From positions 1 through 38,315 of the forward strand of contig JASHPF010000003.1 in the NCBI GenBank assembly GCA_030038295.1: a DNA stretch of 38,315 nucleotides, given 5' to 3'. The translations under genes and the position numbers were made by a program. The notes below the pieces were generated by a model, which worked only from the letters and a program-made list of their open reading frames with translations, did not search any database and had not been told where the DNA came from. The stretch comes from Streptosporangiaceae bacterium (GTDB lineage Bacteria > Actinomycetota > Actinomycetes > Streptosporangiales > Streptosporangiaceae). This document shows positions 1-38,315 of this stretch, piece after piece. How positions within the stretch are numbered: position 1 is the first letter of the stretch; each line of letters opens with the position of its first letter.

Positions 1-59
1 GGTTTGCCACGCCCGAGCCCGTCGCGATAGGTGAACCCAGGCGTGATGTAGCGCAGGCC

Positions 60-125
60 GGAGCCCGGCCAGGGGCCAGGGCCGGACAGCCCGCGCTGAC
101 GGCCCGGAGCCTGGCCAGGGCCTGG
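60..125. repeat. Direct repeat and palindrome downstream of the LCP gene
   Basis: A sequence beginning GGAGCCCGGCCAGGGGCC at 60 recurs in similar form at 106 (GGAGCCTGGCCAGGGCC). The second copy holds the perfect palindrome CCTGGCCAGG at 110-119. It lies just past the stop of the minus-strand LCP gene, so it may act as its transcription terminator; there is no T tract. Bases 1-125 hold no gene I can support. Confidence 0.35.
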
Positions 126-1322
126 TCAGTGGCAGGCGTCCTGAGCCGCGGTGCGTTGCCCGCCCGGAGCGGCCTGGCCGTGCGCACTGGTCCCCGGCGC
201 GTCGCCGTGCGAGCCGCCCGACTTGCTCGCGATGTGGACCGGGCCGGCGTCGTTCCGCAGCCAGCGGAACAGTGCCGCCGCCGCGGGCTGGTCCCACAGC
301 ACGGCTGACTCGCCGCTGGGCGTCTGGTAGTTGGCCGAGGCGATCGGCACGGTGGTGAACGAGACGTCCTCCGGCCTGATGCCGCGCAGCTCGTCCGCCA
401 GTTCGATCAGGTTGAAGCCACGGTCAACCTGGACGGCGGACGCGACCGAGGACACCAGCTGCTGCAGCCTGACGGGATCTGCGACCACACCGGCCGCGGT
501 CGCCTGGGAGAGCAACGAGGACAGCAGCTGCTGCTGATCGGCGATCCGGGCGAGGTCGGAGGTGGCGAACGAGTGCCGGTCCCGCACGAACTCCAGCGCC
601 GTGACCCCGTAGACATGGTGCGGCCCGGCCGACAGGTGCAGGCCGCTGTCGCTGTCGTCTACCGCGAAGGGCAGGCAGACGTTGACGCCGCCGAGCTCAT
701 TGATGACCTTGACGAAGGCGACGAAGTCGACCTCGACATAATCGTTGATGGTGAGCCCGGTGGCCTGCTGCACCGTGCTGACCATCAGCGACGGGCCGCC
801 GAGCGCGTAAGCAGCGTTGATCTTGTTCATGCCGTAGCCAGGGATGTTGACCCACGAGTCGCGCGGCAGGCTCACGACCTGGACGCTCTGATGGTCAGCC
901 GGGATATGCACCAGCATCATGGTGTCCGTGTTCGCCCCGGCGGCGTTGCCGACGTGCAGCCTGAGCTTCTGCCGCTGGGTGAGGCCGCCGCGGGTGTCGA
1001 TGCCGACGACCAGGATGTTCACCGGACCGCTGGCGGGCGTCCCCGATGTCCCGGCGTCCAGCCTGCCGATGCTGGCGCTGATGTCACTGGTGACGGCCCA
1101 CGCGATGCCGGACACCAGGAGGGTAACGACAGACAGCGCGGCCGCCGCCATGAGCACGAAGCGCTGCTGACGGGCTTTCTTGCTCCTCGCCACGTGCCGA
1201 GCGAACTGGTGGCGTGCGGCCAGGTAGTTCGGCGTGCGCGGGGTACCGGGGCCGGGCTGGCTGTCCAGCCTGCGCTGCGCCCCGTCGCGAGCGGCTTGCG
1301 CCGGTTTCTGGTCCGCTGTCAT
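126..1322 (-). CDS. LytR-CpsA-Psr (LCP) family cell-wall polymer ligase
   Basis: LCP enzymes transfer lipid-linked glycopolymers (teichoic-acid-like chains, arabinogalactan) onto peptidoglycan at the outer membrane face. The protein has a basic, Pro/Gln-rich cytoplasmic start, one membrane segment near residues 55-80 (FVLMAAAALSVVTLLVSGIA), then an extracellular LCP domain. Visible LCP motifs are VVGIDTRGG, DTMMLVHI, SLPRDSWV, KINAAYALGG and, near the end of the domain, FVRDRHSFATSDLARIADQQ; the arginines of these motifs bind the pyrophosphate in known LCP structures. The tail is Gly/His/Ala-rich and probably disordered. I chose ATG at 1322; an in-frame GTG at 1349 would add nine residues, and neither has a clear ribosome binding site. 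It stands alone on the minus strand. Family call is secure; the exact polymer is unknown. Confidence 0.9.
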   Translation of the reverse strand: MTADQKPAQAARDGAQRRLDSQPGPGTPRTPNYLAARHQFARHVARSKKARQQRFVLMAAAALSVVTLLVSGIAWAVTSDISASIGRLDAGTSGTPASGPVNILVVGIDTRGGLTQRQKLRLHVGNAAGANTDTMMLVHIPADHQSVQVVSLPRDSWVNIPGYGMNKINAAYALGGPSLMVSTVQQATGLTINDYVEVDFVAFVKVINELGGVNVCLPFAVDDSDSGLHLSAGPHHVYGVTALEFVRDRHSFATSDLARIADQQQLLSSLLSQATAAGVVADPVRLQQLVSSVASAVQVDRGFNLIELADELRGIRPEDVSFTTVPIASANYQTPSGESAVLWDQPAAAALFRWLRNDAGPVHIASKSGGSHGDAPGTSAHGQAAPGGQRTAAQDACH

Positions 1323-1476
1323 GGGCCGGTGTTGGGCACCAGGTAACACACCCTGGGGTGAAGGCTTACCGGCGCGCCTCCCCGGCTAACCATCGCGCAG
1401 CCTGGCGGCGCCGGGTTTTACGCACGGTTGGCCGCTCCGTTGCCACTGGCCGACGAGATCAGGGGCACCCCGCCGC

Positions 1477-1526
1477 GTGACACTGGCTGGCTGACTAGGT
1501 ACTATGGAGTAAGTTACTGGTCAGTA
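1477..1526 (+). promoter_or_regulatory. fadE5 promoter with operator-like palindrome at the start site
   Basis: GTGACA at 1477-1482 and TACTAT at 1500-1505 are 17 bases apart, a good vegetative sigma promoter. TACTG-GT-CAGTA at 1515-1526 is a perfect inverted repeat that sits where transcription should begin. A dimeric repressor bound there (TetR type is the usual kind for fatty-acid genes) would block initiation. The regulator is not in the window. Confidence 0.6.
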
Positions 1527-1591
1527 GCACCAGCGATTGTGGGCTAGCCCAGCCGGAGGCACAGTAACGGCTGGCCCCGGCGGGAGGCGTC

Positions 1592-3421
1592 ATGAGTCAC
1601 TTCAAGAGCAACCTCAGGGACATCGAGTTCAACCTTTTCGAGGTGCTCGGCCGACAGGAGCTGCTGGGCGCCGACCCCTTTCCAGAGGTCGACGAAGAGA
1701 CGGCTCGCGGCATCCTCGACGAGGTCAACAGGCTAGCTGCAGGGCCGGTCGCGGAGTCTTTCGCCGACGCGGACCGTAACCCGCCCGTCTTCGACCCGGC
1801 CGCCCATTCGGTCACGATGTCGGAGTCGTTCAAGAAGTCCTACCAGGCCTTCATCGATGCTGAGTGGTTCCGCCTCGAGCTTCCGGACGAACTCGGCGGG
1901 ACCAGCGTTCCCAGGTCACTGGCGTGGTCGGTCGCCGAACTGGTCCTCGGCGCCAACCCGGCCATTTGGATCTACGCCAGCCTTGGCTCGTTTTCCAAGG
2001 CGCTGTGGGTCATGGGCACGCCCGACCAGAAGAGGGTCGCCGAGCAGGCGATTGAGCACCGCTGGGGCTACACGATGGTGCTCACCGAGCCGGACGCGGG
2101 TTCGGACGTCGGCGCCGGCCGGACCAGGGCCAGCCAGCAGCCGGACGGCACCTGGCACATCGAGGGCGTGAAGCGGTTCATCACCAGCGGAGAGCACGAC
2201 CTGGCAGAGAACATCCTGCACATCGTGCTGGCCCGGCCCGAGGGCGCTGGTGCTGGCACCAAGGGACTGTCGATGTTCCTGGTGCCCAAGTACCTCGTCA
2301 ACCCGGATGGCTCGCTCGGCGAGCGTAACGGCGTCTACGCGACGAACGTCGAGCACAAGATGGGCCTGAAGGCGTCGACGACCTGCGAGCTGACCTTCGG
2401 CGCCGACCACCCGGCGGTCGGCACCCTGGTGGGTGACGTGCACGACGGCATCCGCCAGATGTTCATGATCATCGAGTTCGCTCGGATGATGGTGGGAACG
2501 AAGGCGATCGCCGCGCTGTCGACCGGCTACCTGAACGCCCTCGACTACGCCAAGACCAGGGTCCAGGGCGCCGACCTGACCCGGATGACCGACAAGACCG
2601 CGCCGCGGGTCACGATCATGAAGCACCCGGACGTCCGCCGCAGCCTGCTGCTGCAGAAGGCATACGCCGAGGGCATGCGCGCGCTGGTGCTGTACACCGC
2701 CAGCCAGCAGGATGCCGTCCAGGTCGCGGAGGCACGCGGTGAGAAGCACGACCTGGCGTCCGCTCTCAACGACCTGCTGCTGCCCCTCGTCAAGGGCGTC
2801 GGCTCTGAGCGCGGTTACGAGCAGCTGGCGCAGTCGCTGCAGACCCTCGGCGGCTCCGGTTACCTGCAGGACTACCCGATCGAGCAGTACATCAGGGACG
2901 CCAAGATCGACAGCTTGTACGAGGGCACGACCGCGATCCAGAGCCTGGACCTGTACTTCCGCAAGATCGTCCGTAACCAGGGCGTGGCGCTGAACTACCT
3001 GCTAGACCAGGTGCGGGCGTTCGCCGCGGCAGAAGCCGGCAACGGCCGGCTCAAGACGGTTCGGGCGGCGCTCGCCCGGGCGACGGACAACATCGAGGCC
3101 ATCGTCACCACGCTGAACGGCTACCTTGGCGCCAGCCTCGAGCAGCCGCCGGAGATCTACCGGGTCGGGCTCAACACCACCAGGCTGCTGCTCGCGCTCG
3201 GCGACCTGGTGATCGGCTGGCTGCTCGGCCGGCAGGCTGAGATTGCCCTCGCCAAGCTCGACCGTGGCGGCCTGTCCGGTGCCGACGAGGCTTTCTACCA
3301 GGGCAAGGTTGCGGCGGCCGGGTTCTTCGCGGCGACCGTGTTGCCGCGCCTCGCTGCCGAGCGCGAGATCGTCGAGAACACCTCGCTCGACGGAATGGAA
3401 CTGCCGGAGGAGGCTTTCTAG
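1592..3421 (+). CDS. fadE5: FadE5-like acyl-CoA dehydrogenase
   Basis: FAD-dependent dehydrogenase that inserts the first double bond into acyl-CoA in fatty-acid beta-oxidation. At 609 residues it matches the long FadE5 type: an N-terminal extension ([20 protein letters not shown]), the usual acyl-CoA dehydrogenase domains ([16 protein letters not shown] near residue 165; [16 protein letters not shown] for FAD contact), then an extra C-terminal helical domain after about residue 470. The likely catalytic base is Glu444 in [17 protein letters not shown] lies eight bases before ATG. It has its own promoter, a palindromic operator candidate and a strong hairpin after the stop, so it is probably a single-gene transcript. 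From memory the N terminus closely resembles mycobacterial FadE5, which accepts a broad range of chain lengths; specificity here is inferred. Confidence 0.92.
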
Positions 3422-3442
3422 CAGCTCCGGTTCAGGCAGCGT

Positions 3443-3480
3443 CGGCCGCCCGCATCCCTCCCCCCGGAGGCGGGCGGCCG
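3443..3480 (+). terminator. Hairpin terminator after fadE5
   Basis: CGGCCGCCCGC (3443-3453) pairs perfectly with GCGGGCGGCCG (3470-3480), and an inner CCTCC/GGAGG pair can form. It starts 22 bases after the fadE5 stop. There is no T run, as is common for terminators in high-GC actinomycetes. Confidence 0.75.
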
Positions 3481-3569
3481 CGCTGTGCGAGGCGGCGGGC
3501 ATCGCGGTCGGCCGCGCTGGGCGAGCTGGCTGGGCATCGCGGTCGGCCGCGCGGTGCGAGGCGGCGAAG
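3473..3569. repeat. Imperfect 35-base tandem repeat
   Basis: GGGCATCGCGGTCGGCCGCG occurs at 3497 and again at 3532, 35 bases apart, and a third partial copy (GGCGGCCGCGCTGTGCGAGG) precedes them from 3473. The array lies in the non-coding gap between fadE5 and the Dabb gene. No function is evident. Confidence 0.7.
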
Positions 3570-3685
3570 GGTCGCAGCGGTAACCCTGATGCCCCTCTAT
3601 GGGCATGAAATTTACAATTACGAACCTTCGGCCTTGGGCGAGCCTCAGCAGCAGACCAGGCCCGTCCCGAGGCCGGCGCCGCCGG

Positions 3686-3979
3686 TCAGAACTCGTACTG
3701 GACCGCGGCGCGTGTCTTGGTATGTGGTCTGCTTAGCCGCGCGATGATGTCCTGGTGGCCCGGATGGTCCCGGTAGGCCAGGTAGCTAGCCGCGTCCTCG
3801 AAGTCCGCGACCACCGCGAAGTCGAAGTTGCCCTCGACCAGGCCGACGTCCCGCCCGGCGTGATAGGCGCGGAGGCCCTTGAGCTCGGGCCCGAGCGCGG
3901 TCAGCTCGGCCACGAACTGCCGCTCGAGCTCATCGGTCATTTCCTCGTCCCAGGTGAACAGCACCACATGCCGGATCAT
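3686..3979 (-). CDS. Dabb (stress-responsive alpha/beta barrel) family protein
   Basis: A 97-residue single-domain protein that starts MIRHVVLFTW and contains YRDHPGHQ near residue 70, both typical of the Dabb family. These proteins form dimeric ferredoxin-like barrels; some are enzymes acting on small aromatic or polyketide substrates and others are stress proteins, so no reaction can be assigned. AAGGAG lies about eight bases before ATG. It starts 18 bases after the E2 gene on the same strand and is probably the last gene of the bkd operon, which suggests a link to 2-oxoacid or acyl-CoA metabolism, but that is only inference from position. Confidence 0.85.
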   Translation of the reverse strand: MIRHVVLFTWDEEMTDELERQFVAELTALGPELKGLRAYHAGRDVGLVEGNFDFAVVADFEDAASYLAYRDHPGHQDIIARLSRPHTKTRAAVQYEF

Positions 3980-3997
3980 CGGGGGCTCCTTCCCGTG

Positions 3998-5461
3998 TCA
4001 GGACCAAGCGAGCATTCGCAGCGGATCGGTCAGCATCGCGCCGATGTCCCGCAGCACCGCCGAGCCAAGCTGGCCGTCGACGATCCGGTGGTCGAACGAC
4101 AGCGCGAGCGTGCACACCTGACGCACAGCGAGCTGCCCATCGACGACCCACGGCGCATCCCTGACCTGGCCGAACGCCAGAATGGCCGCTTCGCCAGGGG
4201 TCAGGATCGGGGTGCCGGAGTCCACCCCGAAGACGCCGACGTTGGTGATCGTGATGGTGCCGCCGGACAGATCCGCTGGCGTCGCCTTGCCGGCCCGCGC
4301 CGTCTCGGCCAGCTGCGTCAGCGCCGCGGCGAGCGCGGGCAGGCTCAGCGCCTCCGCGCCCTTGACGTTCGGCACGATGAGCCCGCGCTCGGTCGCGGCG
4401 GCGATACCCAGGTTGACGTAACGCTTGACCACGATCTCCTGCGCGGCTTCGTCCCAGCTCGCGTTGATCATCGGATGCCGGCCGACGGCGATGATCAGCG
4501 CCCGCGCGACCAGCAGCAGCGGCGAGACCCGGACGCCCTCGAACTCCGGCAGCGCGCGCAGCCGGGCGGCGGCCGCCATCGTCTCCGTGATGTCGATCTG
4601 CAGGAACTCGGTGACGTGCGGCGCCGTGAACGCGCTCGCCACCATCGCCGCCGCGGTGTGCTTGCGCACCCCGCGTACTGCAAGCCGCTCCTCGCGCGCC
4701 GCCGCCGAGGTGGCGATGCCTTGAGAGGGAACGGGGCCGGCGGGGGCAGCCGCTGCCGCCCGCTGGACGTCGTCGCGGGTTATGGAGCCGTTTGGCCCCG
4801 TCCCGGTCAGCGTCGCCAGGTCGATCCCGAGATCCCTGGCCATCTTCCTGACCGGGGGCTTGGCCAGCGCGGCGCCGTGCGCCACGCCGTTGCCGGGAGG
4901 TCCCGGGCTCGGCGGGACTGCTGCCGGGGCTGCAGGGACTGCGGCCGGCCCGGCCGGTGCCGCTGGCGGGGCCAGCTGGCCGCTGGCCGCGCGCCGGGGC
5001 GCGGTCTTGCGCGCTCGCCGGCTGGTGCTGCCGAGCTTGACGCCGTAGCCCACCAGAACCGCTTGCCGCTGCTCCGGCGCCGCCTCGGGCTGCGTCCGCT
5101 GGTCCGGCCGCGGCGCGGGCACGAGGGCCTCCGGCGGCGCGGTAGCGGGCTGCTGGGAGGGGAGCGCACGGGCGTTCCCTCCCTGGACGGTCGCCGTGCC
5201 GGTGCCCGTGTCGTCACCGCCAGTGTCGACCGAGATGATCGGGGTGCCGACGTCGACGGTCGCGCCCTCCGGGACCAGCAGGCCGGTCACCGTGCCGGCG
5301 TACGGACTCGGCAGTTCGACGACAGACTTGGCCGTCTCGATCTCCACGAGGACCTGGTTGACGTCGACCGTGTCGCCGGGCTGCACGTGCCACCTGACGA
5401 TGTCGGCCTCGGTCAGGCCCTCGCCGACGTCCGGGAGCCGGAACTCCTTGATATCCGCCAT
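3998..5461 (-). CDS. bkdC: Dihydrolipoamide acyltransferase (E2) of a branched-chain 2-oxoacid dehydrogenase complex
   Basis: E2 core of the complex: it takes the acyl group from E1 on a swinging lipoyl arm and passes it to CoA. There is one lipoyl domain at residues 1-80 with the lipoylated lysine K45 in EIETAKSVVEL; a long Ala/Pro/Gln-rich linker (about 80-210) with a basic patch; a peripheral subunit-binding domain (KPPVRKMARDLGIDLATLTG, about 215-250); and a catalytic domain ending in SFDHRIVDGQ, with H458 and D462 as catalytic residues. It starts 10 bases after the E1 beta stop. The gene order E1 alpha, E1 beta, E2 favours the branched-chain complex over pyruvate dehydrogenase, but the substrate is inferred. 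No E3 gene lies in the window. Confidence 0.9.
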   Translation of the reverse strand: MADIKEFRLPDVGEGLTEADIVRWHVQPGDTVDVNQVLVEIETAKSVVELPSPYAGTVTGLLVPEGATVDVGTPIISVDTGGDDTGTGTATVQGGNARALPSQQPATAPPEALVPAPRPDQRTQPEAAPEQRQAVLVGYGVKLGSTSRRARKTAPRRAASGQLAPPAAPAGPAAVPAAPAAVPPSPGPPGNGVAHGAALAKPPVRKMARDLGIDLATLTGTGPNGSITRDDVQRAAAAAPAGPVPSQGIATSAAAREERLAVRGVRKHTAAAMVASAFTAPHVTEFLQIDITETMAAAARLRALPEFEGVRVSPLLLVARALIIAVGRHPMINASWDEAAQEIVVKRYVNLGIAAATERGLIVPNVKGAEALSLPALAAALTQLAETARAGKATPADLSGGTITITNVGVFGVDSGTPILTPGEAAILAFGQVRDAPWVVDGQLAVRQVCTLALSFDHRIVDGQLGSAVLRDIGAMLTDPLRMLAWS

Positions 5462-5471
5462 CCCGCGTCCC

Positions 5472-6455
5472 TCAGTAGCCGAAGGAGCGGTCGACGGCGT
5501 CCAGGACCCGGTCCAGGTCGGGCAGGTAGTACTCCTCGAGCCGGGACGGCGGGTACGGGGTGGTGGGCGCCCCGACGCGCAGCACCGGGGCCTCCAGGCT
5601 GTAGAAGCATTCCTGGCTGACCCTGGCCGCGATCTCGGCGCCGATGCCGCCGGTCACGACGGCCTCGTGCACCACCACGCACCGGCCGGTCTTGCGGACC
5701 GAGGCGAAGATTGTCTCGGTGTCCAGCGGCGCCAGCGAGCGCAGGTCGACGACCTCGACGGACCGGCCGTCGCCGCTCGCCGCGAGCGCCGCCTCGGCGC
5801 ACGTGCGCACCATCGGGCCGTAGCACAGCACCGTTACATCGGTGCCGGGGACCAGGACCCTGGCCTGCTCCAGCGGCAGCGCGGCGGCCAGGCCGCCCTC
5901 GACGTCGACATCTGCCCTGTCCCAGTACCGGCGCTTCGGCTCGAAGAAGATCACCGGGTCGTCGCTCTCGGCGGCCTGCTGGATCATCGCGTAACCGTCC
6001 GCGGCGCCGCCGCACGCGACCACCCGTAGCCCCGGCGTGTGCGCGAACAGCGCCTCCGGCGACTCGCTGTGGTGCTCGACCGCGCCGATGCCACCGCCGA
6101 ACGGGATGCGGACCACGAGCGGCAGCCGGACCGAGCCGCGCGACCGGTACCGCATCTTGGCGAGCTGGCTGACGATCTGGTCGAACGCGGGGAACACGAA
6201 GCCGTCGAACTGAATCTCGCAGATGGGCCGGTAGCCGCGCAGCGCGAGGCCGATGGCGGTGCCGATGATGCCCGACTCGGCCAGCGGGGTGTCGATCACC
6301 CTGGCCTCGCCGAAGTCTTTCTGCAGGCCGTCGGTCACCCGGAACACGCCGCCGAGCTTGCCGACATCCTCGCCCATGATCAGGGCCTTCGGATTGTTCT
6401 CCAGCGCCTTGCGCAGACCCTCGTTGAGCGCCCTGGAAAGGGTGAGCGTCGTCAT
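5472..6455 (-). CDS. bkdB: 2-oxoacid dehydrogenase E1 beta subunit
   Basis: With E1 alpha it forms the thiamine-diphosphate enzyme that decarboxylates branched-chain 2-oxoacids and acylates the lipoyl group of E2. The 327-residue protein has the usual beta-subunit landmarks: MTTLTLSRALNEGLRKAL at the start, MGEDVGKLGGVFRVTDGL near 28, RVIDTPLAESGIIGTAIGLA near 55, and a C-terminal transketolase domain (VDLRSLAPLDTETI, VVVHEAVVTGGIGAEI). The reading frame is open far upstream, but the true start is the ATG at 6455, because it overlaps the E1 alpha stop as ATGA and has GGAGG at the right distance. The overlap means translational coupling, in keeping with the one-to-one stoichiometry of the two subunits. 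Confidence 0.92.
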   Translation of the reverse strand: MTTLTLSRALNEGLRKALENNPKALIMGEDVGKLGGVFRVTDGLQKDFGEARVIDTPLAESGIIGTAIGLALRGYRPICEIQFDGFVFPAFDQIVSQLAKMRYRSRGSVRLPLVVRIPFGGGIGAVEHHSESPEALFAHTPGLRVVACGGAADGYAMIQQAAESDDPVIFFEPKRRYWDRADVDVEGGLAAALPLEQARVLVPGTDVTVLCYGPMVRTCAEAALAASGDGRSVEVVDLRSLAPLDTETIFASVRKTGRCVVVHEAVVTGGIGAEIAARVSQECFYSLEAPVLRVGAPTTPYPPSRLEEYYLPDLDRVLDAVDRSFGY

Positions 6456-7630
6456 CGGCCCGCCTCCGCGGTTTCCATCTCGCCGGGGACGAAAGAGTCC
6501 AGGTAGGCGGCGAACTCGGCCCGCTCGGCCGCGAGCTGGCTGGTCGGACTCGTCAGCACGTTGTCGAACATGGCTAGCGGCTCTGGGTCTGGCATCTGCT
6601 GGCAGGCCCGGCGGACGTCGGTGCCGACCTTTGCTGCCTCGGCGTCGACCTCGTCGAAGAAGCTCATCTCGGCCTGCCCGGTCCGGATCAGGTACTGCTT
6701 GACCCGTTCGATCGGATCCTTCAGCTTCCAGGACTCGAGCTCTGCGGACAGCCGGTACCTGGTGGGATCGTCGGTGGTCGTGTGCGCTCCCATCCGGTAG
6801 GTGAACGCCTCGATCAGCGTGGGTCCCTGGCCTTCCCTGGCCGCCTGCATGGCCTTGCGGGCCACGGCCAGGCAGGCGAGCACGTCGTTGCCGTCCACTC
6901 GGATGCCGGGAAAGCCGAAGCCGCGGGCGCGCAGGTACAGCGGCGTGCGGGTCTGGCGCTCGAGCGGCTCGGAGATTGCCCACTGGTTGTTCTGGCAGAA
7001 GAACACGACGGGCGCGTTATTGACAGAGGCCCAGATGAATGCCTCGTTGACGTCGCCCTGGCTGGTCGCGCCGTCGCCGAAGTAGGCGATGACCGCCTCA
7101 CCGTCCTCGCCCACCGCGCCGTCGCGCTGAATGCCCATGGCGTAGCCGGTGGCGTGCAGCGCCTGGCTGCCTATCACGATCGTGTAGAGGTGGAAGTTGT
7201 GCGCGGTCGGGTCCCAGCCGCCGTGGCTGACCCCGCGGAACAGCTCGAGCAGCTTGACCGGATCCAGGCCGCGGCACCACGCAACGCCGTGTTCCCGGTA
7301 GGTGGGGAACGCCATGTCGCGCGGCCCGAGCGCGCGCCCGGACCCGACCTGTGCCGCCTCCTGCCCCAGCAGCGAGGCCCAGATCCCCAGCTCGCCCTGC
7401 CGCTGCAACGCGATGGCCTCGAAGTCGATGCGCCGCACGATGACCAGGTCGCGGTAGAGGGCCCTGACCTCAGCGGCCGAGATGTCCAGGGGATAGTCAG
7501 GGTGCTCGACCCGCTCCCCTTCTGGGGTAAGGAGCTGGATCAGCTCGGGCGAATCGGCCTGCCGTGCTGGCTCGCGGGCCGGGCCCCGGCTCGCAGAGCG
7601 GGCGGCGCGTCCGGCATCTTTGACGGCCAC
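6452..7630 (-). CDS. bkdA: 2-oxoacid dehydrogenase E1 alpha subunit
   Basis: Thiamine-diphosphate-binding subunit of E1. The 392-residue protein shows the thiamine-diphosphate motif GDGATSQGDVNEAFIWAS...NN with QNNQWAIS just after it, FPTYREHG, and the regulatory or substrate loop TYRMGAHTTTDDPTRYR, all typical of branched-chain E1 alpha. An open frame runs to a potential start at 7753, but I chose GTG at 7630 because AAGGAG lies eight bases before it and the 41 residues upstream resemble no family member. First gene of the operon E1 alpha, E1 beta, E2, Dabb. The 239-base gap to the divergent purS must hold its promoter; I could not pick one with confidence. Confidence 0.9.
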   Translation of the reverse strand: MAVKDAGRAARSASRGPAREPARQADSPELIQLLTPEGERVEHPDYPLDISAAEVRALYRDLVIVRRIDFEAIALQRQGELGIWASLLGQEAAQVGSGRALGPRDMAFPTYREHGVAWCRGLDPVKLLELFRGVSHGGWDPTAHNFHLYTIVIGSQALHATGYAMGIQRDGAVGEDGEAVIAYFGDGATSQGDVNEAFIWASVNNAPVVFFCQNNQWAISEPLERQTRTPLYLRARGFGFPGIRVDGNDVLACLAVARKAMQAAREGQGPTLIEAFTYRMGAHTTTDDPTRYRLSAELESWKLKDPIERVKQYLIRTGQAEMSFFDEVDAEAAKVGTDVRRACQQMPDPEPLAMFDNVLTSPTSQLAAERAEFAAYLDSFVPGEMETAEAGR

Positions 7631-7856
7631 GTGCCACTCCTTGCGTGTACTCACGTTTCCGGCCAGCGTAACCCGGACCGGCGCCTCATCCGGCATGACG
7701 GCGTGAACAGTACTCTGGCAGAGCCCTGGCCGGTCACGCGCCGATCTCCGCAAGGCCGACCATAGTGACGCACGCCACGAATCGGGTCATGGTGATCTGG
7801 TGACGCGCCGCCTCGCCAGCGACCGATCCCTCCGGCGGCCCGCCCTCCTGCTCGCG

Positions 7857-7862
7857 TACTGT
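7857..7862 (+). promoter_or_regulatory. -10 box for leaderless purS
   Basis: TACTGT ends seven bases before the GTG start of purS, and no ribosome binding site is present. This spacing puts the transcription start on or beside the start codon, as in other leaderless actinobacterial genes. No convincing -35 box is seen. Confidence 0.55.
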
Positions 7863-7869
7863 TCGGGGC

Positions 7870-8103
7870 GTGCCCACCTTCGTCGTCAACGTCATGCTCA
7901 AACCCGAGATTCACGATCCCCAGGGTGACGCCATCGCCGGCGCCTGCCGTCGGCTTGGCTTCGACCAGGTCGCCGGCGTCCGGCAGGGCAAGCGGTTCGT
8001 CATCGAGCTGAGCGAGCCCGCGACCGAGCAGCGGATCGCCGAGCTTGCCGCCGAGCTGCTGGCAAACCCGGTCATCGAGGAATTTTCCATACATCCCGCG
8101 TGA
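7870..8103 (+). CDS. purS: Phosphoribosylformylglycinamidine synthase subunit PurS
   Basis: Small (77 residues) structural subunit of the three-part FGAM synthetase, which converts FGAR, glutamine and ATP to FGAM in step 4 of purine synthesis. PurS joins PurQ to PurL and helps channel ammonia. Recognisable features are FVVNVMLKPEIHDPQGDAI at the start and the C-terminal EEFSIHP. The start is GTG with no ribosome binding site, consistent with the leaderless promoter just upstream. An RsbW-like gene lies between purS and purQ, an unusual interruption of the set. Confidence 0.93.
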   Translation: MPTFVVNVMLKPEIHDPQGDAIAGACRRLGFDQVAGVRQGKRFVIELSEPATEQRIAELAAELLANPVIEEFSIHPA

Positions 8104-8242
8104 CCCATGGCCGCCCGCTCGCCGTGTCCCTCGCCCATAGCGCACTGTTCGTCCAGAGATCGCCCTAGTTCATGATTACCAAGCTCGCTGCGGGGAAGCC
8201 TGGAGAATGTGAACTGACGGTGACCGCGACGGGCGAGGAGCG

Positions 8243-8878
8243 ATGCGATCTCGGGCGCTGCCTTCCGGGGAGCCAGCGGCGGACGTTGAGTTCTGCCTGG
8301 TTCTGCCGAGGGAGTCGCTGAGCGTCCCGGTGATGCGCCGGGTTCTCGGTGACACCCTCACCCGCCTCGGCGTCGACGCCACCTGCGTCGACGATCTGCT
8401 GCTCGCCGTCACCGAGGCGTGCACCAACGTCCTGCTGCACGCGGGTCCCGGGCACCGGTACGAGCTGGTGGCACACGTGAGCAGCACCCGGTGCGTGCTG
8501 GAGGTCGTGGACAGCGGCCGTGGCTTCGATCCGGCGACGATCAGCAGGCCGCACAAGGGGATCCGGATCCCGCCCTCGGTCCGGCCGGTGCCAAGAATCA
8601 GGCGCCCGCGCACCTGGTCGCCGTCGACCGCACCCACGTCGCCCAGCATTCTCCGGAGCCGGATCGCCAGGTCGAGGCGGCTGGCCAGGGAACGCGCCAT
8701 CGCCGACCTGCCGGAATCCGGGCGCGGTCTGGCGATTATGCGCGCCTGCGTCGACGACGTCACGATGCAGAGCAGCCCGGGCGAGGGCACCGTCGTGTCG
8801 CTGCGCAAGCGCATCGCGTGGCGCCGCGACGCGCCGCTGGCCCTCGGCTCCGGCGCTGAGCTCAGGGACGCCGGCTGA
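8243..8878 (+). CDS. RsbW-like ATP-binding protein (GHKL/HATPase fold) with an inserted segment
   Basis: The 211-residue protein has the Bergerat ATP-binding fold of anti-sigma factor kinases: N box [16 protein letters not shown] (about residues 53-68), G1 box [10 protein letters not shown] (about 88-97) and G2 box [18 protein letters not shown] (about 153-170), then [12 protein letters not shown]. Between G1 and G2, where the ATP lid lies, about 50 residues rich in Arg, Pro and Ser are inserted (about 101-150). Third-position GC in this part stays as high as elsewhere, so it is coding rather than a frameshift. GAGGAG lies just before ATG. Such proteins usually bind a sigma factor or phosphorylate an anti-anti-sigma factor; no partner is adjacent. 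It sits between purS and purQ on the same strand; a role in purine control is not shown. Confidence 0.85.
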
Positions 8879-8883
8879 GCGGG

Positions 8884-8889
8884 TAGCCT
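8884..8889 (+). promoter_or_regulatory. -10 box for a leaderless purQL transcript
   Basis: TAGCCT ends six bases before the ATG at 8896, the leaderless spacing seen repeatedly in this window. It would start a transcript for purQ and purL independent of purS and the RsbW-like gene. Confidence 0.5.
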
Positions 8890-8895
8890 GCGAGC

Positions 8896-8925
8896 ATGCG
8901 CCGCCGTCCGACAGCACGCCGATGA
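8896..8925 (+). CDS. Candidate nine-residue leader peptide coupled to purQ
   Basis: A short frame reads MRRRPTARR and stops. Its ATG is placed six bases after a TAGCCT -10 box, and its TGA (8923-8925) overlaps the purQ ATG (8922-8924) as ATGA. PurQ itself has no ribosome binding site and no other start codon nearby in frame, so ribosomes that initiate on this leaderless frame and re-initiate at the overlap would explain how purQ is translated. The peptide is very arginine-rich (five of nine). No homologous leader is known to me; the call rests on geometry only. Confidence 0.5.
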
Positions 8926-9599
8926 CGGCCCGGATCGGAGTCGTCACCTTTCCCGGTTCTCTCGATGATCGCGACGCTCGCCGCGCCGTGCAGCGAGCAG
9001 GCGCCGTGCCCGTCGAGCTGTGGCATGACGACGCCAGGCTGCACGGCGTCGACGCCGTCATTCTGCCTGGCGGCTTCTCCTACGGTGACTACCTGCGCTG
9101 TGGGGCAATCGCCCGGTTCGCGCCGGTCATGGGGGAAATCATCCCGGCCGCCGCGCGGGGGCTGCCGGTGCTGGGCATCTGCAACGGCTTCCAGATCCTG
9201 TGCGAGGCGCACCTGCTGCCGGGGGCGCTGACCCGCAACGTGGCGCGACGCTTTATCAACCGGGACGTCCGGATCAGGATCGAGACCGCCGCCTCCGCCT
9301 GGACCAGCGACTACCGGGTCGGCCAGGAGATCACCGTCGTCCTCAAGAGCGGCGAGGGGGCGTACGTGGCCGACCCGGCGACGCTGGCGCAGCTCGAGGC
9401 CAACGGCCAGATCCTCGCTCGCTATGTGGGCGGCAACCCGAACGGCTCGCTCGACGACATCGCGGGCGTGATGAGCGCCGCCGGCACGGTGGCCGGTCTC
9501 ATGCCGCATCCGGAGCACGCCATCGACCCGCTCACCGGCCCCTCGGCTGATGGCCTGGCCTTCTTCAGTTCGGTGCTCCGCGCGGTGGTGCCCGCGTGA
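8922..9599 (+). CDS. purQ: Phosphoribosylformylglycinamidine synthase subunit PurQ (glutaminase)
   Basis: Glutamine amidotransferase subunit of FGAM synthetase: it releases ammonia from glutamine for PurL. The 225-residue class I amidotransferase has the nucleophile C87 in GICNGFQIL, preceded by [17 protein letters not shown], and the catalytic pair H196 and E198 in MPHPEHA. The start is ATG at 8922: the frame is open far upstream, overlapping the RsbW-like gene, but [16 protein letters not shown] is the normal PurQ start. There is no ribosome binding site; see the leader frame at 8896-8925. The stop overlaps the purL GTG (GTGA), so purQ and purL are translationally coupled. Confidence 0.95.
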
Positions 9600-11902
9600 C
9601 CGGGGCGACAGGACCGACGAGGCTAGCCGCCCGCCCCGGAGCGGCGGCGCCGCAGGACACCGTGGCGGACGCTGGGGTCACGCCCGAGCGGGTGCAGCCC
9701 TACGCCGCGCTGGGCCTGACCGCCGACGAGTACGCCAGGGTCCGTGCCATCCTGGGGCGCCGGCCCACCGACGCCGAGCTCGCCATCTACTCGGTGATGT
9801 GGAGCGAGCACTGCTCCTACAAGTCCTCCCGCAAGTATCTGCGGCAGTTCGCCGACAAGGCGCCGGCGACCGACGTGCTGCTGGCCGGCATCGGCCAGAA
9901 CGCGGGCGTGGTGGACGTCGGCCGTGGCTACGCGGTGACCTTCAAGATCGAATCGCACAATCACCCCTCCTACGTCGAGCCCTTCCAGGGCGCGGCGACC
10001 GGCGTCGGCGGCATCGTCAGGGACATCCTGGCCATGGGCGCGCGACCGGCGGCCGTGATGGACTCGCTGCGATTCGGCCCGGCCGACGCCCCGGACACGC
10101 ACCGGGTGCTGCCGGCCGTCGTCGGCGGCATCTCCTTCTACGGGAACTGCCTGGGCCTGCCGAACATCGGCGGCGAGCTGGCGTTCGACCCGTGCTACCT
10201 GGGCAACCCGCTGGTGAATGCGCTGTGCGTCGGTGTGCTTCGGCACGAGGACCTCAAGCTGGCAGCGGCTACCGGGCCGGGCAACCAGGTGGTCCTGCTC
10301 GGCTCGCGGACCGGACCGGACGGCATCGGCGGCGCGTCCGTGCTGGCCAGTGCGTCGTTCGGCGGCTCGGGCGAGGGGGCGAAGCGGCCGAGCGTGCAGG
10401 TCGGCGACCCGTTCATGGAGAAGCTCCTGATCGAGTGCTGCCTGGAGCTCTACCGGGCCGGCCTGGTCGTGGGCGTCCAGGACCTGGGCGCGGCGGGCGT
10501 CGCGTGCGCCACCACCGAGCTGGCTGCTGGCGGTCACACCGGCATGCGGGTGACGCTGGACCGGGTGCCGCTGCGGGACGCCTCGCTCGGCCCGGCCGAG
10601 ATTCTCATGAGCGAGTCGCAGGAGCGGATGATGGCGATCGTCACCCCCGCGAACGTCGCGCCGTTCCTGGCCATCTGCGCCAAGTGGGACGTGCCAGCCA
10701 CGGTGATCGGGGAGGTGACCGACACCGGCCGGCTCGAGATGACCTGGCACGGCGCGCACGTCGTCGACATCCCGCCCGGATCCGCCGCCGACGACGGGCC
10801 CGTCTACGACCGGCCGGTCCGCCGCCCGGCCAGCCAGGACGCGCTGATCAGCGACAACCCTGACCGCCTGCCCCGGCCGGCCGGCCGCGGCGCGGGCGAG
10901 GCGCTGCGCGCCGACCTGCTCCTGCTCGTCGGCTCGGCCGACGGCGGCGACAAGGCCTGGGTCACCGAGCAGTACGACTGTTACGTCCGCGGCGACACCG
11001 TGCTGGCCTCCCCGCACGACGCCGGACTGCTGCGCATCGATGAGGAAACCGGCCTCGGGGTTGCGCTGGCCACCGACGGCAATGGCCGCTTCTGCCATCT
11101 CGACCCGTATGCCGGCACGCAGCTCGCGCTGGCCGAGGCGTACCGAAACGTGGCAACCAGCGGCGCCCGGCCGCTCGCCGTCACCAACTGCCTCAACTTC
11201 GGCTCACCGGAAGACCCGGCGGTGATGTGGCAGTTCACCGAGGCGGTGCGCGGCCTGGCCGATGGCTGCCAGCAGCTCGGGGTCCCGGTGACCGGCGGCA
11301 ACGTCAGCTTCTACAACCAGACCGGCAGCACGGCGATCCGCCCGACGCCGGTCGTCGGCGTGCTCGGCGTGCACGACGACGTACGCCGCCGGGTGCCATC
11401 CGGGTTCAGCCTGCCGGACGCCGCTATCGTGCTGCTCGGGACGACCAGGAGCGAGTTCGGCGGGTCCCTGTGGGCGTGGCTGCGGCACGGTCATCTCGGC
11501 GGCCTTCCGCCGGCCGTCGACCTGCCGGCCGAGCGCTCGCTCGCCGACGTGCTGGTAGCCGCCAGCGCCGGGCGGCTGATCGTGGCCGCGCACGATCTGT
11601 CTGACGGCGGGCTAGGTCTGGCACTGGCCGAGGCCTGCCTGGTCGGCGGCACCGGCTGCTCGGTCACGCTGCCGGGCGAGGCCACGACGTTCCTGTTCAG
11701 CGAGTCCGCGGCGCGGGCGGTCGTGGCGGTGCGTCCGGGCGCCGAGGCCGAGCTGGCGCGGCTCTGCGCGGCGAGCGGGGTGCCAGCTGCGACGCTCGGC
11801 CGCACCGGCGGCTCCACGCTGGAGATCGCTGGCTTGTTCGCCGTGCCGCTGACCGAGCTGGCCGACCTGCACGGCAGGACACTGCCCGCGCTGTTCGGCT
11901 GA
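9596..11902 (+). CDS. purL: Phosphoribosylformylglycinamidine synthase subunit PurL (small type)
   Basis: Synthetase subunit of FGAM synthetase; uses ATP and ammonia to turn FGAR into FGAM. At 768 residues it is the small PurL that needs separate PurS and PurQ, both present here. Visible motifs include [18 protein letters not shown] near residue 63, [19 protein letters not shown] near 118, the ATP-site loop [11 protein letters not shown], and a second synthetase-like half with [11 protein letters not shown] and [12 protein letters not shown]. The first 35 or so residues are a variable extension. It starts with GTG overlapping the purQ stop by four bases. Its 3' end faces a minus-strand gene only 21 bases away. 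Confidence 0.95.
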
Positions 11903-11923
11903 CTTGCGGGGCTGGCGGCCCGG

Positions 11924-12559
11924 CTAGCCGGTGGCCCACCAGAACGCCACGAGCTGGTCAGGCTGGGCCGACCGACAGGCGGACAGGTCGGCCCCCCAGA
12001 CCTTGCCCGGCAGCTGACTTCCCGCGGTCAGGCAGGATCGGTCTGCCACGTTGGCGTAGGCGTAAAAGCTGTGGCCCTGTGCCAGCGTGCCCGGCCCTAC
12101 GCGCCGCCAGCGCTGGTTCGCCGCCAGGTCGCAGCGCTGCAGGACCAGCCTCGCCCGGCCAGCCCGGCCAGCCCGGCCGGCCGCGCCGAGACAGTCGCCG
12201 TTCGGCAGGAAGATGAAGATATAGCTGTTGCCGGCCATCAGGTCCGCGGTCCACTGGCCAGAGCCAGACTGCTGCTCAGCGAGGCTCACCAGGCTAAATT
12301 CTGGGCTGGCATGGCTGCCGAGCAGCTGCACCAGCTGCGCGGCGGATCGTGGCTGCGTGTCCTGGACGATCAGGCCCACCGTCTGATCGCTGACGACGCG
12401 GGTGGGCAGCGCCGCGGAGCGCGCGCCGGCCGGATGCAACGTAACCAGGTATGCGGCGACGCCACCGGCAGCGACCAGCACGATGACTCCGATGCCCGCG
12501 ATCCTGGGCAGCCAGGAGCCGCGAGTGCGTCGACTCGCTGTGCGGGGCTGACCTGGCAT
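11924..12559 (-). CDS. Membrane-anchored secreted protein with a ricin-B-like region
   Basis: A 211-residue protein of unknown function. A basic cytoplasmic start (residues 1-17) is followed by one membrane segment (about 18-40, IAGIGVIVLVAAGGVAAYLV), and the rest is outside the cell. The C-terminal half contains NGDCLGAAGRAG, LQRCDLAANQRWRRVG and SCLTAGSQLPG, which resemble beta-trefoil (ricin B) repeats with a QxW-like QRW and paired cysteines, so carbohydrate binding is possible. This is pattern resemblance, not a firm domain match. It sits alone, facing purL and diverging from the sterol-carrier-like gene. No ribosome binding site precedes ATG; a CAGTAT -10 (plus-strand 12569-12574) lies nine bases away and a large inverted repeat just beyond it. 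Confidence 0.65.
   Translation of the reverse strand: MPGQPRTASRRTRGSWLPRIAGIGVIVLVAAGGVAAYLVTLHPAGARSAALPTRVVSDQTVGLIVQDTQPRSAAQLVQLLGSHASPEFSLVSLAEQQSGSGQWTADLMAGNSYIFIFLPNGDCLGAAGRAGRAGRARLVLQRCDLAANQRWRRVGPGTLAQGHSFYAYANVADRSCLTAGSQLPGKVWGADLSACRSAQPDQLVAFWWATG
12153..12179. repeat. Nine-base tandem repeat inside the lectin-like gene
   Basis: Three consecutive copies of GCCCGGCCA (the last with one change) encode a Gly-Arg-Ala repeat in the minus-strand protein. Copy-number slippage here would stay in frame. Confidence 0.8.
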
Positions 12560-12573
12560 AATGAACGAATACT

Positions 12574-12603
12574 GCTATCTGGGTGGGGTCGGGGCCAGAT
12601 AGC
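12574..12603. promoter_or_regulatory. Perfect inverted repeat, operator candidate
   Basis: GCTATCTGG (12574-12582) and CCAGATAGC (12595-12603) are perfect nine-base arms with a 12-base spacer. It covers the spacer and -35 region in front of the minus-strand membrane-anchored gene (start 12559) and is about 105 bases upstream of the plus-strand gene at 12708, so it could control either. The same half-site appears in a palindrome upstream of bldC at 17808. Confidence 0.6.
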
Positions 12604-12695
12604 GGCAAAATCCCGGAGATTTTTGGCTCCCGTGCTCCGGACGACGCGCGCTCGACCTGCCGGGCAGCCGCAGGCCAGGACCGGCGCCAGTCGGC

Positions 12696-12701
12696 TAGCC
12701 T
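12696..12701 (+). promoter_or_regulatory. -10 box for a leaderless gene at 12708
   Basis: TAGCCT ends six bases before the GTG start of the sterol-carrier-like gene, which has no ribosome binding site. The same hexamer and spacing occur before the purQ leader frame at 8884. Confidence 0.6.
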
Positions 12702-12707
12702 GCACCC

Positions 12708-13184
12708 GTGCCAGCACGCGGCCCCGATCTTGGCCGGCTGCTCGCCGCAGTCAACGAGCAGCGAGCCGCCCTCGGCGAGCCGCCGTTCGGGGGCGTGGCG
12801 ACGGAGCGAACGCTGGGCGCGGCGAGCCTGGCGGCGGTCACCGTCGCCCTGACGGTCGGCGCGGAGCCGCTGCGACCCGTCCTCCGGGCGGCGGTCCGGT
12901 ACACCCTCGGCCTCCTAGCCGACCTGGCGCCGGGGCGGAGTGTCGAGGTACGGGTCCCGCCGCTGGCCGCGGTGCAGTGCGTGCCAGGCCCTCGGCACAG
13001 CCGCGGCACGCCGCCAAACGTGGTCGAGACCGACCCGGTGACCTGGCTGGACCTGGCCACCGGCCGGGTCGGCTGGGCCGCGGCGGTAGCCGCCGGGCGG
13101 GTCTACGCCAGCGGTCAGCGGGCCGACCTTTCCGGATACCTGCCCTTGGTGTCCGCGGGGCCTGGACGGGTTGCCAGTCACTAG
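12708..13184 (+). CDS. Sterol-carrier-like family protein
   Basis: A 158-residue soluble protein. It matches, from memory, a small actinobacterial family annotated as sterol carrier family protein and commonly found just before purF. An N-terminal helical part ([19 protein letters not shown]) is followed by an SCP2-like alpha/beta part: [35 protein letters not shown] (a VxxDPxTWLxLxxGxxxW signature) and a short tail. SCP2 domains bind lipids; no ligand is known here. The GTG start at 12708 fits the leaderless promoter. Its TAG stop forms the first three bases of the purF -10 box, so it is tied to purF in position if not in function. Confidence 0.75.
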
Positions 13185-13187
13185 ACT
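13182..13187 (+). promoter_or_regulatory. -10 box for leaderless purF, overlapping the upstream stop codon
   Basis: TAGACT begins with the TAG stop of the upstream gene and ends six bases before the purF GTG start. There is no ribosome binding site for purF. The spacing is the same as at 12696 and 34804. Confidence 0.6.
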
Positions 13188-13193
13188 TGATGA

Positions 13194-14759
13194 GTGATCA
13201 AGCCCGACGGCCGACTCTCACACGACTCCGATCCCGCTGACGGGCCCCCCAGGGACGCGTGCGGCGTATTCGGCGCCTGGTGTCCCGGCGAGGATGTCGC
13301 CAAGCTCACCTACTACGGCCTGTACTCGCTACAGCACCGGGGGCAGGAGTCGGCCGGCATCGCCGTCAGCGACGGCTCGCGGATCGTGGTCTACAAGGAC
13401 ATGGGCCTGGTCGCCCAGGTCTTCAGCGAGTCCGTCCTCAACACGCTGCACGGCTACATCTCGGTCGGGCACTGCCGGTACTCGACCACCGGCTCCTCGG
13501 TCTGGGAGAACGCCCAGCCCACGTTCCGGGCCACGCCGTCGGCCAGCCTGGCCCTTGGCCACAACGGCAACCTGATCAACACCCGCCAGCTAGCGAGCCT
13601 GCTCGGCGACCACGGCATCGCCCACGCGGGCCGGGCCACGTCGGACACCGACGTACTGACCGCGCTGTTCGCGGCCGGCGGCTCCGAGGTCGACGGGACG
13701 GGCTATCCCGCGGGAACCGGGCATCCCGGCGTCGAGGCGGCGGCGCTGACGGTGCTGCCTCTGGTGCGCGGGGCGTTCTCGCTGGTTTTCATGGACGAGC
13801 AGACGCTGTACGCGGCCCGTGATCCGCACGGCTTCCGACCGCTGGTCTTGGGGCGGCTCGCCGCGGGCTGGGTTGTGGCCAGCGAGACCGCGGCCCTCGA
13901 CATTGTCGGTGCCGCCTTCGTCCGGGAGATCGAGCCCGGTGAGCTCGTCGCGATCGACGAGCGCGGCGTCCGGTCCTATACGTTCGCTCCCGCCGTACCG
14001 CGCGGCTGCCTGTTCGAGTATGTCTATCTGGCTCGCCCGGATACCACGATCTCCGGACGCAGCGTGCAGGCCACCCGCCTGGAGGTCGGCAAGCGGCTCG
14101 CTGCCGAGCACCCGGCGGACGCCGACCTCGTTATCCCGGTGCCCGAGTCCAGCACGTCGGCGGCGATCGGCTACGCGCAGGCGAGCGGGATCCCCTACGG
14201 CCAGGGCCTGGTCAAGAACTCCTACGTGGGGCGGACGTTCATCCAGCCGAGCCAGACGATCAGGGAGCGTGGCATCCGGCTGAAGTACAACCCGCTGCGA
14301 GAGGTCATCGCGGGGCAGCGGCTGGTCGTCGTCGACGACTCGATCGTCCGGGGCAATACGCAGCGGGCCATCGTCGCGATGCTGCGCGAGGCCGGGGCCA
14401 GGGAAGTGCACGTCAGGATCTCCAGCCCGCCGGTAGCGTGGCCGTGCTTCTTCGGCATCGACTTCGCCAGTCACGCCGAGCTGATGGCCGGCAGTCTCAG
14501 CGTCGCGGAAATCAGGGAGTCTATCGGCGCGGACTCGCTGGGGTTCGTCTCGCTCGGGGGGCTCATCGAGGCGACGACGCTGCCCGCGGAGCGGCTCTGC
14601 CGGGCTTGCTTCGACGGCGACTATCCGGTGCCGGTGGCCGACGATGAAAAGGGCAAGCACCTACTCGAGGACGTGGTCTCCGCGGTCGGTCCGACCGCAG
14701 GCGTGGTGGCTGGCTCGGCCGCCGGGACCGCCGTCGGCGGGCGGGCCGAGGGGTCATGA
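13194..14759 (+). CDS. purF: Amidophosphoribosyltransferase PurF
   Basis: First step of purine synthesis: PRPP plus glutamine gives phosphoribosylamine. The 521-residue protein has a 22-residue propeptide ending just before C23 (DACGVFGAW), the N-terminal nucleophile of the glutaminase domain that is exposed when the propeptide is removed. YYGLYSLQHRGQESAGIAV follows. The phosphoribosyltransferase half has the PRPP loop LVVVDDSIVRGNT. Four cysteines, C272 (GCLFEYVY), C418 (PCFFGID), C469 and C472 (CRACFDG), match the iron-sulfur ligands of the Bacillus-type enzyme, so a 4Fe-4S cluster and oxygen sensitivity are expected. The Ala/Gly/Val-rich tail looks disordered. Its stop overlaps the purM ATG (ATGA). 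Confidence 0.96.
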   Translation: MIKPDGRLSHDSDPADGPPRDACGVFGAWCPGEDVAKLTYYGLYSLQHRGQESAGIAVSDGSRIVVYKDMGLVAQVFSESVLNTLHGYISVGHCRYSTTGSSVWENAQPTFRATPSASLALGHNGNLINTRQLASLLGDHGIAHAGRATSDTDVLTALFAAGGSEVDGTGYPAGTGHPGVEAAALTVLPLVRGAFSLVFMDEQTLYAARDPHGFRPLVLGRLAAGWVVASETAALDIVGAAFVREIEPGELVAIDERGVRSYTFAPAVPRGCLFEYVYLARPDTTISGRSVQATRLEVGKRLAAEHPADADLVIPVPESSTSAAIGYAQASGIPYGQGLVKNSYVGRTFIQPSQTIRERGIRLKYNPLREVIAGQRLVVVDDSIVRGNTQRAIVAMLREAGAREVHVRISSPPVAWPCFFGIDFASHAELMAGSLSVAEIRESIGADSLGFVSLGGLIEATTLPAERLCRACFDGDYPVPVADDEKGKHLLEDVVSAVGPTAGVVAGSAAGTAVGGRAEGS

Positions 14760-15817
14760 CGAAGGGGCGGCCCGGGACTTACGCCGGTGCGGGCGTCGAC
14801 ATCGGCGCCGGGGACCGGGCCGTCGAGCTGATCCGCACCGCAGTCGCCAGGACAGCGGGACCAGAGGTGATCGGCGGGATCGGCGGCTTCGTCGGCCTGT
14901 TCGACGCAGCCAAGCTAACCGGGCTGCGCCGGCCGCTGCTCGTGACGTCGACCGATGGCGTCGGCACCAAGGTCGTCATCGCGCAGCGGCTGCACCGATA
15001 CGACACCATCGGACGTGACCTGGTCGCGATGGTCGTCGACGATCTGGTCGTCTGCGGTGCTGAGCCGCTGTTCATGACCGACTACCTCGTGTGCGGGCGG
15101 ATTGAGCCGAACCGGGTCGCCACGATCGTGGGCGGCATTGCCGACGGCTGCGTCGCGGCCGGCTGCGCCCTGGTCGGCGGCGAGACCGCCGAGCACCCTG
15201 GCCATTTCGGCGCCGATGATTTCGATCTCGCCGGCGCGGCGACCGGCGTGGTCGAGGCCGACCGGCTGCTCGGGCCGGACCGGGTGCGGCCGGGGGACGT
15301 CGTAATCGCCATGGCCGCCTCCGGCCTGCACTCCAACGGCTACTCGCTGGTCAGGGCCGTCATTGACGCGCCGGGATCCGGCCTGGACCTGGACAGCCAG
15401 CCGGCCGAGCTGAGCCAGCCGCTGGGCCTGGAGCTGCTGACGCCGACGCGCATCTACGTCAGAGACTGCCTGGCCCTGGCCAGCAGCTGTGCGGTCCGTG
15501 CGTTCGCCCACGTCACCGGGGGCGGGCTCGCCGCCAACCAGGCCAGGGTGCTGCCGCCGGACTCCGACGCGCTGCTCGACCGGGGGACCTGGCGACCCGG
15601 GCCGGTCTTTGGCTTGCTTGCCGAGCGGGGCGGCATCGAGGCGGCGGAGCTGGAGCGCGTCTTCAACATGGGCGTAGGCATGACCGCCGTGGTGGGCCCG
15701 GCCGACGGTGACCGCGCGGTCCGGCTGCTGGCCGAGCGCGGCCTGCAGTCATGGGTGCTGGGCGAGATCACCCGCGGCTCGGGCACCGCGCGGCTGACCG
15801 GGAGCCATCCAGCCTGA
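14756..15817 (+). CDS. purM: Phosphoribosylformylglycinamidine cyclo-ligase PurM (AIR synthetase)
   Basis: Closes the imidazole ring: FGAM plus ATP gives AIR, the step after PurSQL. At 353 residues it has normal length. It shares the fold of PurL; landmarks are YAGAGVDIGAGDRAVELI at the start, GGIGGFVGLFD, TSTDGVGTKVVIAQ (nucleotide site), GRDLVAMVVDDLVVCGAEPL, LVGGETAEHPG and the C-terminal VFNMGVGMTAVV. ATG overlaps the purF stop by four bases, so the two are translationally coupled. A DUF3073 gene faces it from the other strand after 48 bases. Confidence 0.96.
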   Translation: MTKGRPGTYAGAGVDIGAGDRAVELIRTAVARTAGPEVIGGIGGFVGLFDAAKLTGLRRPLLVTSTDGVGTKVVIAQRLHRYDTIGRDLVAMVVDDLVVCGAEPLFMTDYLVCGRIEPNRVATIVGGIADGCVAAGCALVGGETAEHPGHFGADDFDLAGAATGVVEADRLLGPDRVRPGDVVIAMAASGLHSNGYSLVRAVIDAPGSGLDLDSQPAELSQPLGLELLTPTRIYVRDCLALASSCAVRAFAHVTGGGLAANQARVLPPDSDALLDRGTWRPGPVFGLLAERGGIEAAELERVFNMGVGMTAVVGPADGDRAVRLLAERGLQSWVLGEITRGSGTARLTGSHPA

Positions 15818-15865
15818 CCGGCCCGGTTGGCCACCGGACCTGCTGGTCAGCGTCCCAGCGTCCCG

Positions 15866-16162
15866 TTAGGATCCGGTCGACGAGCCGGCGGACGAGCCAG
15901 CCTGCCGGACGAGGTCGGCGTCGCCGTACTCGTCGGCTTCCCAGTCCTCGTCCTCGTCGTCTTCCTCTTCGTAATCAGAGTCGTCGTCGTCCCCGGCGTA
16001 GCGGTCGCCTAGGTCCGCGTGCGCGGAGTCCCCGTTGACGCCATGCCGATCCGAGTCGACGCCCAGCTCAGCCCGCAGCCGGTCAAGGTCAGTGCCGCCT
16101 CCGCTGTACTTCAGCTGACGTGCCACCTTGACCTGCTTGGCCTTGGCCCGGCCGCGCCCCAT
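15866..16162 (-). CDS. DUF3073 family protein
   Basis: A 98-residue actinobacterial protein of unknown function. Its start (MGRGRAKAKQVKVARQLKYS) is strongly basic and highly characteristic of DUF3073; the middle is acidic, with runs of Asp and Glu at about residues 58-80, and the tail is Ser/Gly-rich. Charge segregation of this kind suggests a small disordered or nucleic-acid-associated protein, but nothing is established. GAGGGGG precedes ATG. It lies between purM and valine dehydrogenase, the position it holds, from memory, in Streptomyces. The GGACCC-GAC-GGGTCC hairpin at 16186-16200 falls in its upstream region. Confidence 0.88.
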   Translation of the reverse strand: MGRGRAKAKQVKVARQLKYSGGGTDLDRLRAELGVDSDRHGVNGDSAHADLGDRYAGDDDDSDYEEEDDEDEDWEADEYGDADLVRQAGSSAGSSTGS

Positions 16163-16185
16163 TGGCTCGACCCCCTCTAACGTAC

Positions 16186-16200
16186 GGACCCGACGGGTCC
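16186..16200 (-). promoter_or_regulatory. Small perfect hairpin upstream of the DUF3073 gene
   Basis: GGACCC and GGGTCC form six-base arms with a GAC loop, 24 bases before the DUF3073 start. It could be an operator or a stem in the leader RNA. Confidence 0.4.
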
Positions 16201-16338
16201 CTGGTCACCGCGCTCTATTGTCGCCCGTTACTACACAGCCGTCGCTCGCTACCACGCCAGTTCTCGGCGGTTTCGTGCACACAAGGCTCACCCGGCGCCG
16301 CTCCGCCTGCCGGAGTGCGCCGTGCTCGCCTCGACGTA

Positions 16339-16356
16339 CAGGTACAACCGTACCTG
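16339..16356 (-). terminator. Hairpin after valine dehydrogenase
   Basis: CAGGTAC and GTACCTG are perfect seven-base arms around AACC, about 40 bases past the vdh stop in the direction of vdh transcription. It may end the vdh transcript or act as an operator for the DUF3073 gene. Confidence 0.45.
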
Positions 16357-16397
16357 CTTTAAGCGCCGGGCGCCGCTGCAGATTCCTGGCGAACTGA

Positions 16398-17519
16398 TCA
16401 CTGCCGCAGGTAAATGCCGCGGAGCCGCCCGATCTCGGCGATGCGGCGCTCGGCCAGCCGGTCCGCCGCTACCGCCGGCGGGACGCCGTCGGCGTCGGCG
16501 GCGGCGAGGATCTGCTTCGTCGTGGCCAGGATCTGCGACGCCTTCGCCTTGGCCCGGTCGAAGCTGAAGCCATGCAGCTCGTCCGCCACCTGGATGACGC
16601 CGCCCGCGTTCACCAGGTAGTCCGGTGCGTAGACGATGCCGTGATCGGACAGCACCTTCTCGACACCCGGGTGGGCGAGCTGGTTGTTGGCTCCGCCGCA
16701 AATGACCCTGGCGCTGAGCACCTCGGCAGTCGTTTCGTCGACCGCGCCCCCGAGAGCGCACGGCGAGTAGACGTCTAGCTGGCTGCTGATGAGCTCGGCC
16801 CGGCTCGCGGCGACCGACACCGCCGGGTGCTGGGCCTGTACCCGCTCGAGCGCGGCCTGGCTGGTGTCGAAGATCACTACCCGGGCGCCGTCGGCGACGA
16901 GGTGATCGACCAGCCGGTGCCCGACCTTGCCGACGCCCTCGATGCCGACCGTCTTGCCGTCCAGGCTGGTGCTGCCCCAGACGTGCTCGGCGCACGCGCG
17001 CATGCCCTGGAACACGCCGAACGCGGTGAGCACCGAGGAATCGCCCGCGCCCCCGTTCGGGATGGTCCGCCCGGTCACAAACCTGGACTCGCGCGCGACT
17101 ATGTCCATGTCCTCGCTATACGTGCCGATGTCGCAGGCCGTGATATACCGCCCGCCCAGCGACTCCACGAACCTGCCGTAGGCGCGGAGCAGCGCCTCGG
17201 TCTTGACCAAGTCGGGATCGCCGATGATGACGGCCTTTCCGCCGCCGAGGTCGAGCCCGGCCAGCGCGTTCTTGTAGGCCATCGCCCTGGACAGGTTGAG
17301 CACGTCCGCGAGCGCGGCGCTCTCGCTCTGATACGGATAGAACCGCGTCCCGCCGAGACCCGGCCCGAGCGCCGTGGAGTAGATCGCGATGATCGCGCGC
17401 AGCCCGGACTGCCGGTCCTGGCAGAACACGACTTCCTCATGACCGCCCGGTCCGCCCAGCGCGCTCGCTGCGGCGGCGTCCTCGGCACCGGCGACATCGG
17501 GCCCGAATACAGAGGTCAC
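16398..17519 (-). CDS. vdh: Valine/leucine dehydrogenase
   Basis: NAD-dependent oxidative deamination of branched-chain amino acids to 2-oxoacids, which the Bkd complex in this window can then oxidise. The 373-residue protein belongs to the Glu/Leu/Phe/Val dehydrogenase family: [12 protein letters not shown] near residue 52, catalytic-site lysines K83 ([16 protein letters not shown]) and K95, [10 protein letters not shown], and an NAD-binding Rossmann domain with [13 protein letters not shown]. The late [10 protein letters not shown] and [15 protein letters not shown] are also family signatures. The start is GTG with GGGAG about ten bases upstream. From memory vdh lies next to bldC in Streptomyces too. 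A promoter with an overlapping inverted repeat is proposed at 17655-17699. Confidence 0.93.
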
Positions 17520-17654
17520 GTCCGTGGGCTCCCAAGCTCCGCCTCAGTCCGCCGTCCTCGTTGACGCCGGATCGGGGACCAGCCTATAGCTGCGCTCTGC
17601 CCCCTCAGGCAGTGCGCTGACGACACTTACTTGCCCGTAGCCCTTTGCCCTGAC

Positions 17655-17699
17655 GGGTACGGCATGTCACGATTAGTCATGCTACCCAAAGCGCGACAA
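17655..17699 (-). promoter_or_regulatory. Candidate vdh promoter overlapped by an inverted repeat
   Basis: Reading the minus strand, TTGTCG (plus 17694-17699) and ACTAAT (plus 17672-17677) are 16 bases apart. GGGTA-cg-GCATG (17655-17666) and CATGC-TACCC (17678-17687) form a bulged inverted repeat that covers the -10 box and expected start. The leader to the vdh GTG would be about 145 bases. Both elements are suggestive, not proven. Confidence 0.4.
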
Positions 17700-17939
17700 G
17701 TGCCAGGGTTTCTGGTGCTTTCCGCGCCGTGGTGTGCAGGCGACAGCGGGGCGCTGGGCGCGCTCCGCACCGTAACCGTCGCAGCCCGGCGGGCAAAAAG
17801 CCCGGAACCAGATTATCTGGCAGCAGTTCTGGGGATTAATGGAGCAGTTCGACCGGTTGACAGCCAAACGGGGATACCCGTATCCGGCCACTGAGTTATC
17901 CGGTCACATGGGAAGCGGATAGCCGACCGGCTAACGGGT

Positions 17940-18125
17940 CAGGCGCTGATCGGCGGCGCGGGGAGGGAGGATTCCGGTAGCTGAGTCATGAGTCGCTGGC
18001 GGTTCCGGCCGGGACTGCGCGCGTATAGCTGGCGAACTGGAGGAGAACGGCAGCTAGGCGGGCTGGTCAGCCACGGCGGGAGGGACGCAGCGGCAACCCA
18101 GCTAAGTAGCTGATGAGAGGCGCGG
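17940..18125 (+). ncRNA. Candidate structured leader RNA upstream of bldC
   Basis: Short self-complementary elements and repeats cluster here: GGCT-GGTC-AGCC near 18061, CAGCT-AAGT-AGCTG at 18099-18112, and TAGCTG at about 17978, 18026 and 18107. A GGAGGAGAACGGCAG stretch near 18038 and AGGGACGCAGCGGCAACCC near 18081 look like the unpaired purine-rich joints of a folded RNA. I compared it by eye with the cobalamin, c-di-GMP, c-di-AMP and glycine riboswitches and could not match it to any of them. Strand is assumed to be that of bldC. Confidence 0.3.
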
Positions 18126-18317
18126 ATGACTTTTCCGAATCTGCCCGTTGCGACGGTGCGTGTCGCTAGAATCACGCAGCGTGACAATAGGCGGGGGGCA
18201 CGCCGCGGCGACGCTTCAGATTACTTTGCTCCCGGTTGTCGACTTGTCACCGCTGGTAATGCCAATATGGTCTCAGCGGACTATATGGGACATCCAGCAC
18301 AGGCTTCGCTAGGAGCC

Positions 18318-18338
18318 ATGAACAGGAAGAAGAAGTAA
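18318..18338 (+). CDS. Candidate six-residue leader peptide of bldC
   Basis: ATG at 18318 is preceded at five bases by AGGAG and opens a frame encoding MNRKKK before TAA. It ends 37 bases before the bldC start. The strong ribosome binding site and the run of three AAG codons are what set it apart from chance. The same stop also closes a longer frame from 18126, whose codon use argues against it being a gene. Function would be control of bldC translation or mRNA stability; this is inference. Confidence 0.35.
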   Translation: MNRKKK

Positions 18339-18375
18339 GGATCGTAGTACCGGTCCAGGAGGAGAGGCCGTCAAC

Positions 18376-18579
18376 ATGTCAGCACGTACACCAGAAGCCG
18401 AGCCGCTATTGACGCCGGCGGAGGTTGCGACGATGTTCCGGGTTGACCCGAAGACAGTTACCAGGTGGGCAAAGGCAGGAAAGCTCACGTCGATCCGGAC
18501 GCTCGGCGGCCACCGCCGGTACCGGGAGACCGAGGTTCGAGCCCTCTTGGCGGGAATCCCGCAACAGCGTTCGGAGTGA
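18376..18579 (+). CDS. bldC: Developmental regulator BldC (MerR-like DNA-binding protein)
   Basis: A 67-residue protein made of a single winged-helix domain of MerR type: LLTPAEVATMFRVDPKTVTR (helix-turn-helix, residues 11-30) and RTLGGHRRYRETEVRALLAG (wing and last helix). It lacks the effector domain of true MerR proteins. In Streptomyces BldC binds direct repeats as head-to-tail oligomers and holds back entry into sporulation; the near-identical sequence implies the same binding mode. ATG has GAGAGG at eight bases and AGGAGG further up. The long upstream region with palindromes and a short leader frame suggests tight control. A stand-alone transcript is likely, with a hairpin after the stop. 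Confidence 0.95.
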   Translation: MSARTPEAEPLLTPAEVATMFRVDPKTVTRWAKAGKLTSIRTLGGHRRYRETEVRALLAGIPQQRSE

Positions 18580-19124
18580 GTCGTGGCCGTGGTCTGGCGT
18601 ACTAGCGTCAGGACGGCGGTGCGCACCCGCGTGCCGTCGGTAAGCGGCCATCAGCGTTAGAGGTTTGGGGGGGTCGACCCCGGCCGTCGCACTCCGCATC
18701 GGGGGGCGCGCTTCGCGTTCGATGCGATGAGGAGCCGTAGGCCCGTGAGGTAGCCGGGGTCGATCCGGCCTCCCCGGTCGGATAGCCGGGAGGTCGGCGT
18801 CATCAAACCCGTGTAACCGCCGGGAACGGACTGGAACCGGCCACAGTGCAGCGATGCGCGCGCCGGTGCCAGGCCTGTCCTGGCGCCGATCTTGGTAACT
18901 GTGCGTAGCTCCATAACAACTTTTCGTAATCGCACTTGTCGGCGACGGGTCACGACGATACTGAGGCTCAGGCCGTCGTGAGCCCGGCGCACACCGCGGC
19001 GGCACGCTCAACGTCGTGTCACGCGGCGACCAGACCGGTGCGCCAGGCGAGGGCCGGAAGCGCCGTGGGGGATGCCCGCCTGCGGGCGGAGCAAGACGGC
19101 GCCGCGAGGGGAAGGGTATGCACG
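18580..19124. other. Non-coding stretch after bldC
   Basis: No gene is supported in these 545 bases. Besides the bldC hairpin it contains the palindrome GGGGTCGACCCC (18670-18681), a related GGGGTCGATCC about 85 bases later, and an imperfect stem CCTCCCCGG/CCGGGAGG near 18772-18800. An A/T-richer patch around 18905-18935 is the most likely place for the promoter of the following gene, but I could not find a clear -35/-10 pair. Open frames across it on both strands have poor codon bias. Confidence 0.5.
18612..18638 (+). terminator. Hairpin after bldC
   Basis: GACGGC (18612-18617) pairs with GCCGTC (18633-18638), and part of the intervening GC-rich loop may pair further. It lies 33 bases past the bldC stop. 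Confidence 0.4.
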
Positions 19125-20147
19125 ATGCGTGATCCGGATTTGATGCAGCGCGCGGACCGCGCAGCTATCACGCTGGAGCAGGCGTGGGAGCGCTGGCGGG
19201 CCATGCACGGACTCGGCGCCGAGCCGTTACCGCCGGTGTCGAGCTACGTCGGCTATTCACTGGAGGAACCATGGGGGCAGCCCCGTGTCGTGTTCGGGCT
19301 GCGCGCGGACGAGGCCGAGATGCTGGCCTCGCTCCTCGACGGCCACGACTGCGTGGGCTCGGTCTACTCCGAGGCCGCCCCGCGGCACGACTGGCGGCTG
19401 CCAGCGAACGGCACTGCGGCCCGCTCGGCCCGCGGCTATAGCGGTCCGCTCTCCGTGCCCGCGCAGGCGCCGCCGCCAGGCACGGATGTGCTGCCGCCAC
19501 CGCCCATGGATGAGTACTCGGTCGGCCGCCAGGCCGACGAAGACGTGCTCGCCGCGGACACGCTGTCCGATGACGCACTGGCCAGGGACCGGCGAACCGA
19601 CGCTGCCGAGCTGGGCCAGACCGGAAATGGCGCCGCCCTGCGGAGCCCGGCGCGCGGTCGCCCTGGCCAGGGCCCGCGGACGGACCGGGCTGCAAGGCGT
19701 CCCGCGGAAGACGACGGCGAGGGCGAGGAGGCGGTGGCCGGCTGGCCGCCGGCCGATGGTGAGGACCCGGAGGCGGACCTTCCCGCGGACGGCCTCGAGC
19801 CCGGCGTCCCGCAGTCGCGGCCGCTTGCCCCGCTGCCCGAGGTGCCAGACTTCCTGGCGCGCCTCGACGATGGCGAACCGGTGCTGCCGGAAGAACCGGT
19901 AGCCTCGCCACGTCCGGCTGGGGCCGTGCGAGCCGGCGGGCCTGGTTATCGCGGGCCGCGCTATCGGGGCTTTCCGCCGCGGTACGAGACTAACCAGCAT
20001 CCAGGCCAGCAATCCGCCGTCGCAGCTGCCGGTCCGGCAGATGACGACGACAGCGCCGATGCTGACGCCGAACCAGGACCGGTGCGAAAGTCGCACGCGG
20101 CCGCCAAGCTGAGCAGGTCCGCCCGACGGCGATCCCAGGGCGGCTGA
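19125..20147 (+). CDS. Conserved hypothetical protein with a disordered C-terminal half
   Basis: I do not recognise a function. The 340-residue protein has an ordered N-terminal part (residues 1-95: MRDPDLMQRADRAAITLEQA, then WERWRAMHG and RVVFGLRADEAEMLASLLDG) that is hydrophobic enough to fold. From about residue 110 on it is Pro/Asp/Glu/Arg-rich and low in complexity, with an acidic stretch (PADDDDSADADAEPG) before a basic end (KSHAAAKLSRSARRRSQGG). No membrane segment or signal peptide. I chose ATG at 19125, preceded by a GAGGGGAAGGG purine run; a frame open to 18936 has no better start. It lies after bldC on the same strand, separated by 545 bases, and a hairpin follows its stop. Confidence 0.7.
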   Translation: MRDPDLMQRADRAAITLEQAWERWRAMHGLGAEPLPPVSSYVGYSLEEPWGQPRVVFGLRADEAEMLASLLDGHDCVGSVYSEAAPRHDWRLPANGTAARSARGYSGPLSVPAQAPPPGTDVLPPPPMDEYSVGRQADEDVLAADTLSDDALARDRRTDAAELGQTGNGAALRSPARGRPGQGPRTDRAARRPAEDDGEGEEAVAGWPPADGEDPEADLPADGLEPGVPQSRPLAPLPEVPDFLARLDDGEPVLPEEPVASPRPAGAVRAGGPGYRGPRYRGFPPRYETNQHPGQQSAVAAAGPADDDDSADADAEPGPVRKSHAAAKLSRSARRRSQGG

Positions 20148-20157
20148 CGGCATCGCG

Positions 20158-20181
20158 GGGCCGGACCGCGTAGTCCGGCCC
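20158..20181 (+). terminator. Hairpin terminator
   Basis: GGGCCGGAC (20158-20166) and GTCCGGCCC (20173-20181) form a perfect nine-base stem with a CGCGTA loop, 10 bases past the stop of the preceding gene. No T tract. Confidence 0.7.
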
Positions 20182-20257
20182 GCGGCCGCGGTCCGCTCGC
20201 GGTTCCATCCCGCGGACGCGGACGCCACGGCCCTGTCGGGCCGCGCGTGTCGGTGTT

Positions 20258-21970
20258 GTGCCGCAGACTCGGGATGTGCGGATCGCGGTGACGGCGGGAC
20301 CGGACGCGGCCGGGCTGATCTGCCCGGTCCGTGACGACGGGGCGCCGGACGGCCCGGCGCAGCGTGTGCCCGACCTCGCGGCCGCGGTTGCCGCGCGGGA
20401 ACCCTCCGGTGACGTCCGCTGGGTGTGGCGATCGGGGCGGCTGCAGTACCCCCGGCTGCTCCGGTCAGGCGTCGGCATCCGCCGCTGTCACGACGTGGAG
20501 CTGGTCGGCTCCTTGCTGCGAGCGCGCGACGGCGAATCGCTGCCGTCGGCCGCCGGAGACGGAACGACGGTGGCTCCCGCTGAATCGGGCGCCGCCCGGA
20601 CCGACCGGCCGATGCTCCCGTTCGAGGCTGGTGACAGCCGGGAGCCCGATCAGGCGGCGGAGCTGGCTGCGGTACTGACGGCACACGCCGACCAGCTGGC
20701 CCGGATCAGGGCAGACGCGGACCCGGCGAGGTTCGGCCTGCTCGCCGCCGCCGAGTCGGCGGGTGCGCTCGCCGCGGCCGAGATGTCGGCGGCAGGCCTG
20801 CCGTGGCGAGCCGACGTGCACGATCGGCTGCTCACCGGCCTGCTCGGACCGCGCCCGCCGGTGACCGCCGGGCCCGCGCTGCGACCGGCGCGGCTCAGCG
20901 AGCTGGCCGCGCAGATAACCGAGACACTCGGCGCAGCTCGCCCGGTCAACCCGGACTCGCCGGCCCAGCTGCTGCGGGCGCTGGCGGCCGGCGGCGTCCG
21001 GGTGCCATCGACCAGGTCCGCGGTGCTGCGGCGGGTCGACCACCCGGTCGTGCCGCTGCTGCTTGAGTACAAGGAACTGGCCAGGCTGCACGCCGCGAAC
21101 GGCTGGTCGTGGCTGGACGCCTGGGTCTCGGGCGGGCGGTTCCGGCCCGAATACGTGCCCGGCGGGGTGGTCTCCGGCCGGTGGGCGTCACGCGGCGGTG
21201 GCGCTCTGCAGATACCCAGGCTGCTGCGGCAGGCGGTCGTGGCCGATCCGGGCTGGACGCTGGTGGTGGCCGACGCGGCTCAGCTCGAGCCGCGAATACT
21301 GGCGGCGCTGGCCGGTGACCGGCCGTTCGCCCAGGCAGCCGCCGCCGGCGACCTGTACCAGGCGGTCGCCGCGGCGATCGGCGCCGACCGGGCCCAGGCG
21401 AAGGTGGCGCTGCTATCGGCGATGTACGGCGGCACCGGCGGTGACGGCGGTCAGTCGCTCGCCCTGCTGCGCCGCCGGTTCCCGGCAGCGGCCGCGTTTG
21501 TCGAGGACGCGGCGCGGGCGGGCGAAGAAGGCCGCGTGGTCAGGTCCGTGCTCGGCCGCACCTGCCCGCCGCCGTCTGCGGCCTGGCGCACGCTCACCAG
21601 CGAGCCTGGTGATCCGGACCAGGCGCGGGACCCCGGCGCTGGGCCCGCCGCACGGGCCCGCGGTAGGTTCACCCGCAACTTCGTCGTCCAGGCCAGCGCC
21701 GCGGACTGGGCCCTGGTCATGCTCGCATTGCTGCGGACCCGACTCCGTGCCGCGCAGCCTGCGACCGCCGTTCCCTCCCCTGGTCAGCCGGAACTGGTGT
21801 TCTTCCAGCACGACGAGGTGATCGTGCACTGCCCGGCGGCTGCTGCCACGGCGGTCGTGACCGCGGTCGAGGGCGCGGCGGCCGACGCGACCCGGCTGGT
21901 CTTCGGCGGGACCGACGTCAGCTTCCCCATGACGACCGCCGTCGTCGGCTGCTACGCCGACGCCAAATGA
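20258..21970 (+). CDS. Family A DNA polymerase (actinobacterial bifunctional exonuclease/polymerase type)
   Basis: A 570-residue relative of DNA polymerase I that lacks the 5'-nuclease domain. The N-terminal third (1-180) corresponds to the 3'-5' exonuclease domain, but I cannot find the usual DxE motif, so proofreading is probably lost. Polymerase motifs are present in altered form: motif A VVADAAQLEPRILAALAGD with D339 as metal ligand, the O-helix region RAQAKVALLSAMYGG, and motif C FFQHDEVIVHC with D519. An insertion rich in Pro/Asp/Arg (RTLTSEPGDPDQARDPGAGP) lies before motif C. Such proteins are common in actinomycetes as a second PolA-like enzyme; the role is presumed repair. The start is uncertain: GTG at 20258 or 20276, neither with a good ribosome binding site. 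Confidence 0.85.
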   Translation: MPQTRDVRIAVTAGPDAAGLICPVRDDGAPDGPAQRVPDLAAAVAAREPSGDVRWVWRSGRLQYPRLLRSGVGIRRCHDVELVGSLLRARDGESLPSAAGDGTTVAPAESGAARTDRPMLPFEAGDSREPDQAAELAAVLTAHADQLARIRADADPARFGLLAAAESAGALAAAEMSAAGLPWRADVHDRLLTGLLGPRPPVTAGPALRPARLSELAAQITETLGAARPVNPDSPAQLLRALAAGGVRVPSTRSAVLRRVDHPVVPLLLEYKELARLHAANGWSWLDAWVSGGRFRPEYVPGGVVSGRWASRGGGALQIPRLLRQAVVADPGWTLVVADAAQLEPRILAALAGDRPFAQAAAAGDLYQAVAAAIGADRAQAKVALLSAMYGGTGGDGGQSLALLRRRFPAAAAFVEDAARAGEEGRVVRSVLGRTCPPPSAAWRTLTSEPGDPDQARDPGAGPAARARGRFTRNFVVQASAADWALVMLALLRTRLRAAQPATAVPSPGQPELVFFQHDEVIVHCPAAAATAVVTAVEGAAADATRLVFGGTDVSFPMTTAVVGCYADAK

Positions 21971-22027
21971 GGTCAGGCTGGCAGCCACCCGGCCGCTGAC
22001 GTATCCGGGCGGGCAGGGTGGGCGTGG

Positions 22028-22492
22028 CTAATCCGACGCCAGGGAGCCGTGCCGGGCCCGGTGCGGCGCGGGCTTGTCGACGGCCGGCGGCGGCACGGGC
22101 GTGACCTCGCTGGTGCAGTACATGCAGCGCTTCGCGGCGACCGGGATCTCGCTGAGGCACTCGGGGCACTGACGCTGCGTCGCGACCTTGTTCCGGGTGG
22201 CGAGCGCGGTCATCTTGGCGGTCGGGGCAACGACCAGCCAGTAGATGACCGCGGCGATGACGATGAACGAGATGGCCGCGTTGATGACAGCGCCGTAGGT
22301 GAACGTCGAGTGGTGCACCATGAAGGACAGCTTGCTGAAATTGAGCTTGTTGCCCGTGATCGCGGTGATGAGCGGGGTGATCATGTCCGCGACGAGGGCC
22401 TGGACGATCGCGTTGAACGCCACGCCGATGACCACCGCGATGGCGAGGTCGATGAGGTTCCCCCGCATCAGGAAGTTCCGGAAACCGCTCAT
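22028..22492 (-). CDS. mscL: Large-conductance mechanosensitive channel MscL with C-terminal zinc ribbon
   Basis: Pentameric channel that opens under high membrane tension and releases solutes on osmotic downshock. The 154-residue protein has the MscL start [20 protein letters not shown], a pore-lining first segment (about 13-40), an outer loop ([15 protein letters not shown]) and a second segment (about 66-90). After the [12 protein letters not shown] linker comes a four-cysteine motif, C109-PE-C112 and C123-MY-C126, where ordinary MscL has a short helical bundle, then a Pro-rich tail. This looks like a zinc ribbon. The start is ATG at 22492 with GGAAGGTGAG upstream; 21 residues of open frame before it are not MscL-like. 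It faces the polymerase gene across 57 bases. Confidence 0.92.
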
Positions 22493-22705
22493 GCTCACCT
22501 TCCAAGCCCAGCGTCGCCGCCTGTCGTGCCGAGTCCGCGAGCGTGACATTACCAAAGAGTGGCGGCTATTTGACCTGATGAAGGACGAGGCGGGCGGACG
22601 GATCGGAACGCCGCAACGCGGGCAGGCGCGCGATCGCCGCGACCGGTGCTTGTGATAGGCAGGCAGCGTGCCGGAGGACAGCGCCGCCTGGCAGGAGACG
22701 CCGCC

Positions 22706-23128
22706 ATGAGCCTCGCGGTCACGGTGCGTGGCATCACGATTCCGCCCGACGAGCTCACCTGGCGGTTCTCCCGGTCCCAGGGGCCCGGCGGACAGTCCGT
22801 CAACACCACGGACAGCCAGGCGGAGCTGTCGTTCGACCTGGCCGGGTCGGCGGCGCTGCCGCCGGTGCTCAAAGAGCGCGCGCTCGCCGCGCTGTCGGGC
22901 CGGCTTTCGGGCGGTGTCATCACCGTGGCCGCCAGCGAATACCGGTCCCAGCTCCGCAACCGCGAGGCAGCGGCCGCTCGGCTGAGCGCGCTGCTGACCG
23001 ACGCGACCGCGCCGCCCGCGCCGACCCGGCGCCGCACCCGGCCCAGCCGCGCGTCCGTCGAACGGCGGCTCGCGGACAAGCAGCGACGCGCCGCGATCAA
23101 GCGGCTGCGCCGGCCAACCGACGACTAA
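22706..23128 (+). CDS. arfB: Alternative ribosome-rescue factor ArfB (peptidyl-tRNA hydrolase)
   Basis: A 140-residue class I release-factor-like protein that frees stalled ribosomes lacking a stop codon by hydrolysing peptidyl-tRNA. The catalytic GGQ is at residues 28-30 in [13 protein letters not shown]. It lacks the codon-recognition domains of RF1/RF2. The C-terminal tail (from about 100, [20 protein letters not shown] and on to KRLRRPTDD) is basic, as in ArfB, where it enters the empty mRNA channel. AGGAG lies nine bases before ATG at 22706; the frame is open earlier without a better start. The next gene on this strand modifies 23S rRNA, so both act on the ribosome, though the second has its own promoter. 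Confidence 0.92.
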
Positions 23129-23208
23129 GCCAACGAGGCACCGGCCGTGCCTGTCGGTGACCGGCGGGCCGCCGTTCGGCGGCGCCCGGTCGGCCGTGCG
23201 CAGGTCGC

Positions 23209-23214
23209 TACCCT
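23209..23214 (+). promoter_or_regulatory. -10 box for the leaderless erm-like gene
   Basis: TACCCT ends six bases before the GTG start, and no ribosome binding site is present. A leaderless message would rule out the classical erm attenuation by a leader peptide. Confidence 0.5.
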
Positions 23215-23220
23215 AATCCG

Positions 23221-24141
23221 GTGAGCACCGCGAGACCGCGGCCTGGCCCAGGCCGTCCTGGCCATCCTGGCCGCGCCGCTGCCGGGCGAGTAAGCGCCCG
23301 TGGCGGGCGCACCGAGGCCGACCGCCGTCGGCGCGAGCTGTCCCAGAACTACCTCCGCGGTCAGCAGGCGGCCCGCCAGTTCCTGACCGCGGTACGCCCC
23401 GACCCCGACGGCGTGTGCGTGGAGGTCGGGGCGGGAGAAGGCATCCTGACCAGCCGGCTGGCCACGCTGTTCAGCGAGGTCATCGCCTACGAGATCGACG
23501 CGAATCTGGCCGGCCGGCTCGCCGCCAGGGTGGCGGGCCGGCCGAACGTTCGCGTGGTGCTCAGCGACTTCCTCGCCGCCCGGCCGCCCTCCCGGCCGTT
23601 CCAGGTGGTGGGCAACGCGCCCTTCTCGCTGACCGCCCCGATCGTCGAGTGGTGCCTGCACGCTTCGAAGATGACCGCGGCGACGCTCATCACCCAGCTC
23701 GAGTACGCGCGGAAGCGAACCGGCGGCTACGGTCGCTGGACGCAGCTGACGGTCAGCACGTGGCCGGTGTTCGGCTGGCAACTGGCCGGCACGATAGCGC
23801 GGACCGAGTTCCGCCCGATGCCCAGGGTGGACGCAGGCATCCTCCGGCTCACGCGCCGCGCGCAGCCGCTGGTGAGCCCTGCCCGCCAGGCTGCGTACCG
23901 GCGGCTGGTGCAGGCGGGGTTCAGCGGGGTCGGCGGATCCGTGCAGGCCTCGCTACGCCGGTCCTATCCACCCGAACACGTGGCGGCGGCGTGCGGGGAA
24001 GCGGGCGTGGACCGGCGGACGATCGTCGCCTACGTGAGCCCGGACCAGTGGGTGCAGATCTTCCACGCGCTCGAGGGCCGCGTGCGCAGGCCGGCCGACC
24101 GGCGGGCGGTGCGCGGATCCGCCGCCGACCAGCAGCGCTGA
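23221..24141 (+). CDS. Erm-family 23S rRNA adenine N6-methyltransferase
   Basis: SAM-dependent methylation of 23S rRNA, in this family at A2058, which blocks macrolides, lincosamides and streptogramin B. The 306-residue protein has a Pro/Arg/Gly-rich disordered start (1-40), then SQNYL (41-45), EVGAGEG (68-74, SAM motif I), E91, D116 and the catalytic NAPF (132-135), where most Erm proteins have NIPY/F or NVPF. QLEYARKRTGGYGRW and EFRPMPRVDAGIL are typical actinobacterial Erm signatures and separate it from KsgA. The C-terminal helical domain ends near 285. It is chromosomal, with no mobile element or antibiotic cluster nearby, and so may be an intrinsic resistance or housekeeping methylase; activity is inferred. 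Confidence 0.85.
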   Translation: MSTARPRPGPGRPGHPGRAAAGRVSARGGRTEADRRRRELSQNYLRGQQAARQFLTAVRPDPDGVCVEVGAGEGILTSRLATLFSEVIAYEIDANLAGRLAARVAGRPNVRVVLSDFLAARPPSRPFQVVGNAPFSLTAPIVEWCLHASKMTAATLITQLEYARKRTGGYGRWTQLTVSTWPVFGWQLAGTIARTEFRPMPRVDAGILRLTRRAQPLVSPARQAAYRRLVQAGFSGVGGSVQASLRRSYPPEHVAAACGEAGVDRRTIVAYVSPDQWVQIFHALEGRVRRPADRRAVRGSAADQQR

Positions 24142-24157
24142 CGGCGACCCGCGGGGG

Positions 24158-24583
24158 TTATGGCGCGGTAGTGCCCACCCGGCCGTACTTATCCTCGAGC
24201 CGCACCACGTCCTCGCGCCAGCCCGACTGGGCTGTCGATACCTCGGCAAGGGTCAGGTCGGTGATGGCCGTGATGCGATGGACCGCGCCGGGCGGCAGGT
24301 GAATCGTGTCGCCCGGACCCAAGTGCTGGCTGACGAGCGCGTCCGCAGAAGGCCCGTGCTCCACCAGCGCGGCGCCGGACAGCACGCTCATCGTCTCGTC
24401 CTTCTGCCGGTGGTATTGCAGGCTCAGCGCGTGGCCGGCCGTGATGTGAAGGATCTTTCCGACATACTTGCCGTCCAGCCCAGCGAAGATCACTTCGTGG
24501 CCCCAGGGCTTCTCCTGCCGCGGGGCCTGATATACCTCGGCGGCTCCGGACGTGGCCGGGCTGACGGCTGAGTCAGATGTCAC
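24158..24583 (-). CDS. Cupin-domain protein, mannose-6-phosphate isomerase type II-like
   Basis: A 141-residue single cupin. PRQEKPWGHEVIFAGLDGKY and SLQYHRQKDETMSVLSG carry cupin motif 1 with H58 and E63 as likely metal ligands; GDTIHLPPGAVHRI is motif 2 with H102. The end, WREDVVRLEDKYGR, is the usual finish of the cupin domain fused to GDP-mannose pyrophosphorylase/phosphomannose isomerase, here free-standing. A sugar-phosphate isomerase or sugar-binding role is therefore possible but not shown. The start is GTG with AGGAGC eight bases upstream. It follows the aminotransferase by 86 bases on the same strand and may share its transcript; a small hairpin GTCCAG-CTG-CTGGAC (24613-24627) lies between them. 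Confidence 0.8.
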   Translation of the reverse strand: MTSDSAVSPATSGAAEVYQAPRQEKPWGHEVIFAGLDGKYVGKILHITAGHALSLQYHRQKDETMSVLSGAALVEHGPSADALVSQHLGPGDTIHLPPGAVHRITAITDLTLAEVSTAQSGWREDVVRLEDKYGRVGTTAP

Positions 24584-24669
24584 GAATGACTGCTCCTGTC
24601 CACGAGGGTCATGTCCAGCTGCTGGACGACCATCCTAGTGAGCGTGGCAGCCAGGCCCGCCCGGGCCAC

Positions 24670-25845
24670 CTAGCCGGACGCAGGTCGGCGCAACCCGCTG
24701 AGGCGCCGGGCCGCGTCGGCCAGCACGTCGTCGCGCTTGCAGAAGGCGAATCGCACCTGAGTCCGTCCGGCGGCCCGATCGTCGTAGAACACGACGTTCG
24801 GCACCGCGACCACTCCGCAGCGGTGCGGCAGGCTGCGGCAGAAGTCGAGGCCGTCGGACTCGCCGAGCCGGCCGATGTCGGTGGTGATGAAGTACGTCCC
24901 CTGCGGCACGAACACCTCGAAGCCCGCCGCGCGCAGCCCGTCGGCGAGCAGCCCACGCTTGCGGCGCAGGCCAGTGGCGAGGTCGGCGTAGAACGCATCA
25001 GGGAGCGCAAGCCCGGCGGCGATGGCGTACTGAAACGGCCCGCTGCTGACGAACGTGAGGAACTGCTTGGCGGTCCTGACGGCCGTGACCAGCTCGGGTG
25101 TTCCGGTTACCCAGCCGACCTTCCAGCCGGTAAAGGAGAACGTCTTGCCGCCGGAGCTGATGGTGACGGTGCGCTCCCGCATGCCCGGCAGGGTCACGAT
25201 CGGGACGTGCTCTCCGTCGAACACCAGATGCTCGTACACCTCGTCCGTCACCACCAGCAGATCGTGCCGGACGGCAAGGTCGGCGATGGCGGCGAGTTCT
25301 GCCTTGGTGGCGACCATGCCGGTCGGGTTGTGCGGCGAGTTCAGCAAGATGATCCGGGTGCGGCTGGTAATGGCGTCCCGCATCGCGTCGAGGTCGGGCC
25401 GGAACAGTGGTGGCCGAAGCGTGACCGGCACCCGCCGCGCGCCGGCCATGGCGATGCACGCGGCGTAGGAGTCGTAGTACGGCTCCAGGGCGATGACTTC
25501 GTCACCGGGCTCTAGCAGCGCCAGCATCGCCGCCGCGATGGCCTCGGTGGCACCGGTGGTGACCAGCACCTCGGTATCGGGGTCGAGGTCGAGCCCGTAG
25601 AAGCGCTTCTGGTGCGCGGCGACCGCGATCCTCAGCTCGGGAATCCCTGGCCCCGGCGGGTATTGGTTCCCGAGACCGGCTAGCACCGCGTCGGCCGCCA
25701 CCCGAGCCAGCTCCGCTGGTCCGTCGGTGTCAGGGAAGCCCTGGCCGAGGTTGACCGACCCGGTCCCGACCGCCAGCGCCGACATCTCCGCGAAGATCGT
25801 CGTGCCGAGGCCCGCCAGTGCGCTATTGAGCAGTGTTCGCGTCAT
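24670..25845 (-). CDS. dapC: PLP-dependent aminotransferase, probable N-succinyldiaminopimelate aminotransferase
   Basis: Fold-type I aminotransferase of 391 residues. PLP-site residues are visible: N173 (NSPHNPTG), D201 and Y204 (VVTDEVYEHLVF), the Schiff-base lysine K234 (SSGGKTFSFTGWKVGW), and a substrate-binding arginine in QVRFAFCKRDD. From memory the whole sequence runs close to mycobacterial DapC (Rv0858c), which acts in lysine and diaminopimelate synthesis; the related kynurenine-type aminotransferases cannot be fully excluded. GGAAGG lies six bases before the ATG at 25845; the much longer open frame upstream is not homologous. A GGCCCG/CGGGCC stem (24654-24667) follows the stop. The cold-shock gene upstream is separated by a strong terminator. 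Confidence 0.82.
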   Translation of the reverse strand: MTRTLLNSALAGLGTTIFAEMSALAVGTGSVNLGQGFPDTDGPAELARVAADAVLAGLGNQYPPGPGIPELRIAVAAHQKRFYGLDLDPDTEVLVTTGATEAIAAAMLALLEPGDEVIALEPYYDSYAACIAMAGARRVPVTLRPPLFRPDLDAMRDAITSRTRIILLNSPHNPTGMVATKAELAAIADLAVRHDLLVVTDEVYEHLVFDGEHVPIVTLPGMRERTVTISSGGKTFSFTGWKVGWVTGTPELVTAVRTAKQFLTFVSSGPFQYAIAAGLALPDAFYADLATGLRRKRGLLADGLRAAGFEVFVPQGTYFITTDIGRLGESDGLDFCRSLPHRCGVVAVPNVVFYDDRAAGRTQVRFAFCKRDDVLADAARRLSGLRRPASG

Positions 25846-25980
25846 GGTCTGCCTTCCGCCGCCGGGCGGCCCGGCCGCCGGCTGGGCAGCGGTGACCGTC
25901 ATCGCCCGACGCAGCGACCATACCGGTAATCCGGCCGCTGGCCACGCCGAGCCGGGCCGCGACCACGACCGGCAAACGAG

Positions 25981-26007
25981 GGCGGCCCCGGGATACCCGG
26001 GGCCGCC
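25981..26007 (-). terminator. Strong hairpin terminator of the cold-shock gene
   Basis: GGCGGCCCCGGG and CCCGGGGCCGCC are perfect 12-base arms with an ATA loop. It lies about 75 bases past the csp stop and before the aminotransferase, on the same strand, so it should insulate the two. Confidence 0.85.
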
Positions 26008-26080
26008 TGTTATCTGGCTATACCGATTTGGCGCGATGCTTATGGCTTTGCGCGCCCTATCCGGCGCTGGGCCGGACCCG

Positions 26081-26284
26081 TTATAGCGGACGGACTTGCT
26101 CGGCTTGCGGGCCCTTCGTTCCCTGGCCGGCTGTGAATTCGACGCGCTGATTTTCCTGCAAGCTGCGGAAGCCGTCGACCTGAATCGCGGAGTGGTGCAC
26201 GAAGACGTCGGCGCTGCCATCATCTGGGGCGATGAAACCATAGCCCTTGTCTGCGTTGAACCACTTCACGGTGCCCTGCGGCAT
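26081..26284 (-). CDS. Cold-shock protein (CspA family)
   Basis: A 67-residue OB-fold single-stranded nucleic-acid-binding protein and RNA chaperone. [20 protein letters not shown] carries RNP1 (13-20), and VFVHH (27-31) is RNP2; both are intact. Length is exactly that of the family. ATG at 26284 has GGAGAAGG just upstream. The gene stands alone between a long non-coding leader and a perfect terminator, the usual layout for csp genes, whose long 5' leaders refold with temperature. A GGATCC-N8-GGATCC inverted repeat lies 28-48 bases before the start. Confidence 0.95.
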
Positions 26285-26692
26285 GTGCCTTCTCCTACTG
26301 GGTGAAACTGCGGGATCCACGGACGAGGATCCTGGGCTGCATGCGTATCGAGAACGAGAATGCAGCCATCTCCATCAAACACCATCCCCGGAGCAGCTGT
26401 TACCGGGTCCGGCTAGTTGCCGAATTCGCCGGCGCCCAAAATGCGTACTCCGCAAAATGTAGGCTGACCTCAGTTCATTTCTCACTATGCCGAGACATGC
26501 CGGGGCGTCGCCGCCCGGAGCGGGCTGGCTCTGCGGGCGGTATGTCCTCGGGTCAGCCGCACCCGCCGGTCGGCAAAGAGCGCGGCTGTCCTCAGCGGGT
26601 TCACAGGATCGTGCGGTGTGGTGGAGACCTCAGACCGGCACCATCCGCCCGCGCCAGGAGGGCGTGGCCAGGCGCCGGCCGGAAGGAGCGCC
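26285..26692. other. Divergent intergenic region between csp and the DksA-like gene
   Basis: About 400 bases without a gene. The csp-proximal half should be the csp leader; GGATCC at 26313-26318 and 26327-26332 can form a stem in it. The middle (about 26410-26490) is A/T-richer than its surroundings and probably carries both promoters. CACTAT at 26483-26488 is a possible -10 toward the DksA-like gene, without a good -35. Confidence 0.5.
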
Positions 26693-27160
26693 ATGGCCGG
26701 CACGTCCGCCCTCTCGCCAGGCCACTGGTCGCGGCCGGCCGCGCCGGACGACACCTGCGACGGCGCATCCGGCCGGGCCGACGTCACCGGCTCTGCTCCT
26801 TACCGGGCCCAACTCGAAGCCCGCTGGCGGGCAACCCTCGAGCGGGTGACAGCGATGTCCGTTGCCTACCACGAGGCGGCCGCGGCCGCGGGGCCCGATC
26901 GGCCGGCCAGCCAGGCCGCCGACCCGCACCCCCCGGATCGGGCCAGCCAGGAGCCGTCGCGGCTGGCCCGGCAGGTCGTCGCAGAACGGCAGGCCCTGGC
27001 CGAGATCGAGGCTGCCCTCGACCGCATCGCGGCCGGCCGGTACGGCCGGTGCGAGCAGTGCCGACGGCCTATCTCCGCCGGACTCCTCGCGGCGCAGCCG
27101 GAGGCCCGGTTCTGCTCGGCGTGCAGCCGCCGAGCCGCGCGTCTGCTCACGCCCGCCTGA
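26693..27160 (+). CDS. DksA/TraR-type zinc-finger protein
   Basis: A 155-residue protein with a C-terminal four-cysteine finger, C120-EQ-C123 and C141-SA-C144, of the DksA/TraR type. It is preceded by a long helix (RQVVAERQALAEIEAALDRI, about 93-112) and AGRYGRCEQCRRPIS, the standard start of the finger. The N-terminal third is poorly conserved and Pro/Ala-rich. DksA proteins enter the RNA polymerase secondary channel through a coiled coil with acidic tip residues; the coil here is short, so a direct DksA role is uncertain and many actinobacterial members have unknown function. I chose ATG at 26693, which has GGAAGGAG at five bases, over GTG at 26618. Confidence 0.82.
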   Translation: MAGTSALSPGHWSRPAAPDDTCDGASGRADVTGSAPYRAQLEARWRATLERVTAMSVAYHEAAAAAGPDRPASQAADPHPPDRASQEPSRLARQVVAERQALAEIEAALDRIAAGRYGRCEQCRRPISAGLLAAQPEARFCSACSRRAARLLTPA

Positions 27161-27382
27161 CGCCGGGCACCGCCTGGAGCGCGTGCATGATGATCGGCCA
27201 AGCCGGGAACAGACACCTGCGCGGCCGCTGAGGTCGGCTGCAGATGAGTTTCCCGACGCTGCGCGGGACCGTCGCGGCCGCCACACGCCGGGCAGCGCGG
27301 TCGCCCGAGGTTGCGCGCCAGCAGGTATCGGGCGAGCCTATGTCAGGACATCCGCACCCGGCCAGCGACCGAGAGGAAGAGC

Positions 27383-29773
27383 GTGGCGTATCAGATCCCG
27401 GCCAGCGACATCGTCTCGATCATCGATGCCCCGCCCACGCCCGCCGCCTCGCTCGCGCCCGGTCGCAGGTTCGTTGTCCTGATTCACTATGAGTCCCACC
27501 CGCCGATCACGCTGCTGGCGAGGCCATACCTCGCGCTGGCTGGCCTGCGGATCGATCCGGCACTCGGCGGCAGGCAGCGAACCAGGCGGATGACGGGGCT
27601 GTCGGTCATCGCGCTGCCCGGCGGCCAGCCGCGCCGGATCGAGCTGCCCGAGGACAGGTCGGTCGGCATGCCGGTCTGGGCGCCGGACGGGCGGCGATTC
27701 GCGTTCACCGTGGACGAGCCGGACGGCATCGCGGTGTGGGTCGCCGACGCGCAGGCGGCTGTCGCAGCCGAGGTTCCCGGGCTGCGGGTGCGGGACGTTC
27801 TTGGCGGCGATCCGACATCGTTCGGCTCGACGGTGCGCTGGGCCAGGGACGGGGCCACACTGCTGGCGCTTGGCTCGCCGGCCCCGCCGGAGCCGCCCAG
27901 TTCAGAGCCGATCGAGCCGCGCACCGAAGAAACGTCAGGCAAGCGGACCCAGATGGCCACCTTTACCGACCTGCTCGGTACCGACGCGGACGCCGACCTG
28001 TTCGAGTCGCTCGCGACCACGGTGCCGCTGCGCGTCGACCCGGAGGCCGGGACGGTTGCGAAGCTCGGCGATGCTGGCCTGTACTACTACCTCAGCGAAT
28101 CACCCGATGGGACACACCTGCTTGCCTGCCGGCTGCGGCGGCCGTTCTCGTTCCGGGTGCCGTTCCCGTACTTCTCGCGTCGAGTCGAGCTCTGGACGGC
28201 CCACGGCCAGCTGGAGCGAGTCATCGCCGACCTGCCGGTGAGCGACGAGGTGCCGCGGCACGGCGTGCCAACCGGACCGCGCATGGTGTCCTGGGAGGAG
28301 TCGGTGCCGGCCAGCCTGGTCTGGACGGAGGCCCTCGACGGCGGCGACCCGATGGCTAAGGTCGAGCATCGCGACGAAATCTTCCGCCTGCAGGCACCGT
28401 TCGACGAAGCACCGCAGCCCTGCATCCTGGTCCAGCAGCGCTGCCTCGGCTGGTATGACATGGCCGCGGCGGGCCAGCTGATCGTGACCGAGCACGATCG
28501 CGACCGGCGCTGGATCACCTCCCGGCTGTGCGACCTGGCCGCGCCCGGTGACAGCCGGGTGATCTTCGATCACTCGGCGGATGAGGCTTACCTCGATCCC
28601 GGCACGCCGATGATGACCGTGCATCCGGACGGCACCCGCACCGTGCTTCAGGACGGGCATCAGATCTACCTTCGCGGCCAGGGCGCCAGTCCGGACGGCG
28701 ACCGGCCGTTCCTCGACCGGCTTGACCTCTCTGACCTTTCCACCCAGCGGCTGTGGCGCAGCCCCGGCGACGCCTTCGAGCAGGTCCTCGGATTCGCCGG
28801 GGACGATCGAGGGTCGGTGCTGCTGTGGCACGAGAGTCGGACCGAGCCCCCCAACCTGGTAGTGGCGCGGCTCGACGGCAGTGCGGCGACGCAGCTGACT
28901 TTTTTCCCTGACCCGCACCCGCAGCTGACCGGCATGGACAAGCGCCTGCTGAGCTACGACCGCGGCGACGGCGTGCGACTCACCGGCTGGCTGCACCTGC
29001 CGCCGGGCTATGACCCGGGCCGCGACGGCTCGCTGCCGCTGCTGATCTGGGCGTACCCGCTCGACTACGGAGATGCCGCGACCGCCGGTCAGGTGCGCGG
29101 CACCACCGAGCGGTTCACCAGGCTGACCGCGTCCGACCCGATCTGGTTCGTGCTGCGCGGGTACGCCGTGCTGCAGGGCGCTACCATGCCGGTCATCGGC
29201 GACCCCGAGACCATGAACGACAGCTACGTGGAGCAGATCACCGCCGCTGCGGCCGCGCACATCCGCGCAGTAGCTGACCTGGGCATCGCCGACCCCGGCC
29301 GGGTAGCGGTGGGCGGGCACAGCTACGGCGCGTTCATGACCGCCAACCTGCTGGCGCACACGGAACTGTTCGCGGCTGGCATAGCCCGCAGCGGCGCCTA
29401 CAACCGCAGCCTGACCCCGTTCGGGTTCCAGACCGAGCGGCGCAGCTTCTGGGAGGCGGCGGAGGTCTACGATCGGGTGTCCCCGTTCAGGTACGCGGAC
29501 AAGATCTCCGCGCCGCTGCTGCTCATCCACGGTGAGCGAGACGCCAACTCCGGCACGTTCCCGATCCAGTCCGAGCGCCTGTTCCAGGCCATCCAGGGCA
29601 CCGGCGGCACGGCCAGGCTGGTGATCTTGCCGTACGAGAGCCACGGCTACGTGGCGCGCGAGTCGGTGCTGGACATGCTCGCCGAGCAGCTGGGCTGGCT
29701 CGAGCGCTGGCTCGCCGTGCCGTCGATGACCAGCCAGCCGGCCGGCACCGAGGCGGACGAGGACTGGGAGTAG
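27383..29773 (+). CDS. S9 family (prolyl-oligopeptidase-like) serine peptidase, glutamyl endopeptidase type
   Basis: A 796-residue protein with an N-terminal beta-propeller (about 30-540; repeats such as PVWAPDGRRFAF and YYYLSESPDGTHLLA) and a C-terminal alpha/beta-hydrolase domain. The catalytic triad is S647 (GGHSYGAFM), D720 (HGERDANSGT) and H754 (ESHGYVAR). Overall it resembles the S9D group that includes the plant chloroplast glutamyl peptidase. There is no signal peptide, so it should be cytoplasmic and degrade peptides that fit into the propeller cavity. GTG at 27383 has GAGAGGAAG just upstream; the frame opens earlier at 27311 without a site. Its stop is three bases from the stop of the convergent kinase gene. 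Confidence 0.88.
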   Translation: MAYQIPASDIVSIIDAPPTPAASLAPGRRFVVLIHYESHPPITLLARPYLALAGLRIDPALGGRQRTRRMTGLSVIALPGGQPRRIELPEDRSVGMPVWAPDGRRFAFTVDEPDGIAVWVADAQAAVAAEVPGLRVRDVLGGDPTSFGSTVRWARDGATLLALGSPAPPEPPSSEPIEPRTEETSGKRTQMATFTDLLGTDADADLFESLATTVPLRVDPEAGTVAKLGDAGLYYYLSESPDGTHLLACRLRRPFSFRVPFPYFSRRVELWTAHGQLERVIADLPVSDEVPRHGVPTGPRMVSWEESVPASLVWTEALDGGDPMAKVEHRDEIFRLQAPFDEAPQPCILVQQRCLGWYDMAAAGQLIVTEHDRDRRWITSRLCDLAAPGDSRVIFDHSADEAYLDPGTPMMTVHPDGTRTVLQDGHQIYLRGQGASPDGDRPFLDRLDLSDLSTQRLWRSPGDAFEQVLGFAGDDRGSVLLWHESRTEPPNLVVARLDGSAATQLTFFPDPHPQLTGMDKRLLSYDRGDGVRLTGWLHLPPGYDPGRDGSLPLLIWAYPLDYGDAATAGQVRGTTERFTRLTASDPIWFVLRGYAVLQGATMPVIGDPETMNDSYVEQITAAAAAHIRAVADLGIADPGRVAVGGHSYGAFMTANLLAHTELFAAGIARSGAYNRSLTPFGFQTERRSFWEAAEVYDRVSPFRYADKISAPLLLIHGERDANSGTFPIQSERLFQAIQGTGGTARLVILPYESHGYVARESVLDMLAEQLGWLERWLAVPSMTSQPAGTEADEDWE

Positions 29774-29776
29774 CCG

Positions 29777-30280
29777 CTACTGGCCGAAGGGCGCTGTGGC
29801 GGACCGGTATTCGATGATCTCGTCCTTGGCGAACCACACGCTGATCTCGTGCGCCGCTTCGTCGACATTGCCGGAGGCGTGCACCAGGTTGGCCACGGCG
29901 ATCCCGTGCTCATTCGCGTAAGCCTGGCTCATGTGAGCGAAGTCACCCCGGATGGTGCCGGGCTGGGCCTGGTCCGGGTACGTGGCACCGACCAGCTTGC
30001 GCGCGCACGCGACCGCCTCAACCCCCTCAAACACAACGGCGAGCACCGGGCCGCTCTGCATGAACTCCGCCATGGCCGCGTACACCTTCGGCCCGAATCG
30101 CTCCTCCAGGTCGAAGTAGTGCCGCCGCGTCAGTGTGGCGTCCATCCAGACCATCTTGCTGGCAACGACCTTGAGCAGGCAGTCTTCGAAGCGCGCCACT
30201 ATGCGCCCGACCAGACCGCGAGCCACGGCGTCGGGCTTGAGCAGGATCAGCGTCCGCTCAACACCGGTGTCGTTACTCAT
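29777..30280 (-). CDS. ndk: Nucleoside diphosphate kinase, long atypical type
   Basis: Transfers the gamma phosphate of ATP to NDPs through a phosphohistidine. At 167 residues it is about 30 longer than the usual actinobacterial enzyme. TLILLKPDAVARGLVGRIVA with K15 is the normal start; the active-site histidine is H134 in NLVHASGNVDEAAHEI, where standard enzymes have NxxHGSDS. The extra length is mainly GDFAHMSQAYANEHGIAVA just before it. From memory this form resembles enzymes of some archaea and candidate-phylum bacteria more than the typical actinobacterial one, so gene transfer or a second paralog is possible. AGAGG lies seven bases before ATG. It converges with the S9 peptidase gene. 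Confidence 0.85.
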   Translation of the reverse strand: MSNDTGVERTLILLKPDAVARGLVGRIVARFEDCLLKVVASKMVWMDATLTRRHYFDLEERFGPKVYAAMAEFMQSGPVLAVVFEGVEAVACARKLVGATYPDQAQPGTIRGDFAHMSQAYANEHGIAVANLVHASGNVDEAAHEISVWFAKDEIIEYRSATAPFGQ

Positions 30281-30453
30281 GATCGTCCTCTCCGTTTCCG
30301 GCCGCGGCGTTGCGGGCGCGCACAGCTTAGCGAGCGAGCTAGCCGATCAGGTACACGCCACCAGCTGGCGGCAGAAAATTGGGCGACATGCCGTTGCCAC
30401 GCCCTGAACCAGGGGGAACGGCACATCGGCGGCTCGGCGGTCGCTATTGTCGC

Positions 30454-30459
30454 TACCCT
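30454..30459 (+). promoter_or_regulatory. Possible -10 box upstream of the winged-helix gene
   Basis: TACCCT is followed five bases later by a GTG that opens a 29-codon frame out of register with the gene at 30532 and running past its start. This could be the promoter with an untranslated or overlapping leader. TATTGT at 30445-30450 is an alternative box. Confidence 0.3.
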
Positions 30460-30531
30460 CGTTAGTGCCGGATGCCTCGGGCCTGGCGTTGCCAGCCGCG
30501 GTGAACCCGACGACGCAAGGGACCGGTCGGC

Positions 30532-31320
30532 GTGTCCGGCGCGGCCCCGGTTAGGCAGTTGCTCGTGCATGACACCTGGGCGGTCAGGGACCTGCCCGTC
30601 CTCGACGCGACCGTGGCCTTGCTCGAGCAGAGCTTCATGGTCACCGTTACCGACATCGCCACCCGAACGGGCCTCGCGCCATCCGACGTGGCCACCGCGC
30701 TCGAGGCGCTCGACCCGCTGTACGTGGACTTCAGGAAAACGACGACGGGCGGCGATCCCCGGTACTGGTACGTCTTCAAGGTAACGCCTGAGGCGAGGCG
30801 CGTGGTCGGGCAGTGGCCGACCGGCGAGGCACTGGCCAGCAGGCTCGCGGAGGAGCTCACCGCGGCGGCGCGGGAGGAACCCGACGCCGAGCGCCAGGGC
30901 CTGCTGACGTACGCGGCCCGGCTGGTCGGCGACACGCTGCGCGACGCCACGGTACGCGCGGCCCGCCGGGTGCTGGCTCCTGCCTTCGGCGGCGCTCCGG
31001 TGCCCGAGCTCGGAACGCCGGTGCCGGAGCCGGAGCCCGCGTCCGAGGACGACTACCCCAGCCTCGTGGAGCTGCCGGAGCTGCCCGAGCTGCTCCGATC
31101 CCGCGGCGCCGCCCCGAAGGCGGCCGCCCCGAAGGCGGCCGATCCGAGGGCGGCCGAGCCGGAGCCGGACGAGCCGCCCGCCGCGCGGGCGGAGGTGCCG
31201 GAAGCCCGGCAGCTCACGCCCCTCCCTGAGCTGGGCGCGCCCGCTGCGGACAGGCACATCGAGGCACAGGATGCGGCCGACCCGCACCCTGGCGAGCCAG
31301 ACGACGTCACCGCGCGGTAG
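30532..31320 (+). CDS. Unknown protein with an N-terminal winged-helix-like domain and a disordered tail
   Basis: A 262-residue protein I cannot name. Residues 10-90 look like a winged helix (DATVALLEQSFMVTVTDIAT, then SDVATALEALDPLYVDF and a wing ending WYVFKVTPEARRVVGQWP). Residues 95-150 are helical (ASRLAEELTAAAREEPDAER, then LVGDTLRDATVRAARRVLAP). From 155 on it is Pro/Glu/Ala-rich and includes a tandem AAPKA repeat, ending in an acidic tail. It may be a DNA-binding regulator or an adaptor; there are no catalytic motifs. The start is GTG with AAGGGA 12 bases upstream. Its 3' end overlaps the convergent membrane-protein gene by 14 bases. Confidence 0.65.
   Translation: MSGAAPVRQLLVHDTWAVRDLPVLDATVALLEQSFMVTVTDIATRTGLAPSDVATALEALDPLYVDFRKTTTGGDPRYWYVFKVTPEARRVVGQWPTGEALASRLAEELTAAAREEPDAERQGLLTYAARLVGDTLRDATVRAARRVLAPAFGGAPVPELGTPVPEPEPASEDDYPSLVELPELPELLRSRGAAPKAAAPKAADPRAAEPEPDEPPAARAEVPEARQLTPLPELGAPAADRHIEAQDAADPHPGEPDDVTAR
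31108..31152 (+). repeat. In-frame 15-base tandem repeat
   Basis: GCCGCCCCGAAGGCG occurs twice and a diverged third copy (GCCGATCCGAGGGCG) follows, encoding AAPKA, AAPKA, ADPRA in the Pro-rich tail of the winged-helix-like protein. Confidence 0.85.
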
Positions 31321-32509
31321 TCGGCGTGCCGTCGGCCGCTGGCCCCGTCGTCGGCCCGCCCGGGCCGGGCTTTTTCCCATCCCCGTCGCCGGATGGCCTG
31401 CCATACGGCGGTCGCAACGGGCGGATGGGCCCGATCTTCTTGTTCCGCCGCGGGCCTGACCACATCGCCGGGACCGCGTCGATGGCGTACGCGATCGCGA
31501 AGGCCGCCTGCTCGTAGTTAACCCGCCAGCCGACAAAGTCCCGCCACGCGTCCTCGGGCGGCCGCTCGATCGGGAAGTCGACGAGTCTCATCAGCGCGAC
31601 GGCTTCCAGGAAGTCCTCGTAGCTGAGCGAGATGCCCAGGCTCGGGTCAGGCTCGAACGGTATGTCGAAGCCCATCGCCCTGGCGACGTCCCCAAAGCAG
31701 ATGAACCCGGCGCGCAGGCATAGCCGCGCCGACACGACCGGCGCCGTGGACGGGTTGAGCGACAGCATCAGGGCGGCCGAGTCGAGCACCGCCAGCAGCG
31801 AGGTGACCCAGGAGGAGAGCGGCTTCGGGGAGCGGAATCTGACCAGCGGCAGGTAGGTGGTGTGGCTCTCGCCGACCTCCGCTGCCCAGCTCTCCCACTC
31901 CGCATACAGCTGCGGCAGCGTGTCCACGGTGGACACGCCAGAGCCGAGCGCGTAATGGGTTCGGGCGAGCAGTTCCGGCCCCCAGCTCGGCACGCCGGCC
32001 CGGGCAGTCAGCAGCGTCACCGCGTTCTCGCGCCGGTTGAACTCGGTGTAGAGCGTCGGGAGGTAGGCAATCTGCAGCGTGATCGTCACGATGCCGATCA
32101 CCGACGCGACGTCAAGCAGGCCTCGCTGAAGGCCGCTGCGCGCCTCGTCGCTGCCGATCTGCCAGAGGCCCGGCCCGGCCAGCCGGAACGCCTCGGTGAT
32201 GCCGCCGGGCTCCAGCGGCCAGAAGATGAGCGAGAAGCCGACGAAGAACATCAGGAGCCACGCGGCTATCTGGGCGATGAGGACGGTGGCTGCGTGTGTG
32301 GCGAGGATCCGGTCACGCCTGCGGAAGTCGTGGACCGGCTTGGTGATGAGCACGAACGCGGCGTTGACGATCTGGTCGACTTTCCTGGTGAGCCAGCTGC
32401 TCACGGACCGCGGCACGATCAGCGTGCCGATGACGCTGCTGCCGGCCGTAACCACGAGCAGCACGCCTACGGCCGCGGCCACGTACCGCGCGGCCAGCGG
32501 AACGACCAT
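31307..32509 (-). CDS. Integral membrane protein resembling a two-pore-helix ion channel without selectivity filter
   Basis: A 400-residue protein with three clear membrane segments: about residues 8-31 (VAAAVGVLLVVTAGSSVIGT), 73-97 (TVLIAQIAAWLLMFFVGFSL) and 133-157 (LDVASVIGIVTITLQIAYLP). The loop between the second and third (FRLAGPGLWQIGSDEA) sits where K+ channels have the pore loop, but TVGYGD is absent. The rest (160-400) is soluble, helical (MLSLNPSTAPVVSARLCLRA, SYEDFLEAVALMRLVDFPIE) and ends in a Pro/Gly/Lys-rich tail. I recognise it only as a conserved actinobacterial membrane protein. AGGAG lies six bases before ATG. It is downstream of the sigma factor on the same strand, 127 bases away, and overlaps the convergent gene by 14 bases. 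Confidence 0.7.
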   Translation of the reverse strand: MVVPLAARYVAAAVGVLLVVTAGSSVIGTLIVPRSVSSWLTRKVDQIVNAAFVLITKPVHDFRRRDRILATHAATVLIAQIAAWLLMFFVGFSLIFWPLEPGGITEAFRLAGPGLWQIGSDEARSGLQRGLLDVASVIGIVTITLQIAYLPTLYTEFNRRENAVTLLTARAGVPSWGPELLARTHYALGSGVSTVDTLPQLYAEWESWAAEVGESHTTYLPLVRFRSPKPLSSWVTSLLAVLDSAALMLSLNPSTAPVVSARLCLRAGFICFGDVARAMGFDIPFEPDPSLGISLSYEDFLEAVALMRLVDFPIERPPEDAWRDFVGWRVNYEQAAFAIAYAIDAVPAMWSGPRRNKKIGPIRPLRPPYGRPSGDGDGKKPGPGGPTTGPAADGTPTTAR

Positions 32510-32636
32510 CTGTCTCCTTGTGCCGCCGGCGGCGGCCTCGGCGGCCGTCCGCGGTCAGAGCGGCAGAGTAGCGCACGGCGAGCTGGCGGGCAGGTTGCAG
32601 GGCCAGCCGCGGCCGAGCGGCCCGGCGGGCCGCGAC

Positions 32637-33608
32637 TCACCCCCCGGCGGCACCTCCGCGGCGGCGCTGGTCAAGGAGCGCGTCGAGGTCGGCCAGGGGG
32701 CCGAGGTGGCGCAGCTTGTCCCGGCTGATGATGCTCCGGAATGTCTGCACCTGACCGTCAACGATGTCGACGCCGAGCACGCCGATGAGGCTGCCGTCCG
32801 CTGCGCGGACGAGAGCGCCGGGCTGGCCGTTCACGGCGGCCGGCTCGAGCGAGGCGTGCACCGCGTGCAGCTGCCGTCCCAGCGCGACCAGCAGCCTGCC
32901 GACGTGCTCCCGGCCGGCGATTGGCCGCCGCCACCTGACCGGAGCACCGGCGCTGTCGCCGTGCACCGCGACATCGGCCGCGAGCATGCTGACGAGGGCC
33001 TGCAGGTCGCCGTTCTCAACCGCACCGAAGAACCTGGCGGCCAGCTCGTCCCGCTCGTCGGCCTCGACATCGAATCGCGGCCGGCCGGCCTCGACGTGCT
33101 GCCGGGCGCGGCGCGCGATCTGCCGGCAGTTCACCGCGCTGCGGCCGACGATGGCCGCCGTCTCGTCGTAGGAATACGCGAACACGTCGTGCAGCAGAAA
33201 CACCGCCCGCTCCAGCGGCGTCAACCGCTCCAGCAGCAGCAGGAAGGCCATCGAGAGCGAATCGGCCTGCTCGGCGGCCGCCGCGGGATCCCGGCTGCCG
33301 GCCGGGAGTCCGGGGCCGGTGAGGAGCGGTTCCGGCAGCCAGTCGCCCACGTACGACTCCCGGCGGACCCTGGCCGACTGGAGGTAATCGATGCACAGCC
33401 TGGTGACCACCGTGGACAGGTAGGCCTTCGGTGACTCGGGCTGACCGTGGCCGGTGACCGCGCGGTGGTAGCGCACAAACGCCTCCTGCACGATGTCTTC
33501 CGCCTCGGTCACGGTGCCGAGCATCCGGTAGGCGATCGAGAACAGCACTGGCCGCAGCGTCCGGTAGATCTCGGCCGTGTCGGCGCCCCCGCCGGGACCC
33601 TGGCTCAC
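32637..33608 (-). CDS. ECF41-family sigma factor (SigJ-like)
   Basis: Extracytoplasmic-function sigma factor of 323 residues with its own C-terminal regulatory domain. Sigma region 2 covers about 12-80 (LRPVLFSIAYRMLGTVTEAE), the linker has the ECF41 hallmark WLPEP (90-94), region 4 covers about 115-172 (ERAVFLLHDVFAYSYDETAA), and a SnoaL-like domain (about 185-295) ends with DKLRHL (297-302), matching the ECF41 DKL motif. In this group the SnoaL domain replaces a separate anti-sigma factor. I chose GTG at 33608, with AGGGGG upstream, over TTG at 33647, because the predicted transcription start lies between them. Usual ECF41 neighbours (carboxymuconolactone decarboxylase, oxidoreductase or epimerase genes) are absent here. 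Confidence 0.92.
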   Translation of the reverse strand: MSQGPGGGADTAEIYRTLRPVLFSIAYRMLGTVTEAEDIVQEAFVRYHRAVTGHGQPESPKAYLSTVVTRLCIDYLQSARVRRESYVGDWLPEPLLTGPGLPAGSRDPAAAAEQADSLSMAFLLLLERLTPLERAVFLLHDVFAYSYDETAAIVGRSAVNCRQIARRARQHVEAGRPRFDVEADERDELAARFFGAVENGDLQALVSMLAADVAVHGDSAGAPVRWRRPIAGREHVGRLLVALGRQLHAVHASLEPAAVNGQPGALVRAADGSLIGVLGVDIVDGQVQTFRSIISRDKLRHLGPLADLDALLDQRRRGGAAGG

Positions 33609-33657
33609 CGGCTCGCCCCCTCTCGCGCGCTCTCGCAATCCGATCAACTGCTGAGAC

Positions 33658-33681
33658 GACGCTGGTCGGTGCTTCGTGACA
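33658..33681 (-). promoter_or_regulatory. ECF41-type promoter in front of the sigma factor gene
   Basis: On the minus strand TGTCACG (plus 33675-33681) is followed 16 bases later by CGTC (plus 33658-33661), which agrees with the known ECF41 consensus of TGTCACA and CGTC as I recall it. It predicts a start near 33648, about 40 bases before the GTG, and hence autoregulation. Confidence 0.65.
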
Positions 33682-33709
33682 GGCCAGCTCGACCGCTGCC
33701 CAGGGGGTG

Positions 33710-34798
33710 TCAGGTCTCCGCCGACGCGGCGAACTCGGCCCGCACGCCGAGCAGCCGCACCGGGCGACGGTCGGGGAATTTGTCCAGCGCGGCGAGCGCC
33801 GCCTGCTCGATCTCCGACCGGTCGGCCGTCGGCGCGCTCAGCGGCACGCCGTGCGTACCGGTGAAGAACGGCCGGTAACGCACTTTCACGACTACTCGGA
33901 TGGCCGGCCGGCCCTCGGCCGCGACGTCCTCGCTGATCAGCCCGGCCAGCTGCGCGACCTCGGCGCGGACCCGGTCCCAGTCGTCGATGTCCTGCTGAAA
34001 GGTCACCTCCCGGCCGCGCGACCGCGGCACGTAGGGCTCACCGCTGACGTGCGAGCTGTCCAGGCCCCGCGCGGTGGCGACCAGCCACGGGCCGATCGTC
34101 GGGCCGAATCGGGCCGCGACGAGCCCGACGTCGGCGGCCGCCAGCTCGGACACCGTCGAGATGCCTAGCTCGGCGAGCTTCGCGGCGGTCTTGGCGCCGA
34201 TGCCCCACAGCGCGCTCACCGGCTCGCCGCCCAGCACCGCGAACCAGGTCGCGTGCGTCAGCCGGAACACCCCAGGCACCGGGCCCGCCGGTCGCGCGGC
34301 GGGTCCGGCTCCCGCTGCGCCGTCGCGACGCGGCTTGCCGAGGCCGGTGGCGAGCTTGGCCTGCAGCCTGTTCTCGCCGATGCCGACCGTGCTGTTGAGC
34401 TGCGTCGCCGCCTTGATGACCCGCTGGACCTCGCGGGCGAAGCGCTCCGGGTCGTCGGTGTTGACCGCGACAAACGCCTCGTCCCACCCCATTACCTCGG
34501 TGACCGCGCCGAGGCTGCGGAGCGCGCGCATCACCTCGTCCGATACGGCCTCGTACGCAGCCCGGTCGACGGGCAGGAAGACGCACTCCGGGCAGCGCCG
34601 CGCGGCCGTGCGAAGCGGCAGGCCGGAGTGGACGCCGAACTCTCGTGCCTCGTAAGAGGCGGTGGCGACCACGCCGCGCTTGGCCGGGTCGCCGTCGCCG
34701 CCCACCACCACCGGCTTGCCGCGCAGCTCAGGCCGCCGCAGCACCTCCACCGCGGCGATGAACTGGTCCAGGTCGACGTGCAGCACCCAGGCGGTCAC
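33710..34798 (-). CDS. dinB2: Y-family DNA polymerase IV, DinB2 type
   Basis: Translesion polymerase of 362 residues. Metal ligands are D9 and D11 (HVDLDQFIAAVE), D106 and E107 (GWDEAFVAV). SYEAREFGVHSGLPLRTAARRCP is the finger region; ALWGIGAKTAAKLAELGI is the thumb helix-hairpin-helix; RSRGREVTFQQDI begins the little finger. The position of the steric gate, normally Phe or Tyr, is I14, as in mycobacterial DinB2, where Leu allows ribonucleotides to be used. There is no beta-clamp motif at the C terminus that I can see. An Ala/Gly/Pro-rich insertion (about 157-172) follows the palm motif LATGLGKP. The start is GTG, 17 bases from the ATG of the divergent ybaK-like gene. Confidence 0.9.
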   Translation of the reverse strand: MTAWVLHVDLDQFIAAVEVLRRPELRGKPVVVGGDGDPAKRGVVATASYEAREFGVHSGLPLRTAARRCPECVFLPVDRAAYEAVSDEVMRALRSLGAVTEVMGWDEAFVAVNTDDPERFAREVQRVIKAATQLNSTVGIGENRLQAKLATGLGKPRRDGAAGAGPAARPAGPVPGVFRLTHATWFAVLGGEPVSALWGIGAKTAAKLAELGISTVSELAAADVGLVAARFGPTIGPWLVATARGLDSSHVSGEPYVPRSRGREVTFQQDIDDWDRVRAEVAQLAGLISEDVAAEGRPAIRVVVKVRYRPFFTGTHGVPLSAPTADRSEIEQAALAALDKFPDRRPVRLLGVRAEFAASAET

Positions 34799-34815
34799 GG
34801 CCCTAGTCTTGCCAC
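34799..34815. promoter_or_regulatory. 17-base bidirectional leaderless promoter gap
   Basis: TAGTCT at 34804-34809 ends six bases before the plus-strand ATG at 34816. Its complement gives AAGACT, which ends six bases before the minus-strand GTG at 34798. The two -10 boxes are therefore the same DNA read in opposite directions, and both messages would be leaderless. Confidence 0.5.
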
Positions 34816-35295
34816 ATGGCAGGCGGCGGCACCAGGGCGACCGACCAGCTCGCCAGGCTCGGGATCGCGCACGTCCTGCACCGCTACCGCCACGACCCGC
34901 GGCACCCTTCGTACGGCCAGGAGGCGAGCGAGGCGCTCCGCGTGCCGCCGGACCGGGTGTTCAAGACGCTGATCGCGGCCGTCGACGGAGCGCTGACGGT
35001 CGCGGTGGTGCCGGTGGCGGGCAGCCTCGACCTGAAGGCTCTCGCCGCCGCGATCGGCGGTAAGAAGGCCGTGCTGGCGGACCCGGATCAGGCAGAAAAG
35101 GCGTCGGGATACGTAACGGGCGGGATCGCGCCGGTCGGGCTCCGCAGGCCGCTGCCGGTGGTGGTGGACGAAACCGCGCTCGACCATCGGACCGTGTTCT
35201 GCAGCGCCGGCCAGCGCGGGCTGGAGATCGAACTGGCCCCTGCCGACCTGATCGCCGCCGCGGCTGCGCGCACGGCGCCCATCGCCAGGACCTGA
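34816..35295 (+). CDS. ybaK: YbaK/EbsC-type aminoacyl-tRNA deacylase
   Basis: Trans-editing enzyme of 159 residues that hydrolyses mischarged Cys-tRNA(Pro). It has the YbaK fold with K50 in VFKTLIAAVDG, VAVVPVAGSLDLKALAAAIG, a KASGYVTGGIAPVGLRRPLP segment and the final VFCSAGQRGLEIELAPADLI. Length is normal. There is no ribosome binding site; a TAGTCT box six bases before ATG indicates a leaderless message. It is divergent from dinB2 and ends three bases from the stop of the convergent GH15 gene. The call is firm at the family level; the tRNA substrate is inferred. Confidence 0.92.
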   Translation: MAGGGTRATDQLARLGIAHVLHRYRHDPRHPSYGQEASEALRVPPDRVFKTLIAAVDGALTVAVVPVAGSLDLKALAAAIGGKKAVLADPDQAEKASGYVTGGIAPVGLRRPLPVVVDETALDHRTVFCSAGQRGLEIELAPADLIAAAAARTAPIART

Positions 35296-35298
35296 GGC

Positions 35299-37389
35299 TC
35301 AGCGGTCCCCGTCCGGGTGCCGCAGCCGGGAGTTAGCCGGGCGGAGCCGGCCGTTCGCGCGATGCCGGGGCCGTTCCGATGCTCCGGCGAGCGCCGCCCT
35401 GGCTTCCTCCTCGTCGTGCTCGATGATGTGCATGACCGCATTGATCAGCGCGAGGTGGGTGAAGGCCTGCGGGAAGTTCCCGAGGTGCCGGCCCGAGCGG
35501 GCCTCGATCTCTTCCGCGTACAGCAACAGCGGGCTGGCGTGCGACAGTACCTTTTCGCACAGGTCCCTCGCGCGGTGGTGCTCACCGATCTCGGCCAGCG
35601 CCGAGACGAGCCAGAACGAGCAGATGGTAAACGTGCCCTCCGGGCTGTCCAGCCCGTCGTCGGTCTCCGTCGACCGGTACCGCAGCACCAGGCCGTCCTC
35701 GGTCAGCTCGTCGGCCACCGCCAGCACGGTCGCGCGTATCCGCGGGTCGTCCGCCGGCAGGAACCGCAGCAGCGGCATCAGCAGCAGCGAGGCGTCCAGC
35801 GCCGTCGTCTCGTAGTGCTGGCAGAAGACGCCCCGGTCGTCGACCGCGTTGGCGCAGATGTCGGCGTGGATTTCGTCCGCGGCGTACTGCCAGCGCCGGG
35901 CCGCGTCAGGGTCGTCCCTGATCCGCGCGAGCCGCGCACCGCGGTCGGCGGCCACCCAGCACATGAGCTTGGACGAGGTGAAGTGCCTCGGGCTGCCGCG
36001 CACCTCCCAGATGCCGCGGTCAGGCTCGCGCCAGTGCTCCAGCGCGTGCTCGACCTGGTTCCTGGCCATCTGCCAGACCCGTTCGTCCAGCCTGTCCCTG
36101 GACTTGGTGTGCAGGTAGAGGGAGTCGAGAACGACGCCCCACACGTCGTTCTGCTGTTGGGCGTACGCCTCGTTGCCGATCCGGACCGGCTGCGCGCCCT
36201 GGTAGCCGCGCAGGTGCTTGAGTATCTGCTCCGGCAGGTCGCTGCGGCCATCGATGCCGTAGACGATCTGCATGTCGCCGCGGTCCCGCTCGACGACGTC
36301 GGTGAGAAACGCGAAGTAGTCGCTGGCCTCCCAGTCAAAGCCGAGTGTGAACAGGCCCCAGAGCGCGAAGGTCGCGTCCCGGATCCAGCTGTACCGGTAA
36401 TCCCAGTTGCGCGCGCCGCCCGGGGTTTCCGGCAGCGAGGTCGTCGCCGCCGCGGCGATCGCGCCGGTAGGGGCGAACGTGAGCCCTTTCAGTGTCAGCG
36501 CGCTGCGGGCCAGGTGGCTGCGCCAGCGGTGGTCGGGGAACTCGCCCCGCGCCAGCCAGTGCTGCCAGTGGTGCGCGGTCCACACCTGCCGCTGGTACGC
36601 GTCGCCGTAATCCTCCGGCGGCAAGACGTGACCCCACGACAGCGCGACGTACCGGGTGTCCCCCTCGTGCAAGAGCGTCCGCGAGCGTGCGCTCGGCCCC
36701 TCAAGGCCGATCCGGATGTCCGACGTCAGCTTCACGGTCAGGTCGCTCTCGGCCGGCGAGACCGCCGCTTGGTAGTAGCCCCGGTCGGTGTGCCGCCAGC
36801 TGCCCCTGGCCTGGCCGTAGTCGAACACCGGCTCGCAGTCCATGACCAGCTGTGCGCTGCCCTGGACGCAGCGCACGGTGCGCAGCAGCGTGTGCTCGGC
36901 GTCATAGTCGGTCGGCGGCCTGGTGTGTGAGCTGCGACCCGGATGCTCGTGGCACCACGGTCCCATGAGCAAGCAGTCCCGGATGACGATCCAGCCCTCG
37001 TCGCAGTCCCAGCTGGTTTCCACGACGAGCGTGCCCGGCAGGTAGCGGCGGTCGGCCGGCTCGGAGACGTTCTCCGGCCCGAACCTGAACCGCCCCGCGT
37101 CCCGGTCCAGGATCGCGCCGAACACGCTCGGGGAGTCCATCCTGGGCAGGCACATCCACTCGATCGCGCCGCTCGGCGCGATGAGCGCCGTGACCTCGCA
37201 GTCCGACAGGAACGCGTAGTCGGCTATCGGCGGATAGGGCGAGAGCGCCGGGCCGCCCCCGTCCGCCCAGTCGCGCCTGGCCTGCCGCGGATCGCCCGGC
37301 GAGAGCGACACCGCCATCGCCGCGTGCACGGTCGGCCCCGCCCGGTCCGCCGACTCGGTGCCAGGAGGGCCGGGGAGGTCGGCGGTCAT
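35299..37389 (-). CDS. Glycoside hydrolase family 15 protein, trehalase- or glucoamylase-like
   Basis: A 696-residue cytoplasmic enzyme with an N-terminal beta-sandwich (about 30-270; PPIADYAFLSDCEVTALIAP, GAIEWMCLPRMDSPSVFG) and an (alpha/alpha)6-barrel. Key motifs are GGARNWDYRYSWIRDATFAL, GNEAYAQQQNDVWGVVLDSL, RGIWEVRG with the likely general acid E462, and AEEIEARSGRHLGNFPQAFT, which carries the general base. From memory it resembles the mycobacterial GH15 trehalases, so cleavage of trehalose to glucose is the best guess, but alpha-glucan hydrolysis cannot be excluded. ATG at 37389 fits the family; no clear ribosome binding site. It follows alkB on the same strand; a palindrome lies between them. 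Confidence 0.88.
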   Translation of the reverse strand: MTADLPGPPGTESADRAGPTVHAAMAVSLSPGDPRQARRDWADGGGPALSPYPPIADYAFLSDCEVTALIAPSGAIEWMCLPRMDSPSVFGAILDRDAGRFRFGPENVSEPADRRYLPGTLVVETSWDCDEGWIVIRDCLLMGPWCHEHPGRSSHTRPPTDYDAEHTLLRTVRCVQGSAQLVMDCEPVFDYGQARGSWRHTDRGYYQAAVSPAESDLTVKLTSDIRIGLEGPSARSRTLLHEGDTRYVALSWGHVLPPEDYGDAYQRQVWTAHHWQHWLARGEFPDHRWRSHLARSALTLKGLTFAPTGAIAAAATTSLPETPGGARNWDYRYSWIRDATFALWGLFTLGFDWEASDYFAFLTDVVERDRGDMQIVYGIDGRSDLPEQILKHLRGYQGAQPVRIGNEAYAQQQNDVWGVVLDSLYLHTKSRDRLDERVWQMARNQVEHALEHWREPDRGIWEVRGSPRHFTSSKLMCWVAADRGARLARIRDDPDAARRWQYAADEIHADICANAVDDRGVFCQHYETTALDASLLLMPLLRFLPADDPRIRATVLAVADELTEDGLVLRYRSTETDDGLDSPEGTFTICSFWLVSALAEIGEHHRARDLCEKVLSHASPLLLYAEEIEARSGRHLGNFPQAFTHLALINAVMHIIEHDEEEARAALAGASERPRHRANGRLRPANSRLRHPDGDR

Positions 37390-37449
37390 GGGGCTACCGT
37401 GCCCTGACACGCGCGGCGCCAACCACACACCGCATAACCGGTCTAAACA

Positions 37450-37463
37450 TGTCCGACCGGACA
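37450..37463. promoter_or_regulatory. Perfect palindrome between alkB and the GH15 gene
   Basis: TGTCCG-AC-CGGACA is a 14-base palindrome about 60 bases before the GH15 start and just past the alkB stop. It may be a repressor site for the GH15 gene. Confidence 0.45.
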
Positions 37464-37469
37464 GGATCC

Positions 37470-38099
37470 TCAGCGCACGCCGGCCGGACGGAACTGGACG
37501 CTGATCCTGGGCCCGGTGGGCCTCGCCGACTTCGGTATCGCGTGCTGCCAGGTGCGCTGGCAGCTGCCGCCCATGACCAGCAGGTCACCGTGCCCGAGGT
37601 CGTGCCGGAGCGTCGGGCCGCCCCCGGCCCTCGGGCGCAGCAGCAGCGGTCGCGGCGTGCCGAGCGAGAGGATCGCGACCATGGTGTCCTCGGTGCTGCC
37701 GCGGCCGATCGTGTCGCCATGCCAGGCGACGCTGTCGCGCCCGTCCCGGTACAGGCAGAGGCCCGCGGTCACGAACTCCTCGCCGAGGCCGGCCGCGTAG
37801 TGCTCGTTCAGCGCATCCCTCGCCGCCGTCACCAGCGGGTCAGGCAGCTCTTCTCCGGCGCCGTAGAAGCACAGCATTCGGGGGACGTCGACAACGCGCT
37901 CGTACATCCAGCGTCGCTCGGCGCGCCACGGGACGCCCGTGAGCAGCCGGGCGAACAGCTCGTCCGCCCCGGCCATCCAGCCGGGCAGCACGTCGATCCA
38001 CGCGCCGTGGGCGAGCTCGGTCCTTGACAGCCGACCGAGCGGACCCGGACCCGGCGACTCGGTCAGGTCGAGCAGGGAGCCCTGCAACGGCGCGGTCAT
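37470..38099 (-). CDS. alkB: AlkB-family Fe(II)/2-oxoglutarate dioxygenase (DNA alkylation repair)
   Basis: Oxidative demethylase of 1-methyladenine and 3-methylcytosine in DNA or RNA. The 209-residue protein has the iron ligands H127 and D129 (VAWHGDTIG) and H186 (TWQHAIPKS), and the 2-oxoglutarate-binding arginines R198 and R204 (RISVQFRP). LCLYRDGRDSVAWHGD and MGGSCQRTWQH are typical of bacterial AlkB. I chose ATG at 38099, because TAGTAT ends seven bases before it (leaderless). A GTG at 38147 overlaps the stop of the upstream partial gene as GTGA and would add 16 residues; coupling to that gene is the alternative. Confidence 0.9.
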   Translation of the reverse strand: MTAPLQGSLLDLTESPGPGPLGRLSRTELAHGAWIDVLPGWMAGADELFARLLTGVPWRAERRWMYERVVDVPRMLCFYGAGEELPDPLVTAARDALNEHYAAGLGEEFVTAGLCLYRDGRDSVAWHGDTIGRGSTEDTMVAILSLGTPRPLLLRPRAGGGPTLRHDLGHGDLLVMGGSCQRTWQHAIPKSARPTGPRISVQFRPAGVR

Positions 38100-38106
38100 G
38101 AGCTCG

Positions 38107-38112
38107 ATACTA
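38107..38112 (-). promoter_or_regulatory. -10 box for leaderless alkB
   Basis: On the minus strand TAGTAT lies seven bases before the alkB ATG. It is the closest match to the -10 consensus among the leaderless starts in the window. No -35 is evident at 17 bases. Confidence 0.5.
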
Positions 38113-38143
38113 CGCGCCAGGGTCAAATATTCGTTCGGATCAC

Positions 38144-38315
38144 TCACCCCGGCCTGGTCATGAGCCAGCGGGCGAACGTGAGCGACCCGGTCACGTCCGC
38201 CGTGTCGGTGGTGAGGCCGCCGGCCCGGAGCGTGCGGCCGAGCCTGCCGGGCAGCGGCAGCGGCAGCAGCGCCGCGGTCCGCCCGGCGGCCGATTGCCAC
38301 GTGCGGGCGAGGTCC
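38144..38315 (-). CDS. 3' end of an NAD(P)-binding (NmrA/SDR-like) protein, cut by the window edge
   Basis: The last 56 codons of a minus-strand gene, ending in TGA at 38144. The peptide runs from DLARTWQSAAGR through LLPLPLPGRLGRTLRAGGLT to FARWLMTRPG. This resembles the C-terminal end of atypical short-chain or NmrA-like proteins, where a helix and a PLPLPG-type loop follow the Rossmann domain. The Rossmann part lies outside the window, so the call is tentative. Codon bias supports it as real, and it is in position to be cotranscribed with alkB. Confidence 0.5.
   Translation of the reverse strand, partial: DLARTWQSAAGRTAALLPLPLPGRLGRTLRAGGLTTDTADVTGSLTFARWLMTRPG

Follow-up and report, generated by a model that had tools for sequence, protein, structure and literature searches.

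A MscL channel with a predicted four-cysteine zinc ribbon in place of its C-terminal helix, a common alternative tail in Actinomycetota and Chloroflexota

What kind of tail does the MscL encoded at this locus carry, and what could a four-cysteine segment do at the cytoplasmic end of a membrane channel? The gene lies in a 38,315-nucleotide stretch of DNA from a Streptosporangiaceae bacterium (assembly GCA_030038295.1, contig JASHPF010000003.1), hereafter referred to as the window. A first-pass annotation had pointed to two cysteine pairs, CPEC and CMYC, 11 residues apart at the place where MscL normally has a small helical bundle, and had proposed that zinc binding or cysteine oxidation there could gate or anchor the channel.

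The mscL gene, including its stop codon, occupies positions 22028–22492 on the minus strand. It is intact: the coding span (22031–22492) specifies 154 amino acids from an ATG at 22492, the stop codon ends at 22028, and a putative Shine-Dalgarno-like sequence, GGAAGGTG, can be read just 5′ of the ATG (22496–22503, minus strand). The product scored 109.8 bits with the Pfam MscL model (PF01741; cut-off 27.4) over residues 1–117 and passed the NCBI model TIGR00220 (82.5 bits; cut-off 71), while seven narrower NCBI MscL models matched it, each under its own cut-off. M. tuberculosis MscL (PDB 2oar) aligned to residues 2–91 with an E value of 7.8e-15, that is, over the whole two-helix channel part. 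From this alignment, residues 1–92 (22217–22492, minus strand) constitute the channel part, with the N-terminal amphipathic stretch, TM1, the periplasmic loop and TM2. A cytoplasmic linker between TM2 and the first cysteine (residues 93–108; 22169–22216, minus strand) leads to the predicted four-cysteine zinc ribbon (residues 109–126; 22115–22168, minus strand), which was located by sequence, a DNA pattern, a model of the tail, and fold and profile searches. The protein closes with a proline-rich basic end that, in the alignment, varies among relatives (residues 127–154; 22031–22114, minus strand).

CPEC corresponds to residues 109–112 and CMYC to residues 123–126; 10 residues separate the inner cysteines, a distance of 11 positions, in agreement with the spacing first noted. 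Inspection of the sequence and the alignment revealed no C-terminal bundle-helix motif LLxEIRDLL in the window MscL, and the four cysteines stand there instead. The first-pass description, a MscL with a four-cysteine ribbon in the place of the usual helix, is thus confirmed, the ribbon being encoded at the 3′ end of the gene. Judged by its sequence, the window protein is a true MscL with a probable zinc ribbon replacing its C-terminal helix. In the window's assembly (4.43 Mb, 87% complete), we found one MscL, that of the window; a match to UPF0547 occurs at the mscL locus only, with a score under the cut-off, and the 4.43 Mb contain a single match to a DNA pattern for CPxC-x7-A-x2-CxxC, at mscL. 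The closest relative of the protein is 77% identical, and another genome of the genus to which the window belongs has the same protein. Also in the window, a small RF-1 domain protein (72.8 bits; 22646–23128, plus strand), which we take to resemble a ribosome-rescue factor, is encoded beside an rRNA adenine dimethylase (PF00398, 158.5 bits; 23221–24141, plus strand).

The idea that the ribbon is a zinc binder is very probably correct, given its match to a solved zinc site. A profile of 46 ribbons detected residues 432–451 of E. coli RadD with an E value of 0.0016, the next matches, some of them by chance, having E values of at least 0.04; a single ribbon sequence matched RadD with an E value of 0.2. 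According to the available portion of the RadD crystal-structure report, zinc finger 2 (ZF2), which was solved with zinc, holds it via Cys434, Cys437, Cys448 and Cys451 (PMC9049331). By sequence, this finger is the closest solved relative of the ribbon. AlphaFold2, supplied with an alignment of three sequences (the window protein, L056 and L057), modelled residues 89–135 with means of 89–90 pLDDT for the ribbon blocks and 73.9 overall, two of the five tail models being poor (mean pLDDT 49.4 and 47.3). The full-length model from three sequences had a mean pLDDT of 52.4 and a pTM of 0.22 and was kept out of the fold search. When the tail model was submitted to Foldseek, the top rows were mostly RanBP2-type zinc fingers and RadD; there was no match at an E value of 0.001 or better, the best being 0.11, and RadD superposed at 0.5 Å across 26 columns with an E value of 0.28. 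VIA placed RanBP2-type fingers first, with Z scores of at most 4.3, and gave RadD a Z score of 2.6 at an rmsd of 5.4 Å. The Pfam models UPF0547 (PF10571; 23.3–25.5 bits against a cut-off of 29) and double zinc ribbon (PF12773; 18.9 bits against 27.3) stayed below threshold. Each of these scores is weak singly; because sequence, fold and solved site agree, we strongly infer that the ribbon binds zinc through its four cysteines.

Conservation of the cysteines in close orthologs had been set as a test beforehand. A search for close relatives covered 60 genomes, including the window's own, 49 of which gave a match; 37 of the 60 represent the window's family (its own genome, 8 of the same genus and 28 of the same family). 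MscL is held by 30 of these 37 (its own, 6 of the same genus and 23 of the same family), and all 30 have the ribbon form and none the helix form, so that the cysteines are kept in every examined family genome in which the channel was found. In one genome (G003), the closer copy (L024) is frame-broken and another ribbon MscL (L047) is intact. The ribbon cannot be ascribed to chance, since its pattern occurs once in the assembly and each of the 29 other MscL-bearing family genomes has a four-cysteine tail.

An alignment of 38 MscLs contained 13 invariant columns, six of them inside the ribbon; as the rows had been chosen for having the ribbon, the four invariant cysteines follow from that choice, and the other two columns are the proline that follows the first cysteine and an alanine three positions ahead of the third. 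In the larger set of 153 ribbon sequences, the spacing was C-x2-C-x10-C-x2-C in 147 and had x11 in the remaining 6, this same alanine was present in 152, and an arginine or lysine directly preceded the third cysteine in 150. The ribbon class was called by a four-cysteine rule, and its cysteines are therefore present by definition; independent of this rule are the count within the family, the retention of the alanine and the arginine or lysine, and the absence of partial cysteine sets. Among 101 ribbon MscLs, 93 have no cysteine besides those of the ribbon, 64 have 18–20 residues (range 13–35) between the column of the proline (residue 90 of the window protein) and cysteine 1 of the ribbon, and a median of 10 residues (range 1–35, with sequences cut at 160 residues) follows the last cysteine. 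Per-position counts over 95 ribbons showed that the positions not needed for the fold are mostly variable. Compared with the nearest relative, the ribbon codons differ by 4 silent changes and 1 amino-acid change, and the rest of the gene by 22 and 34, respectively; the direction is that expected for purifying selection on the ribbon codons, without significance (Fisher p = 0.15). A paralog group (L041, L044, L046, L047, L115 and L117), in which the cysteine pairs lie one residue further apart, as in CPACLSADLPAAASKCKYC, forms one clade with an SH-aLRT support of 100.

The proposed survey of the motif among MscLs was run in Actinomycetota and Chloroflexota, and it found the ribbon to be common and well conserved. 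The profile matched 143 of 246 sampled Actinomycetota genomes, some via ribbon-only proteins alone; as a control, Pfam's MscL model, which does not derive from our set of ribbon forms, exceeded its cut-off in 131 of the 246. Among the matches listed, a list truncated at its weak end, 136 Actinomycetota MscL places comprised 64 with a ribbon, 55 with a helix and 17 others, of which one is interrupted by the end of its contig and another is broken. The 64 ribbon places, one of which stops at a contig end just past the ribbon, come from 64 of the 246 genomes, one place in each. Ribbon and helix MscLs occur side by side, encoded by separate genes, in five genomes (G057, G163, G217, G218 and G267). 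In Chloroflexota, 117 of 201 genomes gave a match, some via ribbon-only proteins alone, and 71 places were examined: 53 had a ribbon, 16 a helix, and 2 were cut or broken. These 71 consist of the 30 best loci, L057's own locus and 40 others listed, mainly at the weak end, a choice that favours helix forms and mostly leaves out the middle of the list. A control search found MscL in 10 of 14 well-known genomes, the tail type not being given by this search.

An automatic rule sorted 252 distinct channel sequences from Actinomycetota, Chloroflexota and one viral contig into 153 ribbon, 81 helix and 18 other forms; the 18 include L235, whose helix tail the rule missed, the frame-shifted L055, and L269, which is cut by masked bases. 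None of the 252 carries both tails. Four rows that do not belong to the ribbon class also have cysteines in the region of the tail: L199 has one in an acidic tail, the cysteine of L212 lies in TM2, L055 is frame-shifted, and L269 is cut. Among the complete non-ribbon tails of this set, no half-decayed ribbon was found. The ribbon tail is a common, well-conserved alternative end of MscL in two large phyla, Actinomycetota and Chloroflexota.

Several further tail forms came to light in the survey. In twelve MscLs (L189, L191, L192, L194–L196, L198, L199, L201, L202, L204 and L221), the tails are very short and for the most part acidic (FKVLRLERLDLEEEE is an example), and both the helix motif and the ribbon are missing; the ten that were included in the tree described below group in a single well-supported clade. 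In family f40, the MscLs L154 (114–611, minus strand) and L155 (305–763, plus strand) have a DUF4177-like tail that is neither helix nor ribbon, the match being weak and under the cut-off (E values of 0.005 and 0.05). The ribbon MscL genes L024, L051, L054, L153 and L283 are broken or partial, in separate pieces. Finally, unrelated proteins mostly from genomes of family f34 (L224, L225, L228 and L230–L234) have a similar four-cysteine ribbon near the N-terminus, in most cases followed by stretches like YTHSGxRYLLGYGxxxFGIWDR; for the two that were scanned, L225 and L231, Pfam gave weak zinc ribbons only and nothing for this stretch.

The relationship between the two major tails was addressed with a tree of the channel part (179 rows, 91 columns), from which the tails had been left out. 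The ribbon label changes 17 times on this tree, at least 5 of the changes being forced by well-supported branches. Forcing all ribbon forms into one clade costs 141 log-likelihood units, and a single ribbon clade, and with it a single origin, was rejected by the AU test on a quick tree (p-AU 0.000749); the tails have thus replaced each other more than once. When Chloroflexota were added, the tree (251 rows, 92 columns) was less resolved and had 24 ribbon-label changes, 3 of them forced. Some ninety columns is a small number for trees of this size; as the channel sequences indicate, helix and ribbon tails have been swapped repeatedly at one slot. Such an exchange is what one would expect if both tails do related work, and it could also reflect a weak constraint on the slot.

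What the tail does has been debated for the helical bundle itself. In the parts of the literature available to us, the bundle of E. coli MscL is proposed to be a molecular sieve and a stabiliser of the oligomer, and the role of the cytoplasmic end is called controversial (PMC5722894); for M. tuberculosis MscL, the bundle is described as unnecessary for the oligomer and as altering tension sensitivity and conductance, the effects of C-terminal truncation differ between species, and some homologs, such as acetivorans MscL, do without the C-terminal domain (PMC6167328). The bundle helix is thus typical of MscL rather than defining, at least from these accounts. In the reading that we prefer, the zinc ribbon would fill the slot of the C-terminal five-helix bundle of the well-studied channels. 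Every subunit of the pentamer would close with a knuckle, one zinc gripped by four cysteines, about 18–20 residues beneath TM2, and the five ribbons, whose pentameric arrangement we infer, might form an alternative cap under the pore, or part of one. They could then take on the jobs proposed for the bundle, namely pentamer cohesion, tuning of the opening tension and coarse sieving. An alternative cap is the simplest reading because the ribbon occupies the same slot, often at a similar distance from TM2, was in no case found together with the helix in one protein, and has been exchanged with it. The evidence hints weakly at the cap role as such; that a structural zinc ribbon serves as cap, sieve or clamp in the place of the bundle is, in our estimate, an even call.

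Other roles have to be weighed against this one. The ribbon might be a docking site that, like RanBP2-type fingers, binds RNA or another protein and thereby anchors the channel to a partner in the cytoplasm: the nearest PDB folds are RanBP2/NZF fingers whose structures were determined with Ran, ubiquitin or RNA, and similar ribbons occur on unrelated proteins, mostly of family f34 genomes. However, a likeness of fold alone reveals no partner, and most of the ribbon positions outside the fold residues vary, so that we think docking unlikely. The gene neighbourhood bears on this point as well. In a scan of 98 of 180 candidate flanking ORFs at 49 ribbon loci, chosen by length and including some that are not genes, the commonest families were RcpC (9 of 98), VanY (8), DNA polymerase A (6) and SAF (6). 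No gene family thus recurs beside ribbon mscL in more than 9 of the 98 ORFs, which is a mild argument against a dedicated co-encoded partner. A protective end-cap, folded merely to guard the C-terminus from proteases or misfolding with no role in the channel, would fit the short acidic tails that replace the C-terminal region in one sampled clade, and also the account, in the available part of PMC6167328, that this region is largely dispensable in the MscLs studied. Against it, the ribbon is conserved across two phyla and has been swapped repeatedly with the bundle helix rather than decaying freely, and we regard a mere end-cap as decidedly unlikely.

The position of the four cysteines, a short linker below TM2, would also suit the switch envisaged in the first-pass annotation, in which loss of zinc or oxidation of the cysteines alters the opening tension. 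We consider such a switch very unlikely, and the same slight weight attaches to its fuller version, in which the five ribbons would make a metal-dependent cap and zinc supply or thiol oxidation would shift the tension at which the valve opens. Four cysteines conserved together with fold residues are typical of a structural zinc site, and it is in this manner that the ribbon is kept. A structural site fits better than a switch because 93 of the 101 ribbon MscLs have no other cysteine, no partial set or half-decayed ribbon was seen among complete tails, and no zinc, redox or metal gene family is found among the 25 commonest of the 77 flanking families of ribbon loci. The structural ribbon in the slot of the bundle remains our preferred reading.

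Several ribbon mscL genes have a VanY-type carboxypeptidase gene next to them (8 of the 98 flanking ORFs), and a predicted vanY follows the ribbon mscL of Nonomuraea gerenzanensis (L267). A mobile or viral origin of the ribbon form received no support from viral and plasmid matches. With searches based on short peptide patterns, viral contigs yielded no relative to the single protein and one relative, L235, to the alignment; the latter has a helix tail. Three of 110 plasmid records had a match covering at least 80% of the query, and the one plasmid-collection match whose tail was read, an 11.85 Mb record of Nonomuraea gerenzanensis, has the ribbon form.

Among the matches listed in our literature search, which covered titles and the openings of abstracts and few subscription journals, we found no description of a ribbon-tailed MscL, and the NCBI models name such proteins simply MscL. 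The ribbon form is apparently ordinary in annotation and undescribed in mechanism. MscL is a model for membrane force sensing, and the natural, repeated replacement of its bundle by a fold that is very probably held by metal amounts to an experiment by evolution: putting either tail on the same channel body and comparing the results would reveal the purpose of the slot. If zinc should matter for gating, the metal state of the cell would be linked to the release of turgor, a link of which we know no description.

The ribbon can be set beside several known systems. RanBP2-type zinc fingers (Nup153, Nup358), its nearest solved folds by Z score with weak scores, presumably share its cysteine spacing. 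Their consensus has a tryptophan before the first cysteine and an asparagine after the second, both of which the window ribbon lacks. UPF0547 and the double zinc ribbon (PF10571, PF12773) have the same style of motif and are the best Pfam matches of the tail, under their cut-offs. E. coli RadD ZF2 (PDB 7r7j) has the same C-x2-C-x10-C-x2-C arrangement as the ribbon and the same placement of CP, the alanine and RC; RadD itself, an ATPase of DNA repair, has no membrane part, and homology of the two is unproven for so short a motif. The canonical MscLs (E. coli; M. tuberculosis, 2oar) share with the window protein the family, the two TM helices and the N-terminal GF-x2-FL-x2-GN; where they have the C-terminal LLxEIRDLL bundle helix, the window MscL has its four-cysteine ribbon.
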